A DNA stretch of 64,000 bases, from positions 1 through 64,000 of the forward strand of contig QIBA01000057.1 of the NCBI GenBank assembly GCA_003225175.1, given 5' to 3'. The notes under the pieces were generated by a model, which was not told the origin of the DNA, did no database searches, and was given only the letters and a program-made list of their open reading frames with translations. The translations under genes and the position numbers were made by a program. Every line of letters starts with the position of its first letter. The stretch's first letter is position 1. This stretch comes from Acidobacteriota bacterium. Its GTDB lineage: Bacteria; Acidobacteriota; Terriglobia; Terriglobales; Acidobacteriaceae. This document shows positions 1-64,000 of the stretch, in pieces.

Positions 1-335
1 TCGCTGTTCCGCGGACACCAGTGAATTTAGCCAGGTTCAGGCTGCATCCGTTGCTCTCGTGCAGCGTTGGTACTGAATCGTAACCACCGCTTCTGCTCGC
101 TGAACATATCGGTCGCAACCGGCACCGCCTTAAGGCGGCCGCGCACGAGCGGGCTGTGGGGATATGAAAAGGTTTGCACATTGACATTGCTGCCAGCCTG
201 GCGGAGGATAACGCACGTTCGTCGACCGATCTCTCAAAGGTCCTAGCCGCCACTTCGACCTCTTGAGTTCCCGATTTAGTCCTGGCGTTTTGAAGTCCCC
301 CAAACGGCCCCTGATTTGCATATGGAGGGATAGCT
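1..335. other. Upstream region without a recognisable gene
   Basis: No convincing gene is visible here; the short open frames lack a ribosome binding site and any familiar protein motif. The region holds a perfect 14-bp palindrome, CCGCCTTAAGGCGG, at 125-138, and a good Shine-Dalgarno (GGAGG) just before the start codon at 336. It probably carries the promoter of the oxidase gene, but no promoter could be picked with confidence. Confidence 0.5.
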
Positions 336-2420
336 ATGCGCCGCTTTGTTCGTACCGCACCGGTCTGCTCACTTCTTGCTGTGATTGCGTTGACATTCTC
401 CTTTTCATCCGCCTGGGCACAAGCCAACGTGTATGGCAGTTGGTCTACGCTGCCGTACACCATGCCCATCAATCCGGTTCATGTGGCGCTTTTGCACAAT
501 GGCAAAGTGCTGGTGGTTTCCGGTTCTGGCAATGTGGCGGGAAACACGAATTATCAGGCTGGGCTCTGGGATCCGCAGGCTGGAACCATCACGACGCAAC
601 CGGTTGCGTGGGACATGTTCTGCAATGGCATGTCCATCCTGCCCGACGGACGTCCTCTGATCAACGGCGGCACACTGCAGTACGATCCATTCCACGGCGC
701 GCTGAACAACTCGGTCTACGATCCTGCGACCAACACTTTCACTGACGTACAAAAGATGGCCCATGGCCGCTGGTATCCCACAACTACCGTTCTGGGAGAT
801 GGACGGGTGCTAACGTTCTCCGGCCTGGATGAAAACGGCAATACCAACACGACCGTGGAGTTCTACACTCCTGGTTCCGGGTGGAGCTCGGCTTTTGCTG
901 CGGGATGGACGCCTCCTCTTTATCCGCGCATGCATCTGCTGCCCAGCGGCAAAGTCTTTTATTCGGGCTCGACAACCCAATCGCGACTCTTCGATCCCAG
1001 CACGCACGCTTGGACCAACGTCGCTACGACTCGATACAGCGGCACTCGTACCTATGGCACTTCGGTGCTTCTGCCGCTGACTCCGGGGAACTACACGCCC
1101 CGCGTGATGATCATGGGAGGCGGCAATCCGTCGACCAACACAACCGAGCTCATTGACCTTTCCGCATCGAGTCCGTCCTGGGTATTCGGACCTGCGATGT
1201 CGCAGCCGCGCATTGAGATGACCGCGGCGATATTGCCCAACGGAAAAGTTCTGGCCTTGGGAGGTTCGTACAACGACGAAGACACGGCAACGGCCAGCCT
1301 GAATGCAGATCTGTATGATCCTGCGTCGAATACTTTTTCTTCTGCCGGGGCGAACGCATACGCGCGTTTGTATCACTCGGTCGCGCTGCTCATGCCGGAT
1401 GCCACGGTGTGGATCGCGGGCGGGAATCCACAGCGCGGCACGTATGAGCAGCGTATGGAAATCTACAGCCCTGCGTACCTGTTCACGACGGATGCGTCAG
1501 GGAATGTGATACCGGCTACAAGGCCGACAATTGCAGGATCACCGGCGAACATTAACTATAGCGGCGGCTTCACGGTGGGCACGCCTGATGCGGCCAATAT
1601 TTCTTCGGTCGTGCTGGCTCGTGCAGGTGCAGACACGCACGCCTTCGACATGGATCAGCGTCTCGTCGGCTTGTCATTTTCCGTATCCGACGCCTCTCAC
1701 CTCAACGTGACCGGCCCTCCCAATGGAAACATCGCGCCTCCTGGTTACTATCTGCTATTTCTCCTGAACTCCGCAGGCGTTCCCTCAATTGCGAATTTCG
1801 TGCAGGTCTCGGCAGTACCGGACTTCAGCGTGTCGGCCACTCCGGCTTCAAACGGCATTACACCAGGATCGAGCGCGAACTATACAGTGAACGTCTCTGC
1901 CAGTAGTGGCTTCAACAGCGCCGTGAGCTTCAGCGTGAGCGGGCTGCCTACCGGGGCAAGCGCGACATTTAATCCAACTTCAGTGACCGGATCGGGATCC
2001 TCAACGCTAACTGTGAGCACCACGTCATCAACGCCATTGGGAAGTTATCCTTTGACGATCAGCGCGACGAGCGGCAGTTTGGTGCATACTACGTCCGTTA
2101 CCTTGGTGGTGAGCGCGGCCACTGATTTCAGCTTGTCTGCAACTCCAACAAGCATCACAGTTGCGCGCAAGTCTCAGGGTTCGTATACGGTTTCGGTGGC
2201 GCCGGTGAATGGTTTCTCGGGAACAGTTACGCTGAGCGTAAGCGGAGTGCCGTCACGGACAAATTCCTCGTTTACTCCGCCTACAATCACGGGCTCCGGC
2301 AACTCGACATTAACGATCAGCGTAAACAAGCCGGCGCAGCCTGGCACTTATCCGTTGGCGGTTACCGGAACGAGTGGCAATCTGACCCACTCGGTGAACT
2401 TGACGCTGGTCATTCAGTAA
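336..2420 (+). CDS. Secreted galactose-oxidase-like (radical copper oxidase) kelch protein with Ig-like repeats
   Basis: A 694-residue exported protein. Residues 1-29 form a signal peptide ending AWA-QA. Residues of about 35-385 are kelch-type propeller repeats, 390-492 match the galactose-oxidase early-set domain (DUF1929 type), and 495-694 are two Ser/Thr-rich Ig-like repeats of about 97 residues. All copper and cofactor positions of galactose/glyoxal oxidases appear: Cys96 (MFCNG) and Tyr147 (GRWYPT) for the thioether-linked radical, Tyr346-His347 (LYHS), and His435 (THAFDMDQR). Family members oxidise primary alcohols or aldehydes to give H2O2; the substrate here is unknown. The start has GGAGG 7 bases upstream. 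The aminotransferase gene follows within 36 bp, so co-transcription is likely. Confidence 0.85.
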   Translation: MRRFVRTAPVCSLLAVIALTFSFSSAWAQANVYGSWSTLPYTMPINPVHVALLHNGKVLVVSGSGNVAGNTNYQAGLWDPQAGTITTQPVAWDMFCNGMSILPDGRPLINGGTLQYDPFHGALNNSVYDPATNTFTDVQKMAHGRWYPTTTVLGDGRVLTFSGLDENGNTNTTVEFYTPGSGWSSAFAAGWTPPLYPRMHLLPSGKVFYSGSTTQSRLFDPSTHAWTNVATTRYSGTRTYGTSVLLPLTPGNYTPRVMIMGGGNPSTNTTELIDLSASSPSWVFGPAMSQPRIEMTAAILPNGKVLALGGSYNDEDTATASLNADLYDPASNTFSSAGANAYARLYHSVALLMPDATVWIAGGNPQRGTYEQRMEIYSPAYLFTTDASGNVIPATRPTIAGSPANINYSGGFTVGTPDAANISSVVLARAGADTHAFDMDQRLVGLSFSVSDASHLNVTGPPNGNIAPPGYYLLFLLNSAGVPSIANFVQVSAVPDFSVSATPASNGITPGSSANYTVNVSASSGFNSAVSFSVSGLPTGASATFNPTSVTGSGSSTLTVSTTSSTPLGSYPLTISATSGSLVHTTSVTLVVSAATDFSLSATPTSITVARKSQGSYTVSVAPVNGFSGTVTLSVSGVPSRTNSSFTPPTITGSGNSTLTISVNKPAQPGTYPLAVTGTSGNLTHSVNLTLVIQ

Positions 2421-2455
2421 GGGTGGTCAAGGCTGCGCGGAGAAGAGGGGCAAGT

Positions 2456-3589
2456 ATGCACGCATCACGTAGGTTTTTTCTGCGCAGTCTTGGCCTTAGC
2501 GCTGCTGTCGGTCTTACGCCAATAAAGTCTCTGGCGGCGGCTGCCATCTTCGAACCTGCTCGCACTGAAACTGCACAAGGGCCGATCTTGCTGAACAGCA
2601 ATGAAAACGCGTATGGTCCTCTTCCCAAGTCGGTAACCGCTCTGCAGGATTCGCTGGGTCAGGCAAATCGGTATCCCTTTGCGTTTTTTGGGGAGTTGGC
2701 GGAGGAGATCTCTGCTCTGCACCACGTGAAGCCAAACCAGATTGTGCTGGGATGCGGCTCGAGCGAGATCCTAAGGATGACGGCGATGGCTCTGCTCGGC
2801 AACGGCAAACAACTCGTGCAGGCCAGCCCGACGTACGAAGCCATGGACCACTACGCCCGCGTAGCCGGAGCAGCGGTGGTGAGTCTGCCGCTGACGCACG
2901 AGTACGCCCACGATCTTGGAGCGATGCTGGCGGCGATAAAGAAGACGGAATCGCTGGTTTACATCTGTAATCCGAATAATCCCACGGCGTCGCTTACACC
3001 TCGAAAGTACCTGGAAGACTTCATCTCGCGATTGCCAAATTCCGCTCACGTGCTTATTGACGAGGCATATCACCACTTCGCAGCTTCGTCGCAGCAATAC
3101 AGATCGTTTATCGATTACCCGGTAGACAATGAGCGCGTCATCGTCTCTCGTACATTCTCGAAGATCTACGGACTGGCGGGACTTCGGTTAGGCTATGCCG
3201 TCGCGTCACCAGCTATGGCAGAAAGTTTGCGGCGCTACGCCACGGTTATCAATATCAACGCTCTGGTATCTGCGGCAGCCATGGCTGGCCTGCGTGACAC
3301 CGATGGCCTCGCTGCGGCCGCAAAGCGCAATGCGGACGATCGTCAGGAATTCTTCAACCAGGCAATGGCGCGAATGCTCAAGCCTATCGACTCTCAGGCG
3401 AACTTTGTGATGATGAATGCCCATCGTCCAGCGGAAGATGTGATTGAACATTTCCGCAAGAACAACATCCTCGTCGGACGAAAGTTCCCAGCCATGAGTA
3501 CGCACGTTCGAGTGTCGCTGGGGAAATCTGGCGAAATGGCCGAATTCTGGCAGGTCTGGGATCGCATGGGCGGCGGCATGACTATGTAA
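2456..3589 (+). CDS. Tat-exported histidinol-phosphate-aminotransferase-like PLP enzyme
   Basis: A 377-residue fold-type I aminotransferase of the HisC/threonine-phosphate decarboxylase group. The PLP lysine is K236 in SRTFSK, with Asp202 (IDEAY) and Asn172 (CNPNNP) as cofactor contacts. The N-terminus reads SRRFFLRSLG, then a hydrophobic stretch and an AAA site, which is a twin-arginine signal. The ATG at 2456 is preferred over the in-frame GTG at 2423 because it follows a purine-rich GAAGAGGGG and places the twin arginine at residues 5-6. An exported PLP enzyme is unusual, since HisC itself is cytoplasmic. Its place behind a secreted oxidase suggests an envelope role rather than histidine synthesis. 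The substrate cannot be read from the sequence. Confidence 0.8.
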   Translation: MHASRRFFLRSLGLSAAVGLTPIKSLAAAAIFEPARTETAQGPILLNSNENAYGPLPKSVTALQDSLGQANRYPFAFFGELAEEISALHHVKPNQIVLGCGSSEILRMTAMALLGNGKQLVQASPTYEAMDHYARVAGAAVVSLPLTHEYAHDLGAMLAAIKKTESLVYICNPNNPTASLTPRKYLEDFISRLPNSAHVLIDEAYHHFAASSQQYRSFIDYPVDNERVIVSRTFSKIYGLAGLRLGYAVASPAMAESLRRYATVININALVSAAAMAGLRDTDGLAAAAKRNADDRQEFFNQAMARMLKPIDSQANFVMMNAHRPAEDVIEHFRKNNILVGRKFPAMSTHVRVSLGKSGEMAEFWQVWDRMGGGMTM

Positions 3590-3590
3590 A

Positions 3591-3625
3591 AGGAATGCGC
3601 TGCGCAGCTTGCAGCGCGCGCATCC
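3591..3625 (+). terminator. GC-rich hairpin after the aminotransferase gene
   Basis: GCGCTGC (3597-3603) and GCAGCGC (3611-3617) form a 7-bp stem with a 7-base loop, extended imperfectly by GGAAT/ATCC. It starts two bases after the stop codon. There is no T-tract, so it may only stabilise the mRNA end. Confidence 0.35.
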
Positions 3626-3681
3626 TATGACAGAGAGTTCAGGAGTTGACCAGATCCTGCTTATCTTGTGCGCTTAAGCCG

Positions 3682-4425
3682 ATGCTGAACCGCGAGCCTG
3701 ACGTCGTTCTTACTGACTATGCACTGGTTGTCGAGTGCTTGCTGTTTGCATTCTGGATTTATCGCAGTCGCAACTCCAATGTGCTCAGATTCTGGTTTGG
3801 GCTTTTGTTCGGCTCGATTGGAGCTGCTGCTCTCGTAGGTGGAACGGTCCACGGATTCCTCACCGATCCGCAGTCTGCGGCCAACAGGTTGTGCTGGCTC
3901 GGGACGATGCTTCTTCTGGGTGTCACCGCGTTTTCCGAATATGGAATTGCTGCTCGCCTGTTGCTTACTCGACGGCTGGGAAATGTCGTGATCTTTGGAG
4001 CGGCACTGATATTTGTCGTCTACGTCGGAATTGTCGTGCGGAATGCGGAGTTCAGGATTGCGGTGCTTAATTACCTTTCCGGATTGGCCGTTCTTTTAGT
4101 CGCGTTTGTTTGCGTGTACGTGCGAAATAAAAATCGGGGTGCCTTGGCGGGAGTGGCGGGGCTCTTGCTGACTATAGGCGCTTCTGCTGTGCAACAGGCT
4201 CGGATTTCACTTCATCCGCGATATCTTAATTACAACGCGTTCTATCACCTGCTGGAAGGGATTGCTCTCCTTCTGATCTATCGAGCAGCTCGAAGTCTTG
4301 TAAATGTTCCACTACGTCGCAATGTTGTCGCTGCTGGGTGCGAAGTTGTCACAAACGGTTCCGATCACTCAAGCGATGAACCGGCCGAGGGCGGCCGGAA
4401 CCACGTTTCGAAGGCGAATGTCTAA
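3682..4425 (+). CDS. Seven-helix integral membrane protein of unknown function
   Basis: A 247-residue protein with seven hydrophobic segments at roughly 10-27, 37-60, 71-95, 101-122, 127-150, 158-178 and 190-212, then a polar tail. A TTG at 3646 would add 12 residues, but AGGAG abuts it too closely; the ATG at 3682 is preferred without strong support. Helix 7 contains NAFYHLLEGIALL, with a histidine on a small-residue face, and helix 2 ends in GGTVHGF. Seven helices with buried histidines recall the CREST/hemolysin-III/ceramidase type of membrane hydrolase, but I cannot confirm membership. The 3' end overlaps the convergent GH115 gene by 4 bp. Confidence 0.65.
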   Translation: MLNREPDVVLTDYALVVECLLFAFWIYRSRNSNVLRFWFGLLFGSIGAAALVGGTVHGFLTDPQSAANRLCWLGTMLLLGVTAFSEYGIAARLLLTRRLGNVVIFGAALIFVVYVGIVVRNAEFRIAVLNYLSGLAVLLVAFVCVYVRNKNRGALAGVAGLLLTIGASAVQQARISLHPRYLNYNAFYHLLEGIALLLIYRAARSLVNVPLRRNVVAAGCEVVTNGSDHSSDEPAEGGRNHVSKANV

Positions 4426-6647
4426 TTCACGTCGGCCGAACGGTCTCCTTCATAATGCATGATGTGGTAATACGCTTCCCATCCATCCCATATGAGAGGC
4501 GGGGAGAGGCGAGTCTCAGGATCGCTCAGGAACTTTGCGAAAGTCTGCACGATGTCGCGTGTGCGGTAAACGTTCGTAAGCCAATCGCCGCGATACCAAT
4601 TTTTCCATTTGCCGTACTCGGCGGCAGATTCGGCTCGCTGAATCTCATCGAAACTCGATAGAGCCTGCTGCGCTTCCTGTCGAGCTTCAGCCATTTTTGC
4701 AGTTTGGGCATCTTGTATGGCTTTTGCGACCTGCAGGAGCATGCGATTGCTCTCGCGGTTTATGGCGATCATGGCCAGCACTGCAGCCTGGTAAAACGCT
4801 TTGCGGGACGGAGCTACGAGCGATTCGATTTCGAGGGCCTTCTTCCAGACTGCGTCCCAGCGTGGCTGGGCTTCGCTGCATTGTTGGATCTCGCGGGTGA
4901 CGGTCTGCGCCAGCCATTCCTTTCCCACTGCACGATTCGGGTTCGGCTCCGCTCCGGGGAGGAGGACTCGGGGCGATTCCCATTTCGGAGCCTGACTCGG
5001 CACCGAGTAGAGCGGCGCGTCGATCATATAGGTCAGCAGCATGCGGCGCGCTTCGGTGTGATAGAGCTGATCGCCATACTCATGTGTGGGTTCGCCAAAG
5101 TGCGCAGGGGCGTTGAAATATTCCTTATATAGCTCGGCGAGCTGCGCTGCGGCTTGGTCGCCGAACTCGTCAGCAGACCAGTGCTGATAAAATTCCGAGC
5201 TGGCTTTGCTGGTATCGGAAGGAAGACCCTTCCAGACTGCATCCATCACGGCGCGAATCGACATCGTGACGGGACGAATATCGCTGGTATTCACCAGATA
5301 GTAGTGTGTCGCGCCCGCCTTGATATAACGGCCGATCTCGGAGAAGCTGCGCTCGATCGGCACCATCTCCGAGAGCTGATTCGCGCGGCCATTCATCATC
5401 GCGACGTGGTCGTAGATACCCTGTCCAGCGGTGACTTGTCCGTTGTCCTGCAGATAACCGTAGCCATCGTCCGCCCACACGGTTGCGACTTCAGGCGGGA
5501 TCTTCAAGTCGCCTTGCTGAACCAAGCGGGCGCCTTCCTGCCACAGGTTTGTCACAAACTGCGCTTGCGGGCGCACGGAACGCACGATGCGCATCTGAGC
5601 AGCGATGGCTTTGCTGATCAATTGTCCGAGAGCTCTGTTGTTATTTCTGACAGTGGGATCCATGGATGCGTAAGTGACGTCGGACAGACCTCGGAGACCG
5701 ACCGACCAGAGAACCTCCTGATCGGGCAAATAGGAGTTCACCGCGTTCTTCCAGGCTTGCTCGAGAAATTCAGGACTGCTGGTGTAGTTGTACGCGACAT
5801 CCTTGGGCCACCGGGCGACATTCAGTCCGAGAGGGATTGCGTGATGCTGCGTGACGATGAGCCCACGTTGCGCCGCGTCTTTCACCTGAGGTTCGTCAGG
5901 AAAGATCCAGGTTCCCGGCGCGACCATGTTTCCTTTGAGCCGAAGAATGGTTTCGAAGATGTGATCCCAGATTTCGAGCGAGATTCCCGTTTTGTCATTC
6001 TTTTCTCCGGGCGCCCATCCGGTGAGCAGGTCTTCATCGTTGATGAAAAAGCCACGGTACTTGAAGACTGGAGCAGGGAACTTCTCATTGATTGCTGCAG
6101 GAATAGTTACCGACGCGCGGCGAAGAGGTTCGTGGTCTGTCCAGTAATACAGGGGATCGACGCCTAGATACTGCTGCGAGAATTCATAAATGGCAAAAAT
6201 CGTTCCGCGCATATCAGCACCGGAGAGCACGATTACGTCGGTTGCATGCGCCTTATTCCAATCCGCTTTTGCAACTGAGATGGAGAACGATTCTGGATCA
6301 GCCGATCCGATTGGCCGAACGCTCTCGGGAAGCTTGGACTGCTCGTCGATGAGGATTGTCAGCGGTGCGGCATCTTCCTGACGGTGAACTATTCGCGGTT
6401 TCATTCCAAACACCTTGCCGAAATCTGTCGCCAGGTCTTCGGCGGAATGCTGAATTGGAATAGGAGCATCCGCGTTCTCAAGAATCGTGAGGCTCGAACT
6501 GAGAACTAAGCGTTCGCCACGCTCGCTTTGCTTCTGCTGGCGTCCAGGAGGAGCCTGTGACTGTCCGAAAGCAGCGGCGGCCAACCAACACAGCATTATG
6601 GGAACGGCAAGCAGGTGGCGCGTGAACAGGAGTGAGCGCTGGCGCAT
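4422..6647 (-). CDS. Secreted glycoside hydrolase family 115 (xylan alpha-glucuronidase-type) protein
   Basis: A 741-residue exported protein; residues 1-29 are a signal peptide ending AAAFGQS. The central segment from about 195 carries the GH115 signature region, with RGFFINDED (198-206), a WAP motif, and GNMVAPGTW. GH115 enzymes remove (4-O-methyl)glucuronic acid from xylan, which fits soil plant-polymer use. It is shorter than many family members (900-1000 residues) and lacks most of the usual C-terminal beta-rich region, so activity should not be assumed. The ATG follows GGAGAG. It stands alone, with no neighbouring xylanase or TonB-dependent receptor. Confidence 0.8.
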   Translation of the reverse strand: MRQRSLLFTRHLLAVPIMLCWLAAAAFGQSQAPPGRQQKQSERGERLVLSSSLTILENADAPIPIQHSAEDLATDFGKVFGMKPRIVHRQEDAAPLTILIDEQSKLPESVRPIGSADPESFSISVAKADWNKAHATDVIVLSGADMRGTIFAIYEFSQQYLGVDPLYYWTDHEPLRRASVTIPAAINEKFPAPVFKYRGFFINDEDLLTGWAPGEKNDKTGISLEIWDHIFETILRLKGNMVAPGTWIFPDEPQVKDAAQRGLIVTQHHAIPLGLNVARWPKDVAYNYTSSPEFLEQAWKNAVNSYLPDQEVLWSVGLRGLSDVTYASMDPTVRNNNRALGQLISKAIAAQMRIVRSVRPQAQFVTNLWQEGARLVQQGDLKIPPEVATVWADDGYGYLQDNGQVTAGQGIYDHVAMMNGRANQLSEMVPIERSFSEIGRYIKAGATHYYLVNTSDIRPVTMSIRAVMDAVWKGLPSDTSKASSEFYQHWSADEFGDQAAAQLAELYKEYFNAPAHFGEPTHEYGDQLYHTEARRMLLTYMIDAPLYSVPSQAPKWESPRVLLPGAEPNPNRAVGKEWLAQTVTREIQQCSEAQPRWDAVWKKALEIESLVAPSRKAFYQAAVLAMIAINRESNRMLLQVAKAIQDAQTAKMAEARQEAQQALSSFDEIQRAESAAEYGKWKNWYRGDWLTNVYRTRDIVQTFAKFLSDPETRLSPPLIWDGWEAYYHIMHYEGDRSADVN

Positions 6648-6877
6648 AAAGAGCTCTCCATTGGGAAAAACGCGAAGAGAAATTAGTTCGAATCCCGAAC
6701 ATAATAGGCCAGAAACTCAGAGACAGCATCCACGTATCGGCAAATAAAAATGGGCAATGAGGCTGTAACCACCCGCATGTCCCATCTAAATCGGCCCATC
6801 ACAGCCAGTCGCTGACTCCCGGCGACGTGCAGGCACATCTGTATTGCGGCCCGAATCCACCAGGAGATTGAACAAGC

Positions 6878-9199
6878 TTGAAAGGTAACTTTGCTGTGCG
6901 TGTGTCTTCCTGTTGTCTTGCCTTACTGCTGGCTTTGGCAACTCGTCCCAGTATGGGACAAACTACCGCCTTCCGTGTAACAGGCCTCACATCGGATCGG
7001 TCGGGCGCAAATCACCAGTCGGCCACGCTGCTGAAGCCGTGGGGCATCGCATTTGTGCCGGGAGGAAATTTCTTTATCGCAGAGAATGCCGCTGGCCGCG
7101 TGGATTCTTACGACGCAGACGGCAATCCAGTGGCTGGAGTGATAATTCCAGCTCCGCCGGGAAGTACCGCTGCATTTTCGCCGCCAACCGGCATTGTGGC
7201 TATTCCTGAGGCAGATTTTCTGGCTTCACTGGGGAGCAGCGGCTTCCAGTTCCTTGTTGCTGCCGACAACGGCACGATTTGGGGATTCACAACGACGAAC
7301 GCGGTGCCACAGGTTGCGACTAGGTTCGTGGACAATTCGTCCACTGCAGCACGCTATACGGGAATCGCCGTTCTGCGTCCTGATTGTTGCGGCGCCTTCG
7401 TCGCTGTGGCAAATTTCGGTGAAGGAACCGTGGACACATTTACGCGTCTTGGAGATCCGCTCTCTCTCAGCCCACTGATGGCGAATCCCTTTGTCGATCC
7501 CAACCTTCCTGCGGGCTACGCTCCATTCAATATCCAGAAGATCAAAAATGAGATTTTCGTTACCTATGCTCTTAGAGATGGCGCTGGTAATCCGATTGGA
7601 GCTGACGGGTCGGGAGTCGTCAATATCTTTGACGAGACGGGAAACTTCGTAAAACGGTTTATTTCCGAGCGTGGTGCTGTCTCGGCGCCTTGGGGAGTTA
7701 CGCAGGCGAGCGCTAACTTTGGTGCATTCAGTAATGCAATTCTGATCGGCGATGCCGCGGGTGGCCGGATCAACGCATTCGATGCCAGTAACGGCAATTT
7801 GCTCGATCAGCTTAATGACGGAACTGGGAATCAGCTGTTTTTTGTTGGGCTGCGCGGTCTCGCATTTCGAGCCGACGGTGTGGGCGACCCAAATGCTCTT
7901 TATGAACTTGGCGGAACTGCCCAGGGGAACCCAGCCGGCAGTTTCGGGGCAATCACAGTCGGAAACGCCGCATTCCTGGGTCTGAGGTTGTCTGACAATG
8001 TAACGCAGGCAACTGTCTTTCCCGGCGATCCGGTGACCATAACGGCAGGCCTGCTCGCGCAGTCAGGCACGCCGACCGGTACTGTTGTTTTTGTCGACAC
8101 ATGCTGTACTCTCACTCCCCCTCTCACTCAGACCACATTGGGAAGCGCGAGCATTGTCAACGGAATGGCCTCCATTGTTACTACATTCCAGGCCGGGGAT
8201 CACCAGATCACTGCAAGGTATTCAGGCGACGCGAGCTTTGTGCCCAGCACAAGGTCTTCACTCCTGGGAGTCGTCTTTGAGACTCGAACGACCTTAACAG
8301 CACCTCCGAGCGCCACGCTAGGAACGCCGGTGATCCTGAACACGAATGTCAGTTCCATTCCGCCGGTGCAGCCGAGCGTTCTCACAGGACAACTTGCTTT
8401 TTTAGACGGGAATGTCATTTTGGGAAGCGTTCCGCTGCTTGATGGCGCTGCGCAGTTAACCGTTAATTCCCTGGCTCCAGGTGCGCACAACATAGTCGCA
8501 ACATTTTCGGGAGACCGGTTCTTTCAGGGCGGCCAGTCTGCCCCGGCAACCATAACCATAGGAAATCCCGTTCCAGGAATCAGCTCCCTTGCGCCATTTT
8601 CCGAAGCGCAGAACTCCGGAGCATTCATTCTGACGGTGCACGGCTTTGGATTTGTGAACGGAGCAGTTGTGACATTCAACGGCTCTCCCAGGCCCACTAC
8701 GTTCGTGAGCGATACTCAAGTAAGAGCGTCAATTACCGCCTCCGATCTCGCGGTTTCAGGAACAGCCACCATAGCCGTATCCAATCCTGCCCCAGGCGGT
8801 GGCAATTCGGGAAACGCGTTGTTCGCCATCGATACTGTAACCGCAACCTCGGTGATACTCGACAGTGTGACGCTCAACGTCGTGGCAGGCCAGAGTGTCA
8901 CAGTGCGTGCGCATCCGAGCGGCTTTTCGGGAACGGTTACGCTGATGTGTCTCAATGCCCCGGCAGGCGTAAGCTGCTCATTTGACTCGGCGAGCAATTC
9001 CGTCACCATCCAGACTTCCACCACCACACCAAAAGGCTCGAGCGCAGTAACGCTGGTATTCAGTGCTCAAGCACTGACTCGCAACACGTCCGCGCCTGCA
9101 ATCCTGGCAATGTCTTTTGGTGTGTTGGGACTTCCTTTTGGCACGGTGCTCGTGGAAGCTCGCCGCCGATGGAAGCTGAAGACAATCTGTTGGCATTAA
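6878..9199 (+). CDS. TIGR03118-type secreted protein with Ig-like and IPT domains
   Basis: A 773-residue exported protein. After a signal peptide (1-27), residues of about 30-370 match the TIGR03118 family, a propeller-like domain beginning with a FRVTGLTSD-like stretch and WGIAF repeats. Two Ig-like domains (about 375-465 and 470-560), an IPT/TIG domain (about 565-650) and a further beta domain (655-735) follow. A C-terminal hydrophobic helix (about 742-760) ends in ARRRWK, which resembles a membrane-retention or sorting tail. The function of TIGR03118 proteins is unknown; surface binding is a guess. The TTG start at 6878 lies 12 bases after AGGAG; GTG at 6899 is an alternative. Confidence 0.75.
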   Translation: MKGNFAVRVSSCCLALLLALATRPSMGQTTAFRVTGLTSDRSGANHQSATLLKPWGIAFVPGGNFFIAENAAGRVDSYDADGNPVAGVIIPAPPGSTAAFSPPTGIVAIPEADFLASLGSSGFQFLVAADNGTIWGFTTTNAVPQVATRFVDNSSTAARYTGIAVLRPDCCGAFVAVANFGEGTVDTFTRLGDPLSLSPLMANPFVDPNLPAGYAPFNIQKIKNEIFVTYALRDGAGNPIGADGSGVVNIFDETGNFVKRFISERGAVSAPWGVTQASANFGAFSNAILIGDAAGGRINAFDASNGNLLDQLNDGTGNQLFFVGLRGLAFRADGVGDPNALYELGGTAQGNPAGSFGAITVGNAAFLGLRLSDNVTQATVFPGDPVTITAGLLAQSGTPTGTVVFVDTCCTLTPPLTQTTLGSASIVNGMASIVTTFQAGDHQITARYSGDASFVPSTRSSLLGVVFETRTTLTAPPSATLGTPVILNTNVSSIPPVQPSVLTGQLAFLDGNVILGSVPLLDGAAQLTVNSLAPGAHNIVATFSGDRFFQGGQSAPATITIGNPVPGISSLAPFSEAQNSGAFILTVHGFGFVNGAVVTFNGSPRPTTFVSDTQVRASITASDLAVSGTATIAVSNPAPGGGNSGNALFAIDTVTATSVILDSVTLNVVAGQSVTVRAHPSGFSGTVTLMCLNAPAGVSCSFDSASNSVTIQTSTTTPKGSSAVTLVFSAQALTRNTSAPAILAMSFGVLGLPFGTVLVEARRRWKLKTICWH

Positions 9200-9402
9200 C
9201 TGTGCAGTGATTCGAAACCAGGAGGCGGCGTGTGCTTCGGGTCAGCTGCTCGAGATATCGGCGGGCGGGAGTCCGAAACACTGCGTTCGGCACCGCAGCC
9301 GGCCTATGACTGTCGGATAGAATCAAAAACAGCGCGCAGCTCTGCGTAGGGGCCACCCCGCGCTCCTTAGCCACATCTTCTTACTGCACGGAGGTTCGTT
9401 CT

Positions 9403-9909
9403 ATGGCTTTGTTTTCCATGGACCTGGACAGTTTGAAAGATTTGTTCATCGGCGAGCTGCGGGATTTGTATGACGCAGAAAACCAGATCACCGAGGCGTT
9501 GCCCAAGTTGATCGAGAAAGCGCATTATGCCCAACTCAAGAGCGCTCTTCAGGAGCACCTTGAGGTGACTCGCGGACAGATGCGGCGACTCGACACCATT
9601 TTCCATCGTCTCGGCGAGAAACCAAGTGGCGAAAGCTGCAAGGGCATGAAGGGGTTGATCAAAGAAGGCGACGATATGGCGACACGCGATGGCGAACCTA
9701 GCGTCATCGACGCCGCGATTATCAGCGCCGCACAGCGTGTGGAGCACTACGAGATGGCAGGATACGGAACGGTTCGAACGTATGCCGATCTACTCGGCGA
9801 AAAAGAATTCGCCAGTCTGCTGCAACAGACTCTGGATGAGGAGAAAGAAGCTGACAAGACGCTTACCGAGATTGCTAAGACGATCAACATTCAGGCGCGC
9901 GCTGCGTAA
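9403..9909 (+). CDS. DUF892 (YciE/YciF-type) ferritin-like protein
   Basis: A 168-residue all-helical protein matching DUF892, a ferritin-like four-helix bundle. Carboxylate/His positions fit that fold: ELRDLYDAE (helix 1), EHLEVT (helix 2), the QRVEHYEMAGYG pair (helix 3) and LDEEKEAD (helix 4). E. coli relatives YciE and YciF are RpoS- and osmotic-stress-related; the metal chemistry is not established. The ATG at 9403 follows GGAGG. It is a single gene with a hairpin terminator directly after it. Confidence 0.9.
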   Translation: MALFSMDLDSLKDLFIGELRDLYDAENQITEALPKLIEKAHYAQLKSALQEHLEVTRGQMRRLDTIFHRLGEKPSGESCKGMKGLIKEGDDMATRDGEPSVIDAAIISAAQRVEHYEMAGYGTVRTYADLLGEKEFASLLQQTLDEEKEADKTLTEIAKTINIQARAA

Positions 9910-9929
9910 AATCGATCCTCTTCCAATGA

Positions 9930-9956
9930 GCCCCACAGAGTACGTGGGGCTTCTTC
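9930..9956 (+). terminator. Intrinsic terminator of the DUF892 gene
   Basis: GCCCCAC (9930-9936), a 7-base loop and GTGGGGC (9944-9950) are followed by TTCTTC. The stem is strong and the T-tract is weak. It sits 20 bases after the stop codon. Confidence 0.65.
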
Positions 9957-9979
9957 GTGTCTGCACAGCCTGCGAGAAG

Positions 9980-12508
9980 CTACTCTGTTCTCAGCGCCCG
10001 CATCGGCTCAATAGCTGCAGCCCGTGCTGCGGGTAGCAGGCTAGCGATTAGGGCACAAATCCCAAGCACCGCAATTGCGATGATGAGACTAGTCGGATCG
10101 AATTTCCCGATGCCGAACAGTTGATGCTGGAGCCAGTGCTTGGCGAGAAAGCAGAACGGAATCCCGATCAGCAGCCCGATTCCGACTTGAGTAGAAGCTC
10201 CGCGCAGGATCAGGGAGACGATGTCTGTTCGGTTTGCACCGAGAGCCATTCGCAGACCAACTTCGCTGGTGCGGCGCGCTACTCGATAAGCCGTAACGCC
10301 GTAAAGTCCGATTGAGGCGAGCAGGAGAGCGATGAAGCCGAAGGCGCTGCTCAGGCGGCCGATCAGGGTGTGAGCGCTGGCCAGGATTTTCACTTGCTCG
10401 TCGAAGCTGCGCATACTGGTGGGAGTAAGGTTCGGATCAATTTCTCCGAGCGCACGCCGAACGTAAGTAGCAAAGCTGTCGGGGTCGCCCTGCACATGGA
10501 GTTCGATTGTGCCCATGTACATGGAGGAGTCCTCAACCATGTTATCAACCGGAGTGTCGTACTTGATCTTCTGCGGAAGCGGCACAAAGAACATCTGACG
10601 TGCCGGGCGGGAAGCATCCTGATATTTCGCGTCCTTCGCTACACCCACGATCTCGTAATCGCCGGCGTGGCTCTGTTCATCCTTGCCAAAATGCTTTCCG
10701 ATGGGGTCCTCCTTCGGAAAATACTTGCGCACGAAGGCCTCATTCACCACCGCGACTTTCTGTGAGGTCGCGGTGTCCTGGTCACTAAAACCTCGGCCGC
10801 GAACGATAGGCGTGCCAATTGTCTCGAAATAGCGCGCAGTTACGCGATCCCAAGACGAGCCGAATTCTCCCGTCTTATCGGAAAAGTGAACGCTCTCGCC
10901 CCAGTTATTTCCTTGCTGCGCTGTGTAGAGCGACAAGCTTTCGCTGATTACGCCGGGCAAATGGGAAAATTTGTCCTCAGTCTGCTGGTACAACGCCATC
11001 AGCCGCTCCTGCGTGTAACCCGCGCTCTGAGGATTGATTTGCACCAGTAGCCTGCCTTGCCGCTGGATTCCGTACTCCTGATTGTCGAGGTTGCGCAGAG
11101 TCTGCGTCAGTAACGCAGCGACGCTGAGAAGCACAAGCGATACCGCTGCCTGAAGAACGATTAGCGAGCGCTGCGGTAACGCCGCCGCCTCGCGGGTTAC
11201 GCGACTTGCTCCCCGGAGAGCCTCGGCCGGATCAATGTGAGAGGCCATCCATGCCGGACCGACGCCGAAGACGATCCCTGTAAGCACGGCGACGAGAGTA
11301 GTAAATCCAAGCACCGGCCAGGAGGGTGTGCTCGATATGGGAACAAACGTCGATCCGCGAAACGCGATCAGCAGCATCGCTTTGCTCGCGTACATGGCAA
11401 GGAGCAGTCCGAGAGCTCCTCCGGCGAGGGAGAGTACTAGGCTTTCCGTTATCTGTGAGCGGATGATGCGGCCTCGTGTGGCTCCAATTGCCAGCTGCAG
11501 GGAAGTGCGCAGGCGGGTCGCGGCTCCGCGCGCGAGGAGCAGGTTTGCGAGATTCGCGCACGCAATGATCAGGACCGCGCCGGACGCAGCCATTAACAAC
11601 AGCAGCCCCTGCTCGTAGTCGTCTTTCATTGAATTGATTCCGCCTCCGCCCGGAGCAAGATGGATCACCTGCTTATCGATCTTCTTAAGATCCATGTGCT
11701 GGTTGGAATTGCCGGGGGTAAGCAGGTATTGCCGTAGTTCAGTTGTAAGCTGCGCCGATACTTGCGAGGGATTGGCGTCGGGACGAAGACGTCCAATCAT
11801 GTACAGCCATGCTGTCGCGGGCAACCGCAATAGCGAATTTTCGCGGCGAAACACGGGTTCCTGAGAGATAGGCAGCCAGAAATCGGGAGGATCGCTCTCC
11901 AGACGATCACCAAAGAATGCCGGCGGAGCTACCCCGATGATATTTGCCGGAATGCCATCGAACATTACGTTTGCGCCCACGAGCGATGGATCACCACCGT
12001 ACTTCTGCTGCCAGGCGCGATAACTGATTACTGCCACTGCCGGAGCGCCAATCTTGTCGTCATTCAGAGCGATAGTCCGGCCGGCATAAGCGGGTACTCC
12101 AAGAGTGGCAAAGTAGTTTCCAGACACGAACTCGCCTTCAAGTGAATCTGCCGGGGCGTTCGAGCCTGCGCGCCGCACGGTCAAATCGGGACGATTGGTT
12201 TGTGCCGCAGCGAGCTGTTCGAAGGCCGGCGTGTGGTCTCGCGCATATTCGTAGAAGTCATAGGCGAACATCGACCAGTTGTCTTGCAGATCGCCCTCTA
12301 CGCAGCAGTTATATTCGTCGCCCAGCTTGTAGAGCTGGGATGGATTACTTACAGGCAGAGACTTGAGCAAGACTCCATGGACGAGGGTGAAGATCGCGGT
12401 GTTCGCGCCAATACCAATCGCCAGCGTCAGCAACGCCGTGATTGTGAATCCCGGCGATTTGCGCAACTGCCGCATCGCGTACCGAATATCCTGAACAAGA
12501 GTCTGCAT
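9980..12508 (-). CDS. ADOP-type ABC transporter permease (MacB/FtsX duplicated)
   Basis: An 842-residue permease with two halves, each a MacB-type periplasmic core followed by an FtsX domain. It opens with QDIRYAMRQLRKSPGFT, then helix 1 (about 22-45, containing GIGANTAIF). Helices of the first FtsX domain lie at about 295-440 and those of the second at about 715-835, ending EPMRALRTE. Acidobacterial duplicated orphan permeases lack a neighbouring ATPase gene, and none is present here. Transport or mechanotransmission is assumed from the family; the substrate is unknown. AGGAGG precedes the ATG by 4 bases. A second member lies at 41708-44143. Confidence 0.9.
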   Translation of the reverse strand: MQTLVQDIRYAMRQLRKSPGFTITALLTLAIGIGANTAIFTLVHGVLLKSLPVSNPSQLYKLGDEYNCCVEGDLQDNWSMFAYDFYEYARDHTPAFEQLAAAQTNRPDLTVRRAGSNAPADSLEGEFVSGNYFATLGVPAYAGRTIALNDDKIGAPAVAVISYRAWQQKYGGDPSLVGANVMFDGIPANIIGVAPPAFFGDRLESDPPDFWLPISQEPVFRRENSLLRLPATAWLYMIGRLRPDANPSQVSAQLTTELRQYLLTPGNSNQHMDLKKIDKQVIHLAPGGGGINSMKDDYEQGLLLLMAASGAVLIIACANLANLLLARGAATRLRTSLQLAIGATRGRIIRSQITESLVLSLAGGALGLLLAMYASKAMLLIAFRGSTFVPISSTPSWPVLGFTTLVAVLTGIVFGVGPAWMASHIDPAEALRGASRVTREAAALPQRSLIVLQAAVSLVLLSVAALLTQTLRNLDNQEYGIQRQGRLLVQINPQSAGYTQERLMALYQQTEDKFSHLPGVISESLSLYTAQQGNNWGESVHFSDKTGEFGSSWDRVTARYFETIGTPIVRGRGFSDQDTATSQKVAVVNEAFVRKYFPKEDPIGKHFGKDEQSHAGDYEIVGVAKDAKYQDASRPARQMFFVPLPQKIKYDTPVDNMVEDSSMYMGTIELHVQGDPDSFATYVRRALGEIDPNLTPTSMRSFDEQVKILASAHTLIGRLSSAFGFIALLLASIGLYGVTAYRVARRTSEVGLRMALGANRTDIVSLILRGASTQVGIGLLIGIPFCFLAKHWLQHQLFGIGKFDPTSLIIAIAVLGICALIASLLPAARAAAIEPMRALRTE

Positions 12509-12722
12509 CGTTCCTCCTAACTCTCACGACTCGTGGGGCAATTGCGCTGCCAAGAGAGACTTGCATAAGACCCTTATTGTGAGGCGTTTAGCGGAAGACT
12601 ATAAAGGCCAACTGTTCGATTCTGAACGCCGCGTACGGGCACGAACACAGGGCTGTGAGCGAATCAGGATGGAGACCTGCGGAGACTCAAAACAAAGGAA
12701 CGAGCAGGACGACGCTCTCGCG

Positions 12723-13910
12723 CTACTGGGCACGAATCTTGAAGAGGCCTCCTGAATAGTCGACCAGATACAGTTCACCGGATTGATCCTGCCCGAACGA
12801 GCTGATGGTTTTGCCTGTCGTCGCGAGTAACATTCGCGTCCAATTGCCGGGGCTGGTCTCCTGCAAACCCCACACTTTTCCGGTTCCCAGATCGCCAAAG
12901 ATGTACGTGTTCTGCAGGTTCGTGATCGAGGTTCCGTGATAGACGTAGCCGCCGATCACTGCGTTCCCCTCGGAGTGGCTATATTCGGTGATCGGCAAAG
13001 TAAGTCCAGTCATGTTGCAGCCGGTGACGGGGCTATAGCAGTGGCCGGCCTCCATGATGTTCCACCCGTAGTTTCCGCCCTTCTCCACGATGTCGACTTC
13101 CTCGAAAGCATCTTGTCCAACGTCTGCGAGAAACAGTCGTTCGGTGGGGCGATCGAAAGAAAACCGCCATGGATTCCGAAACCCATATGCGTATATCTCC
13201 GGCAGGCCGCCGCTAGTAGCGAACGGATTGTCGGTTGGAATTCCATAGGGTAGACCACCACTGGGATGATCGACATCGATGCGCAACAACTTTCCCAGCA
13301 GCGTTTGCTTGCTCTGTCCATGACCAAATGGATCGCCACCACTGCCGCCGTCACCGAGCCCGAAGTACAGAAATCCGTCGGCGCCAAATGCCAGCTGGCC
13401 GGCTTTGTGATTGCTGAAATTCCCGATTTGGTCCACAGTGAGCAGGATTCGTTCGCTAGTCACGTCAGTCTGATTCGGAGTGGCAGCCGGAACCGTGTAT
13501 TCGGCGATTACAGATTGAATCTGGCCGCTGGGGTTTCGGACGTAATTCACGTAGAACTTGCGACTCGATGCAAAATTGGGATGAAAGGTAACTCCGAGCA
13601 ATCCCATCTCGCCGCCCGTCGTGATCTTCGAGCCGATATCAAGGAACGGCTGGGATGCGATTGTGCCATTCTGAAGAATCCTGATCTTACCTCCCTGCTC
13701 AACGACAAAGAGTCTCCCGCTGCCGTCATCGGGCTGTTCGAGATCGAGTGGCGAGCTAAATCCAGCAGCTATGAGATCGAGCGCAAGCATTGGCGGAGGA
13801 CCGGAGGACGAGGGGGAAGGTGATGAACCTCCGCCTCCACAGCTTGCGAGGAAGAGAGCGGCAAGAGCAACTGCCGCAATGCGCGTTGCCTGAGAAGTTG
13901 GTTGAATCAT
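12723..13910 (-). CDS. PQQ-dependent sugar dehydrogenase (GSDH family) lipoprotein
   Basis: A 395-residue lipoprotein; the lipobox LASC lies around residue 24, followed by a Gly/Ser/Pro linker. The six-bladed propeller of the glucose/sorbosone dehydrogenase family shows GEMGLLGVTFHPNF, FGLGDGGSGGDP, YGFRNPWRF and FLADVGQD, which are the segments around PQQ and calcium. It probably oxidises aldoses in the periplasm, passing electrons to the respiratory chain. It resembles the YliI/aldose sugar dehydrogenase group; the exact sugar is unknown. Monocistronic, between an ADOP permease and the divergent hut genes. Confidence 0.85.
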   Translation of the reverse strand: MIQPTSQATRIAAVALAALFLASCGGGGSSPSPSSSGPPPMLALDLIAAGFSSPLDLEQPDDGSGRLFVVEQGGKIRILQNGTIASQPFLDIGSKITTGGEMGLLGVTFHPNFASSRKFYVNYVRNPSGQIQSVIAEYTVPAATPNQTDVTSERILLTVDQIGNFSNHKAGQLAFGADGFLYFGLGDGGSGGDPFGHGQSKQTLLGKLLRIDVDHPSGGLPYGIPTDNPFATSGGLPEIYAYGFRNPWRFSFDRPTERLFLADVGQDAFEEVDIVEKGGNYGWNIMEAGHCYSPVTGCNMTGLTLPITEYSHSEGNAVIGGYVYHGTSITNLQNTYIFGDLGTGKVWGLQETSPGNWTRMLLATTGKTISSFGQDQSGELYLVDYSGGLFKIRAQ

Positions 13911-14157
13911 TGCTTCCGATGAGTGAGCGCGCTTTGCTTAATTAATGCATACGCTAACCGTTCAGCCGATGTAAAGGACTTGCACGTTAATCGGCACCCG
14001 ATGGTCGGAGTACCTTCGTGAATGTGGGACGATGTGGTCTCCTCGTGCAGTCAGACACGCAGCATGCTGCGCATCAACAACGATGCTCCGCCATGTACTT
14101 GCTTCGGCCAGTCTGAAGCCGTACGCTAAACAGTTTGTTGAGGCAAGGAAACCTCTT

Positions 14158-15909
14158 ATGCCGGTTGAGACTGAGGCGCCGCCGACTGCAGGAACTGCGA
14201 TCAAAGCTCCGCGGGGCACACAGATTTCCTGCAAAGGCTGGCAGCAGGAAGCGGCTATGCGGATGCTCATGAACAACCTCGATTCGGAGGTGGGCGAGCG
14301 TCCGCAGGATCTGATAGTTTATGGCGGCACGGGAAAGGCCGCACGTAATTGGGATTGTTATCGCGCGATCGTGGCGTCTCTTCGGGAGCTTGAGAGTGAC
14401 GAGACGCTGCTGGTGCAATCAGGCAAACCCGTAGGCATTTTCAAGACTCATGATTATGCCCCACGCGTGCTCATCGCCAATTCAAATCTCGTCGGCCATT
14501 GGTCAAATTGGGAAAAGTTCAACGAACTCGAACGAGCTGGCCTGACAATGTATGGCCAGATGACTGCGGGTTCCTGGATTTACATCGGCTCGCAAGGCAT
14601 CGTTCAAGGCACATTTGAGACCTTCGCAGCCGCCGGCGAGAAGCATTTCGATGGTGATCTCGCGGGCAAGCTGATCGTCAGTGGCGGGATGGGCGGTATG
14701 GGTGGGGCTCAGCCGCTGGCGGCTACGATGACAGGTGCCTGCTTCCTCGGAATCGACGTAAATCCCGAGCGCATTAAGAAGCGCCTGAAGACCGGCTATT
14801 GCGACTTTATGGTGAACAGCCTCGACGAGGCGCTGCGCATCCTGAAGAATTCCATTCGCAAAAAGGAAGCTGTTTCCGTCGGTCTCGCCGGAAATTGTGC
14901 TGACGTGATTCCAGAGCTGGCAGCCCGGGGCGTTAAGCCGGATCTGCTCACGGATCAAACTTCTGCGCACGATCCATTGAATGGCTACATTCCATTGGGT
15001 TTGACGGTCGATGCGGCCGATGAGCTGCGCCGCAAAGACCCGAAAGGTTATCTTCAGCGCTCACTGGACTCCATCGCGCGCCATGTTGAAGGCATGCTGG
15101 AGTTACAGAAATCCGGATCGGTGACTTTCGACTACGGAAACAACATTCGTACGTTCGCATTCGAGCGCGGCGTAAAGAATGCCTACGATTTTCCCGGATT
15201 TGTTCCTGCGTATATTCGTCCGCTCTTCTGTGAAGGGCGTGGCCCATTTCGCTGGGTTGCGCTCTCGGGAGAACCTTCAGACATCGCGGTAACGGACGAC
15301 CTGATCCTAAAGATGTTTCCCAAAAATCGAATCCTCAGCCGCTGGATCAACTTGGCGCGTAAACGGATCCGCTTCCAGGGCCTGCCTGCGCGTATCTGCT
15401 GGCTGGGACATGGAGAGCGCGCTCAATTCGGGCTGGCGATGAACGATCTGGTGAAGCGCGGCACAATCAAAGCTCCGATCGTCATTGGCCGCGATCACCT
15501 TGACTGTGGTTCGGTTGCATCCCCATTTCGGGAAACCGAAGCCATGAGGGATGGCAGTGATGCCATTGCAGACTGGGCTTTCCTTAACGCCTTGCTGAAC
15601 ACTACCAGTGGCGCAAGCTGGGTCTCCATTCACAATGGCGGCGGGGTGGGCATCGGATACTCGCAGCACGCCGGACAAGTGACTGTCGCCGACGGCACTG
15701 AGCTGATGGCGAAGCGCATTGAACGTGTTCTCACGAACGATCCAGGCATCGGAGTTGCCAGGCACGCCGATGCTGGCTATCAAGAGGCGCAGTCCTTCGC
15801 CGATCGCGCCGGTATTCGCATACCGATGCAGGAGAGCTCTGCGTCCGGCGCTAAGAGCTTGAATTCTTCAAGTCCGAAATCTTCGGTCAGAGGCGGCGCT
15901 CAAGAGTGA
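14158..15909 (+). CDS. hutU: Urocanate hydratase
   Basis: A 583-residue urocanase, the second step of histidine degradation (urocanate to imidazolonepropionate, using NAD as an electrophile). Visible signatures are [10 protein letters not shown], the glycine-rich NAD loop [37 protein letters not shown] and GYSQHAGQV. The ATG at 14158 follows AAGGA by 8 bases and begins next to conserved sequence; an upstream in-frame start at 14032 would add 42 low-complexity residues. A Ser-rich C-terminal tail of about 20 residues is extra to the family. Its stop overlaps the GTG of hutI (GTGA), so translation is coupled. No hutH is present in the window. Confidence 0.95.
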
Positions 15910-17192
15910 GCGCCACCGCGAAGAGCGTAGCCAAACCGCTGCTTCTAACCAACATCGGCCAGTTGCTCACACTTAAGGACATCACTGGTCGCAACGAACC
16001 GCGTCGCGGGCGAGAGCTACTGGAGTTGGGAATCATTGAGAACGCCGCCATTTTCTGTCGTGAGGGGAAGATCGCCGCTGTTGGCTCCGAGGTTGAAATC
16101 GGAGCACGAGCTACGCAGGAGATAGGATCCGATCTCCGAGTCTTCGATTGCCGGGGCGGCACTGTGCTGCCAGGGTTCGTGGATTCCCACACCCATCCAG
16201 TATTTGTCTCACCTCGTCTTGTTGATTTTGAGCAGCGCATTCAAGGCAGCACCTACGAACAGATCGCTAATGCCGGAGGCGGCATTCGTTCCAGTATCGA
16301 ACGCGTGCGTAAGGCGAGCGAAGATGACTTGGTGAGCGCCGTTCTGCGGGCGTTCGAAGATATGGAGCGCTCTGGAACGACCACCATCGAAGCGAAATCC
16401 GGTTATGGGCTTTCTTTGGATTCGGAGCTGAAGTCCTTGCGCTGCATTCGCGAGGCGGCGCAGCAATGGCCCGGAACGGTGATTTCCACCTTCCTGGGAG
16501 CGCACGTTATACCGCCGGAGTTCCAGCAGCGGGCGGACGAATACGTGGATCTCGTGTGCGAGGAGATGATTCCCAAGGTGGCAAAGGAGAAGCTCGCCGA
16601 TTTTGTCGACGTCTTTTGTGAACGTGGAGCGTTTTCGATCGCGCAAACAGAGCGAATCTTCGCTGCCGCTCAGAAAGCCCGCATGGGAACACGGGCACAT
16701 GTTTGTCAATTCACCCCGCAGGATCTCTCGAGGCTGGCCCGGTTCGAACCGGCATCTTACGATCATCTCGACTGTTTGACGGATAAAGACTTACAATCCC
16801 TCGCGCAGCAGAGGACGATCGCCACACTGTTGCCCGGGGCCTCATACTTTCTTGCTCATTCATATGCGATCGCGCGCAGACTGATCGACGCAGGCGCGGC
16901 GGTCGCTTTAGCGACAGATTTCAACCCGGGAACATCGCCTACAACCAGCATGCCGATCGTGCTCTCAATGGCATGCACACAAATGCGCATGACTCCTGCT
17001 GAAGCCATTTCCGCAGCCACAATCAATGGAGCCCACGCTTTGCGCCTGGCGAAGCGAAAAGGCAGTATCGAAATGGGAAAAGAGGCCGATCTCGCTGTCT
17101 TCGACATAAGAGACTATCGGGAGATCTGCTATTGGTTTGGACGAGAAACGTGCCGTGCAACTGTAATGAACGGCCATCTCGCGATTCATTGA
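15906..17192 (+). CDS. hutI: Imidazolonepropionase
   Basis: A 428-residue amidohydrolase that opens imidazolonepropionate to formiminoglutamate. Metal-site motifs of the family are visible: DSHTHPVF near residue 96, GAHVIPPEF, a later histidine in RAHVCQFT, and the catalytic-site aspartate in [11 protein letters not shown]. The GTG start overlaps the hutU stop by 4 bp. hutH and the formiminoglutamate hydrolase gene are elsewhere or missing. The product feeds glutamate formation. Confidence 0.95.
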
Positions 17193-17203
17193 GGAATAAT
17201 CTT

Positions 17204-19798
17204 ATGAAAAAGTGGCTGATTATGTTTGTAGCTTTGGCTGCGTCGCTAAGCCTGCAAGGGCAGCGGCTTCCTGCAGGTGTTGTGCCCGAACATTATGCGC
17301 TGACCTTTACGCCCAACCTGAAGGATGCCACCTTTTCCGGTGAAGAGACGATCGATGTGCGCGTGCTGAAGCCGACGGCCATCATCACTCTCAATGCAGC
17401 CGAAATCAAATTCACTTCAGCGACCGTCGAGAGTCACGGCGCAACTCTGGATGCCAAAGTCACGACTGACGACGATCGGGAACAGGCCAATATCATCGCT
17501 CCGCACCCGATTGCTGCAGGTGCTGCGCGCCTGCACATCGTGTTTACGGGAATCCTTAATCATAAGCTGCGCGGTTTCTACTTGAGTGAGACGCCGAAAC
17601 GGCGTTACGCGGTGACGCAGTTCGAGTCCACGGACGCTCGTCGCGCCTTTCCTTGCTTCGATGAGCCCGATAAAAAAGCGACCTTTGACATCACCCTCGT
17701 TGTGGACAAAGGTGACACGGCTATCTCCAACGAAAAAATGACTTCAGATAGCCCCGGTCCAGTCGACGACAAGCACACGCTGAAATTCGCAACGACAAAG
17801 AAGCTCTCTACTTATCTTGTGGCGCTGCTGGTAGGCGACTTCCAATGCATCAGCGGATCCTCCCACGCAATTCCTATTCGGGTCTGCGCTACGCCCGACA
17901 AGACAGGTCAGGGAAAGTTCGCGCTCGAAGCCGCCGAGTACATCATGCACTACTACGACGATTATTTCGGCATTAGGTATCCATTCGGGAAATTGGATCT
18001 CATCGCAATTCCCGATTTTGAAGCCGGAGCTATGGAGAATGCCGGAGCGATTACTTATCGCGAAAGTTTCATCCTGCTAGATCCTAAGGTCGCGAATGTC
18101 GACAATTATGACCTGGTCGCGTCAGTTGTAGCGCATGAAATGGCTCACCAATGGTTTGGCGATCTGGTGACGATGAAATGGTGGGATAACATCTGGCTCA
18201 ATGAAGGATTCGCCACGTGGATGGAATCCAAACCCGTGGCCAAATGGAAGCCGGAGTGGCACGAGCCGCTGAGCGACGTGGCGAGTACAGGCCGCTCACT
18301 TGATCTAGACGGATTGAAGAACACGCGGCCGATCAGGCAAAAGGCCGAAACCCCCGCCGAGATCAACGAACTCTTCGACGGAATTGCGTACGGGAAGGCC
18401 GCCGCTGTGCTGCGCATGGTGGAACATTACGTTGATCCCGAGGTGTTCCGCATGGGCGTGCACAAGTATCTGCTCGCTCATTCTTATGGAAACGCAACAG
18501 CTGAAGATTTCTGGAGTGCGATTGCGCAAGCTTCGGGAAAACCGGTCGACAAGATCATGTCGAGCTTTGTCATCCAACCAGGCGCACCGCTGTTGAATGT
18601 TTCGCAAGAGGCAGATGGTCAGATCTCGATATCGCAAGAGCGCTTTTTTAACGATCGTCAGCTGCTGGGAACTGGCCAGCAGGCATGGACTGTGCCCGTC
18701 TGTCGTAAAGACCTCTCACCCGACAGCGTGACACAATGCTTTGTCCTGCAGGAACGAGGGCAGCAAATCAGAGGCTCCGCCAATGAACCTATATTCGCGA
18801 ATGCAGACGGTACAGGTTATTACCGCAGCGAATATGATCAGAAGCTTCGCGATCAGTTGAGTAAGGACCTGGAGACGAGACTCACTCCAGCAGATCGCAT
18901 CTCCATGCTGAACGATGAGTGGGCACTTGTGCGCGTTGGACGAATCTCGATCAGCAATTATCTGGACCTCATTTCGCAACTAAAGGGTGAGCGCCTGCGA
19001 CAGGTCTGGGCCGGCGTCTTAAAAAATATCGAATACATCAACGATAGGCTCCTCGGCGCGAGTGAACGTGCGATCTTTCAGCCATTTGTCCGCAACCTGC
19101 TCAGTCCGCCGTACGAGGCGCTCGCTGAGGCGAAAGACCCGGAAGAAAAAGCATTGCATGCCGATTTGTTTGACGTCCTCGGAATTGTAGGGCGCGATCC
19201 GATGGTGATCGCGCAGGCTCGTCAGCTTGCAAAAAACAGTTTGCAGGATCCCGCTTCGGTAGACCCGCTGCTGATTGGCCCTGCACTGGAGATCGCTGCG
19301 GCGCAAGGGGACGAGGCTCTTTACCAGCAGATCATGCAGAACCTGAAGGGAACTACCGATCAGGTCATGCGAGGCCGGTACATGGATGCTCTAATGCACT
19401 TCGAGAATCCGGAGCTTACTCGTCAGGCGCTGGCGCTGGGTGTTTCTGCAGCGATTCGCAATCAGGACTCGACTGCGTACATCAGTGGCTTTGTGCGAAA
19501 TCCGTATACCCGAGACGAAGCCTGGAAGTTTGTCCAGAATCACTGGAATGAAGTGGAAAAAACGTTCACTCCGTCCAGTGGATCGGAGCTGGTTTACAGT
19601 GCTGGAACCTTTTGCGATGCGGAGGCAGCATCCAATGTGAGCGCCTTTTTCAAGGTTCACACTGTGCCCTCAAGCGAGCGCACTCTGCGCCAGGCAGTGG
19701 AACGCATCAAGGCGTGTGCGGATCTGAAAAAGATTCAGGGATCGAACCTGCAAGGATGGCTCTCGACGCACAGCGTCGGAACGGGAGCGGGGAACTAG
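17204..19798 (+). CDS. Exported M1 family zinc aminopeptidase
   Basis: An 864-residue aminopeptidase N-type enzyme with a signal peptide (1-20, ending LQGQ). GAMEN is at 275-279 (substrate amino end), the zinc site HEMAH at 311-315, and the third ligand Glu334 is in WLNEGFATW. The C-terminal half is the helical ERAP1-like domain. The ATG at 17204 follows GAGGAA and starts the signal peptide; a longer frame reaching 17132 would overlap hutI. It lies 11 bp after hutI, so it may be read with the hut genes and would supply amino acids from peptides. Confidence 0.9.
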   Translation: MKKWLIMFVALAASLSLQGQRLPAGVVPEHYALTFTPNLKDATFSGEETIDVRVLKPTAIITLNAAEIKFTSATVESHGATLDAKVTTDDDREQANIIAPHPIAAGAARLHIVFTGILNHKLRGFYLSETPKRRYAVTQFESTDARRAFPCFDEPDKKATFDITLVVDKGDTAISNEKMTSDSPGPVDDKHTLKFATTKKLSTYLVALLVGDFQCISGSSHAIPIRVCATPDKTGQGKFALEAAEYIMHYYDDYFGIRYPFGKLDLIAIPDFEAGAMENAGAITYRESFILLDPKVANVDNYDLVASVVAHEMAHQWFGDLVTMKWWDNIWLNEGFATWMESKPVAKWKPEWHEPLSDVASTGRSLDLDGLKNTRPIRQKAETPAEINELFDGIAYGKAAAVLRMVEHYVDPEVFRMGVHKYLLAHSYGNATAEDFWSAIAQASGKPVDKIMSSFVIQPGAPLLNVSQEADGQISISQERFFNDRQLLGTGQQAWTVPVCRKDLSPDSVTQCFVLQERGQQIRGSANEPIFANADGTGYYRSEYDQKLRDQLSKDLETRLTPADRISMLNDEWALVRVGRISISNYLDLISQLKGERLRQVWAGVLKNIEYINDRLLGASERAIFQPFVRNLLSPPYEALAEAKDPEEKALHADLFDVLGIVGRDPMVIAQARQLAKNSLQDPASVDPLLIGPALEIAAAQGDEALYQQIMQNLKGTTDQVMRGRYMDALMHFENPELTRQALALGVSAAIRNQDSTAYISGFVRNPYTRDEAWKFVQNHWNEVEKTFTPSSGSELVYSAGTFCDAEAASNVSAFFKVHTVPSSERTLRQAVERIKACADLKKIQGSNLQGWLSTHSVGTGAGN

Positions 19799-19875
19799 GC
19801 GCTGCATAGCAGTACGGGGGCAGCCGCTGGCTACGTGAGTCGTATGCGCGGACTGCAAGACTACTCTCTAACAAT

Positions 19876-20490
19876 TCACTCAACGGCTCGGCCGCCGGTA
19901 GTGCCCTCCGCCGTAAGCATGCTGCGCCAAAGCTCTCCAAGACCCGAGGCAGTCTTCGCGGATACCGGCAGAATCTGTTCCACCTCGTGCTCACGTCTGA
20001 GTTGCGCGAGAGACTTGTTGAGTTGATTCGACGACAGTCGATCCGCTTTCGTTGCTGCTACGAGTAACTCCCGATTATGGTGTTGCAGCCAATCAATCAG
20101 TTGGCGGTCACTCTCTTGCGGAGGCACATTCGCGTCGACTAAGCAAACGCACAAGCGCAGAGACTCGCGCTCGGACAAGTATGGCTCGATAAATTTCGGC
20201 CATTCGGCGCTAATCTGCTTCGAGATCTTCGCGTAGCCATACCCCGGCAGATCGGCGAGTATTAAATCCGGTTCCAGTGACTCGGGCTTTTGCCGCAGTT
20301 CGATAAAGTTGATGGTTCGCGTTCTTCCCGGAGTGGAACTGACGTGTGCGATCCTCTGGCCGAGAAGAGCATTAATGAGGCTGGATTTACCTACGTTTGA
20401 TCGCCCGAGAAACGCGACCTCGGGAGCACCTGGAGGAGGGAAGTGCTCAGGAGCTGCGGCGGATTTTAGAAAGCGCGTGTGAACTTTCAT
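19876..20490 (-). CDS. engB: Ribosome-biogenesis GTPase EngB (YihA/YsxC)
   Basis: A 204-residue TRAFAC GTPase. G1 is GRSNVGKSS (about 29-37), G2 lies around the TPGRT stretch, G3 is DLPGYG, and G4 is TKADR. EngB assists 50S subunit assembly and is essential in many bacteria. It lies downstream of lon on the same strand, but a strong terminator hairpin (20541-20564) separates them, so it probably has its own promoter. The order lon-engB is common in bacteria. Confidence 0.95.
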   Translation of the reverse strand: MKVHTRFLKSAAAPEHFPPPGAPEVAFLGRSNVGKSSLINALLGQRIAHVSSTPGRTRTINFIELRQKPESLEPDLILADLPGYGYAKISKQISAEWPKFIEPYLSERESLRLCVCLVDANVPPQESDRQLIDWLQHHNRELLVAATKADRLSSNQLNKSLAQLRREHEVEQILPVSAKTASGLGELWRSMLTAEGTTGGRAVE

Positions 20491-20540
20491 CGCGAATCGC
20501 AGCTAAGACCGCTGTGGCACAGGACCAAAAGGAGAAGCTA

Positions 20541-20564
20541 AAAGGCCCGCCGCGGCGGGCCTTT
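20541..20564 (-). terminator. Intrinsic terminator after lon
   Basis: A perfect 11-bp inverted repeat, AAAGGCCCGCC / GGCGGGCCTTT, with a 2-base centre. On the minus strand the stem ends in TTTT, right behind the lon stop (20597). It can also act on the plus strand. Confidence 0.9.
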
Positions 20565-20596
20565 CTCGTCACAGACAACCGATTACCGTTAACGGC

Positions 20597-23011
20597 TCAC
20601 TGATGCTGTACAGGAAGCTGCGAGGCCGGAGTGGGTGTGACAGTGGGTAAGCCCTGCGCTTCACCTTCTTCGCTGTACTGCGGCAGCGGACCTTCGAGTG
20701 CGATCGCCAGGACTCCGTCCATGTTGTCCACGAAGTGGAGCTTCATAGCGTTGCGAAGGTTCTCGGGAACTTCCGAGAGATCCTTTTCATTGTCCTTCGG
20801 AAGAATCGCTTCGAAGATCCCGGCGCGGTGCGCTGCGAGCAGTTTCTCCTTGAGCCCACCGATCGGCAGAACTTTGCCTCGTAGAGTGATCTCGCCAGTC
20901 ATCGCGATATCACGTCGCACGGGAATCTTGCTCAATGCGCTCGCAATTGCCGTTGCCATCGTGATGCCTGCCGAGGGGCCATCTTTGGGAATGGCGCCTT
21001 CAGGCACGTGGATGTGAATGTCGATGTTCCGATAGAAGTCGCGTGGCACGCCGAGCCTGTGTGCGCGCGAGCGAATGTACGTGATTGCCGCCTGGGCTGA
21101 CTCTTGCATCACGTCACCGAGCTTGCCGGTCAAAGTTGTCTTACCCTTGCCATCGACGATCGTGACCTCGGTCGAGAGGATCGATCCGCCGACTTCTGTC
21201 CAGGCAAGACCGGTTACCAGGCCGACTTCGCTTTTTTCGTGCGCGAGCATGTCGCGGAATTTCGCCACGCCCAAGAACTCGGAAACAGTCTCCGCGTTGA
21301 CACTTACCGCGTATTCCAGACCTTCCTTCACCACCTTCCGCGCTACCTTGCGGCAGATATTGCCGATTTCGCGCTCCAGATTGCGAACGCCCGCTTCGCG
21401 CGTATAGGAGCGAATGATTTCGGTGATCGCATCGTCGGTGAAGACCAGGTTCGATTCCGTCAAACCGGTAGCGGTTCGCTGTTTGCGGACCAGGTACTGC
21501 TTGGCGATTTCGAGCTTTTCAAGTTCGGTGTAACCATGAAGCCGCAACACTTCCATGCGGTCCTGAAGCGGAGCCGGAATTGTGTGCAGAACGTTGGCAG
21601 TGGCCACGAAGAAAACCTGCGACAGGTCGTATTCGACGTCGAGATAGTGGTCCTGGAACATGAAGTTCTGTTCCGGATCGAGAACTTCGAGGAGCGCTGC
21701 TGACGGGTCGCCGCGGAAGTCAGCAGCCATCTTGTCGATTTCGTCGAGCATGATGACCGGGTTCTTGGTGCCGGCCTTCTTCATCGACTGGATGATCTGT
21801 CCGGGTAGAGCGCCGATGTAGGTGCGGCGATGTCCACGAATCTCGGCTTCGTCGCGTACGCCACCGAGTGAGAGGCGAACGAATTTGCGTCCAGTGGCCT
21901 TCGCGATCGACATGCCCAGCGATGTCTTGCCAACACCAGGAGGTCCGACGAAGCAAAGTATCGAGCCTTTGGGATTCTTTACCAATTGGCGCACTGCGAG
22001 AAATTCGAGGATGCGATCCTTGATTTTTTCCAGCCCATAGTGGTCTTCGTTGAGGATCTTCTCCGCCGACTCGATGTTGCGAATCTCTTTCGATTTCTTG
22101 CGCCACGGTACTGCCAGCAGCCAGTCGAGATAGTTGCGCGAGACAGTCGATTCAGCCGACATCGGAGGCATGGCCTCGAGCTTCTTCAGCTCCTGAAGCG
22201 CCTTTTCATGGACTTCCTTAGGCATGCCGGCGCTGTCGACCTTCTTCTTAAGCTCGTCCCACTCGCTCTTCTCACCGCGGCCTAGTTCTTTCTGGATGGC
22301 CTTAATCTTCTCGTTGAGGTAGTACTCTTTCTGAGCGCGTTCCATCTGCCGCTTTACGCGAGTCTGGATGGTGCGGTCCATGTTCAGCTTTTCGATTTCG
22401 ATTTCCAGAACGTCGGCGACGCGGTTCAGTCTTTCCGCGGGATCGAAGATTTCAAGCAGCTCCTGCTTTTCTTCTATCGACAGCTGCATATTGGCAGCGA
22501 TGACGTCGGTCAGCTTGGAGGGATCCTCCATGCGGACGGCAGCGATCATGGTCTCGTAGTTCAGTGACTGGCAGAGCTTTACGTATTGCTCGAATAATGA
22601 GGTGACACGCTGCATCGCCTGCTCGATAACAGGCGTGGCTTCTACTGTGTACTTGGCTACGCGAACACTTGCATGGAAGAAGCCGTCCGTGTCGACAACC
22701 TGAAGAATCTTGCCGCGTTCCACACCCTCGACGAGGACCTTGATATTCCCGTCGGGAAGCTTAAGACTCTGGACTATGTTGACGATGGTGCCGACCTGAT
22801 AGATCTCATTCGGCTTGGGCTCATCTACGCTGGCGTCGTGCTGCGTAGCGAGAAAGATTTTTCGATCGCCGGCAAGCGCCTCTTCCAGAGCGCGGACACT
22901 CGATTCGCGTCCGACAACGAACGGCGTCATCATATGCGGGAAGATGACGACGTCCCGGATAGGCATCATGGGTAGCTTGCGGGTTTCGAACTTTTCCCTG
23001 GCTTGGGTCAC
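20597..23011 (-). CDS. lon: ATP-dependent protease Lon
   Basis: An 804-residue LonA protease. The N-terminal substrate domain (about 12-205) is followed by a coiled linker, the AAA+ module with Walker [10 protein letters not shown] and Walker [10 protein letters not shown], and the protease domain with the catalytic Ser680 (KDGPSAG) and Lys723 (GGLKEK). It degrades misfolded and regulatory proteins in the cytoplasm. A Pro/Gln-rich C-terminal tail of about 20 residues is additional. It closes the minus-strand proteostasis cluster tig-clpP-clpX-lon, with its own promoter candidate at 23061-23088. Confidence 0.97.
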
Positions 23012-23060
23012 TCGGTCCCCTCGTACTCCTAAAAACTTGGCGTGTAAGCCTAGAACCTAG

Positions 23061-23088
23061 CTTATACAACTGATGCTGGAATCGCCAA
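23061..23088 (-). promoter_or_regulatory. Candidate sigma-70-type promoter of lon
   Basis: On the minus strand TTGGCG (-35), a 16-base spacer and TATAAG (-10) lie 50 bases before the lon start. An imperfect palindrome, TAAGCTAG-GTT-CTAGGCTTA (23045-23064), overlaps the -10 and the expected start of transcription and could be an operator. Inferred from spacing and similarity only. Confidence 0.5.
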
Positions 23089-23131
23089 TTTTCTTCAACT
23101 CACCCTGCCAAATCAAGCTCTGAGACGCTCC

Positions 23132-24406
23132 TTACCCAGCTTTTTCCATCATTGGGATGGATACATCACGTTTTTCCACCATTTCGCGGCTTACCTCGAA
23201 TTCCTTAAGCCGCTTCTGGCTGGGGAGGTGGTACATCAGGTCCAACATCAGATCCTCGAGAATCATGCGCAATCCGCGGGCGCCTACCTTTCTCTGCAGC
23301 GCTTCGCGGGCCACGGCGCGGGTCGCATCGTCGCTGAACTTGAGCCGAACATTCTCGAACTCAAACAGCCGTTGGTATTGCTTGATGATGGCGTTGCGCG
23401 GCTTGGTGAGGATCTCGACCAGCGCATTCTCGTCCAACTCGTCGAGTACTCCTACGACTGGCAGTCTGCCGACAAATTCAGGGATCAACCCAAACTTAAT
23501 CAGGTCCGTGGGTTCAACCTTGCCAAGCATCTCGGTGTCCCGTTTGGGAATGGCTGGAACCGGCGCTTCGCCCTCCTTCGGCTCAGCCTTGAAGCCGAGC
23601 GCCTTCTTCCCGATTCGTCGTCCGATTACCTTTTCCAAGCCGACGAAAGCGCCGCCGCAAATAAACAGGATATTGGTGGTATCAACGGGCGTGAATTCCT
23701 GATGCGGATGCTTGCGTCCACCTTGCGGCGGAACATTCGCGACCGTCCCTTCGAGAATCTTCAGAAGAGCCTGCTGCACGCCCTCGCCGGACACATCACG
23801 AGTGATGGATGGGTTCTCGTCCTTACGACCGATCTTGTCGATTTCGTCGATGTAGATGATTCCGGTCTGTGCGCGTCCTACATCACCGTCTGCAGCCTGG
23901 AGCAGCTTGAGGATGATGTTCTCGACGTCCTCACCCACGTAGCCGGCTTCAGTGAGCGTCGTCGCGTCAACGATCGCGAACGGCACATCGAGCATCTTGG
24001 CCAGAGTCTGCGCCAGCAGAGTCTTGCCGCTGCCGGTGGGGCCGATCAGCATGATGTTCGACTTCGTGAGCTCCACTTCACCATTACGATTGCGGTTCAT
24101 GTGGATTCGCTTGTAGTGGTTGTAAACCGCTACGGCGAGCTTTTTCTTGGTCTGGTCCTGGCCGATTACGTATTCGTCGAGGAAGGTCTTCACCTCGGCA
24201 GGCTTGGGCAGATGATTGGGAGCAGCAGCGGAATGCGTCTCGGTGCGGTCGTCCTCAAGAATTGAATTGCAGACCGCAACGCATTCGTCGCAGATGTAAG
24301 CACGCGGATAATCACTTGGTGAGGAGATCAGCTTGGCGACTGCGTCCTGAGACTTGTGGCAGAACGAACAACGTAGGCTATCTTCAGATCCGGAACGCGT
24401 TTTCAC
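23132..24406 (-). CDS. clpX: ClpXP unfoldase subunit ClpX
   Basis: A 424-residue AAA+ unfoldase. The N-terminal zinc-binding domain has Cys13, Cys16, Cys39 and Cys42. Walker A is GPTGSGKT (122-129), Walker B is IIYIDEIDK, and the IGF-type ClpP loop and sensor motifs lie in the expected order. It feeds tagged or folded substrates to ClpP. The GTG start follows AGGAG. The leader contains a duplicated 12-base element (24418-24445). The gap to clpP is 272 bp, so clpX may have its own promoter. Confidence 0.97.
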
Positions 24407-24417
24407 GATGTACTCCT

Positions 24418-24445
24418 GTCTACCCTAACCAATGTCTACCCTAAC
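24418..24445 (-). repeat. Tandem 12-bp repeat in the clpX leader
   Basis: GTCTACCCTAAC occurs at 24418-24429 and again at 24434-24445, a 16-base period, immediately upstream of the clpX ribosome binding site. It could be an operator or a translational control site. I recognise no known heat-shock element (CIRCE, HspR or CtsR) in it. Confidence 0.5.
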
Positions 24446-24490
24446 AACTGCGACCGATCAATACTGCGAAGCACCGATTACCTTCGGACT

Positions 24491-24511
24491 AGAGCGTTCG
24501 AAGCACGCTCT
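24491..24511. other. Hairpin between clpP and clpX
   Basis: AGAGCGT and ACGCTCT form a 7-bp stem around TCGAAGC. It lies in the 272-bp gap between the clpP stop and the clpX start. No T-tract follows on the minus strand, so attenuation is only a possibility. Confidence 0.35.
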
Positions 24512-24678
24512 TCCACGAGCAAACTAAGCTGGGGGACGTGGAGTTCTTATCGCGCTGCCCACATTCTAACGTTATTCAAGTGCAAAAGGGTTCACCACAG
24601 CGGTTCCTTAGTAACGAATGCCTGTGACTTTTGTGCAATACACGTAAGAAACCCAAAACCCCCGCAACACCTGCAGCA

Positions 24679-25272
24679 CTACTTGTGCTTGTAGATGATG
24701 TCGTCGACGATTCCGTAATCCTTGCTCTGCTGCGCGTTCATGATGAAGTCGCGCTCTACGTCTTTTTCAACTCTGTCCAGCTTCTGGCCCGTGTGCTTCG
24801 CCATGATGTTGTTCATGATCTCGCGCATGCGCAGAATCTCGCGCGCGTGAATGTCGATGTCTGTCGCCTGACCAGAGATGCCGCCGCCCATGATGTGAGG
24901 CTGATGGATCAGGATGCGAGAGTTCGGCAGCGCGAAGCGCTTCTTCCCGGTGCCGGCCGCGAGCAGCACGGCAGCCATGCTGGCGGCTTGTCCGATACAG
25001 ATGGTCATGATGTCGTTTTTGACGAATTGCATGGTGTCATAGATCGCCATCCCTGATGTGATCGAACCTCCGGGCGAGTTGATGTAAAGCTGAATGTCCT
25101 TCTCTGGATCCTCTGCGGCGAGAAATAGCATTTGTGCGATGACGAGGTTAGCGATTGTGTCGTCGATGGGCGTACCAATGAACACGATGTTGTCCCGGAG
25201 CAGGCGCGAGAAGATGTCATAGGCGCGCTCTCCGCGGCTGGTTTGCTCTACTACCATTGGAACCAGGGCCAT
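24679..25272 (-). CDS. clpP: ATP-dependent Clp protease proteolytic subunit ClpP
   Basis: A 197-residue serine protease. The triad is visible as Ser98 (GQAASMA), His123 (RILIHQPH) and an Asp near 171. SPGGSITSG forms the oxyanion region. The ATG at 25272 has AAGGA 9 bases upstream and gives the usual length; an in-frame ATG at 25302 would add 10 residues and has no ribosome binding site. It lies 102 bp downstream of tig. Confidence 0.97.
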
Positions 25273-25374
25273 TGCAGGTAATCCTTTCTTCAGTCCATAC
25301 ATCTGCGCCCGGAACTGGTGTCCGGGCGGGGTTTTCTGTCTGTCTGCTTCATCTTTAACTTCAAACTTGAAGCG

Positions 25375-26778
25375 TCAGGCAGAGCGTTGATACAGAAAGT
25401 CGAGAGTTTTTTCGTTGCGGATGCGCTCGCGCATGCGTTCAAGCGCGCCGTCGTCAGCCAGCTTCTTGCGCACTGCTTCCAGCGGCTGGCGCGACTGCTG
25501 AGCGAAGCGTTCTACTTCGAGATCGAGATCGGCGTCGCTGGCCTGAATATTCTCCTTGGCTGCGATCTTCTCAAGGATCAAAGAAGCCTTCACCTCGCGC
25601 AGAGCTGCTTCGCGCTGTGCCTGACGCAAGCGGCCGAAATCCATCTTCCGCATGTCCTCGGGGCGCATTCCCTGGGCAGCCAAGGCGCGGAAGCCGCGCT
25701 CCAGACGCGCAGTCACTTGTTGATCGATCAGTGATTCGGGAACCGGAAAATTATTGCGGGTTACCAGCTCTTGCACCAGCTTGTCTTTGGCTGTGTGCTC
25801 GATTTCGTGCCGCTTCTGTGCTTCAAGCTGCTCTCGAATCTTTGTACGTAGATCCTCGAGGCTTTTGAAATCCCCAAGCTCCTTGGCAAAGTCATCGTTC
25901 AATTCGGGAATTTGCTTCTTCTTAATTCCCTTGATCTGGACTTTGTATTCCAGAGTCTTGCCTGCTAGACGCTTGTCTTGCGCGTCTTCGGGATAGGTGA
26001 TGATGAATATGCGTTCTTGTCCCGCCTTCGCAGCACGAAGGTTCTCGCTAAATTCGCGCATCGTGTTGGCGCCCCCGATGTCGATGAGCACATCGTCCAT
26101 GTGGACTGGCTGTGAGCCAGTGGGTTTTGGCTCTTGGTTTCCAGAGCTGACTGGATTCCCCGACGGATCTACTAAACCGTACTCCTGTTTTTCGATCGGC
26201 GTACCCGTGAAACTGGCTTGGGCGAAATCGCCATCTTGAAGACCGCGATCTTCTTCTACCGAGTTGTACGTAGCCTGGTTCTCGCGAAGAGACTGTAATT
26301 CCCGCTCGACTTCATCCTCACTCACTGAAACGTCGCCTTTTTCCGAGCGCAAGTCTGAATAGGGAGCGACGTCGATCTCCGGCATGATCTCGAAGACTGC
26401 TTTGAAGCGCAGGGGCTCGCCATCTTCAAAATGAAAATCTGTGATTCTCGGCTGAGATATCGGCGCGAAGCCCCGTTTTTGAACCTCTTCACGAAAGTAC
26501 TTGGGGACCAGCGACTCGACGACTTCCTGCTTCAGCTCGTCGGCAAAGCGGCGGCGAACCAGACTTGCCGGAGTCTTGCCGCGCCGAAAGCCCGGTACGC
26601 GAGCCATCTTTTGGTAGCGGGCAACAAACGTCTCGAGTTCGCGAGAGACAGTCTCGGCAGGAATTTCAACCGCGAGCTCGCGCTCGCACTCGCCTAAGGG
26701 ACGCGGTTCATGCGTGTTCTGGTGGTCGTGAGTTTCGCCTGTGCGTTGTTCCGTCGTCGTGGTCTCTGTTTCTGTCAA
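25375..26778 (-). CDS. tig: Trigger factor
   Basis: A 467-residue ribosome-associated chaperone. The ribosome-binding domain (about 30-150) carries a variant signature, VPGFRRGKTP, followed by an FKBP-like peptidyl-prolyl isomerase domain (about 195-285) and the helical chaperone domain. Residues 1-25 are a Thr/Glu-rich extension not usual in the family. The isomerase domain has an inserted polar loop (about 215-235, rich in Pro, Gly and Ser). It is the first gene of the tig-clpP-clpX-lon cluster, with a well-spaced promoter at 26850-26878. Confidence 0.95.
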   Translation of the reverse strand: MTETETTTTEQRTGETHDHQNTHEPRPLGECERELAVEIPAETVSRELETFVARYQKMARVPGFRRGKTPASLVRRRFADELKQEVVESLVPKYFREEVQKRGFAPISQPRITDFHFEDGEPLRFKAVFEIMPEIDVAPYSDLRSEKGDVSVSEDEVERELQSLRENQATYNSVEEDRGLQDGDFAQASFTGTPIEKQEYGLVDPSGNPVSSGNQEPKPTGSQPVHMDDVLIDIGGANTMREFSENLRAAKAGQERIFIITYPEDAQDKRLAGKTLEYKVQIKGIKKKQIPELNDDFAKELGDFKSLEDLRTKIREQLEAQKRHEIEHTAKDKLVQELVTRNNFPVPESLIDQQVTARLERGFRALAAQGMRPEDMRKMDFGRLRQAQREAALREVKASLILEKIAAKENIQASDADLDLEVERFAQQSRQPLEAVRKKLADDGALERMRERIRNEKTLDFLYQRSA

Positions 26779-26849
26779 TTTTGCGTGTTCCTGGCGCTTT
26801 CAGGTGGCCGCAGCAGCATATGAAGCCCAGCAACCACGGCCGAACTCCA

Positions 26850-26878
26850 AGTGTAAGACCCGCGAACAATGCGGTCAA
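26850..26878 (-). promoter_or_regulatory. Candidate sigma-70-type promoter of tig
   Basis: On the minus strand TTGACC, a 17-base spacer and TACACT sit 72 bases upstream of the tig start. The spacing is ideal and both hexamers are close to consensus. It overlaps the possible 5' extension of the divergent kinase gene, which favours a later start for that gene. Confidence 0.6.
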
Positions 26879-26942
26879 ACTAGCTTCGAAGTTGCGCAGC
26901 TACGAAGCTGCGGAGCTTGAGAAACAGGAGCTATCTTGGAGC

Positions 26943-27482
26943 ATGCTGATCCTCATGGTTGGCCTGCCTGGAACAGGCAAAAGCACGCTGTCCCACGCCT
27001 TAGTCGAGCGCTTCGGTGGATTCGTCCTCGATAAGGACGTGATCCGGCCAGCTCTTTTCGGTCCGTCCCAAATTGAATATACCGTTGAGCAGGACGATTT
27101 CTGCCAGCAGGTGATGCTCGAGACGGCCGAGTATCTGCTCAAGCGGAAGCCGAAACTTCGAGTGTTCCTAGACGGCCGGCCGTTCTCGCGGGCGTATCAA
27201 CGCGAGAGTGTGCATCAAGCGGCTAAGAAGATCGGCACGCCTTTGGCCGTGGTCGAGTGTGTCGCCAGTACGGAAACTGCTCTGGCTCGAATCCGGCGCG
27301 ACCTGGAATCAGGAAGCCATCTCGCTGCCAACCGAACGCCAGAGCTTTATCACGATAAAAGGCGCGATTTCGAGCGTGAACCGGTTCGTGCTCCAAGGCT
27401 GACAGTCAGCTCAGACCACGATCTGGAAAGGTCGATTGTTGAAGTTGAACGCTATCTCAATCAGCTGATCGAGAGGCCCTGA
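26943..27482 (+). CDS. P-loop (zeta-toxin/kinase-like) ATPase
   Basis: A 179-residue P-loop protein with Walker A GLPGTGKST at residues of about 7-15 and the DKDVIRPALF stretch typical of small AAA-type kinases that phosphorylate sugars, nucleosides or peptidoglycan precursors. FLDGRPFSR and a lid RIRRDLESGSH follow. An in-frame ATG at 26820 would add 41 residues of no visible homology and overlap the tig promoter, so the later start is preferred, with CAGGAG 12 bases upstream. The substrate is unknown and no antitoxin neighbour is seen. Confidence 0.75.
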   Translation: MLILMVGLPGTGKSTLSHALVERFGGFVLDKDVIRPALFGPSQIEYTVEQDDFCQQVMLETAEYLLKRKPKLRVFLDGRPFSRAYQRESVHQAAKKIGTPLAVVECVASTETALARIRRDLESGSHLAANRTPELYHDKRRDFEREPVRAPRLTVSSDHDLERSIVEVERYLNQLIERP

Positions 27483-27590
27483 TAACGGCGAGTTGATCGA
27501 TCCCGGTGTTGGCATTACGGCTAACTAGTTACTTCGATTACTTAGGTAAGCTTTACTCCACTATGGTAGCAGGGCCATACTGCGCGGACG

Positions 27591-28430
27591 ATGTCCAGAC
27601 GCCGAGAAAAGCGAAATTCTCTTGCCCTGCCAGTGCGCGCTCTGGGCATAGATGCCAGCGGGAACGACCGGCGCTACGTGGTTTGTACGCTTGATCTTAG
27701 CGCCAAGGGCGCCCGTGTGATCGGACTCCCGGAAGTCCAGGTAGGCCAGGAGATCATTCTCGAACATAAGAGGAACCGCGTCCGGTTTCAGGCGGTGTGG
27801 GTAGGTGAACCGGGAACGGCGCGCCAAGGACAGGTAGGCCTGCATTCGCTCGACCCAGACAAGAAGCTGGCCGACATCGATGAGTTCATCGCCGACGACT
27901 ACGTAGATAATTGGTCCCCTGCGGCGTTGACACCCGCCGAAATTACAGCCGATCGACGTCAGGTTCAGCGATTCGATTGCGATCGCAGCGTCGAGTACTG
28001 GACCGATGGCAGCAATCCCGTTACGGCCCGACTGGACAACATCAGCCTCACAGGCTGCTTTGTGAACACGCAATTTCCACTACCTCGTCGCACGCGACTG
28101 CACATGACGCTTTCTCTTTACGGGATGAAGATCGCCGCCAAAGGAGAGGTTCGGGTAGCAGGGAATGGGGAAGGCATGGGAATCATGTTCACCTCTCTAG
28201 AACGTGACAGCGAAATTCGGTTGAAGAAAGCTGTTCAACGTCTGAAGCAGAGTAGCCAACCGGCGGATTGCGGCTGGAATGCTGCTCCTGAGCGCAGCAT
28301 GAACGAACACATCCTTGATCTCGTTCGTGCCTGGTTCGACCGGAATCTGACAATGTCGTGGGACGACTTCTTTGATATTCAAGTTCGCACCAAAGGCAAT
28401 CTCCTGAATGTCGGTCCAGATCGAGAGTAA
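27591..28430 (+). CDS. Tandem PilZ-domain protein
   Basis: A 279-residue soluble protein with two PilZ domains. Domain one (about 1-100) has an N-terminal Arg cluster (RRREKR) and DLSAKG; domain two (about 120-225) has RRQVQR, then NISLTG. RxxxR and (D/N)xSxxG are the cyclic-di-GMP contacts of PilZ domains, and both copies look complete enough to bind. The last 50 residues are a separate helical segment. No flagellar, pilus or cellulose gene lies nearby, so the output is unknown. Confidence 0.8.
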   Translation: MSRRREKRNSLALPVRALGIDASGNDRRYVVCTLDLSAKGARVIGLPEVQVGQEIILEHKRNRVRFQAVWVGEPGTARQGQVGLHSLDPDKKLADIDEFIADDYVDNWSPAALTPAEITADRRQVQRFDCDRSVEYWTDGSNPVTARLDNISLTGCFVNTQFPLPRRTRLHMTLSLYGMKIAAKGEVRVAGNGEGMGIMFTSLERDSEIRLKKAVQRLKQSSQPADCGWNAAPERSMNEHILDLVRAWFDRNLTMSWDDFFDIQVRTKGNLLNVGPDRE

Positions 28431-28532
28431 ATTTTCGAGTCCTCGAGTCCCAACCCAACCGTTCTTCACAAAAATCGCTCGCAGCTAGCTCACTCGTAAC
28501 GACGCGGTGTATATTGCCGTGCCGAGGTGCAG

Positions 28533-28739
28533 ATGATGCGAGCCGACCGTGTAGAAGCCTCCTGGGATAGCGAGAAGAAAAAATGGCTGGTGCGAATTCA
28601 GGCTGGTGAAGAAGTCATTCGTCGTTATTGCGACGCGCCGAAAGATGCCGACGAACAAAGGATCCGTGCAGCCGCCCAGAAGACGCTTGTTGATGACGGC
28701 TACGAATCGAATGGTGTTCAGGTGGCGATAAAGCGGTAG
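28533..28739 (+). CDS. Small conserved-looking hypothetical protein
   Basis: A 68-residue protein, mixed alpha/beta and highly charged, with a WDSEKKKWLVRI strand pair and a helix rich in Ala, Arg and Asp. GAGG lies 5 bases before the ATG at 28533. It is 10 bp from the following gene, so it looks part of an operon with it. No family recognised. Confidence 0.55.
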   Translation: MMRADRVEASWDSEKKKWLVRIQAGEEVIRRYCDAPKDADEQRIRAAAQKTLVDDGYESNGVQVAIKR

Positions 28740-28749
28740 CTCCGGCCCT

Positions 28750-29052
28750 GTGATCTACATCGTTTGGGAATTCACCGTTCCCCGCGATCATCTCGCGGCT
28801 TTTGAGCGCGCTTACGGCGGCGAGGGTCTCTGGGTTGGCCTCTTCCGCCGCGATCCTGCCTATCGCGAAACAATCCTCGTCAAAGACAGCGCACAATCCG
28901 GACGCTATCTGACCATCGACGTGTGGGAAGATAAGGATTCCTATCTGGGCTTCAAGGATCGATTTGCTAACGATTACGAGAAAATCGATAAAGAATGCGA
29001 GAGGCTCACGAGCGCAGAGCGTCAAATCGGCACCTTTGAACGGCTCCCATGA
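28750..29052 (+). CDS. Antibiotic-biosynthesis-monooxygenase-fold (ABM) small protein
   Basis: A 100-residue protein that looks like a dimeric alpha/beta-barrel domain of the ABM superfamily: an opening MIYIVWEFTVP strand, a FERAYG helix, a RYLTIDVWED strand and an FKDRFANDYEKI helix. Such domains serve as heme-degrading or quinol oxygenases or unknown accessory proteins. The GTG start is 10 bp after the small gene; its end overlaps the start region of the glycosylase gene. No catalytic residue can be assigned. Confidence 0.7.
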   Translation: MIYIVWEFTVPRDHLAAFERAYGGEGLWVGLFRRDPAYRETILVKDSAQSGRYLTIDVWEDKDSYLGFKDRFANDYEKIDKECERLTSAERQIGTFERLP

Positions 29053-29818
29053 ACCTTCACTCACAGTCATCAACTCGTCCATCGCTGAATTGAATCGAGC
29101 GGTCGTCAACTGCACGCTTTGTCCGCGGCTGGTTGCATACCGTGAAGAAATTGGACGCGTCAAACGGCGCGCCTACATGGACTGGGAGTACTGGGCTAAG
29201 CCGGTGCCCGGATTTGGTGATCGAGAGGCACGCGTGCTCATTCTTGGACTCGCACCTGGAGCGCATGGCTCGAATCGGACGGGGCGTCCATTTACGGGCG
29301 ATGGCTCGGGGGATTTCATGTACCCGGTGCTCCATGAAACCGGATTCGCCTCGCAGCCGATTGCAATCAGCCGCGATGATGGTATGAGCTTGACCGGTGC
29401 CTATATCACAGCCGCCGTGCGCTGCGCACCCCCTGCGAACAAGCCCACCCCAGAAGAGATTGCCAATTGTGCCCATTTTCTGGATGCAGAGATCGCCCTG
29501 CTTCCAAACGTCAAAATAGTGATTGCTCTAGGCAAGATCGGTTTCGACGCCTACCTCAATTACCTCCGTCGGACCGGAATCATCACCTCACGAGCGCCAT
29601 ACCAGTTTCGGCATGGCGCCGAGTACCGCATGCCGGACGGCATTGTGCTGCTGGGGACGTATCATCCCTCCCTGCAAAATACCAATACGGGCAAGCTTAC
29701 GGCGGAGATGTTCCGGCGAATCTTCGAACGGGCTCGACTTCTTGCGAAGAAAATTGAACACGGAGGACACGGGGGCAATGAGGAAAAACAGATTCGGAGG
29801 CTAGGCGGGATTGAATGA
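29036..29818 (+). CDS. Uracil-DNA glycosylase, family 5 (UdgB)-like
   Basis: About 260 residues. CTLCPRL and later cysteines fit the [4Fe-4S] cluster of family 4/5 glycosylases. Motif A is GLAPGAHGSNRTGRPFTGD, where the absence of a catalytic Asp/Asn is the hallmark of family 5, and motif B is a GTYHPSLQN stretch. It excises uracil and probably deaminated purines from DNA. The start is uncertain: a TTG at 29036 is chosen, and an ATG at 28964 would overlap the previous gene by 89 bp. The last 20 residues are encoded by an intergenic repeat arm (29753-29788), so the C-terminus is probably a late extension. Confidence 0.8.
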   Translation: MNGSHEPSLTVINSSIAELNRAVVNCTLCPRLVAYREEIGRVKRRAYMDWEYWAKPVPGFGDREARVLILGLAPGAHGSNRTGRPFTGDGSGDFMYPVLHETGFASQPIAISRDDGMSLTGAYITAAVRCAPPANKPTPEEIANCAHFLDAEIALLPNVKIVIALGKIGFDAYLNYLRRTGIITSRAPYQFRHGAEYRMPDGIVLLGTYHPSLQNTNTGKLTAEMFRRIFERARLLAKKIEHGGHGGNEEKQIRRLGGIE

Positions 29819-29931
29819 CAGATTCGAGGCGTGATGATTCAGAAGATGGAGCAGAGTGGACTCCTCCAATCTGTGCGAGCTCTGCCGTTTGATTTTTTCC
29901 TTAGTCGCCCTCCGTGTCCTTCGTTTTCAAT
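29753..29931. repeat. Long imperfect inverted repeat of the CACGGAGG type
   Basis: The left arm (29753-29788, starting ATTGAACACGGAGGACACGG) and the right arm (29893-29931, reading TTTTTTCC to TTTTCAAT) are reverse complements with a few mismatches and a short indel. The left arm lies inside the end of the glycosylase gene. Related degenerate copies follow aspS and mutL. This type of CACGGAG / CTCCGTG intergenic repeat is widespread in Acidobacteria and some other phyla; its role is unknown. Confidence 0.7.
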
Positions 29932-30019
29932 CCCGGCAATAAACGAATTGTTGGGTTCATCCAAAGCATCTGAATATAATGTGATGTTTCTGCGGCCCCA
30001 ATCTCGGTAAGGAGCATTC

Positions 30020-30964
30020 ATGGCGATACCCAAGACGGAAAAAATCTGGCATAACGGCAAGCTCATCAATTGGGACGATGCCAAGCTGCACGTGATGTCG
30101 CATGTGGTGAATTACGGCTCATCAGTGTTTGAGGGCGTCCGTTGTTATAAGCATCCTCAGAGCGCAGGTATTTTCCGAGCACAAGAGCACGCTGAACGCC
30201 TTCTTCACTCCGCCAAGGTCTATCGCATGGAAGTGCCTTTTACCGAGGATGAGATTGTCCAGGCAATGGTCGATGTAGTCGCGCACAACGGCGTTTATCC
30301 GTGCTACATCCGGCCAATCATCCTGCGTGGATATGGGGAAGCTGGAGTAAATCCGTTTAACTCGCCCATCGAGGTTTACATCTGCAATTACGCCTGGGGA
30401 AAGTACCTCGGGCATGACTCGCCCGAAGAAGGCTGCGATGTCTGCGTCTCGTCCTGGACACGCATTGCCCCGAACACCCTGCCTGCGATGGCGAAGTCCG
30501 GCGCGAACTATATGAACTCGCAACTCATCAAGATGGAAGCCATGATTAATGGATATGTTGAAGGTATTGCCCTCGACGTGAACGGCTACGTGAGCGAAGG
30601 TTCGGGAGAGAATCTGTTTGTGGTTCGCAAAGGCACCGTCTTCACCGCTCCACTTGGGAACTCAGTGCTTCCCGGTATTACCCGCGCCACTGCGATCGAG
30701 CTGCTTCGCGAACTGGGCGTTCCCGTAGTGGAGCAGATGATTCCACGCGAGATGCTGTACATCGCAGATGAAGCCTTCTTTACCGGTACCGCCGCTGAGA
30801 TCACGCCGATCCGCACCGTAGACAAGATAGCAGTGGGCGAGGGCAAGACAGGTCCAATTACCCGCGCCCTGCACAAGGAATTCTTCAGCATCGTTGAAGG
30901 GCGAGTACCAGACCGACATGGCTGGTTCACGCAAGTACCGGTGAAGCAAGCGGTGACGGTCTAA
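30020..30964 (+). CDS. ilvE: Branched-chain amino acid aminotransferase
   Basis: A 314-residue fold-type IV PLP enzyme. The PLP lysine lies in the NSQLIKMEA stretch and the cofactor phosphate region in EGSGENLF; HVVNYGSSVFEGVR is the family's N-terminal signature. It performs the last step of valine, leucine and isoleucine synthesis in the cytoplasm. A good AAGGAG precedes the ATG by 7 bases. Single gene, ended by a strong terminator at 30985-31036. Confidence 0.95.
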   Translation: MAIPKTEKIWHNGKLINWDDAKLHVMSHVVNYGSSVFEGVRCYKHPQSAGIFRAQEHAERLLHSAKVYRMEVPFTEDEIVQAMVDVVAHNGVYPCYIRPIILRGYGEAGVNPFNSPIEVYICNYAWGKYLGHDSPEEGCDVCVSSWTRIAPNTLPAMAKSGANYMNSQLIKMEAMINGYVEGIALDVNGYVSEGSGENLFVVRKGTVFTAPLGNSVLPGITRATAIELLRELGVPVVEQMIPREMLYIADEAFFTGTAAEITPIRTVDKIAVGEGKTGPITRALHKEFFSIVEGRVPDRHGWFTQVPVKQAVTV

Positions 30965-30984
30965 AACACTCAGCTAAGTTCTCG

Positions 30985-31036
30985 ATCGGGTGATCGGGCG
31001 AAAGGTCTAGCCCCGAATCACCCGATTCGTGTTTTT
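30985..31036 (+). terminator. Intrinsic terminator of ilvE
   Basis: ATCGGGTGAT (30985-30994) pairs perfectly with ATCACCCGAT (31017-31026), extended inward by CGGG/CCCG, and is followed by TTTTT (31032-31036). It covers the upstream alternative start of the aspS frame at 31029, which is therefore rejected. Confidence 0.85.
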
Positions 31037-31118
31037 GCCGTGTTGGTATCGGCCTTCTTCGCGCGAATCCCACTCGCATTTATCATCAAGGATTACTCTC
31101 AACTTGAAGGACGCCACA

Positions 31119-32936
31119 TTGCCTGACACTCAGCTCGACCTGCTAGGCAGTTTGCAACGCAGCCACATGTGCGGCACGCTGCGCGCCAGCGATGCCGGTA
31201 GCACTGGCACTCTGATGGGATGGGTAAACCGCCGCCGCGATCTTGGCAACCTGATCTTCGTTGATCTACGGGATCGCACGGGTCTGGTTCAGATTGTTGT
31301 CGACAAAGAGAGCAATCCGGCGTTGCACGAAAAGGCCAGCCGAATAAGGTCAGAGTATGTTCTGGCTGTTGTCGGCAATGTAAAAAAGCGAGACGCGTCA
31401 ACCATCAACAAAAACCTTGCGACCGGCGAGATTGAAATCATCGCGCAGGAGCTTCGCGTTCTCAATGACTCAAAGACTCCGCCCTTTTCGCCTGCTGAGC
31501 AGGCCATCGGAAACGAAGAGCTACGGCTGAAGTATCGCTACATCGACATGCGCCGTCCGGAGATGCAGTCGAATATCGAGCTGCGCTCGAAAGTATCGTT
31601 GGCTATCCGGAAGGAACTCTCGAACCGCGGATTTCTCGAGATTGAGACTCCGTTCATGACGCGCAGCACACCGGAAGGCGCGCGCGACTATTTGGTACCA
31701 AGCCGTGTGTATCCGGGGTCCTTTTACGCGCTGCCGCAGTCGCCACAATTGTTCAAGCAGATCTTGATGATCTCGGGCTTCGACAAATACTTCCAAATCG
31801 TGCGTTGCTTCCGCGACGAAGACCTGCGCGCTGATCGTCAGCCGGAGTTCACGCAGATTGATCTGGAAATGTCCTTCCCAACTCAAGACCGGGTCTTTGA
31901 AGTGGTCGAGGCATTTTTAGTCGCGGCATTTCGCGAGGGTGGCATTGAGTTAAAACCGCCGTTTCCGCGAATGAAGTACGACGACGCCATCCGCAGGTAC
32001 GGCATAGACAAGCCTGACATGCGCCTGCCCGAGATGACGGACGTCCGCGAGGCGTTTACCGAGGAGAACTTGAATGCTTTGAATCTTGATCCGCTGCTGC
32101 CGGTGGTTGCAGTCCGCATTCCGAAGATTGGCGAACTCTCGCGCAAGGAGCGCGATGACAACAAACAACTCGCTGCGCCGAAGCCCGGAGTCAAAGTCAT
32201 CGACGACTTGAAGCGCCTGGAGAAGAGTTTTCCTGACGCAATCACGAAGCTGCGCGCGACAGCAGAAGCCGAGCTTGAAGATCTGCTCGTCATCGTCGCC
32301 GCAGCGCCCTCTGCGGACCGGTCACCGATCGCTCAGCGCAAAGCGGCAGAGGCGGTATATACGTCGGCGGGTGCACTGCGTCTGGCGCTCGCCCAGAAGT
32401 ACAGAGAGAAGCATGTTGCCTTCAACAAAACCGGAACGGCAAATGACTACCGCGTTCTCTGGGTCACTGACTTTCCGATGTTCGAGTATGACGAGAAGGA
32501 TGGGCGATGGAATGCCGCGCACCATCCGTTCACGTCACCACATGAAGAGGACTTCGGCAAGCTGCTCTCAGATCCCGGAGCTGTGCGCGCTTTGGCATAT
32601 GACATTGTGCTGAACGGAACCGAGTTAGGTTCGGGCTCAATTCGTATTCATCGCCAGGATATCCAGAAGCAGATCTTCAATTCGCTGGGCATGGCGGACG
32701 AAGACGCGCGCTCACGCTTTGGATTTTTTCTCGACGCGCTCGAATACGGGACTCCTCCACATGGAGGTATCGCCTTAGGGCTGGATCGCATCGTGATGAT
32801 TCTCGCGGGTGCCGACAGCCTGCGTGAGGTTATCCCGTTCCCGAAGACTGCAAAGGCGGTCGATCTGATGGTGAATGCTCCAACTCCGGTCAGCCCGCAA
32901 CAGCTGAAGGAGTTAGGGATTGCAATAAAGGGATGA
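31119..32936 (+). CDS. aspS: Aspartyl-tRNA synthetase
   Basis: A 605-residue class II synthetase of the bacterial type. An OB-fold anticodon domain (GWVNRRRDLG region) comes first, then motif 1, motif 2 (FRDEDLRADRQPEFTQ), the bacterial GAD insertion domain and motif 3 (GLDRIVMILAG). The start is set at a TTG (31119) preceded by AAGGA at 7 bases; no ATG fits before the conserved region except at 31029, which lies in the ilvE terminator. Discrimination between tRNA-Asp and tRNA-Asn was not assessed. Confidence 0.93.
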   Translation: MPDTQLDLLGSLQRSHMCGTLRASDAGSTGTLMGWVNRRRDLGNLIFVDLRDRTGLVQIVVDKESNPALHEKASRIRSEYVLAVVGNVKKRDASTINKNLATGEIEIIAQELRVLNDSKTPPFSPAEQAIGNEELRLKYRYIDMRRPEMQSNIELRSKVSLAIRKELSNRGFLEIETPFMTRSTPEGARDYLVPSRVYPGSFYALPQSPQLFKQILMISGFDKYFQIVRCFRDEDLRADRQPEFTQIDLEMSFPTQDRVFEVVEAFLVAAFREGGIELKPPFPRMKYDDAIRRYGIDKPDMRLPEMTDVREAFTEENLNALNLDPLLPVVAVRIPKIGELSRKERDDNKQLAAPKPGVKVIDDLKRLEKSFPDAITKLRATAEAELEDLLVIVAAAPSADRSPIAQRKAAEAVYTSAGALRLALAQKYREKHVAFNKTGTANDYRVLWVTDFPMFEYDEKDGRWNAAHHPFTSPHEEDFGKLLSDPGAVRALAYDIVLNGTELGSGSIRIHRQDIQKQIFNSLGMADEDARSRFGFFLDALEYGTPPHGGIALGLDRIVMILAGADSLREVIPFPKTAKAVDLMVNAPTPVSPQQLKELGIAIKG

Positions 32937-32996
32937 AAACCCGACCAGCGAACACCTACGAGTGCGCTGAGGGCAGACTCCGGACACGAAAGCCAA

Positions 32997-33035
32997 GAGC
33001 AGGTCACAGCGTTTCTCCGTGACCTTCTCTTTTTC
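32997..33035 (+). terminator. Intrinsic terminator after aspS
   Basis: AGGTCAC (33001-33007) and GTGACCT (33019-33025), with GAGC/TTCTC as an imperfect extension, are followed by TTTTT (33030-33034). The sequence also resembles the CACGGAG/CTCCGTG intergenic repeats nearby. Confidence 0.7.
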
Positions 33036-33082
33036 CTTTATGACCTTCGTGTTAACCCCCGGTTCTGTGATTAAATCGCCCG

Positions 33083-35035
33083 ATGGGCCGCATTCGCGTA
33101 CTCTCCGATAATGTCGCGAACAAGATCGCTGCCGGCGAAGTTGTCGAGCGGCCCTCATCGATAGTCAAAGAGCTTCTCGAGAACTCTTTGGATGCAGGTG
33201 CAACCCGCATTCGTATCGAAGTTGAGGCCGGCGGCCGGAAACTGATCGCGATCACCGATAATGGGTGCGGCATGGGACAGGACGATGCCATGCTCGCCTT
33301 CGAGCGGCACGCAACCTCGAAGATCCACAATGCAGACGATCTGCTGAATATCGATACGCTTGGATTTCGTGGCGAGGCTTTGCCATCGATTGCATCCGTC
33401 TCGAGGCTCGTCCTTGAGACTCGACAACCTGGCGACGTTTCCGGTACGCGTATCGAGATTGCTGGCGGTAAGTTGTTGAAGGTAGACGAAACTGGAGGGC
33501 CGACGGGTACGGCGATCAATGTTCGCGATATTTTCTTCAACACCCCGGCGCGCAAGAAATTCCTGAAAGCGGAATCTACTGAGCTCTCTCACATCGCTTC
33601 GTTAGTTATGCATTACGCGTTGGCTCATCCTGATAAACACTTCGAGTTGCACTCGGCTACGCACAACATGCTTACGGCGTCGCCAGTTACCACGCATGCC
33701 GAGCGGTTGTACCAGATCTTCGGCCGCGACACTCTCGATCAGCTCATTCCCGTGGCGGCGGAGACAGACCTTGAGCGCGCAGGAATTCCCGAGCCTCCTC
33801 CCTGGCGTCGCAGGGAGGACTACGAACCGCCAACTCCGGGCAAGGTACGGATGCACGGCTTCGTATCGAAACCTGAGCTGCAAAAGCTAAATCGCAACTC
33901 CATCTTCGTGTTCGTGAACCAGCGGCTGGTGCGGGATCGCCTGGTGCAGCATGCGCTGACCGAGGCGTACCGCAACATCATTCCACCAGCAGTTTTTCCG
34001 GTGGTGCTGCTGTTTCTGGAGATGCCAGCGACTGAAGTTGACGCCAATGTTCATCCGGCCAAGACCGAGGTGCGCTTCCGCCAGCAGAGTTTGATACATG
34101 ATTTCGTACGCGATTCAGTGCGTGCCGCGCTTATAAAGGCGCGTCCTGTGCCGCAGTTCACGCGGGAGATTTCTGCTCAGCCTACCGCTTCGGTTGCGCT
34201 CTCTCCTGGTGCGTCGCTGCCTGAGGACGCAGAGAACGATGCTGCTGGGTTCGTGCTCACCGCAACTGCGCCTCTGCCGCAAACCACGCCGCTGGCATTT
34301 GAAGATGCTTTCCTCGTCGGTGCTTCGGCGCCATCGAATGTTGACATCGCCGCGGTCGCAGCCACAGTTCCAACCTGGGAACAAGTTTCCGGTGCCACTG
34401 CTTGCAGCGCGATGGTTGATGACTTGGCCGGACCAGAAGAAGGCATCGCTCCACAACTGGCATCGTTGCGACCGCTTGGTCAGATACGCCAGTCGTTCAT
34501 TCTGGCAGTCAATCAGGAGGGACTCTGGATCATCGATCAGCATGTGGCGCATGAGCGTGTGCTCTTCGAGCGAGTTCTTAGACAACGGCAGACGGAATCC
34601 ATTCCTGTGCAGAAGATGCTGATGCCCATTGTGGTACAGCTCACTCCAGGTCAGCAGGCCGTCTTTGCAGAAATTTCTGATGAACTTGGACGCAATGGTT
34701 TTGAAGTGGAGTTATTTGGCTCGCGCACGGTTGTGGTGAAAGCTGTTCCAGCGGGTGTCGAGAGCTGCGATATGGAGCAGATGCTGGGCGAGCTTCTCGC
34801 AGATTTTGAGCGCGAGCAGCAGACGTTGAACCTCGACGCCATCCGTCACCGCATCGCGGCATCGATTGCGTGTCATGCGGCTATCAAAGTCAACATGCCT
34901 CTGGAGCAAAATAAGATGGAATGGCTGCTTCGGGAGCTCGCACACACCGAATGTCCAATGTCCTGTCCGCATGGGCGTCCCGTCGTCCTGCGGTATTCTG
35001 TGAAGGACATACAGAGAGCGTTCAAAAGAATCTAA
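33083..35035 (+). CDS. mutL: DNA mismatch repair protein MutL
   Basis: A 650-residue GHKL ATPase. The N-terminal half has ELLENSLDAG, DNGCGM and GFRGEAL ATP-binding motifs. A variable linker (about 350-455) is Ala/Pro-rich. The C-terminal domain carries DQHVAHERVLFE, matching the endonuclease metal motif DQHA(x)2E(x)4E with Val for Ala, plus ACHAAIK and CPHGRP, so it should be a nicking-type MutL. No mutS is adjacent. It is followed after 88 bp by the AlkZ-related gene. Confidence 0.95.
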   Translation: MGRIRVLSDNVANKIAAGEVVERPSSIVKELLENSLDAGATRIRIEVEAGGRKLIAITDNGCGMGQDDAMLAFERHATSKIHNADDLLNIDTLGFRGEALPSIASVSRLVLETRQPGDVSGTRIEIAGGKLLKVDETGGPTGTAINVRDIFFNTPARKKFLKAESTELSHIASLVMHYALAHPDKHFELHSATHNMLTASPVTTHAERLYQIFGRDTLDQLIPVAAETDLERAGIPEPPPWRRREDYEPPTPGKVRMHGFVSKPELQKLNRNSIFVFVNQRLVRDRLVQHALTEAYRNIIPPAVFPVVLLFLEMPATEVDANVHPAKTEVRFRQQSLIHDFVRDSVRAALIKARPVPQFTREISAQPTASVALSPGASLPEDAENDAAGFVLTATAPLPQTTPLAFEDAFLVGASAPSNVDIAAVAATVPTWEQVSGATACSAMVDDLAGPEEGIAPQLASLRPLGQIRQSFILAVNQEGLWIIDQHVAHERVLFERVLRQRQTESIPVQKMLMPIVVQLTPGQQAVFAEISDELGRNGFEVELFGSRTVVVKAVPAGVESCDMEQMLGELLADFEREQQTLNLDAIRHRIAASIACHAAIKVNMPLEQNKMEWLLRELAHTECPMSCPHGRPVVLRYSVKDIQRAFKRI

Positions 35036-35046
35036 TAAACCCTTTT

Positions 35047-35110
35047 AACCACGGAGGCACAGCGTAACCAGTCTGAGTGCCTTACTTCGTGACCTGCGTC
35101 TCTCTGTGGT
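35047..35110. repeat. Degenerate CACGGAGG-type inverted repeat
   Basis: AACCACGGAGGCACAG (35047-35062) faces a CTCTGTGGT (35102-35110) arm, filling the gap between mutL and the next gene. It belongs to the same loose family as the repeat at 29753-29931. Confidence 0.5.
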
Positions 35111-35123
35111 GAAGTGATTTTCT

Positions 35124-36023
35124 ATGACGGAGCTCGAACTTCAACATCTTCGGCGTGAGAAGTGGCGGTTGGATGGAGAGCCCATCCGCACGCTCGAAGA
35201 GGCTCGCGACTTCGTCCACTCAGTTGGAATGTGTCTTATTTATCCTGTGCGTCAGTCAATGCTTTTGCCGACATTGATGGGCGCGACTTTTGGAAATGAT
35301 CAGAAGCTCCCAACGGGGCGGCAAGTCGCGTTCAACGATCCGCAAGCAGGTAGAGCTGAAGAGTTCCTCCGGCAGCTTCTGAGGAACAAGTGCGCCTTCG
35401 AGGCGCGAATTCACGGTGAGACCCTTTTGCTATCGTCAGCTGCGTTTCCCTACTACTACGCTCTTGCCAGCGACCGAAAACCGAAGCAGCCGATACGGAG
35501 CAGGATACGAGGTCAGGCGTCGCCACTGACGGAGCATGTCTTCTCCAAACTCGACGCCAACGGTCCGCTCTCGCGAGCGCAACTTCAGGAGCAACTCGGA
35601 GGAGCGCTCTCGGAAGCGGCTCTTGATCGCGCGCTGCAGGAGCTGGCTGCGGCTTTGAAGATCACACGCGTCGATCACGATCCAGCCGCTGGAGATAGAT
35701 GGGATGTGTATTATCGCTGGGCTGCTGACGCTGTGAATGAAGGAGTTCGGATCTCGGACGCAGAAGCACTCTCGGCCCTAATTTCCAAGTATCTCGATTG
35801 CACTGTTGCAGCCACACAGGAGGAGATCGAGAGCTTCTTTTCCGCATTTACATCGCGAGCGCGAGTCGCCGAAATCGTAAAAGCTCTTCTGGCGGCGCGC
35901 GAATTCTCGTACACTCCCAGTGAGTCTCGAACCTTGATCACCGTAGCTCACAGCCGCTCGGAAATGCCGCGACCGCATCGCGAGCAGAGCACAACCCTCC
36001 AGTCTAGGAGACGCAATGGTTGA
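35124..36023 (+). CDS. AlkZ/YcaQ-related winged-helix DNA glycosylase-like protein
   Basis: A 299-residue protein that resembles the AlkZ-related branch of the YcaQ/AlkZ winged-helix superfamily, which includes interstrand-crosslink glycosylases. The start is a helix-turn region with EARDFVHSVGMCLIYP; two further winged-helix-like segments follow at about 145-195 and 215-280. The QxQ catalytic motif of true AlkZ enzymes is not evident, so glycosylase activity is uncertain. It sits between mutL and cmk, and its end overlaps the cmk start by 8 bp, which indicates coupling. Confidence 0.6.
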   Translation: MTELELQHLRREKWRLDGEPIRTLEEARDFVHSVGMCLIYPVRQSMLLPTLMGATFGNDQKLPTGRQVAFNDPQAGRAEEFLRQLLRNKCAFEARIHGETLLLSSAAFPYYYALASDRKPKQPIRSRIRGQASPLTEHVFSKLDANGPLSRAQLQEQLGGALSEAALDRALQELAAALKITRVDHDPAAGDRWDVYYRWAADAVNEGVRISDAEALSALISKYLDCTVAATQEEIESFFSAFTSRARVAEIVKALLAAREFSYTPSESRTLITVAHSRSEMPRPHREQSTTLQSRRRNG

Positions 36024-36717
36024 CCCGCCGGAAAGGCGTGGAGTGGTGATCGCCATCGATGGACCTGCCGGAGCAGGGAAGAGCACCCTGGCATCGCGCC
36101 TTGCGCGCAAGCTCGGTTATCTCAATATTGAAACCGGTGCCATGTATCGCGCTCTGGCTTTGAAAGCAATCGAAAACGATATTGACGTCGATGACGAAAA
36201 CGCGCTCGTCGACCTTGCCTTAGGATCCAAGATCACCCTCGAGCCGCAAGTTGATGGCAACAGAGTAAAGCTCGACAACACCGATATCTCTACGCGCATT
36301 CGCGAAAAAGACGTCACCGAGGGGGCCTCGCGTGTCTCCGTGCATCCGCGAGTTCGCGAATGGATGGTCAATAAACAACGCGAACTCGGTGCAAAGGGCG
36401 GAGTCGTGATGGAAGGACGTGATATCGGTACCGCCGTGTTCCCTAATGCTGAGGTAAAAATATTCCTCGATGCCGCACCCGAAGTGCGCGGCAATCGTCG
36501 CTTTCACCAGAATGCTGCGGCTGAGCCGTCAGCAGCACTGCTCGCTGAAATGCGCGCACGCGATGAGCGCGACCGAACGCGATCGGTGTCCCCTCTCGTA
36601 GCTGCCAGCGACGCTGTCGTGATCGATTCGACCAATATGGTGCTGGATGAGGTAATTGAACGCGCAGAGCAGATAGTGAGAAAGGCGCTTCAGTCTTCGG
36701 CTAGTATGAGAGCCTAG
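36016..36717 (+). CDS. cmk: Cytidylate kinase
   Basis: A 233-residue (d)CMP kinase. Walker A is IDGPAGAGKST at about 12-22, followed by the ETGAMYRA CMP-binding segment, GRDIGTAVFPNA and the lid RDERDRTR. It converts CMP and dCMP to diphosphates. TAGGAG precedes the ATG. The 8-bp overlap with the upstream gene makes mutL-alkZ-like-cmk a probable transcription unit. It converges on the DUF4097 operon. Confidence 0.95.
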   Translation: MVDPPERRGVVIAIDGPAGAGKSTLASRLARKLGYLNIETGAMYRALALKAIENDIDVDDENALVDLALGSKITLEPQVDGNRVKLDNTDISTRIREKDVTEGASRVSVHPRVREWMVNKQRELGAKGGVVMEGRDIGTAVFPNAEVKIFLDAAPEVRGNRRFHQNAAAEPSAALLAEMRARDERDRTRSVSPLVAASDAVVIDSTNMVLDEVIERAEQIVRKALQSSASMRA

Positions 36718-36770
36718 CGTGGGACTCCTTCTGGAGTTACCTCAACCGGTGACCCGATCACCCGATTCGT

Positions 36771-38189
36771 TCATCCTTTCCGAATCTCAATCGTGCCGTG
36801 ATCGGTCGTCAGTTGCACTCTCTTCCCGCCCTTGCCCACAGTCCCTTCTGCTACGTGGTCATCACCATTTTTGGTGACATTGAGCGGAAAGTCACTCTCA
36901 AGTTCTCCACGGCTGCTGCGCGCTTCTACCGTGAACCCGGCGCTTTCGGGCAGCACGATGTGGATCGCGCCTTGGTGATTGTTCAGGGTGACATCGCCGA
37001 ACGGAGCTTTGGGGCGAACGTCAATCTCGCCGTGGCTGTTCTCCACCGTTACTGGCCCTGAAATCTCCTCGAGGCGGATATCTTTGGCCTTGGTGCGGAC
37101 TTCGAAGGGACCACTCACTGAACTTACACGAAGATCGCCCGAATCCATGCTCAGGTCGCCATCGAGTCTCCCGAGTTCCATATCGGTACGCGTGCTGTGG
37201 AATTTGACTGATTTTCCTACGTGCGAGAGCTTGGTATCGCCGAAGAACTCGCCTTCGAGCAAGGCTACTCCTGAGATATCGCTGAGCGTAACGTCGTCGG
37301 CTCGGCCTTCGATATGCACATCGCCCGTCACTTGGCCGACGTGGACGTTGCCTCGTTGACAGGTGATCTCCACATTTCCCTTAATTTGTTCGGCTTGAAT
37401 ATCACCGTGCGTGGTGCTGATTTTTACGTCGGCATCGCGCTGTGAAACATTTATGTCGCCGCGCCCGGCGTTGACCTGTACCGGAGCCTTACGCGGCGCC
37501 CAGATTTCGACGTCAGTGACGATTCGCGGTCCCATCACGAATCCAACCTGCGTGTGGGCCACATGTTCGCCGGAATTGATGCGAAGAATATTTCCATCCA
37601 CGCTCATTGTGGGCTTCTGCTGATCGTTAAATTTGTTGGCCGATTCATGGGAATCGGCCGCGATGTGGCGGCGGACGATCATCTTCACCGGCGCATCGCC
37701 GTTCTCAGCCACATGAACCATTATTGAACCCCGATCGGCGTCAATCTGGACTTTTCCATCCGGCGGCAGCGGTTGCGAGAGTTCCTGAGTAAAGTCGTAC
37801 TTCTCCCCGAACACGCCGTCCCATCCCGGATTTACATCAATGTTGTCGCCAAACTGCTGCCAGGGGAGGTGCTTGGCAGAGGAGGCAGAGAGCCCAATCA
37901 CGATGAACAGGATCAGGAGAAACATCGCTCCGCCACCGAGGCGGGGAGCAGGCCCGCCCTGACTGCGCGCAATCGCATATTCAGCAATTCGGATGACTCC
38001 GAACAGAATGAGCAGCACCGGCCACCAGGTGGCGAAGAACCATCCCATTCTGGGCCAGCTCACGACATGCATATTCATCAACAGCAGCATGACGCCGACC
38101 GCAACGAGGATAATAGGCCCAGCCATCGAGCGAGGACGACGATAGCGGTAATAGCGCGGATCGAAGGGCATCTGCGGGGGACTAGCCAC
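36771..38189 (-). CDS. LiaI/LiaF-like membrane protein with C-terminal DUF4097 beta-helix
   Basis: A 472-residue protein. Residues of about 18-75 are the two-helix LiaI/LiaF-like domain (GPIILVAVGVMLLL, then WWPVLLILFGVIRIAEY), a third helix is at about 88-105, and about 150-470 is the repetitive beta-strand DUF4097 domain with recurring GDI/GDV turns every 18-25 residues. Firmicute LiaF relatives sense envelope damage; DUF4097 proteins are found with anti-sigma systems and bactofilin-like adhesins. The GTG start overlaps the previous gene by 8 bp, so it is the last gene of the sigma-factor operon. Confidence 0.8.
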   Translation of the reverse strand: MASPPQMPFDPRYYRYRRPRSMAGPIILVAVGVMLLLMNMHVVSWPRMGWFFATWWPVLLILFGVIRIAEYAIARSQGGPAPRLGGGAMFLLILFIVIGLSASSAKHLPWQQFGDNIDVNPGWDGVFGEKYDFTQELSQPLPPDGKVQIDADRGSIMVHVAENGDAPVKMIVRRHIAADSHESANKFNDQQKPTMSVDGNILRINSGEHVAHTQVGFVMGPRIVTDVEIWAPRKAPVQVNAGRGDINVSQRDADVKISTTHGDIQAEQIKGNVEITCQRGNVHVGQVTGDVHIEGRADDVTLSDISGVALLEGEFFGDTKLSHVGKSVKFHSTRTDMELGRLDGDLSMDSGDLRVSSVSGPFEVRTKAKDIRLEEISGPVTVENSHGEIDVRPKAPFGDVTLNNHQGAIHIVLPESAGFTVEARSSRGELESDFPLNVTKNGDDHVAEGTVGKGGKRVQLTTDHGTIEIRKG

Positions 38190-38502
38190 GGTTCACCTCC
38201 GAATTAGAGCGATTGCCGGGAATTGTGGGTGGCACTGGTGGAACCTGCATACCCGGCGGGTAATACGGAGATGGTTGAATGTGTCCAGTATCAGGCGCTG
38301 AGCGCTGTGCGATCTTTACTAAGCCAATCACGATCAGTAGCACGGGGAAAGTCTGCCGAAAGTAAAACACATGCAGTTGCTGAAGCAAGAAGAGAACGCC
38401 TACAGTGATCAACACGGCTGGTCCCATGAGCCATCGCGAAGAGCAGCGCAGACAACGGCACGTGCGGTTGGGAATGTAATCGTCGTAATCGTAGGTTGCC
38501 AC
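38182..38502 (-). CDS. Small LiaI/LiaF-like two-helix membrane protein
   Basis: A 106-residue protein. A Cys-containing N-terminus (RTCRCLRCSSR) precedes two helices, GPAVLITVGVLFLL (about 27-45) and FPVLLIVIGLVKIA (about 52-68), then a Pro-rich tail. The helices have the same GP..I..vGvl.LL / wPvlLI.iGl pattern as both neighbours. The cysteines could bind metal. It is the middle of three such genes in the operon; its ends are 2 bp from the upstream gene and overlap the downstream one by 8 bp. Confidence 0.75.
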   Translation of the reverse strand: MATYDYDDYIPNRTCRCLRCSSRWLMGPAVLITVGVLFLLQQLHVFYFRQTFPVLLIVIGLVKIAQRSAPDTGHIQPSPYYPPGMQVPPVPPTIPGNRSNSEVNRG

Positions 38503-38504
38503 GA

Positions 38505-39326
38505 TTAATTCCTTCCCTGCGCCACGCCCATGCGACGAACCGCGAGCCAGAGTCCCACTGCGATCAAGACAATTGGCCAGAACTGCGCAGTCCAGCGGAA
38601 CGACAGCACACCGAGATTGTCGAGCAGCAGCAGCACACCCAGCGCTATGAGAATGATAGCTCCGAGAGGCACAGCCCCAGGACCACTAAGACGTGCTGGT
38701 TCTATCGCATCAGCAACGTATGCTTGACTCGATCCGGATGATCCTGTCTGATCCAAGGCCGAAGCGCTTGCCACCGGAGGCGGAGGAATATCTGTTGGAT
38801 TTCCAGCAGGTGCAATCGGAGCGCCGGCGTGAATCGGCTGAGCGTGAATGGCGGCTGTTCCCAATCCAAAACTGGCCAGCAACGCATTAAGTCCAAGATG
38901 ATCGGGCAACGGTTGACCGAGCTGGCGAGCCTTGGCCGTAGTGTAAGCGTCGAAGACCATGTAGAAGAGCCACGCCATTACCAACAACCCGAGGAAGTCT
39001 GCCTTGTCTGCGAGATGGCACAGCACGGCGAAGATAAAAACGTGTACGAATCCTTTAGCAAACTGACCGTTGTAGAAAGCGCCGACGCCGGGAATGAAAC
39101 CGAGTACGGCAGCGAGTCCGGGACTGGCAGAGCTTGTAGGCGCTACGTAGACGGCTGTCGGAGCATTCGCTGCCGCGGGAGGAACCGTGCCTTCAAGACG
39201 AGCGGCAAGACAATCCTGGCAATAAATCACGCCGCGCACATCGCGCTGGCAATTCTGGCAAAGCGCTTTTCCGCAGGTGCGGCAGTAAGACGTTGCCGGT
39301 TGATCGGTGTGGACAGCGCAAGTCAT
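38505..39326 (-). CDS. B-box zinc finger membrane protein with LiaI/LiaF-like domain
   Basis: A 273-residue protein. A B-box-type zinc finger occupies residues 3-39 (Cys3, His6, Cys15, Cys18, Cys23, Cys26, Cys36, Cys39), followed by a TM9-like pair of helices (GLAAVLGFIPGVGAFYNGQ region), a Pro/Ala linker and a C-terminal LiaI/LiaF-like two-helix domain. The start is fixed by the ATGA overlap with the anti-sigma stop and by GAGGAG upstream. It probably senses or docks a partner at the inner face of the membrane; function unknown. Confidence 0.8.
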   Translation of the reverse strand: MTCAVHTDQPATSYCRTCGKALCQNCQRDVRGVIYCQDCLAARLEGTVPPAAANAPTAVYVAPTSSASPGLAAVLGFIPGVGAFYNGQFAKGFVHVFIFAVLCHLADKADFLGLLVMAWLFYMVFDAYTTAKARQLGQPLPDHLGLNALLASFGLGTAAIHAQPIHAGAPIAPAGNPTDIPPPPVASASALDQTGSSGSSQAYVADAIEPARLSGPGAVPLGAIILIALGVLLLLDNLGVLSFRWTAQFWPIVLIAVGLWLAVRRMGVAQGRN

Positions 39327-40195
39327 GCCTGTAAGCTCCTCGATTCGTAGCCTTGCTCGAAATCCTGGGAGAGTACGGATACCGCGAAATGCGCGCTGCT
39401 GTTTCTGGCTTCGCCGCACGCGTCGAAGCCTGGTTCAGAATTACTGCACAAATTCAATTCGTTTGTACTCCATTTCGCAAGCTGAATTTTTTGTCGGTCC
39501 ATACTGTAGTAATTCTGCTTGCGTTCCTTGTCTTGTTTGTTTTCCGTCTTGTTGCGGTCAGGCGCAGCTGGACGCCGCTCCGGCTCCTGCTCGGCACTAG
39601 TAGCGCGCTTTAGCTCCTGCAGCCGCGATTCGACCTCGTACACCAGCCGAATATTCTCGTAGTACTTCACCATCCGGGCTGTCGCCTCGTAATACTTCAT
39701 CGTGGCCTGCTCGCGAAGAGCGCTCGGCCGCAGGTCCATGTGCCGCAGATCCCCGAGCTTTACTCCCGCCAGATTCAGCGAAAGCGAAACTGAGAAGAGA
39801 GCCATTGCGCCGGTCATGGCCATGCGCGGCTGAGCCACCAGAGCTTTGAATGGCGCGAGAACATCAGCCCACACGATTGAGAGCCGCTGCTTCCATCCCA
39901 ATTTGGGAGCGGCCGCAACAGCGGCGCTGGTCTGAACCGTTGTGGCGGCAAGAATGTTATGCACCAGATTCGCGGGCGGCTCTACTTCTTCGAGGGTATG
40001 CAGCCAGGCCATTCCCGCTTCGGCCTCGCGGAAGAGAGGACCGCAGGTGGGACACTGCTGGCGATGAGCGTCAAAGCGCCGCTGCGCGGCCGGAGTGATG
40101 AGTCCGTCCAACGCGTCGGTCAGCATCGAGTCAAACTCGGCACAGCTGAGCCCCGATGGGCTTTGCTTTCTCTCGAATTGGTTCTGGTTTTCCAC
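39323..40195 (-). CDS. Zinc-finger anti-sigma factor with one transmembrane helix
   Basis: A 290-residue protein. The N-terminal zinc-binding anti-sigma motif is visible as His44-x3-Cys48-x2-Cys51 with an upstream Cys18. A transmembrane helix lies at about 125-145. A coiled-coil follows (about 165-200) and then a charged, Gln/Asn-rich tail. Anti-sigma factors of this class hold an ECF sigma at the membrane. The GTG start is one base from the sigma stop, and its own stop overlaps the next gene as ATGA, so expression is coupled on both sides. Confidence 0.85.
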   Translation of the reverse strand: MENQNQFERKQSPSGLSCAEFDSMLTDALDGLITPAAQRRFDAHRQQCPTCGPLFREAEAGMAWLHTLEEVEPPANLVHNILAATTVQTSAAVAAAPKLGWKQRLSIVWADVLAPFKALVAQPRMAMTGAMALFSVSLSLNLAGVKLGDLRHMDLRPSALREQATMKYYEATARMVKYYENIRLVYEVESRLQELKRATSAEQEPERRPAAPDRNKTENKQDKERKQNYYSMDRQKIQLAKWSTNELNLCSNSEPGFDACGEARNSSAHFAVSVLSQDFEQGYESRSLQA

Positions 40196-40196
40196 G

Positions 40197-40982
40197 TCAA
40201 ACTGCCTGTCTGTTAATACGCGATAAGAGTCTCGCCAGTTCCGCTCTCCCGCGGTTGATTCGGGACTTTACGGTCCCTTCCGGCACCTTCAGAGCGGCGG
40301 CAATTTCCTTATAGTCCATGTCTTGCAAGTCGCGCAGAATCACCGCCTCGCGCAGGTCTGGGGAGACCTTTTGCAGGGCCTGATGCACCATCTTCTGGGT
40401 CTCTTTGCTGGCCAGTCGAGCCTGAGGGGATGGACCGTGGTCTTCGACCCGCTCAGCGAGAGTTGGAGCCTCCTCATCGGCTGCCGGAGCTGCGTCGATC
40501 GAGTCCGTCATGCGTTCCTGCCGGGTACGGCGGAAGTGGTCGACTAGCATGTTGCGGGTGAGGGTCGTAAGCCAGGTAGTGAACGAGCCTTTATCCGGCT
40601 CGAAGCTGCTCATCGTCCGGTATAGCCGGATAAACACCTCTTGCGTAAGGTCTTCTGCATCGCTGGCCGAGCCGGTAAAGCGATAGCAAATATTGTAAAT
40701 CCGCCGGTTCTGCTGCTTGACGAGCTCCTCCCACGCGCTCGCATCGCCAGCGATGCAGCGTCGGACTAAGGCATTGGTGAGGGCGTTTTCTTCCAACCGG
40801 CTAAGGTTTCTTTCGTTTAGAACAGCCTGTTTCGACTGCGGCACAGCAACTGCCACAACTATCCCAGACTTGGGACCGGCAGCAATCTTAGCGGGGGCCG
40901 ATGCGGCGAAATTCCTTGACGACGGATGACGAATCAGCTTGTGGGCCGCTTCTGATTTTGTCCGGTAACCGGACCGTACCAT
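40197..40982 (-). CDS. ECF RNA polymerase sigma factor
   Basis: A 261-residue sigma-70 family factor. Region 2 covers NALVRRCIAGD to EDLTQEVFIRLYR (about 70-125) and region 4 covers LREAVILRDLQDM to VPEGTVKSRINRGRAEL (about 205-250). Residues 1-65 are a low-complexity Ala/Lys/Ser extension, so the real start could be later; 40982 is the first ATG after the predicted transcription start. It is the first gene of a five-gene operon with an anti-sigma factor and three LiaF-like proteins. Confidence 0.9.
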   Translation of the reverse strand: MVRSGYRTKSEAAHKLIRHPSSRNFAASAPAKIAAGPKSGIVVAVAVPQSKQAVLNERNLSRLEENALTNALVRRCIAGDASAWEELVKQQNRRIYNICYRFTGSASDAEDLTQEVFIRLYRTMSSFEPDKGSFTTWLTTLTRNMLVDHFRRTRQERMTDSIDAAPAADEEAPTLAERVEDHGPSPQARLASKETQKMVHQALQKVSPDLREAVILRDLQDMDYKEIAAALKVPEGTVKSRINRGRAELARLLSRINRQAV

Positions 40983-41052
40983 GCACGCAGGTATCCGTCC
41001 CGGCAGCGGACGCTTGGCGATCTGGGCTGAATGTCTCAACTTGCCAACGAGA

Positions 41053-41078
41053 TACGCAGCCTGGCCGGCGAAAGTTCA
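41053..41078 (-). promoter_or_regulatory. Candidate ECF-type promoter of the sigma-factor operon
   Basis: On the minus strand TGAACT, a 16-base spacer and CGTA resemble ECF-type promoters such as the TGAAAC-N16-CGTA class. Transcription would start about 60 bases before the 40982 ATG. Its position before a sigma gene suggests autoregulation; inferred from pattern only. Confidence 0.5.
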
Positions 41079-41203
41079 ACAAAATTATGGGAGTTTTCGG
41101 ATTCTAACAATCGTTGGGACAGAATCGCCGACAGGTTTGCACCGTTCAGCGTACAGCACGGCGAATCTGAGCCGTTCAGCGGGCCTGCTCAACCGCGCGA
41201 TCA

Positions 41204-41363
41204 GGAATTAAATTCCACATTCACTGTTTTTTCACTGATCGTGACCATAACAGCGAAAATAACAGCGAAAAAAACAGTGAATTTTTTTTCCCGACACGGA
41301 AACCGCGTAAACACTGGCTTTTCGCAACAGGGCAGTGAATTAACAGTGAAACAACAGTGAATT
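41204..41363. repeat. Island of AACAGTGAA short repeats with a 14-bp inverted repeat
   Basis: Variants of AACAG(T/C)GAA occur at least five times on the plus strand (41249-41360) and as TTCACTG twice at the left edge (41220-41238). ATTCACTGTTTTTT (41219-41232) and AAAAAACAGTGAAT (41269-41282) are perfect inverted repeats. The left border is GGAATTAAATTCC (41204-41216). It resembles short intergenic repeat islands known from Acidobacteria and Rhizobiales; no transposase is present. It is not a CRISPR. Confidence 0.65.
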
Positions 41364-41707
41364 GTCGGTCCGCAGTCCAACGGCCTCTCCGTAGTTTGGT
41401 TGCAATCATTGCGGCAGATCGTTCACAACACATAGACTGGCCGACCTCAGCCTCTTCCGCCAAGCTAGACGAATAAAAAGCAAAAGTAAAGTGGAAATTG
41501 GAGTGGGAAGCCCACTTGAGCGCGACTGAATCCTCCTCGAATATTTATTCCTTGCTGACTGTCCGAATGCGAACAGCGCGTTCCGCCTTTGGAGCCGAAG
41601 CTGCCCCTCTGGCCCGTCACTTCCCGCCAAGTCTCTGAGCCCGAAGCACGTCACCGGCGCGCAAAACGGCCGCACTAATGCACCCATGGATTCTCAAAGG
41701 GCGAATC
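41364..41707. other. Non-coding stretch upstream of the second ADOP permease
   Basis: No gene, hairpin or known motif was recognised here. It likely holds the promoter of the permease gene; an AAAGGG ribosome binding site lies directly before the start at 41708. Confidence 0.45.
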
Positions 41708-44143
41708 ATGAACACTTGGATCCAAGACCTCCGCTACGGCGCCCGCCTCCTGCGCAAGACGCCGGCGTTCACCATTGTGGCGGTGGTCACGCTTTCCGTT
41801 GGGATAGGGGCGAACACGGCGATATTCAGCATTGTGGATGCGGTCCTCTTGCAGCCTCTGGCGATACGGCAGCCCCAGAGGGTGATGCTGCTTCAGGAAG
41901 CTTGGCAGGGAAGAGAGGGAGGCGGAGTTTCCCGCGGCAACTTTCTCGACATTCATGACCAGAACACGACATTCTCCAGCGTCTCAGCCTCGGCCAGCGG
42001 CGCATATAACTTGGCTACGGAAGATGCTCCGGAGCGGATCAACGGCGAAAACGTTTCCGCCGAGTACTTCAGCACCTTTGGAATCGCTCCTCTGCATGGC
42101 CGCGTGTTCTCCGAAGCCGAAGATAGTCCAGGCCATGAGAAGGTCGCGGTAATCAGCGAGAGACTTTGGCGCGCTCGCTTCCATCAAGATCTATCGCTGA
42201 TCGGGAAGCCAATTCGCGTAAACGGCCTTTTGCTCGTGGTGCTCGGGGTCATGCCGGCGAGCTTCGACCCGCTGCTGAGTAAATCGGATATCTGGTTGCC
42301 ATTCGCTTTCACTGCGCAGCAGCGTTCCGATTATGACAATCACTTTCTCAATGTCTTTGCTCGATTGAAGGAAGGTGTATCGCGGCAACGCGCTCAGGCG
42401 GAGTTGGCCATTCTGGCGGCGCGAGAAGCGCAGGATCACCCGATTGACAACAAAGATCGCGGCTTCAGCCTCATGCCTTTGACCGACGTTCTTTTGGGAG
42501 ACCAGCGCGTAACGCTGTTTACAGTTTTGGGAGCTGTAGCCTTTGTCCTCCTGATCGCTTGCGCCAACATCGCCAATTTGCAATTGGCGCGAGCACGCGC
42601 CCGGCAAAAGGAAGTGGCAGTTCGAGTCGCTTTGGGCGCGACTCCGCTGCGGATCGTCCTGCAACTTCTGGCAGAAAACTTCGTGCTCGCCGGAGTCAGT
42701 GCCATATTGGGAATCATGCTTGCGAACGGCGGCGTTCGCTGGCTCATTGCACACGCTCCCGGCGGGGTTCCACGGATTGAAGAGGCGCGCGTGGATTTTA
42801 CGGCGCTGCTCTTTGCCTGCGGCATCGCGGTGCTGTCGAGCGTCGCCTTTGGCATGGCTCCCGCCTTGCGCTCCACGGCCGTGCGATTGACCGAGACCTT
42901 CCACCAGAGCTTCTCCCTCTCAACTTCCAGCCGTGACCGCGTCCGCAGTGCACTGGTAGCAGGCGAAGTTGCGCTCGCACTCATGTTGCTGGCGGGCGCG
43001 GGCCTGCTGGTTCGCAGCGCGCTCTTGCTGGCAAAAGTTGAACCCGGCTTCGATACCGCGAATTTGATTGTCGGACGCGTGGGGCTGCCGGAGCGCGGCT
43101 ACAGCAGTCCGTTAATTGCGCGACAGACGTTTGAGAGCATTGTCACCAAAGCGCAGGACCTGCCCGGTGTGAGCTCGGCTGCGGTAGTCTCGCGCGCGCC
43201 GCTGGCCGGTGGTGGAAACAGTAATGGGCTGCTCGTAGAAGGCAGACCTTTCGATCCCTCGAATGTGGTCGATGCAGCGCTGCGCGTCGTCTCGCCTGAT
43301 TATCTGAAGACCGCCCGAGTTCCGCTCAAAATGGGCCGCGGATTCATCCCGGAAGATACTCGCGAGCGTCCGCTGGTTGTGGTTGTGAACGAGACGCTCG
43401 CGCGAACCATGTGGCCCAACCAGAATCCCATCGGCAAGCGCTTCGCCTGCTGCGAGAGCGGTCCCAAAGGACGTCTCGATCCCGTGTGGCATGAAGTCGT
43501 CGGTATCGTCGGTGATGTGCGGGCCTGGGGATTGGATCGTCAGATTCGTCCCGAATTCTATATGCCGATCGCACAAATGCCTTCCGACGCATGGGATTGG
43601 ATCGGAAGAACCATGGACATCGTGGTGCGCACCAAGGGTTCGGTGATCGCGGTAAGCGAGTTGCGTTCAGTGGTCTCACAAGTCGCGCCCGGCGTCCCCA
43701 TCTACGGCGTTTCCACCATGCAGCAGAAGGTTTCCAGCCAGCTGGAGCAGTCCCATTTTGATACCTTCCTCTTGAGCATCTTTGCCGCCACCGCTCTGGT
43801 GCTGGCCGCAGTAGGAATTTATGGCGTGCTCTCCTACACCGTAGTGCAGCGCACGAAAGACATTGGCGTACGCATGGCGTTAGGCGCGAGCCGATCCAAT
43901 ATCACTCGCGATGTGCTAGGACATGGAGCGCTACTAACAGGCATTGGCGTAGCAAGTGGCCTGGGGGGCGCCGTTATTGGTGCCCGCCTGATCCGCAGCA
44001 TCCTCTACGGAGTGCGGCCCACAGATGTGACCACGTTCCTCGTAGTATCGGCAGTGCTGGCGGCAGTAGCGCTCATTGCAAGCTATCTACCGGCGCGCCG
44101 CGCCAGTCGGGTGGATCCAATGATCGCACTCAGGTACGAGTAA
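41708..44143 (+). CDS. ADOP-type ABC transporter permease (second copy)
   Basis: An 811-residue permease built like the one at 9980-12508: TWIQDLRYGARLLRKTPAFT, helix 1 with GIGANTAIF, periplasmic core, FtsX-type helices, a second core and a final helix set, ending SRVDPMIALRYE. No ATPase gene is adjacent. The ATG at 41708 is preferred over 41678 because the family begins exactly here and AAAGGG precedes it. Substrate unknown; drug, lipid or peptide extrusion is only a family analogy. Confidence 0.9.
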   Translation: MNTWIQDLRYGARLLRKTPAFTIVAVVTLSVGIGANTAIFSIVDAVLLQPLAIRQPQRVMLLQEAWQGREGGGVSRGNFLDIHDQNTTFSSVSASASGAYNLATEDAPERINGENVSAEYFSTFGIAPLHGRVFSEAEDSPGHEKVAVISERLWRARFHQDLSLIGKPIRVNGLLLVVLGVMPASFDPLLSKSDIWLPFAFTAQQRSDYDNHFLNVFARLKEGVSRQRAQAELAILAAREAQDHPIDNKDRGFSLMPLTDVLLGDQRVTLFTVLGAVAFVLLIACANIANLQLARARARQKEVAVRVALGATPLRIVLQLLAENFVLAGVSAILGIMLANGGVRWLIAHAPGGVPRIEEARVDFTALLFACGIAVLSSVAFGMAPALRSTAVRLTETFHQSFSLSTSSRDRVRSALVAGEVALALMLLAGAGLLVRSALLLAKVEPGFDTANLIVGRVGLPERGYSSPLIARQTFESIVTKAQDLPGVSSAAVVSRAPLAGGGNSNGLLVEGRPFDPSNVVDAALRVVSPDYLKTARVPLKMGRGFIPEDTRERPLVVVVNETLARTMWPNQNPIGKRFACCESGPKGRLDPVWHEVVGIVGDVRAWGLDRQIRPEFYMPIAQMPSDAWDWIGRTMDIVVRTKGSVIAVSELRSVVSQVAPGVPIYGVSTMQQKVSSQLEQSHFDTFLLSIFAATALVLAAVGIYGVLSYTVVQRTKDIGVRMALGASRSNITRDVLGHGALLTGIGVASGLGGAVIGARLIRSILYGVRPTDVTTFLVVSAVLAAVALIASYLPARRASRVDPMIALRYE

Positions 44144-44228
44144 TTCACAAAGCATGCCGAGCGCGAGGTAGAGAGATAGCCATGCTGCGTTTATTCCTAT
44201 TGTTTTTGAATGCCCGGCAAACGATTGC

Positions 44229-44804
44229 TCACTCCCGAGTGCAACAAAAGACGTGAGCTGGAGGTATGTTGAGCGGCTCGTAGCTGCGTTCAACCGAGCG
44301 GAAGATGCCGGCGAGCGCCGGAGCCAGCAGCGATCGATATTGAAATAACACAAGCTGTCCGCGCCAGGAGAGGACCTGGTGGCATTTGCGCAGGATCGAC
44401 TCTCTGGTTGTATGGTCCATGTTTGCAAAGGGCAAGCCTGAGATGATGCAGTCCGAAAGGCCGAGCTCAAACCGAGCAAGAATCGTGTCCAGATGAAGAG
44501 CGCTGCCTTCCACGACGAATAGGCGGCGATCCTTGATGCTGTTGCGTAGTGCTCGCGCGAACGTGCGATTCATCTCGATCGCGATCAAAACGGCATCGGG
44601 ACGCATTCGCCGAAGGATTTCCCTGCTAAAGCAGCCCAGGCCGGGCCCGAGCTCCAGGACGATCCGTGCCTGTTGCCAATCTACTCGCGCGAGCATCCGT
44701 TTCACCAGAAAACGGGAGCTCGGAACTAGCGACCCTGTCCGTAACGGATGCCGCAGGAAATTACGCGTAAACAGAAACCTGGAGCGAAGTGCGGGGCGTC
44801 TCAT
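44229..44804 (-). CDS. PmtA-like (phospholipid N-methyltransferase-type) methyltransferase
   Basis: A 191-residue class I SAM methyltransferase. Motif I is VLELGPGLGCF, the acidic end of strand 2 is AIEMN, and motif IV is SGLPFANM. The N-terminal FLRHPLRTGSLVPSS segment is typical of phosphatidylethanolamine N-methyltransferases and related rRNA-dimethylase-like enzymes. The start is set by an ATGA overlap with the patatin stop. It probably methylates a membrane lipid; rRNA methylation is less likely. Confidence 0.75.
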   Translation of the reverse strand: MRRPALRSRFLFTRNFLRHPLRTGSLVPSSRFLVKRMLARVDWQQARIVLELGPGLGCFSREILRRMRPDAVLIAIEMNRTFARALRNSIKDRRLFVVEGSALHLDTILARFELGLSDCIISGLPFANMDHTTRESILRKCHQVLSWRGQLVLFQYRSLLAPALAGIFRSVERSYEPLNIPPAHVFCCTRE

Positions 44805-46129
44805 CTTGGCCTCACGATTGCGGCTATCTGAATACGGCTGTTCCCGAAACGGTCTGCGCATGCGGTGCTGAGCGAAGCCAAGCCGAACTCCGATTGCATG
44901 GTCTCATTTGCGGCGAGACACCCGGCAAGTAACTGTGCGTGGATCATCTGCGGTGAAAAAGAGAGCAGATCGGCGAGGTCCGCAGTTTCCTCTTTGGGTT
45001 TGACTATGCCGATTCGATACGGGCGAGAATGTGCGTAGCTGTCCAGCCCCTCGCGGTTGTAGGATTCGAGTGGAAACGCTGTAGCTATCGCAAAGGTCGC
45101 GCTCGACGACGACTCTGTTCTTGCCCGGAGTGCCGATTCGGAATCGCTGTGCTCGCGCCACGCAAGCCATTGATTCGCGAGGAGCATGGAATCGAGGTCC
45201 GTTCGAAAGGGCGTATCTGCCATCAGGGCAATGGCACGACGCATGATCTTGCGCCCGTCAGTGATGAGCTCGGTGTCAGCGCGTCCATAATTTGAGTGCG
45301 GAACCGGCAGCAGGTCCGATCCACGCACGTAAGGACTTGTCGCAATCACGAAGAGCTGCTGCAGAGGTTCGTGTGCTGGCTTCGCGCGAGAGCATTCGGA
45401 ACCAGAGCACACGACAAAATAGCTGGCGACCGGAATGACGTGGCGTAGGCTGGCATCTCCGAACTGCGCTACTCTGTGGGTATCAGGCTTCTGATCGCGG
45501 GAGGCAAACCGGGGCATGCGACCCATTACCGGAAGCACGGAGCTCGCATACAGATAATCGAGAAAGCGCGATTTCGGAACGCTGAAATCTCCACGCGCCG
45601 CAGCGACTTCCTGATACGTCCCATCCCAGAAGCAGGTCAAACCGATGCGAAGAGGACGGCCGGCAGCTAGTTTGTTGATCGATATGTTTGCTGCCAGGAG
45701 GCGACGCAGAGGAGAAAAGTCATTGAAGTTCTCGGTCCCAAACATCGCGAAGCGCAGGCCTGCCAGCTTGCGGGGCTTAACGATGTCGCGGGAACTTTTG
45801 AGCGATGCCCAGATATTCACCAGAGATTCAGCCTGCACAACCAGCGCGGCGTGGGATGTTTCCCGATGGTTAGAGGAAAGCGCCTGGGCAAGAATTGCTG
45901 CATTGATCGCTCCAACAGAAATACCTGAAAAATCGTGGAAGTCACATCCGCGGTGCACGATCAGGTGATAGGCGGCGCCCGCTTCGAAGGCTCCCTTGAT
46001 CCCTCCACCGGAGAAGACTAGCGCCCGTCGATCGAGGCTTTCGCAGGGATCCTGCGCTCGTGACACGGCAACTGAAGCGAGCAGGATCGCAGTAACGATG
46101 CCAAACCGAAATGTCTTCGAGAGCGCCAT
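44801..46129 (-). CDS. Exported patatin-like phospholipase
   Basis: A 442-residue protein with a signal peptide (1-25). The patatin fold shows GGGIKG (oxyanion loop) near residue 42, the nucleophile in GISVG near 73, and the dyad Asp in GDASLRHVIP. It should hydrolyse acyl esters of lipids in the envelope. The ATG at 46129 starts the signal peptide; a longer frame to 46189 is less likely. It is translationally coupled to a PmtA-like methyltransferase and divergent from a wHTH-TPR regulator, separated by a 191-bp region. Confidence 0.85.
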   Translation of the reverse strand: MALSKTFRFGIVTAILLASVAVSRAQDPCESLDRRALVFSGGGIKGAFEAGAAYHLIVHRGCDFHDFSGISVGAINAAILAQALSSNHRETSHAALVVQAESLVNIWASLKSSRDIVKPRKLAGLRFAMFGTENFNDFSPLRRLLAANISINKLAAGRPLRIGLTCFWDGTYQEVAAARGDFSVPKSRFLDYLYASSVLPVMGRMPRFASRDQKPDTHRVAQFGDASLRHVIPVASYFVVCSGSECSRAKPAHEPLQQLFVIATSPYVRGSDLLPVPHSNYGRADTELITDGRKIMRRAIALMADTPFRTDLDSMLLANQWLAWREHSDSESALRARTESSSSATFAIATAFPLESYNREGLDSYAHSRPYRIGIVKPKEETADLADLLSFSPQMIHAQLLAGCLAANETMQSEFGLASLSTACADRFGNSRIQIAAIVRPR

Positions 46130-46320
46130 TACAGTTTCTATGGCACTTAAATTAGCGGCTCGTACTGATGAAAGCCATGCACGCGCCATCCACCGAAAAC
46201 TAAATTCATTTCTCCAGCTAACGCCCTGTATAAAAAGCAGTTGGCTTTAGTTATCTCCGGACTTGTGCTGGACCCCATTCATGGCGCTCGTGCTAGACTC
46301 CGCCGCCAGGGAGATATCGC

Positions 46321-48006
46321 GTGGTTTGTACCGCAGTCGCTTTCGGGACATTCGAATTTGATCCGCGCACGGGTGAACTGCGCAAGCGAGGGATCAAGCT
46401 AGGGCTTCAGCCGAAGTCCGCTGCGGTTCTGTCTGTGCTGGTGCGCCATCCCCACGAACTAGTTACGCGCGAGCACCTGAGAATAGAAGTGTGGGGACTC
46501 GAAACCTTCGTCGATTTCGAAAATGGACTCGGCAATGCCATCTGGAAGCTGCGCCAACACCTCGGCGACAAAGCAGACAATCCGCTTTTTATAGAGAGCA
46601 TACCGGGGAAGGGCTATCGCTTCATCGCAGACGTACACCCGGTAATTCCAAATCCGAACTCAAGAAAGGTGATTGCGATTCGCCCGTTTGAAGATTTGGA
46701 TAACAGACAGTCGGATGATTATTTTGTCGCGGGGCTTACTGAAGAGTTAATTACACAACTGGGACGGCTGAATCCGAAGCGCCTTGCGGTGGTGGCATTG
46801 CGTAATAAGTCGCTGGAGGAGATCCCTGGTGAGCTCGCAGCCCAATATTATGTTGTAACCGGAGCTGCGCGCCGTGATGGCACCCGGCTGCGTGTGACGG
46901 CACATCTGCTCGAAGCAGCAGATCAACGTCAGATCTGGGCCGGCAGCTACGATCGTCCGACAACCGATGTGATTGCCGTGCAGATAGAGCTGGCAGAACA
47001 AATCGCCAAGTCGCTCATGGTAGAGCTGTTGCCAGTAAAGAAGGAGCATGGCCGGATTCAGTGGACCGAAAGTCTGGTTGCCTATGAGTTATATCTCCAA
47101 GGCCGGTATCACTGGAACAAGCGCGTGCCCAAATCCACCTTCACTGCGATTGAGTATTTTCAAAGAGCGATAGCCGCCGATCCTGAGTACGCGCTAGCAC
47201 ATGTGGGGCTCGCGGACTGCTTTGGCGTGCTTGGCTTTTACGGTGAGCTTGCGCCCGCAGATGCTTTTGGCAGAGCGAAGCAACATGCGTCGAGGGCTCT
47301 GGCTCTGGACGACTGCCTGGCCGAGGCTCACAGCTGTCTGGCTTTCTGTCTCCTGCAGTTCGACTGGGATTGGAACGCCGCGCAACACGAACACCTCCAG
47401 GCCATACAGCTGAATTCGAACTGCGCTCCCGCCCACCACTGGTACGGCCTGACCTTGACCGAAACGGGCCGATTTTCCGATGCGCTGCGATCACTGATTC
47501 GTGCGAAGGAGTTAGACCCATTCAACCCGGCCATTCAGGCCCATATCGGTCGGCTTGCCTACTTCTGCCGCGACTTCGAGCGCTCTCTGAAAGAAGTTGA
47601 ACGCGCCGTTGAACTTGATCGCAGCTACGTTCCTGGCCGCTACTTTCAGGCGATTGCGATGGTTCAGAAGGGGAACGGCGGAGATGCAATCAATCAATTT
47701 GAGGGACTCGTGACCGAGTTTTACGAACATCCGATCCTGGTGAGCGGCTTGGCTTACGCCTATGGAAAAGGAGGAAAGCGCGCCGCGGCATTGAAAGCTA
47801 TTGACCGGTTACAGGCGTTAGCGCGCAAGATTCGCGTGCCACCATATTTCCTGGCGTTCGCTCACGCTGGGGTCGAAAATTCCGTCGCTGCCCTGGACTA
47901 TCTGGATCGGGCCAAAGTTGAACGCTTTGCATGGCTGCACTACCTGAAGATGGACCCGGTCTTCGATTTTCTGCGCTCGAATGCCAGATTTGACGAACTG
48001 ATGTAA
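46321..48006 (+). CDS. Winged-helix (OmpR/CadC-type) TPR regulatory protein
   Basis: A 561-residue protein. An OmpR-type winged helix (about 8-103, with VTREHLR and GKGYRF) is followed by a FlgO/TolB-like domain (about 118-230) and at least six TPR units (about 245-555). No transmembrane helix is seen, unlike CadC. Acidobacteria carry many such proteins. The GTG start follows AGGGAG. It is divergent from the patatin-methyltransferase pair and may regulate it; a decayed mazF follows its stop. Confidence 0.85.
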   Translation: MVCTAVAFGTFEFDPRTGELRKRGIKLGLQPKSAAVLSVLVRHPHELVTREHLRIEVWGLETFVDFENGLGNAIWKLRQHLGDKADNPLFIESIPGKGYRFIADVHPVIPNPNSRKVIAIRPFEDLDNRQSDDYFVAGLTEELITQLGRLNPKRLAVVALRNKSLEEIPGELAAQYYVVTGAARRDGTRLRVTAHLLEAADQRQIWAGSYDRPTTDVIAVQIELAEQIAKSLMVELLPVKKEHGRIQWTESLVAYELYLQGRYHWNKRVPKSTFTAIEYFQRAIAADPEYALAHVGLADCFGVLGFYGELAPADAFGRAKQHASRALALDDCLAEAHSCLAFCLLQFDWDWNAAQHEHLQAIQLNSNCAPAHHWYGLTLTETGRFSDALRSLIRAKELDPFNPAIQAHIGRLAYFCRDFERSLKEVERAVELDRSYVPGRYFQAIAMVQKGNGGDAINQFEGLVTEFYEHPILVSGLAYAYGKGGKRAAALKAIDRLQALARKIRVPPYFLAFAHAGVENSVAALDYLDRAKVERFAWLHYLKMDPVFDFLRSNARFDELM

Positions 48007-48012
48007 CCATAA

Positions 48013-48332
48013 GAAGGTGTTTGCTGCTGGATGACGGCCAAGCCTGGCTGAGATGCCAAGCAGTTTCGTGGTCTCGTCGCTATAAGCCGGCAAGCGCTAA
48101 TCTCCTCGAAATTCTCGACAGTAATTCGTGTCCCGGTGTTCAGCAGCGGCGAAGCTCTGGCTACGCAGGTGGAAGTAGGATCGGATGAGGGGCTTAAGCA
48201 TCCGAGGTGGATCATGTGTGACAACCTGGTGAGTCTTCGCAAATTGGACCTCACCCAGGACGTCGGATCATTGTCTCCGGCGAAGATGGCAAGGTAAATT
48301 CGGCACTGAGTATCGCTCTGGATTCGCAATAG
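48013..48332 (+). pseudogene. Decayed MazF/PemK-type toxin gene
   Basis: In one frame, residues such as AKQFRGLVAISRQAL, STVIRVPVFSSGEALATQVE, DEGLKHPRW, CDNLVSL and VGSLSPAKM match the central and C-terminal part of MazF/PemK endoribonucleases. An in-frame TGA (48049-48051) interrupts the N-terminal part, and a frameshift near 48291 moves the remaining tail (NSALSIALDSQ) to another frame, ending at 48332. The antitoxin gene is missing. It is a relic of a toxin-antitoxin pair and fills most of the 359-bp gap between the wHTH-TPR and ECF42 genes. Confidence 0.8.
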
Positions 48333-48358
48333 CTACGTCATCGATTCAGCAACTGCAC

Positions 48359-48378
48359 CCGCCCGCTACTGCGGGCGG
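48359..48378 (-). repeat. Hairpin repeat at the end of the ECF42 gene
   Basis: CCGCCCGC (48359-48366), loop TACT, GCGGGCGG (48371-48378): a perfect 8-bp stem. On the minus strand the loop region holds the TAG stop codon of the sigma factor (CGCAGTAGCGGG). The same element with compensatory changes is found at 50219-50240. Confidence 0.75.
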
Positions 48379-49622
48379 TTCTGTACTTCGGCCAGACGGC
48401 GGCGAAGATATTGTTGTTCCACCTTGTTCGTTGCTAATTCCAGGGACTTGCTGTAGGCGGAGGCAGACTCTTTCTTGCGTCCTATTCTGCGCAGGATGTC
48501 GGCTCGGGCGGCGTGGTAGAGGTAATAGCGGTCTAGCTGGCCGGAAGCCCCGATCTGCTCGATGTGCTTCAGACCCTCTGCCAGGCCGGAGCTCATGGCG
48601 ATTGCTACTGCGTGATTGAGCGCGATTACGGGTGAGGCGTTGAGCTCCAGCAATTTTTCGTAGAGAGCGGCGATCTGCTGCCAGTCGGTCTCGGATGCGG
48701 TTTTGGCTTCGCCGTGCAGGGCTGCGATTGCGGCCTGGATCTGATACGGACCAGGCGGTCCTCGTCTCACTGCTTGTTCAATAAGCGCGAGTCCTTCGGA
48801 AATCTTGGTCTGGTCCCAGAGCGTGCGATCTTGTTCCTCGAGCGTTATCAACTCGCCGTTATGAATGCGGGCGGCGCGGCGTGAATCGTGCAGCAGCATG
48901 AGGGCTAGCAGGGCTACGTTTTCTGATTCATGGGGCATCAAGTCGCGCAGTACGCGGCCTAAACGGATGGCCTCGGCGCAGAGATCGGTGCGTACGAGTT
49001 GATCGCCGGCGGTGGCGACGTAGCCTTCGTTGAAGATTAAGTAGACAACGGTTTGTACTGACGCGAGGCGTTCAGGCAGGCGCTCCGGAGGCGGAACTTC
49101 GTAGGGAATGTGGGCTTCCTGGATCTTGCGTTTGGCGCGCACGAGGCGCTGCGCGAGTGTCGGTTCGGGAAGGAGAAAGGCTTTGGCGATTTCAGGAGTG
49201 CTGAGGCCGCCGAGCGTTCTGAGCGTGAGGGCAACCTGTCCTTCCTGATTAAGCGCAGGGTGGCAGCAGGTAAAGATCAGGCGCAGCCGGTCGTCGGGTA
49301 AATGCATGGCGGTCTCGAGTTCTGGTTCGGTGGCAGGGCGGAATGCTTCAATTTCATAGCGGACAGAATCCTCCTTTTCCCGCTGAGTTCGTTCCCGCCG
49401 TCCCTGGTCGATCAGCTTGCGCTGGGCAGTGGTCATGAGCCAGGCGGCTGGATTCGTGGGAATTCCGGTTTTCGGCCACGTCGCCAGTGCGGAGGTGAAG
49501 GCTTCCTGCAGTGCGTCTTCGGCGCGGTCGAACGATCCGGCGAGGCGGATCAATGTGGCGATAATTCGGCCCGACTCCTCGCGGAAGACGGACTCGGCAG
49601 CCGCCTGGGAATTCCTTGTCAA
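48366..49622 (-). CDS. ECF42-type sigma factor with C-terminal TPR extension
   Basis: A 418-residue sigma factor of the ECF42 group: sigma region 2 (about 15-80, EDALQEAFTSALATW), region 4 (about 115-175, LSTPEIAKAFLLPEPTLAQRL), then a long helical TPR-like extension (about 180-415). In this group the extension replaces an anti-sigma factor. The TTG start overlaps the stop of the upstream DGPF gene (TTGA) and places the sigma domain at the N-terminus; a longer frame to 49727 would overlap the partner by about 100 bases. Confidence 0.85.
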   Translation of the reverse strand: MTRNSQAAAESVFREESGRIIATLIRLAGSFDRAEDALQEAFTSALATWPKTGIPTNPAAWLMTTAQRKLIDQGRRERTQREKEDSVRYEIEAFRPATEPELETAMHLPDDRLRLIFTCCHPALNQEGQVALTLRTLGGLSTPEIAKAFLLPEPTLAQRLVRAKRKIQEAHIPYEVPPPERLPERLASVQTVVYLIFNEGYVATAGDQLVRTDLCAEAIRLGRVLRDLMPHESENVALLALMLLHDSRRAARIHNGELITLEEQDRTLWDQTKISEGLALIEQAVRRGPPGPYQIQAAIAALHGEAKTASETDWQQIAALYEKLLELNASPVIALNHAVAIAMSSGLAEGLKHIEQIGASGQLDRYYLYHAARADILRRIGRKKESASAYSKSLELATNKVEQQYLRRRLAEVQNRPQ

Positions 49623-50002
49623 TGGTGCGCAGCCTGCACCATCAGGTGCGCAGGCTGCTCCAGCAGCGGACGAATCTCGATGCATCCTTCGGCTCCTCCG
49701 CATCCAGTCGGGATCTTCTTGGCCCATTCGATAGCTTCGTCCAGGTCCTTGCAGTTGAGGATGTAGTAGCCGGCGAGCTGCTCTTTGGTTTCCGCGAATG
49801 GGCCATCTAGAACGATCGATTTGCCGTTTTGCGGCCGGATCGTCGTGGCAGTAGTTGCTGGCCGGAGTGGCTCGGCTCCTTCAAGGATGCCCTTTGCCGT
49901 AGCCTCCGCCATTACCCGGCGGTGGCCCTCCGCGATCTGCTGCATGGATTCCGGATAGGCCGGAGCCTGCTCCCTGGAATAAACGAGCAACATGTAGCGC
50001 AT
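49619..50002 (-). CDS. DGPF-domain (YCII-related) protein
   Basis: A 127-residue YCII-fold protein of the DGPF family, with MRYMLLVY at the start and LDGPFAETKEQLAGYY in the centre. DGPF genes are the conserved partners of ECF42 sigma factors; their product is thought to be a target or modulator, with no known biochemical activity. The ATG follows a GGGAGGGG tract. It is coupled to the sigma gene by a 4-bp overlap. Confidence 0.9.
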   Translation of the reverse strand: MRYMLLVYSREQAPAYPESMQQIAEGHRRVMAEATAKGILEGAEPLRPATTATTIRPQNGKSIVLDGPFAETKEQLAGYYILNCKDLDEAIEWAKKIPTGCGGAEGCIEIRPLLEQPAHLMVQAAHH

Positions 50003-50071
50003 TCAAAACCCCTCCCTGCTTATACCCTCACTAAAGGCGACGTTCGAGACGCACAATATCGACAGTATCAG

Positions 50072-50240
50072 CTGCGGTAGCGGGTGGTGAATTTTTGGGT
50101 TGTGTTTGGTGTTGCTCTTGCATTTTGCAGCAGTCACGAGCCGCATGCAAAGCAACCGCAACGGCAAAAGCAACACCAAGATCAACCCCAACCCAAACCC
50201 CAACACCAAGGCCGAAGGCACCACCCGCTACTGCAGGTGG
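50072..50240. repeat. Composite repeat with inverted hairpin-core ends (BIME-like)
   Basis: CTGCGGTAGCGGGTGGT (50072-50088) and ACCACCCGCTACTGCAG (50219-50235) are inverted copies with one mismatch, 130 bases apart. The interior is strongly strand-asymmetric: T/G-rich at 50089-50125 and C/A-rich at 50140-50218. The right end forms a hairpin like that at 48359-48378, and the TAG of the 82-residue gene lies in it. Its layout recalls bacterial interspersed mosaic elements. Confidence 0.65.
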
Positions 50241-50476
50241 TTCCGCTCTGGCAGGTTTCGACGGTGACGGGTCACTCTCATCAGGCACAGGCAGAATGCC
50301 AGCATGGCTACCAGGGCGAGCGTGCCCCAAAGGAGGAGTCCATGGATTACCTCTGGGGTAGCTGTCGCTGGCTCGCGTGCACCAACCACAGCGTGCACAA
50401 ACAGCAGCGAGAACACCACGAATGCAAGCGCCGAGAGGATCGAAGGTACTCGAGTGTTCAGAAAGCGATTGAGCAT
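50228..50476 (-). CDS. Small two-helix membrane protein
   Basis: An 82-residue protein with two hydrophobic segments at about 13-33 and 44-66, then a basic RVTRHRR stretch. It starts 7 bp after glgC on the same strand. Its last residues and stop codon are encoded within the repeat at 50219-50240, so the C-terminus may be a repeat-derived addition. Function unknown. Confidence 0.5.
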   Translation of the reverse strand: MLNRFLNTRVPSILSALAFVVFSLLFVHAVVGAREPATATPEVIHGLLLWGTLALVAMLAFCLCLMRVTRHRRNLPERNHLQ

Positions 50477-50483
50477 CTACTCG

Positions 50484-51737
50484 CTATTCTGACGTGAAGT
50501 AATCCACCGCAACCGGGGACTCAAATAGGGAATAGTCGCGCGTGACAACGGTGATGCCGCTGTCGGTCACGAAGAAATTGCGCCGGTCCTCTTCGAGGTC
50601 GTACCCGATCACGCTGCCCTCGGGAATGTGGACGTCGCGATCGACGATGGCACGGCGGATGCGGCAGTGGCGTCCGATGTTTACGTGGGAAAAGATGATG
50701 CAGGATTCGACTTCCGCATAGGAGTTCACGCGCACGTCTGGCGACATAACGCACTTGCGCACGGAAGCGCCGGAGACGATGCATCCGGAAGAAACTACCG
50801 AGTCGACGGCCATTCCTGTACGTCCGGGCTCGCTGAAGACAAACTTCGCCGGTGGATATTGACGCTGATGGGTTCGGATCGGCCAGGCCTTGTCGTACAG
50901 ATTGAAGACAGGTGACACGGCGACAACGTCCATGTTGGCTTCAAAGTATGCGTCGAGCGTGCCTACGTCGCGCCAGTAGAGTGCTTCTTTTTTGTTTTCA
51001 TCGATGAAGTTGAAGGCATAGACACGGTATTCGTCGAGCAGTTTTGGGAGGATGTCGTGACCAAAGTCGTGGGAAGACTCGGGATCCTCTGCATCTTTGA
51101 GCAGTGCCGGCAAAAGGACGTCGGTGTTGAACAGATATACGCCCATCGACCCGGAGCACATGTTCGGATTGAAGGGTGAGCGGAGTTGTGTAGACTTGGG
51201 TTTCTCTTCGAAGCCTACGACACGCGACTCGCGGTCAATCTCTACCACTCCGAAGCGTGAGGATTCGCTCGGGTCGATGAGGATTGTCGCCAGCGTAACG
51301 TCCGCTCCTGCATCAACATGCTGACGCATCATCAGGTCATAGTTCATCTTGTAGATGTGATCACCTGAGAGGACCAGCACGTACTTGGGCTGCTCGCTTC
51401 CGATCGAGTAAATATTCTGATACACGGCATCAGCCGTCCCCATATACCAGTTCTCACTCACCCGTTTCATGGGCGGCAGGATCTCGATGAACTCGCCGAG
51501 TTCGCTGGCGACGATCGTGCCCCAGCCTTCGCGGATATGGCGGTTGAGCGACAATGCTTTGTATTGCGTGAGGATGTAAACCTTGCGCAGGTCGGAGTTG
51601 ATGCAGTTGGAAAGCGTGATGTCGATGATGCGGTAGTTACCGCCGAAGGTCACCGCCGGCTTAGCGCGATCGCGGGTAAGCGGGAAAAGACGTTCCCCCG
51701 CGCCTCCGGCCAGTAAGACTCCGAGTGTGTCCTTCAT
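50484..51737 (-). CDS. glgC: Glucose-1-phosphate adenylyltransferase
   Basis: A 417-residue ADP-glucose pyrophosphorylase. The N-terminal nucleotide site is LLAGGAGERLFPLTRDRAKP, followed by GGNYRIIDITLSNC, a catalytic loop around GDHIYKMNYD, and a C-terminal left-handed beta-helix (about 300-415). It makes ADP-glucose for glycogen; regulatory residues were not assigned. No glgA or glgB is adjacent. A terminator of the upstream gene (51820-51843) suggests an independent promoter. Confidence 0.95.
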   Translation of the reverse strand: MKDTLGVLLAGGAGERLFPLTRDRAKPAVTFGGNYRIIDITLSNCINSDLRKVYILTQYKALSLNRHIREGWGTIVASELGEFIEILPPMKRVSENWYMGTADAVYQNIYSIGSEQPKYVLVLSGDHIYKMNYDLMMRQHVDAGADVTLATILIDPSESSRFGVVEIDRESRVVGFEEKPKSTQLRSPFNPNMCSGSMGVYLFNTDVLLPALLKDAEDPESSHDFGHDILPKLLDEYRVYAFNFIDENKKEALYWRDVGTLDAYFEANMDVVAVSPVFNLYDKAWPIRTHQRQYPPAKFVFSEPGRTGMAVDSVVSSGCIVSGASVRKCVMSPDVRVNSYAEVESCIIFSHVNIGRHCRIRRAIVDRDVHIPEGSVIGYDLEEDRRNFFVTDSGITVVTRDYSLFESPVAVDYFTSE

Positions 51738-51819
51738 GTGTGCTGCGAATTTCTGAGTGCGACTTACAGATGGGTCCGATGACGACCCGAAAACAAACGA
51801 TGATAACAGGTAAAAGCAA

Positions 51820-51843
51820 AACCCGGAGCTTCTGCTCCGGGTT
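51820..51843 (-). terminator. Intrinsic terminator after the 103-residue gene
   Basis: AACCCGGAGC / GCTCCGGGTT form a 10-bp stem with a 4-base loop; on the minus strand it is followed by TTGCTTTTA. It ends the gene at 51874-52185. Confidence 0.85.
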
Positions 51844-51873
51844 GCTGAATTGACGTAAGGACCTAAAAGGAAC

Positions 51874-52185
51874 TCATGCCGCAGAATCTTTTATGTCTCG
51901 TGATTCCGAGAGGCTGATGCGCAAGGACTTCAGGAAGCGGAGATCCTGCGCGTTGATCTGCAGATCTGGAGTTGCCGTTGAAGACTTCGTCGCACGCACG
52001 GGTTCTGACGCCGACTCTTCCTCTTCGCGCCGATTAAATCCCACGGTGGCTTCGAGCACCAGGAACACGTCGTAGCCCTCGCCCTTGATCCGGCTAATGA
52101 CTTGTGCGATCGGTTCCGCTTCGGAAAGAGATTCGTTGATCGCCTCTCCGAGTTCCTTCATGAGTTGTTTCAGCCGCTGGTTCAC
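51874..52185 (-). CDS. Small conserved-looking hypothetical protein
   Basis: A 103-residue soluble protein. A helix (about 1-30, LKQLMKELGEAINESL), a short alpha/beta part (GYDVFLVLEATVGF), an acidic linker, and a C-terminal LRFLKSLRIS segment. The GTG start follows GGGAGC. It has its own strong terminator, which argues that it is a real monocistronic gene. No family recognised. Confidence 0.65.
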   Translation of the reverse strand: MNQRLKQLMKELGEAINESLSEAEPIAQVISRIKGEGYDVFLVLEATVGFNRREEEESASEPVRATKSSTATPDLQINAQDLRFLKSLRISLSESRDIKDSAA

Positions 52186-52365
52186 GACTTTGCTCCCTTA
52201 CCTTCCTTGAAGAGTAGTCGACAGAGCTACCGCAAAAAAGGGCAGATCAGCTTCAATACGCTCTGTTCTTGGATGCCGGGGGCTGTGGGGATGTTTCGCC
52301 AATTTACTCCAAAACCAGCCAAAAACCTATGTGAATTCTGATGTTACTGTGACGGTCTGGCCTGC

Positions 52366-54015
52366 TCAGACGATCTGCTCGCGCGTGGCAGCGTTATAGA
52401 CAAAAATAGCTTCGACGGCGGCAGCCTGCGCCAGGTCCTCTTCCTGAAGGCGCTCATAGGTATCCATATTGGAGTGGTGGGTGCGCGATCCGTAATCGAG
52501 ACGATCCTGAATGAACTGAAAGCCGGGAATGCCGATCGCGTCGAACGCCTCGTGGTCTGTGCCGCCGGTGTTGCGCATGGTGATGGTGGTCACGCCAAGA
52601 TCCCTGAGCGGCTCCATCCATTGGGCGAAGATCGGAGCGACCGCGGCGTTCTCCTGCAGATAAATACCGCGAATGCGTCCACTCCCGTTATCGAGATTGA
52701 AGTATGCAGAGAGCTTCTGATAATCGGGCTTGGTCTCCACCGGTCCGGCCGGCTTGCGGTCGAACTCGGTGAGCTTAAGCTGATCTGGTTGATTCGATCG
52801 CGGAATAAATCCAAAGTGGTTCTTTACATAGTTGTAGGAGCCGAATTCGCCTTGTTCTTCCCCCGTCCAAAGGCCGATGCGGATGGTGCGTTTTGGCTTC
52901 ACTTGCAATGCGTTCAAGATGCGTATCACCTCCATGGCGACTACCGCGCCGGCGCCGTTGTCGGTGGCGCCGGTGGCTGAAGCCCAGGAGTCGAGATGTC
53001 CGCCGACCATTACCACTTGATCCTTCAAGTGCGGATCTGTTCCGGGAATCTCGGCAATGGTGTCGAAGCCATGTTCGTGGTCCCCGGTGAATTTAGTGTC
53101 AATGTTCATTTCTATGTTCACGGGCACGTGTGCTTTCAGCAGTCGGTAGACGCGTCCGAAGTTCTCAATTGCGATTACTGCGCTCGGGATTAGACTTGCG
53201 TGGTCGCGCCGGTAGACAAACCATCCGAAAGTCGAGCCAGTGTCGTCGAAGATCGTTCCGCCGGAGCCGCCGTTATTTCTTCCGTCGCGGCTGGGTACGA
53301 GTACCGCCACCGCTTTTTCGTCGGCGAAGAACTTTCCCACCTTTTCGCGAAACTCGAGACGCTTGAGGAACTGCTGAAAGGAATCGCCTTCACGTTTTGC
53401 TAATGGGTATTCAGCGAGCTTCCTGAGATCGTCGTCCTCAAGATGACTGAATAAAGCCTTGTCAACGGGCTTTACCTCGCGCATCTCGCCATAGAGAACG
53501 ATCTTGCCCGCGAGCTTGCCCTTGTACTTGTCGAAGTCCTTCTCGTCTTTGAGGTCTATCCAGATTGCAGGCGCAGTAACTGGGCCATTCGTGGAAGGCG
53601 ACCAGGGCGACGCTTGTGCGATGAATACCGCGGTGTCAGGCGAAGACATACGGACCCAGGTGTTCAACTGCTGCCATCCCATGCCGAATTCGCCCCAGTC
53701 TTCCAGGTGCGCGTTGCTGCAGCCCATCGCGGTGAGTTGATCGCGAGTCCATTCATTGGCGCGCTTCGCGTTGGGAGAGCCGGTGAGGCGCGGGCCGATT
53801 CCATCCATCAATCCCGAAGCGTATTCCATGATGTGAGAATGGCCGATGGCCTCATCGCGGATGCGCTGATACATGCTGTAATCGAGATTCTCGCGCTGGG
53901 CTTGAACGATCGCCGGCGACGCCGCATTTGGCGCTGAAGTTGCCTTTTTGTCGGCAGGAAAGAGAGAGACGGGGAAACAGAGCAACAAAGCACACGCAAG
54001 ACGGACGGACTGCAT
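52366..54015 (-). CDS. Exported M28 family zinc metallopeptidase
   Basis: A 549-residue enzyme with a signal peptide (1-20). A PA-type domain (about 145-290) precedes the M28 catalytic domain, with metal ligands in GGHLDSWASATGATDNGAG, WTGEEQGEFGS and a final histidine in THHSNMDTY. Family members are aminopeptidases or carboxypeptidase-Q-like. The ATG at 54015 follows GAAGAGGAT; a longer frame to 54267 would overlap hppA and lacks any conserved sequence. Confidence 0.85.
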   Translation of the reverse strand: MQSVRLACALLLCFPVSLFPADKKATSAPNAASPAIVQAQRENLDYSMYQRIRDEAIGHSHIMEYASGLMDGIGPRLTGSPNAKRANEWTRDQLTAMGCSNAHLEDWGEFGMGWQQLNTWVRMSSPDTAVFIAQASPWSPSTNGPVTAPAIWIDLKDEKDFDKYKGKLAGKIVLYGEMREVKPVDKALFSHLEDDDLRKLAEYPLAKREGDSFQQFLKRLEFREKVGKFFADEKAVAVLVPSRDGRNNGGSGGTIFDDTGSTFGWFVYRRDHASLIPSAVIAIENFGRVYRLLKAHVPVNIEMNIDTKFTGDHEHGFDTIAEIPGTDPHLKDQVVMVGGHLDSWASATGATDNGAGAVVAMEVIRILNALQVKPKRTIRIGLWTGEEQGEFGSYNYVKNHFGFIPRSNQPDQLKLTEFDRKPAGPVETKPDYQKLSAYFNLDNGSGRIRGIYLQENAAVAPIFAQWMEPLRDLGVTTITMRNTGGTDHEAFDAIGIPGFQFIQDRLDYGSRTHHSNMDTYERLQEEDLAQAAAVEAIFVYNAATREQIV

Positions 54016-54127
54016 TGAAAGTGATCCTCTTCGAAAATTGCATGCCGCCTGGCAGAAGGTTGTGAGATCAGCAAACCGGAGCTCCATCCCGCTTTGGGAC
54101 GGAGTTCCGGTCATTGAAAGTGCCTGC

Positions 54128-56632
54128 TTATGCAGCCTTCTGGCTCGTAATCCGCATGCCGTAGAACGAGCGCCAGACAAAGTACATCGAAATCGCGAAG
54201 AACAGAACTGCCAACTCGTTGGTGAGGCGCGCCCCGCGCTCAGTTGTGAGATGGACGGCCAACTCAACTGCCAGCAATCCGAAGAGCGTGGTGAACTTGA
54301 TGATTGGGTTCATGGCCACAGAGGAAGTGTCCTTGAACGGATCTCCTACCGTGTCGCCCACGACCGTGGCATCGTGCAACGCAGTACCTTTTTGCTTCAG
54401 CTCGGTTTCAACGATCTTCTTCGCGTTGTCCCACGCTCCGCCCGCGTTGGCCATGAAGATTGCCTGGTAAAGACCGAACACAGCAATCGAGATGAGGTAG
54501 CCGATAAAGAAGAAGGGCTCGACGAATGCGAAGGCCAGCGTAACAAAGAAAACCGCGAGGAATATGTTGAACATACCTTTCTGCGCGTACTGCGTGCAGA
54601 TCTGGACTACTTTTTTGCTATCGGAAACAGAAGCCTTTTCAACGCCCTCAAGACGAATATTTGCCTTGATGAACTCCACGGCCCGATAGGCTCCGGTGGT
54701 TACGGCCTGAGTGGAAGCGCCGGTAAACCAGTAAATAATGGCGCCGCCGGAGATCAGTCCCAACACAAATGGAGCATGTAGAAGGGAGAGATTGGCGAGA
54801 TTCACGCGCAGGCCATTGGTCAACGCCATAATGATCGAGAAGATCATCGTTGTGGCTCCGACTACCGCGGTTCCGATCAGCACAGGCTTCGCGGTCGCTT
54901 TGAACGTATTCCCGGCTCCATCGTTTTCTTCCAGAAGATCCTTCGCCCGCTGGAAGTTGACCGTGCCTTTGTACTCACGCTGGATCTCCGCTACCGGAAC
55001 ATGCTCGATCAGCGAGAGTTCATAGACGGACTGGGCGTTATCCGTGACCGGTCCATACGAGTCGACCGCGATGGTCACAGGGCCCATGCCGAGGAAACCG
55101 AATGCAACCAGACCAAATGCGAAAACCGCAGGCGCCAGCATGAGGTCGGAGCTCAGTCCCTGGGTGAAGTAGTAGCCCAGCCCCATCAAAGAGACCATCG
55201 TGAGTCCCAACCAGTACGCCGAGAAATTGCCGGCAACTAATCCGGAGAGGATGTTCAGAGAAGCTCCACCCTCGCGCGACGAGGTCACGATTTCCTTGGT
55301 GTGGCGCGATTCGGTCGAGGTGAACACTTTGACCAATTCGGGAATTACTGCGCCGGCGAGAGTTCCGCAGGAGATGATGAGTGACAGCCTCCACCACAGT
55401 GTATTGTTGCCCTGCACCACGGGGATCATGAGCTTGGAGATGATGAACGTAGCAACGATCGAGAAAATCGAAGTGATCCAAACCAGCCATGTAAGGGGCG
55501 TCTCGAAATTCATGTGATCGCGGTTGGCGAAACGTGCCTTGGCGATACCGTCATTAACGAAATAGGAGACGGCGCTGGTCACCAACATCATGATGCGCAT
55601 AACGAAGATCCACACCAGCAGTTGTACCTGCACCGTGGGACTCGGCACGCCGAGCAGGATGAACGTGATGAGCGCTACACCGGTTACGCCATAAGTTTCA
55701 AAACCGTCGGCGCTCGGTCCGACGGAGTCGCCGGCATTGTCGCCAGTGCAGTCGGCAATTACACCGGGGTTACGCGCATCGTCTTCCTTGATCTTGAAGA
55801 CGATCTTCATCAGGTCGGAACCAATGTCCGCGATCTTGGTGAAGATGCCGCCCGCAATTCGCAGCGCTGCCGCTCCGAGCGATTCACCGATGGCGAATCC
55901 GATAAAGCATGGGCCCGCGTAGTCGCCAGGCACAAAGAGCAGAATGAAGAGCATGATGAGCAGCTCAACGCTCACCAGGAGCATGCCGATGCTCATGCCG
56001 GCTTTGAGCGGAATCGCATACAGCGGGAAGGGCTTGCCGCCGAGTCCGGCGAAGGCAGTGCGGGAGTTGGCGAAAGTATTTACGCGGATACCGAACCAGG
56101 CCACGCCATAGCTGCCGAGAATGCCGACAATGCTGAAAGCAAGGATCATCGCCAAGGTGAAGGCAACTGGATGTCCCGGAATCGGCGCCAGGACGCCAAA
56201 GTAGAGCGCCATGATGACGGCAATAAAGATCCAGAGCACGGCGAGAAACTTGCCTTGTGTGACCAGATACGTCTTGCAGGTCTCATAAATCAGTTCGGAG
56301 ATTTCGCGCATCGAGCTGTGCACCGGAAGGTTCTTGAGCTGAAGGTAGATCGCGAGTCCGAACAGCAGGCCGAAGACACAGAAGATGAGTCCAACCAGCA
56401 GTAGGGCGTGGCCGTTCATGCCCAAGAAGTCGACGCTGGAAAGATCGGGAAGCTTAAGATTCGCCTCGCCTCCAGTCTCAGCAGCGGGTTGAGCCAAGGC
56501 CTTTGGTCCTTGCAGCAGAAGCAACATCAGCAGAGCAGACGCGGTTCCAAGCCCACGACGCAGGAGCTTGGCAATCTGGGTGAGTCGACGCAACGGGGCC
56601 ATCGCACAAGCCACGGCTTGCGAGGTCAGCAT
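54128..56632 (-). CDS. hppA: Membrane-bound ion-translocating pyrophosphatase, probably K+-independent
   Basis: An 834-residue multi-helix pyrophosphatase that couples PPi hydrolysis to H+ or Na+ export. The substrate-site motifs are variants: GSDLMKIVFKIKEDDARNP, DCTGDNAGDS and, near the end, GDTVGDPFKDT. The GNTFKATAKP segment has Lys where K+-dependent enzymes have Ala, which points to the K+-independent type. The N-terminus adds a signal-like helix ending KALAQP, and the protein is longer than typical (680-770). The ATG at 56632 has GGAGGA upstream; the longer frame to 56938 is rejected. Confidence 0.9.
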   Translation of the reverse strand: MLTSQAVACAMAPLRRLTQIAKLLRRGLGTASALLMLLLLQGPKALAQPAAETGGEANLKLPDLSSVDFLGMNGHALLLVGLIFCVFGLLFGLAIYLQLKNLPVHSSMREISELIYETCKTYLVTQGKFLAVLWIFIAVIMALYFGVLAPIPGHPVAFTLAMILAFSIVGILGSYGVAWFGIRVNTFANSRTAFAGLGGKPFPLYAIPLKAGMSIGMLLVSVELLIMLFILLFVPGDYAGPCFIGFAIGESLGAAALRIAGGIFTKIADIGSDLMKIVFKIKEDDARNPGVIADCTGDNAGDSVGPSADGFETYGVTGVALITFILLGVPSPTVQVQLLVWIFVMRIMMLVTSAVSYFVNDGIAKARFANRDHMNFETPLTWLVWITSIFSIVATFIISKLMIPVVQGNNTLWWRLSLIISCGTLAGAVIPELVKVFTSTESRHTKEIVTSSREGGASLNILSGLVAGNFSAYWLGLTMVSLMGLGYYFTQGLSSDLMLAPAVFAFGLVAFGFLGMGPVTIAVDSYGPVTDNAQSVYELSLIEHVPVAEIQREYKGTVNFQRAKDLLEENDGAGNTFKATAKPVLIGTAVVGATTMIFSIIMALTNGLRVNLANLSLLHAPFVLGLISGGAIIYWFTGASTQAVTTGAYRAVEFIKANIRLEGVEKASVSDSKKVVQICTQYAQKGMFNIFLAVFFVTLAFAFVEPFFFIGYLISIAVFGLYQAIFMANAGGAWDNAKKIVETELKQKGTALHDATVVGDTVGDPFKDTSSVAMNPIIKFTTLFGLLAVELAVHLTTERGARLTNELAVLFFAISMYFVWRSFYGMRITSQKAA

Positions 56633-56929
56633 AAAAATTCCTCCAGAACAAACTTTAGAGTTCAGTTTTCGAGTTGAAGGGATCAATTCACTCTCATCGC
56701 CCGAACATGGACGACGTCGCAGTCCCGGAACCCGCGCTTCCACTCGAATGATGTTCTGAAGCTTGGCCGCGTCTCCCGTTCCATCCGCCAACCGGATAGA
56801 ACATTGCACCCCAGCAGCCGCAACAGCGGCGCCTGCTGGGTACCCCGTACCCAGGGTGGGACTACTTTTTGCACTCTTCCCGGAAGCACAGATACTTTTA
56901 CCCGGGCGAGGCAAACTCTTGTTTATAAC

Positions 56930-57574
56930 ATGCTGCAAAAATTAGGGTCAAACGAGGAACGCGCTAGAATCGCGAGATCATTCCCCATGCAGCTGCCCGA
57001 AATCGCGAAACTTCAGGATGACTTCACCACACGTTGGCATTCGGATCCGAATGTCGGAGCAGGAAGCGGGCTCGAGGCTCTGGTGATCGAGCAACACCGT
57101 CAGAATTTCGCCTTGTGGCACCAGGAAGACCACGCTCGCGCGCCGCGGGCCTCGTCCGACGAAATCGCGCAGACCAAACGCGCGATCGATGGGCTGAACC
57201 AGGTGCGCAATGATTTGGTTGAAGCTATCGATAGGGAACTGCTGCAACAGCTGGAGACAGCACGCGTGAAGCTTGCGGGTGAACTTCATTCTGAGACGCC
57301 GGGCATGATCGTCGACCGTCTATCGATTCTGTCACTGAAGATCTTTCACACGCGCGAGCAAATGCAACGCACTGATGTTGAGCGGGCGCACGTTGAGCGC
57401 AACCGTGAACGGCTTGAAGTACTTCTTCGGCAGAGGCAGGACCTCGCCGAATGTCTGGCGGCCTTGTGGCGCGATGTTCAACGCGGACGACGTCACTTCA
57501 AGCTCTATCGGCAGCTCAAGATGTACAACGACCCTGAGCTGAATCCTGCGATTTATGGGGCCTCGCCACATTGA
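56930..57574 (+). CDS. DUF4254 family protein
   Basis: About 214 residues, all helical with a long coiled region. HRQNFALWHQEDHARAP, then DEIAQTKRAIDGLNQVRND and VDRLSILSLKIFHTRE match DUF4254, a family found beside glycosyltransferases in LPS and capsule loci; its function is unknown. The start is uncertain: ATG 56930 or ATG 56987 (195 residues, closer to the usual length). It is divergent from hppA; no glycosyltransferase lies nearby. Confidence 0.75.
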   Translation: MLQKLGSNEERARIARSFPMQLPEIAKLQDDFTTRWHSDPNVGAGSGLEALVIEQHRQNFALWHQEDHARAPRASSDEIAQTKRAIDGLNQVRNDLVEAIDRELLQQLETARVKLAGELHSETPGMIVDRLSILSLKIFHTREQMQRTDVERAHVERNRERLEVLLRQRQDLAECLAALWRDVQRGRRHFKLYRQLKMYNDPELNPAIYGASPH

Positions 57575-57684
57575 GTGCCGTGACGGGCGGCTTGTTCGCG
57601 AACTTGATAAGTCAGGAAATCCATCCGCTCAGTACTGACAAAGGTCCGTTGGGACTCTCCTGAACGCCATTCGGCAACTCACGT

Positions 57685-57713
57685 TTGACGGAATTTCATC
57701 TGCAATTTACAGT
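57685..57713 (+). promoter_or_regulatory. Candidate promoter of the outer-membrane protein-cytochrome c pair
   Basis: TTGACG, a 17-base spacer and TACAGT lie 53 bases before the GTG start at 57766. A Fur-like palindrome follows 8 bases after the -10 hexamer, covering the expected transcription start. Confidence 0.55.
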
Positions 57714-57720
57714 CATGATA

Positions 57721-57749
57721 TTGAAAATGAATTTCAATTTCATTTTCAA
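57721..57749 (+). promoter_or_regulatory. Fur-like palindromic operator
   Basis: TTGAAAATGAA (57721-57731) and TTCATTTTCAA (57739-57749) are perfect inverted repeats 7 bases apart. The A/T-rich GAAAATGAATTTC core resembles Fur boxes (GATAATGATAATCATTATC). At this position it would repress the downstream pair when metal is bound. The metal is not determined. Confidence 0.6.
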
Positions 57750-57765
57750 TTAGGGAGCTCTGATC

Positions 57766-58629
57766 GTGAGTGAATCTCGCAAAAGGTTTTTTCGCGCAGT
57801 TCTGTTATTGAGCCTCCTATTTATCTCCTGCATGGCGTTCGCGCAGGACGGATATTTCGTCACCTATTCCCACCAGATGGAAGAGCCCGGAAATCTGGAA
57901 ATGGGATTGAAGTCAGTGACCGCCTCGCCTAAAGGCGGGAACGCTTTTCTCGCGAATGCCTTGGAGTTCGAATATGGGGTAAAGGCATGGTGGACCTCGG
58001 AGCTTTACCTCGATTCGCAATCCACTTCAGGAGAGAGTTCGGTATTCACTGGATTCCGTTGGGAAAACCGCTTTCGGCCCTTGCTGCGCGAGCATTGGAT
58101 CAATCCAGTTCTCTACTTTGAATTCGAGCACATCAACTCTGCTGACAAATCACTGCTTGATGTGGTCGGTCACGATACGCGCGAAGAATTCCTCGAACGA
58201 CATGATCGCCACGAAAAGAAAAGGGAAGCGGAACTCAAGCTGATCTTGTCGAGCAACTTCAAAGGATGGAACCTTTCCGAGAACGTGATCGCGGAGAAGA
58301 ACCTCGTGGGCGAACCGTGGGAGTTCGGTTATGCCCTGGGCGTGAGTCGTCCGCTTGCGCTGGTTGCCGGAGCTAAGCCGTGTGTCCTCTGCCGAGAGAA
58401 CCTATCTGCCGGAGCAGAGATGTATGGCGGACTAGGCGAGCGCTACAGCTTTGGGCTTCGCGATACCTCGCATTACCTGGCCCCAGTTGTGCAGTGGCGC
58501 ATTCCCGGAGGCACAACCTTTAAGTTCTCGCCCGGCTTCGGTCTGAACGACAATAGCCAGCGATTTCTCTTTCGCTTTGGCGTTGCGTATGAGATCGATC
58601 AGATCGCTTCGAGATTGCGAGGCAACTAA
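57766..58629 (+). CDS. Predicted outer-membrane beta-barrel protein
   Basis: A 287-residue protein with a signal peptide (1-26, ending CMAFAQ). The remainder alternates strands of aromatic/polar residues (for example EFEYGVKAWWTSELYLD and FTGFRWENRFRP) separated by charged turns, with a final strand FRFGVAYEI, like a small outer-membrane barrel. Two cysteines (CVLC) lie in the C-terminal part. No named family recognised. The GTG start follows AGGGAG. Its TAA overlaps the ATG of the cytochrome by one base (TAATG), so the two are coupled. Confidence 0.65.
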   Translation: MSESRKRFFRAVLLLSLLFISCMAFAQDGYFVTYSHQMEEPGNLEMGLKSVTASPKGGNAFLANALEFEYGVKAWWTSELYLDSQSTSGESSVFTGFRWENRFRPLLREHWINPVLYFEFEHINSADKSLLDVVGHDTREEFLERHDRHEKKREAELKLILSSNFKGWNLSENVIAEKNLVGEPWEFGYALGVSRPLALVAGAKPCVLCRENLSAGAEMYGGLGERYSFGLRDTSHYLAPVVQWRIPGGTTFKFSPGFGLNDNSQRFLFRFGVAYEIDQIASRLRGN

Positions 58630-59012
58630 TGCATGGATGGCGACATACCTTACTCAGCCTCTGCATCGCCATGCCTGCAATCGCGATCTCGATCGAAACT
58701 GGGCACGGTCGCTGGCTGCTGAAGGTGCCAGAAGCTGCGCGCGTGCGCCCCAATCCTATGGCGAAGGATTCCAGCGCGGTTGCTGTAGGAGCCAAACTCT
58801 TCCAGCAAAACTGCGCGAGTTGTCATGGAAAGCAGGCTGAGGGAAATGCGAAGCACCCCGATCTGCATTCCGATCGCATTCGCAACGCAACGCCGGGCGA
58901 GTTGGAATGGTTGTTAAAGAATGGAAGCCTGAAGAACGGAATGCCTTCGTGGAGCCGATTGCCCGAGCCGCAGCGCTGGCAGTTAGTGAGCTTTCTCAAG
59001 TCCCTGGACTAG
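58629..59012 (+). CDS. Exported c-type cytochrome
   Basis: A 127-residue protein with an N-terminal signal helix, the heme motif CASCH near residues 62-66 and an axial Met in KNGMPSW near 108. It is a small mono-heme class I cytochrome of the periplasm. The start overlaps the stop of the barrel gene. The gene ends 30 bp inside the convergent ribF, an unusually long tail overlap. It may carry electrons to or from the barrel protein's partner. Confidence 0.9.
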   Translation: MHGWRHTLLSLCIAMPAIAISIETGHGRWLLKVPEAARVRPNPMAKDSSAVAVGAKLFQQNCASCHGKQAEGNAKHPDLHSDRIRNATPGELEWLLKNGSLKNGMPSWSRLPEPQRWQLVSFLKSLD

Positions 59013-59936
59013 CTTGAAATACCGATCTGTGCGAGCAACGTCCCTGCCTATTTGCTTTTTTAAAGCGTCCGCGTTTGTCCACTTGATTTCGGGTCGAAGC
59101 CATTTCAGGAAAGTGACCTCAACTTCAGTTTGCTCGTTGAGGGAGATGGGATGAAAGTTCAGAAGGTGCGTTTCGATTGCGAACGATTGGCCATCGAAGG
59201 TCGGGCGATTTCCAACATTTGTCACCGATTCGAAGCGCTCGTCCGCAACTCGTGTACACGTGACGTACACCCCGTTCTTTGGGACCAATTCGTCGTAAGG
59301 ACCCAAGTTGATGGTCGGCACCGTATAACGCGTGCCGTAACCCCGTCCTTTTGCGGGGGTGCCGACGATGGAGAACGGGCGGTCGAGCAAGTGTCGCGCT
59401 CGCGTGACGTTGCCCTCCACGAGCAGTTGACGTATGCGGCTGCTCGAGACGGTTTCGTTTCGCCAGCGCATCTCGGGATAAACGGTCACATCGAACCCAA
59501 GTTCTTTCCCCAGCTCTCTTAGCTTCGCGCAGTCGCCCTCCGCGCGATGCCCAAAATGGAAACTCGTACCTTCATGCACCTCTTTTGCGTGAAGATGCTC
59601 AACAATGATCTGTTGCGCGAACTCCCATGGGGACATTACAGAAAGCTCTTGAGTGAAGTTCAGAACAAGCGTGGCGTCAATCGGGGTTTCCCCGAGTCTC
59701 GCGACTTTCTGCGGCAACGGCGATATCAGCGCGGGAGCGCTCTGTGGCCGAAGCACGCGCAGGGGATGAGGATCGAATGTGACTGCAAGTGAATGAGCCC
59801 CGAGCTGTCGAGCTCGTTCAGCGACTGTGGATATTACATGCCGATGCGCGCGGTGCAAACCGTCGAAATTGCCTATGCTGATGACGGTCGCCTGCCAGTC
59901 GGAAGGGATTTCATCGAGACTGCGGAAGACGCGCAT
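58983..59936 (-). CDS. ribF: Bifunctional riboflavin kinase / FAD synthetase
   Basis: A 317-residue enzyme. The N-terminal FAD synthetase domain has IGNFDGLHRAHR (family GxFDGxHxGH, with Ala for Gly) and a later SSSRIRQLL. The C-terminal flavokinase domain has KGRGYGTRYTVPTIN. It makes FMN and FAD. Its start overlaps the stop of the metallo-hydrolase gene as TGATG, so it is the last gene of a DUF1844/hydrolase/ribF unit. The 3' end overlaps the convergent cytochrome gene by 30 bp. Confidence 0.93.
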   Translation of the reverse strand: MRVFRSLDEIPSDWQATVISIGNFDGLHRAHRHVISTVAERARQLGAHSLAVTFDPHPLRVLRPQSAPALISPLPQKVARLGETPIDATLVLNFTQELSVMSPWEFAQQIIVEHLHAKEVHEGTSFHFGHRAEGDCAKLRELGKELGFDVTVYPEMRWRNETVSSSRIRQLLVEGNVTRARHLLDRPFSIVGTPAKGRGYGTRYTVPTINLGPYDELVPKNGVYVTCTRVADERFESVTNVGNRPTFDGQSFAIETHLLNFHPISLNEQTEVEVTFLKWLRPEIKWTNADALKKQIGRDVARTDRYFKLVQGLEKAH

Positions 59937-60706
59937 CAGATCTCGAACTCCAGCTTCATGCCGTCGTACGCGAGGCGGACGTTTGACGGCAGATGGCGAT
60001 TCGTCTCCTCATGCGCAAGATCATGGGACATATGCACAAAGAAGGCTCGACGTGGCTTCAGTCGTTCCACAATCTTGACGGATTCATCGAGTGAAGAGTG
60101 CGTTGGATGTGGCCGCCGTCGCAACGCGTCGAGAAACAGGACATCCAAATTCTGGAGCACCTGCATGGTTGGCTCCGGAATAGAACTGAAGTCTGTGAGA
60201 TAAGCTGCTGTTCCAAAACGGAATGCCGTAATTTCACTATCGCCGTGCAGGACTCTTAGCGGCTGAAACTTCGCGCCAAAGAGTTCCAACGTCCCATTCA
60301 GCCGCTGCAGAGCTACTTGCGGACGCGTGGAATAAGTCGATTCAGGATCGAATGCATACGCAAACATCCGTTCGATGATGTTGGCGGTTGGCTCGTCCGC
60401 GTAGAGGGGGAGCTTCTGCTCGCGCTTGAACGTAAGAGGACGAAGGTCATCGAGTCCGAGGATATGATCGGCATGACCGTGGGTGTAAAGAACGGCGTCG
60501 ATGCGCCGGATATTTTCTCGGAGAGCCTGCTGGCGAAAATCTGGCGTTGAATCGATGAGAACGAAGCGCTGGTTATATCCGATCAGGATAGACGGCCGTG
60601 TGCGGCGATCGTGCGCGTCACTTGAAGTGCAAACCTGGCAGTCACAACCGATGGTCGGTACGCCCATCGAAGTACCGCTGCCCAAAACGGTAATCGTTGC
60701 CTTCAT
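59936..60706 (-). CDS. PhnP-like metallo-beta-lactamase-fold hydrolase
   Basis: A 256-residue MBL-fold phosphodiesterase-like protein. It begins with TVLGSGTSMGVPTIGCDC, then CTSSDAHDRRTRPS, typical of the PhnP/RNase-Z-like branch, and has the metal motif THGHADH near residue 94. Substrates are likely cyclic phosphodiesters or similar small molecules; not known here. The start overlaps the DUF1844 stop as ATGA. Confidence 0.85.
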   Translation of the reverse strand: MKATITVLGSGTSMGVPTIGCDCQVCTSSDAHDRRTRPSILIGYNQRFVLIDSTPDFRQQALRENIRRIDAVLYTHGHADHILGLDDLRPLTFKREQKLPLYADEPTANIIERMFAYAFDPESTYSTRPQVALQRLNGTLELFGAKFQPLRVLHGDSEITAFRFGTAAYLTDFSSIPEPTMQVLQNLDVLFLDALRRRPHPTHSSLDESVKIVERLKPRRAFFVHMSHDLAHEETNRHLPSNVRLAYDGMKLEFEI

Positions 60707-61245
60707 TTCGCGGCGGGCTTGTTGCTTCCGGGAGCGGGTGCGCGCGTTATTGCATTTGTGATCTCGAGGAATGCCATGCGCAGCTCGAAAAGGACGTTCT
60801 GCAGGATATTTTCTTCTGCGGGAGTCAGGTTACCCTTTGTTTTGTCCTTCAATACCCCAAGAGTATCAATCGTTTGACGCGCGGCAATGATATCTGGCCG
60901 CGGCGTCTCGCCTTCGGGATGCATGACGCCTATTTGGAAGAGCGCACTTATGTACAGCGACTGCACGAGACGGTCGAAAGTCATCTCAAAGTCTTCGGCT
61001 TTGCCGTGACCGCCAGCCGCGAGCATGTTGTCGAGCTTCTTGCCCGAAGCCCTATACTCTTTATGCTGCGCTTCCTGTTCCGCGTGTGAGGGTGGATCCG
61101 GCGGATGATCGTTCTCCATCGTTCCTGTCTGCACAGCTGATGATGATGAAGACGAGCCTTCCTCGCGCAGATCAGTGCGAAGCTCGCCTTCATCCGTGAA
61201 TTTGCGACGATCGCTAACTACAAAATCCGGTTTCTTTTCAGCCAT
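60703..61245 (-). CDS. DUF1844 family protein
   Basis: A 180-residue protein. Residues 1-85 are a charged, probably disordered region rich in Glu, Ser and His. From about 90 the DUF1844 domain follows, with FDRLVQSLYISALFQIGV and AARQTIDTLGVLKDKTKGNLT. The function is unknown. It is the first gene of a coupled three-gene set with a metallo-hydrolase and ribF, and lies 6 bp after ygfZ. Confidence 0.85.
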   Translation of the reverse strand: MAEKKPDFVVSDRRKFTDEGELRTDLREEGSSSSSSAVQTGTMENDHPPDPPSHAEQEAQHKEYRASGKKLDNMLAAGGHGKAEDFEMTFDRLVQSLYISALFQIGVMHPEGETPRPDIIAARQTIDTLGVLKDKTKGNLTPAEENILQNVLFELRMAFLEITNAITRAPAPGSNKPAAK

Positions 61246-61251
61246 AGGGTT

Positions 61252-62313
61252 CTAAGAAGCTACCGAAAATGGAATTTCGGAAGGTCTCGCTTCTCCTCCC
61301 GCATAAGTAATCTTTGCTCCGCGTTCGAGCGCTTCGCGCCTGATATAGCCGAGAGCTATCGAGCGGTCACCGTTGTTCGTTGGGATGCGACTGATGCTCG
61401 TAAGCTCGCCTACTTCTTTTCCATCAGCCTCGAGTTTGGTGCCTCGTCCGGGCAATTCACCTTCGAGCACGAATCCCTGAAATTTGCGATGCACATTCCC
61501 GCGCGAACGGATGCGCTCGACGATCTCCTGTCCGATGTAGCAACCTTTGCTGAAGTTAAGCGCGTGTGTCTGATCAGTTTCCTGCGGCAAGTCGCGATCC
61601 CGTATATCAGTTCCATACTTGGGAAAGCCGATCATCACGCGGAATTTCTCTAAAGCGTCAGTACCGACTAGTATGGCGCCAGCTTGGATAAGAGACTTCC
61701 AGAGCTGCGTTATCGCGGACTGTGAAACCCAGATTTCGTAGGTACGAAATTCCGGAGTCGCCATGCGCGTAAGCGACAGCTCAATGCCGCCCAATGTAAG
61801 GTCGGCTACCTGCATTGGCTCGAGCCCTGGGTCATCGATCCCGGCTCGTTTTAAGATTTCGCCTGCCTGAGACCCCTGGATACCAACAGCAGTCAGAGAG
61901 TCGCTCTTATCTGTTACTTCAACATCGTCCATGATGATGTAGTGCTCGAATAGTTTCAGCAGGCTCTCAAGTTGAAAGCGTTCAGTGTCGATCAGGAAAT
62001 AGCGGCCACGGTTATACGCATATAGGTCCCCAAGGATTCGTCCCTGAGGATTCAGAACAAAACTGTAGTTCCCTCGGTTAAGTGGAAGGTCTTTCACGTT
62101 GTTCGTGACTATCCCATTCAACCAGCGCACACGATCTTCACCGGAGATTGCGACCTTCGCGCGCCAGCCTAAATCGTAGAGCGCGCACCCGGAGCTAAGC
62201 TCACGAAATTCGCTCGCAACATCATTGAAAGCTGATGCAGTTTCTACGCCGCTGTATTCGCTCATACGCGCGCCGGAGGCGACGAGTGCGTCATAGAGAG
62301 CAGTTTTGTACAT
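61252..62313 (-). CDS. ygfZ: Folate-binding YgfZ-type protein
   Basis: A 353-residue protein of the GcvT/YgfZ superfamily. The YgfZ hallmark KGCYIGQE with its conserved Cys is at about 250-257, then a C-terminal barrel-like domain with GRGTKLEADGKEVG. YgfZ supports assembly or repair of certain Fe-S enzymes with folate. It is the first gene of a four-gene minus-strand unit with DUF1844, the MBL hydrolase and ribF; divergent from the dehydrogenase. Confidence 0.9.
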   Translation of the reverse strand: MYKTALYDALVASGARMSEYSGVETASAFNDVASEFRELSSGCALYDLGWRAKVAISGEDRVRWLNGIVTNNVKDLPLNRGNYSFVLNPQGRILGDLYAYNRGRYFLIDTERFQLESLLKLFEHYIIMDDVEVTDKSDSLTAVGIQGSQAGEILKRAGIDDPGLEPMQVADLTLGGIELSLTRMATPEFRTYEIWVSQSAITQLWKSLIQAGAILVGTDALEKFRVMIGFPKYGTDIRDRDLPQETDQTHALNFSKGCYIGQEIVERIRSRGNVHRKFQGFVLEGELPGRGTKLEADGKEVGELTSISRIPTNNGDRSIALGYIRREALERGAKITYAGGEARPSEIPFSVAS

Positions 62314-62342
62314 AGCCGAACCTTTGATTATAGCGGTCTGCT

Positions 62343-63410
62343 ATGTTTTCTATCGTGAACCAAACACCGACCAGGCGCATCGCCGTCGTTCCCGGTGACG
62401 GCATCGGGAAGGAAGTAATTGCACAGGCTGTGAACGTAGTGAAGGCCAGCATGGCTAAAGTTGAATTTGTCGAGTTCGACTGGTCTGCCGATCGCTATTT
62501 GAAAGATGGAACCACTATTCCGGCGGACGGCTTCGCGATGCTGGCTCGCGATTTCGATGCCATTCTGGTCGGCGCATTCGGCGATCCGCGAGTACCTTCC
62601 AACATTCATGCTAGAGACATTCTCCTTGGCATGCGATTCAAAATGGACCTCTACGCGAACGTCCGTCCGGTCAAGTGCCTGGATGACTCCCTCTGCCCGC
62701 TGAAGAATGCAACCGCAGCCAAGATCGATTTCGTGGTCGTACGTGAGAATACGGAGGGTCCTTACGTAGATGTTGGAGGAATCTTTAAGCAGGGAACTCC
62801 CGACGAGATCGCGGTTCAAGAAGACGTTAATAGTCGCAAGGGTGTGGAACGTGTGATCCGTTATGCCTTCGAGCACGCGCGCAGAAGCGGCCGCAAGAAA
62901 GTCCTGATGACGGACAAGTCAAACGTGATGACCTATGCGCACGGTCTTTGGCAGCGAGTCTTCAAGGAACTCTCAGAAGAATATACCGATCTACAGCCGT
63001 CCCACATGTACGTGGATGCGCTCTGCATGCACATGGTTCGTGATCCGAGCCAGTTTGATGTGATCGTCACGAACAACATGTTTGGCGACATCATTACGGA
63101 TCTGGCCGCAGCTCTTCAGGGAGGACTTGGCATGGCGGCGAGCGGGAACATACATCCCGGTAAGACATCGATGTTCGAGCCAGTGCATGGATCGGCACCG
63201 CCTTTTGCTGGGAAGAATATCGCGAATCCAATGGGGGCGATCTTAACTGCAGCGATGATGCTCGATCATTTGGGATTTGCGGCCGAATCCAGCAAGATCA
63301 ATCAAGCTGTGCTGGCGGCTGTGCGCCAGAAGAAAACTACGCAAGATATTGGCGGAACGCTGGGAACTTGCGAGTGCGGAGATTGGATCGCAGCAAAAGT
63401 GGTGAGCTAA
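62343..63410 (+). CDS. Isopropylmalate/isocitrate dehydrogenase family protein
   Basis: A 355-residue beta-decarboxylating dehydrogenase: VPGDGIGKEV at the start, MRFKMDLYANVRPVK and RENTEGPY in the active site, then GDIITDLAAALQGGLG and the cofactor loop around EPVHGSAP. The length fits 3-isopropylmalate dehydrogenase (LeuB), but homoisocitrate, tartrate or isocitrate specificity cannot be excluded without comparison. No leuCD is adjacent. It overlaps the convergent TPR gene by 4 bp. Confidence 0.85.
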   Translation: MFSIVNQTPTRRIAVVPGDGIGKEVIAQAVNVVKASMAKVEFVEFDWSADRYLKDGTTIPADGFAMLARDFDAILVGAFGDPRVPSNIHARDILLGMRFKMDLYANVRPVKCLDDSLCPLKNATAAKIDFVVVRENTEGPYVDVGGIFKQGTPDEIAVQEDVNSRKGVERVIRYAFEHARRSGRKKVLMTDKSNVMTYAHGLWQRVFKELSEEYTDLQPSHMYVDALCMHMVRDPSQFDVIVTNNMFGDIITDLAAALQGGLGMAASGNIHPGKTSMFEPVHGSAPPFAGKNIANPMGAILTAAMMLDHLGFAAESSKINQAVLAAVRQKKTTQDIGGTLGTCECGDWIAAKVVS

Positions 63411-63895
63411 TTCCACATCGCCTGAAGTCTTCTCAAAGCCCGGTAAGCTAAGACATATTGACCGTTCAGCTGCAGCGCGCGCAGATAGTGTTCACGAGCC
63501 TTTCCCCACTCACGCTTCTGCTCGTACACGCGGCCGAGATTGAAATGTGGGAAGCAATAGGATTCATAGCGTGCCGCAGCCAGAGCCTTTTTGAACCAGG
63601 GAATGGCTGCATCCCACTGACCTTGTTCGATCAAGTAAGCTCCGATGTCGTTATAGGGGTTCCCGAAATCCGGATCGATTTTGATCGCTTGCCTGCAATC
63701 CGCAATCGCCTGCAGATAATTCGACTGGAACGAGTGTGCCCATCCGCGAAACGTATATGCCTCGGCGGTAGGGAAGGCATCAATAGAGTGCGAGTAAAGC
63801 TCGATGGCCTCCTCGTACTCTCCCTTTTGCTGGTGCTCGTAAGCGCGCCGGAGGTACTCAACAGCCCTTTGCCGAAGTTCGCTGCTCTCTGCCAT
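63407..63895 (-). CDS. Tetratricopeptide-repeat protein
   Basis: A 162-residue soluble protein made of about four TPR units (about 10-43, 44-77, 78-112, 118-151), with AYTFRGWAHSFQSNYLQAI and PDFGNPYNDIGAYLIEQGQW as clear repeats. No signal peptide or extra domain. A binding partner cannot be inferred. Its stop overlaps the convergent dehydrogenase stop by 4 bp. Confidence 0.8.
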   Translation of the reverse strand: MAESSELRQRAVEYLRRAYEHQQKGEYEEAIELYSHSIDAFPTAEAYTFRGWAHSFQSNYLQAIADCRQAIKIDPDFGNPYNDIGAYLIEQGQWDAAIPWFKKALAAARYESYCFPHFNLGRVYEQKREWGKAREHYLRALQLNGQYVLAYRALRRLQAMWN

Positions 63896-64000
63896 AGGTT
63901 ACAGATCGGATCGCATTACTAGCGACGCGGTGCTGCTTGCCATTATTATCCAACTAATCTCATGTTTGCCGTATCCGGAGTTGATCGACCTGAACAGACC

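Follow-up and report, generated by a model that had tools for sequence, protein, structure and literature searches.

A mazF relic and an antitoxin fragment at the same edge of a sigma factor gene suggest the probable loss of an ancestral toxin-antitoxin pair in two sister genomes of Acidobacteriaceae

How did part of a toxin gene come to lie, without its antitoxin, between a regulator gene and a sigma factor gene? The question arises in the window, the 64,000-nucleotide stretch of an Acidobacteriaceae draft genome (contig QIBA01000057.1) that we analysed. The left neighbour (46321-48006, + strand) encodes a winged-helix (Trans_reg_C) and TPR regulator, whose protein is 98% identical in the sister genome G004. 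The right neighbour (48366-49727, - strand), which is convergent, encodes an ECF-type sigma factor with DUF6596, 94% identical in G004 and 84% in G001, a genome of the same genus. A sequence-only reading had proposed a relic mazF toxin gene between the two. In scans of the window, no Rfam family exceeded the gathering score and no tRNA gene was found, which leaves nothing to mark an insertion site.

The identification as mazF is borne out by profile searches. PF02452 (MazF/PemK) matches 48043-48294 on the + strand, across one TGA, with an E-value of 5.2e-7 and 32.1 bits (cut-off 23.1) in a search of the whole genome, and the stop-free piece 48052-48294 exceeds the same cut-off by itself (E 2.4e-7, 31.4 bits). 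A 107-position MazF family profile (A2), which includes the relic itself and was used for the boundary at 48034 only and not for an E-value, extends the main frame to 48034-48294 (+), where most of a MazF/PemK toxin is encoded (profile positions 9-95). When the piece 48052-48294 was compared with the stop-free frames of 99 other genomes, 17 of them gave matches (weakest E 7.5e-4); the closest is an intact gene in G001, with 72% identity (E 2.2e-32), whose protein matches PF02452 at E 1.2e-14. By profile, the nearest solved structures are MazF3 (5uct, 5cca; 2.6e-9 against A2), MazF6 and EndoA/YdcE (EndoA, 1.2e-5 against A2), from M. tuberculosis and Bacillus. The window copy differs from the MazF/PemK family in lacking a start codon, the first eight or so codons, the C-terminal frame and the partner gene; it exceeds the curated PF02452 cut-off and has no complete open frame with a start codon. 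Neither the G001 toxin nor the relic piece had an NCBIfam match, and PADLOC returned nothing for these two or for the G001 antitoxin. Two weak PF02452 places elsewhere in the same genome (C104, E 0.196; C30, E 0.542) were rejected as further MazF copies, since the family-specific profile finds the relic alone at E<=1. A scan with one genome per GTDB species yielded 21 mazF loci, 20 in Acidobacteriota and one in Treponema, at least one of which is the same place as a locus from the 99-genome search. Among the matches listed for literature on toxin-antitoxin decay, Acidobacteria MazF and orphan toxins, the locus is absent from titles and abstract openings.

The main frame contains two stops, a TGA at 48049-48051 (+), where aligned relatives have a sense codon, and a TAA at 48295, adjoining a frame change near 48294. 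The C-terminal helix continues from there in another frame (48294-48332, +) as VNSALSIALDSQ followed by a stop, corresponding to LNRALKMALDL in relatives. One TGA and one late frameshift were thus rightly described in the sequence-only reading, and a third lesion went unseen: the start codon and about eight first codons of mazF are absent, because 48007-48031 belongs to the regulator flank, as its match in G004 reveals. The 5' edge of the relic must accordingly be moved from the proposed 48013 to 48034, where MazF homology begins, and 48007-48033 (+) assigned to the regulator 3' flank, homologous to G004 contig C172 up to about 48031. Nor would correction of the TGA and the frameshift restore an intact gene, as had been supposed, because the 5' end of the toxin and the antitoxin are also missing. 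A functional toxin is no longer to be expected from the relic, nor is RNA cleavage activity.

The extent of decay was compared with that of intact genes. Within the 78 codons compared, 28 positions do not vary among 22 intact sequences, and the relic is changed at 4 of them; for each intact gene the figure is 0 or 1 of 28-29. When changes at the first two codon positions are divided by those at the third, the mean is 0.336 for the relic (sd 0.043, 22 comparisons) and 0.278 for intact genes (sd 0.058, 197 similarly diverged pairs); the difference is modest, and the pairs are not independent. No other terminal branch is as long as that of the relic (0.42 vs a median of 0.11) in a tree of 23 rows, which does not resolve the relic's nearest relative. 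This pattern fits a recent release from selection, and the decay can be called recent, as first proposed, on the scale of the family.

In its relatives, the toxin gene has a partner. A gene for a ribbon-helix-helix (RHH) antitoxin of about 77 residues (MKEKTSITLS...) lies directly upstream of mazF, at a gap of -4 to 69 nt, in 30 of 34 loci, a partly redundant set whose independent number is smaller (L008 coincides with L030, and L025 is nearly identical to L038). The pattern search found no antitoxin at the other four (L014, L015, L016 and L042); two loci, L041 and L042, are cut short or end early, and the four weakest matches of the 99-genome search (L018-L021) were left out of closer study. 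The antitoxin profile (A1) matches CopG (4.2e-5) and antitoxin Rv0298 (3.5e-4), and NCBIfam gives the G001 antitoxin only a MazE match below the cut-off. RHH antitoxins are known partners of MazF (Table 2 of PMC2701414). The relatives resemble such type II pairs in gene content and order; the difference is that the window holds part of the toxin gene only, and G004 part of the antitoxin gene only. No antitoxin was detected by profile A1 at E<=0.1 in the relic's own genome, which is 98.92% complete, and the regulator gene stops at 48006, so the description of the toxin as lacking its antitoxin stands. Inspection of close relatives for the intact pair, proposed earlier as a check, gave a divided answer: G001 has an intact pair on contig C105, but the sigma factor junction of G004 has only an antitoxin scrap and no mazF.

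In most of the locus pairs listed, DNA homology extends only over the two genes and the roughly 16-20 bp that precede the antitoxin, and the antitoxin-mazF unit occurs in many different surroundings. The RHH-MazF unit is compact and, among the genomes searched, comes mostly from Acidobacteriota. A 17-bp element with the majority sequence GGTAGTATAATGGTAGT adjoins the antitoxin ATG in 26 aligned loci (e.g. L074:7259-7275), some of them near-duplicates, and its positions -16, -15 and -11 are identical in 26/26. This candidate promoter/operator looks like a putative -10 region plus an operator with GTAGT direct repeats; if it is a -10 region, it would suggest a leaderless antitoxin transcript. 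Faint mazF-like or antitoxin-like stretches were also noted in G002 (C64) and G005 (C38, C35).

Comparison with G004 locates the breakpoints on both sides of the relic. On the left, the 94% match between C172 and the window ends at 48031, 25 bp beyond the regulator stop; C172 then diverges over its remaining 272 bp, in which there is no mazF. The regulator-mazF junction of the window is at about 48032-48036. The heptamer AAGCCTG is shared near this junction, may be there by chance and was not counted as evidence. On the right, the sigma factor 3' flank is the same in the window and in G004 contig C85 up to 48335 (shared flank 48335-48365), after which C85 continues into the first 22 or so codons of the antitoxin. 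This antitoxin trace (C85:2244-2357, - strand; E 1.5e-7 with profile A1; one TGA inside) has the same reading direction as the relic and is preceded by a diverged form of the antitoxin upstream element; at the DNA level, it is homologous to an intact locus over some 21-22 codons plus the 17 bp preceding the start. The sister genome thus has, at the same junction, the antitoxin trace to be expected of an ancestral RHH-MazF pair. The mazF profile finds nothing at E<=1 in G004 (about 88% complete). On the far side of the scrap lies an amino-acid permease gene that has no match at E<=1e-20 in the genome of the window; a copy in G001, 75% identical, is on a different contig from the G001 sigma factor gene. 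More than the toxin-antitoxin pair was hence gained or lost on one side.

The best explanation, to which we give a probability of roughly 0.8, is that the relic is the degraded toxin gene of a two-gene antitoxin-mazF unit, an ancestral pair beside the sigma factor gene that the two sisters lost through different deletions. The homology, the lesions, the junctions and the sister's fragment are shown directly; that there was such a pair, that deletions broke it and in what order, we infer. The common ancestor of the window genome and G004 would have carried an intact antitoxin-mazF pair just 3' of the sigma factor gene. In the lineage of the window, a deletion would have run from just past the regulator stop codon into the first codons of the toxin and eliminated the antitoxin and its upstream element along with the start of the toxin, and the TGA and the frameshift would then have built up without selection. 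In G004, a separate deletion would have taken the whole toxin and the greater part of the antitoxin. Intact MazF is toxic to a cell that lacks the antitoxin, and this would account for the joint loss of antitoxin and toxin start. An ancestral pair is the simplest account because what survives in the two species are different parts of the same kind of pair, abutting a common edge. Several points count against it: the G004 gene order comes from two contigs, the amino-acid permease differs between the genomes, the tree does not place the relic, the codon-position ratio is only modestly raised, and other sigma factor loci in the family, including those of G001 and G003, have no trace of the pair. 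The same scraps could also stem from two separate insertions of related pairs next to the sigma factor gene, given that the unit is found in many different surroundings, that the genus has a second locus and that G001 and G003 have no trace of it beside the sigma factor gene; both scraps, however, adjoin the same right-hand flank within a few bases, and we hold this origin to be unlikely. If the deletions did occur as proposed, an otherwise ordinary toxin pseudogene would represent a fairly well resolved loss, with two sister genomes, two different breakages and one place.

Other accounts place the fault in the data or deny the loss of function. A mis-join in the assembly, with an intact pair lying elsewhere or lost in assembly, could have created the regulator-mazF junction, and the place is indeed not bridged in G004, where C172 ends 272 bp beyond the shared flank. 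We consider this quite improbable, as the own genome has neither a second mazF-profile match at E<=1 nor an antitoxin-profile match at E<=0.1, and its FtsX permease and sigma factor neighbours are syntenic with those of G001, where the two genes are about 0.64 kb apart. The possibility that the gene is intact and that its TGA and frameshift are sequencing errors, to be entertained in a draft genome of 268 contigs, is slimmer still: the start codon, about eight codons and the antitoxin are also missing, 48007-48031 is regulator flank in G004, and 4 of 28 otherwise invariant residues are changed. Sequencing error alone was rejected on account of the absent 5' end and antitoxin. We give hardly any credence to a recoded, working solitary toxin, or to a function of the relic's RNA or of the 129-aa open frame antisense to it (47940-48329, - strand). 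Myxococcus does have a solitary MazF that serves a different role (PMC2701414), but the relic has lost its 5' end, has no start codon and shows excess changes at invariant sites.

A second locus in the genus is informative about how such pairs are lost. It is intact on G001 C105; the syntenic place on G004 C164 has kept a decayed antitoxin and has no mazF, and the same place on C39 of the window genome measures about 305 bp instead of 1.37 kb, with no toxin-antitoxin match in that stretch. In the three losses that leave a trace (the window, G004 C85 and G004 C164), the toxin is missing entirely or lacks its start, and in none does an intact toxin stand alone, although a rule cannot be drawn from three cases. 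We tentatively suggest that sisters may keep different pieces because such a pair can be lost only via deletions that take the toxin start or the whole toxin, an idea we regard as possible rather than probable. If it is true, reciprocal scraps at a shared edge could serve to count and date toxin-antitoxin losses.

The earlier proposal that this junction accepts mobile genes is partly supported. The content beside the sigma factor gene does differ among the four genomes of the genus that were compared (that of the window, G001, G003 and G004). From the FtsX permease gene to the sigma factor gene, the window carries a patatin gene, the TPR regulator and the mazF relic; G004, whose order was pieced from two contigs (C172, C85) with an unseen gap, has a TacA-GNAT pair, the patatin-TPR block, the amino-acid permease and the antitoxin scrap; in G001 a PDDEXK_3 gene between inverted repeats stands there, and in G003 the sequence beyond the sigma factor gene is different again. 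On the other hand, no integrase or transposase was found among the ORFs scanned with Pfam, and the evidence rather favours loss of an ancestral pair. Neither G001 and G003 beside their sigma factor genes nor 26 sigma homologue loci (L103-L128; 51-66% identical) from 23 other genomes of the family, in stored flanks of about 1.5 kb save for one locus cut by its contig, have a toxin-antitoxin trace.

Several smaller features of this region were noted. The PDDEXK_3 gene of G001, presumably of the GxxExxY type, lies by the sigma factor gene at L072:7215-7775 (C22), flanked by inverted repeats of 45 bp (93% alike). The TacA antitoxin and GNAT toxin genes of G004 (L096:4440-5270, C172) are situated between the FtsX permease gene and a partial second copy of its 3' end (49 bp aligned), where the permease gene of the window continues straight into the next block. 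The FtsX/MacB permease gene of the window (41678-44143) has 72% DNA identity to its G004 counterpart vs 94% for the adjacent block, and the G004 gene is closer to that of G001 (79%), which possibly reflects a swap of tandem paralogues.
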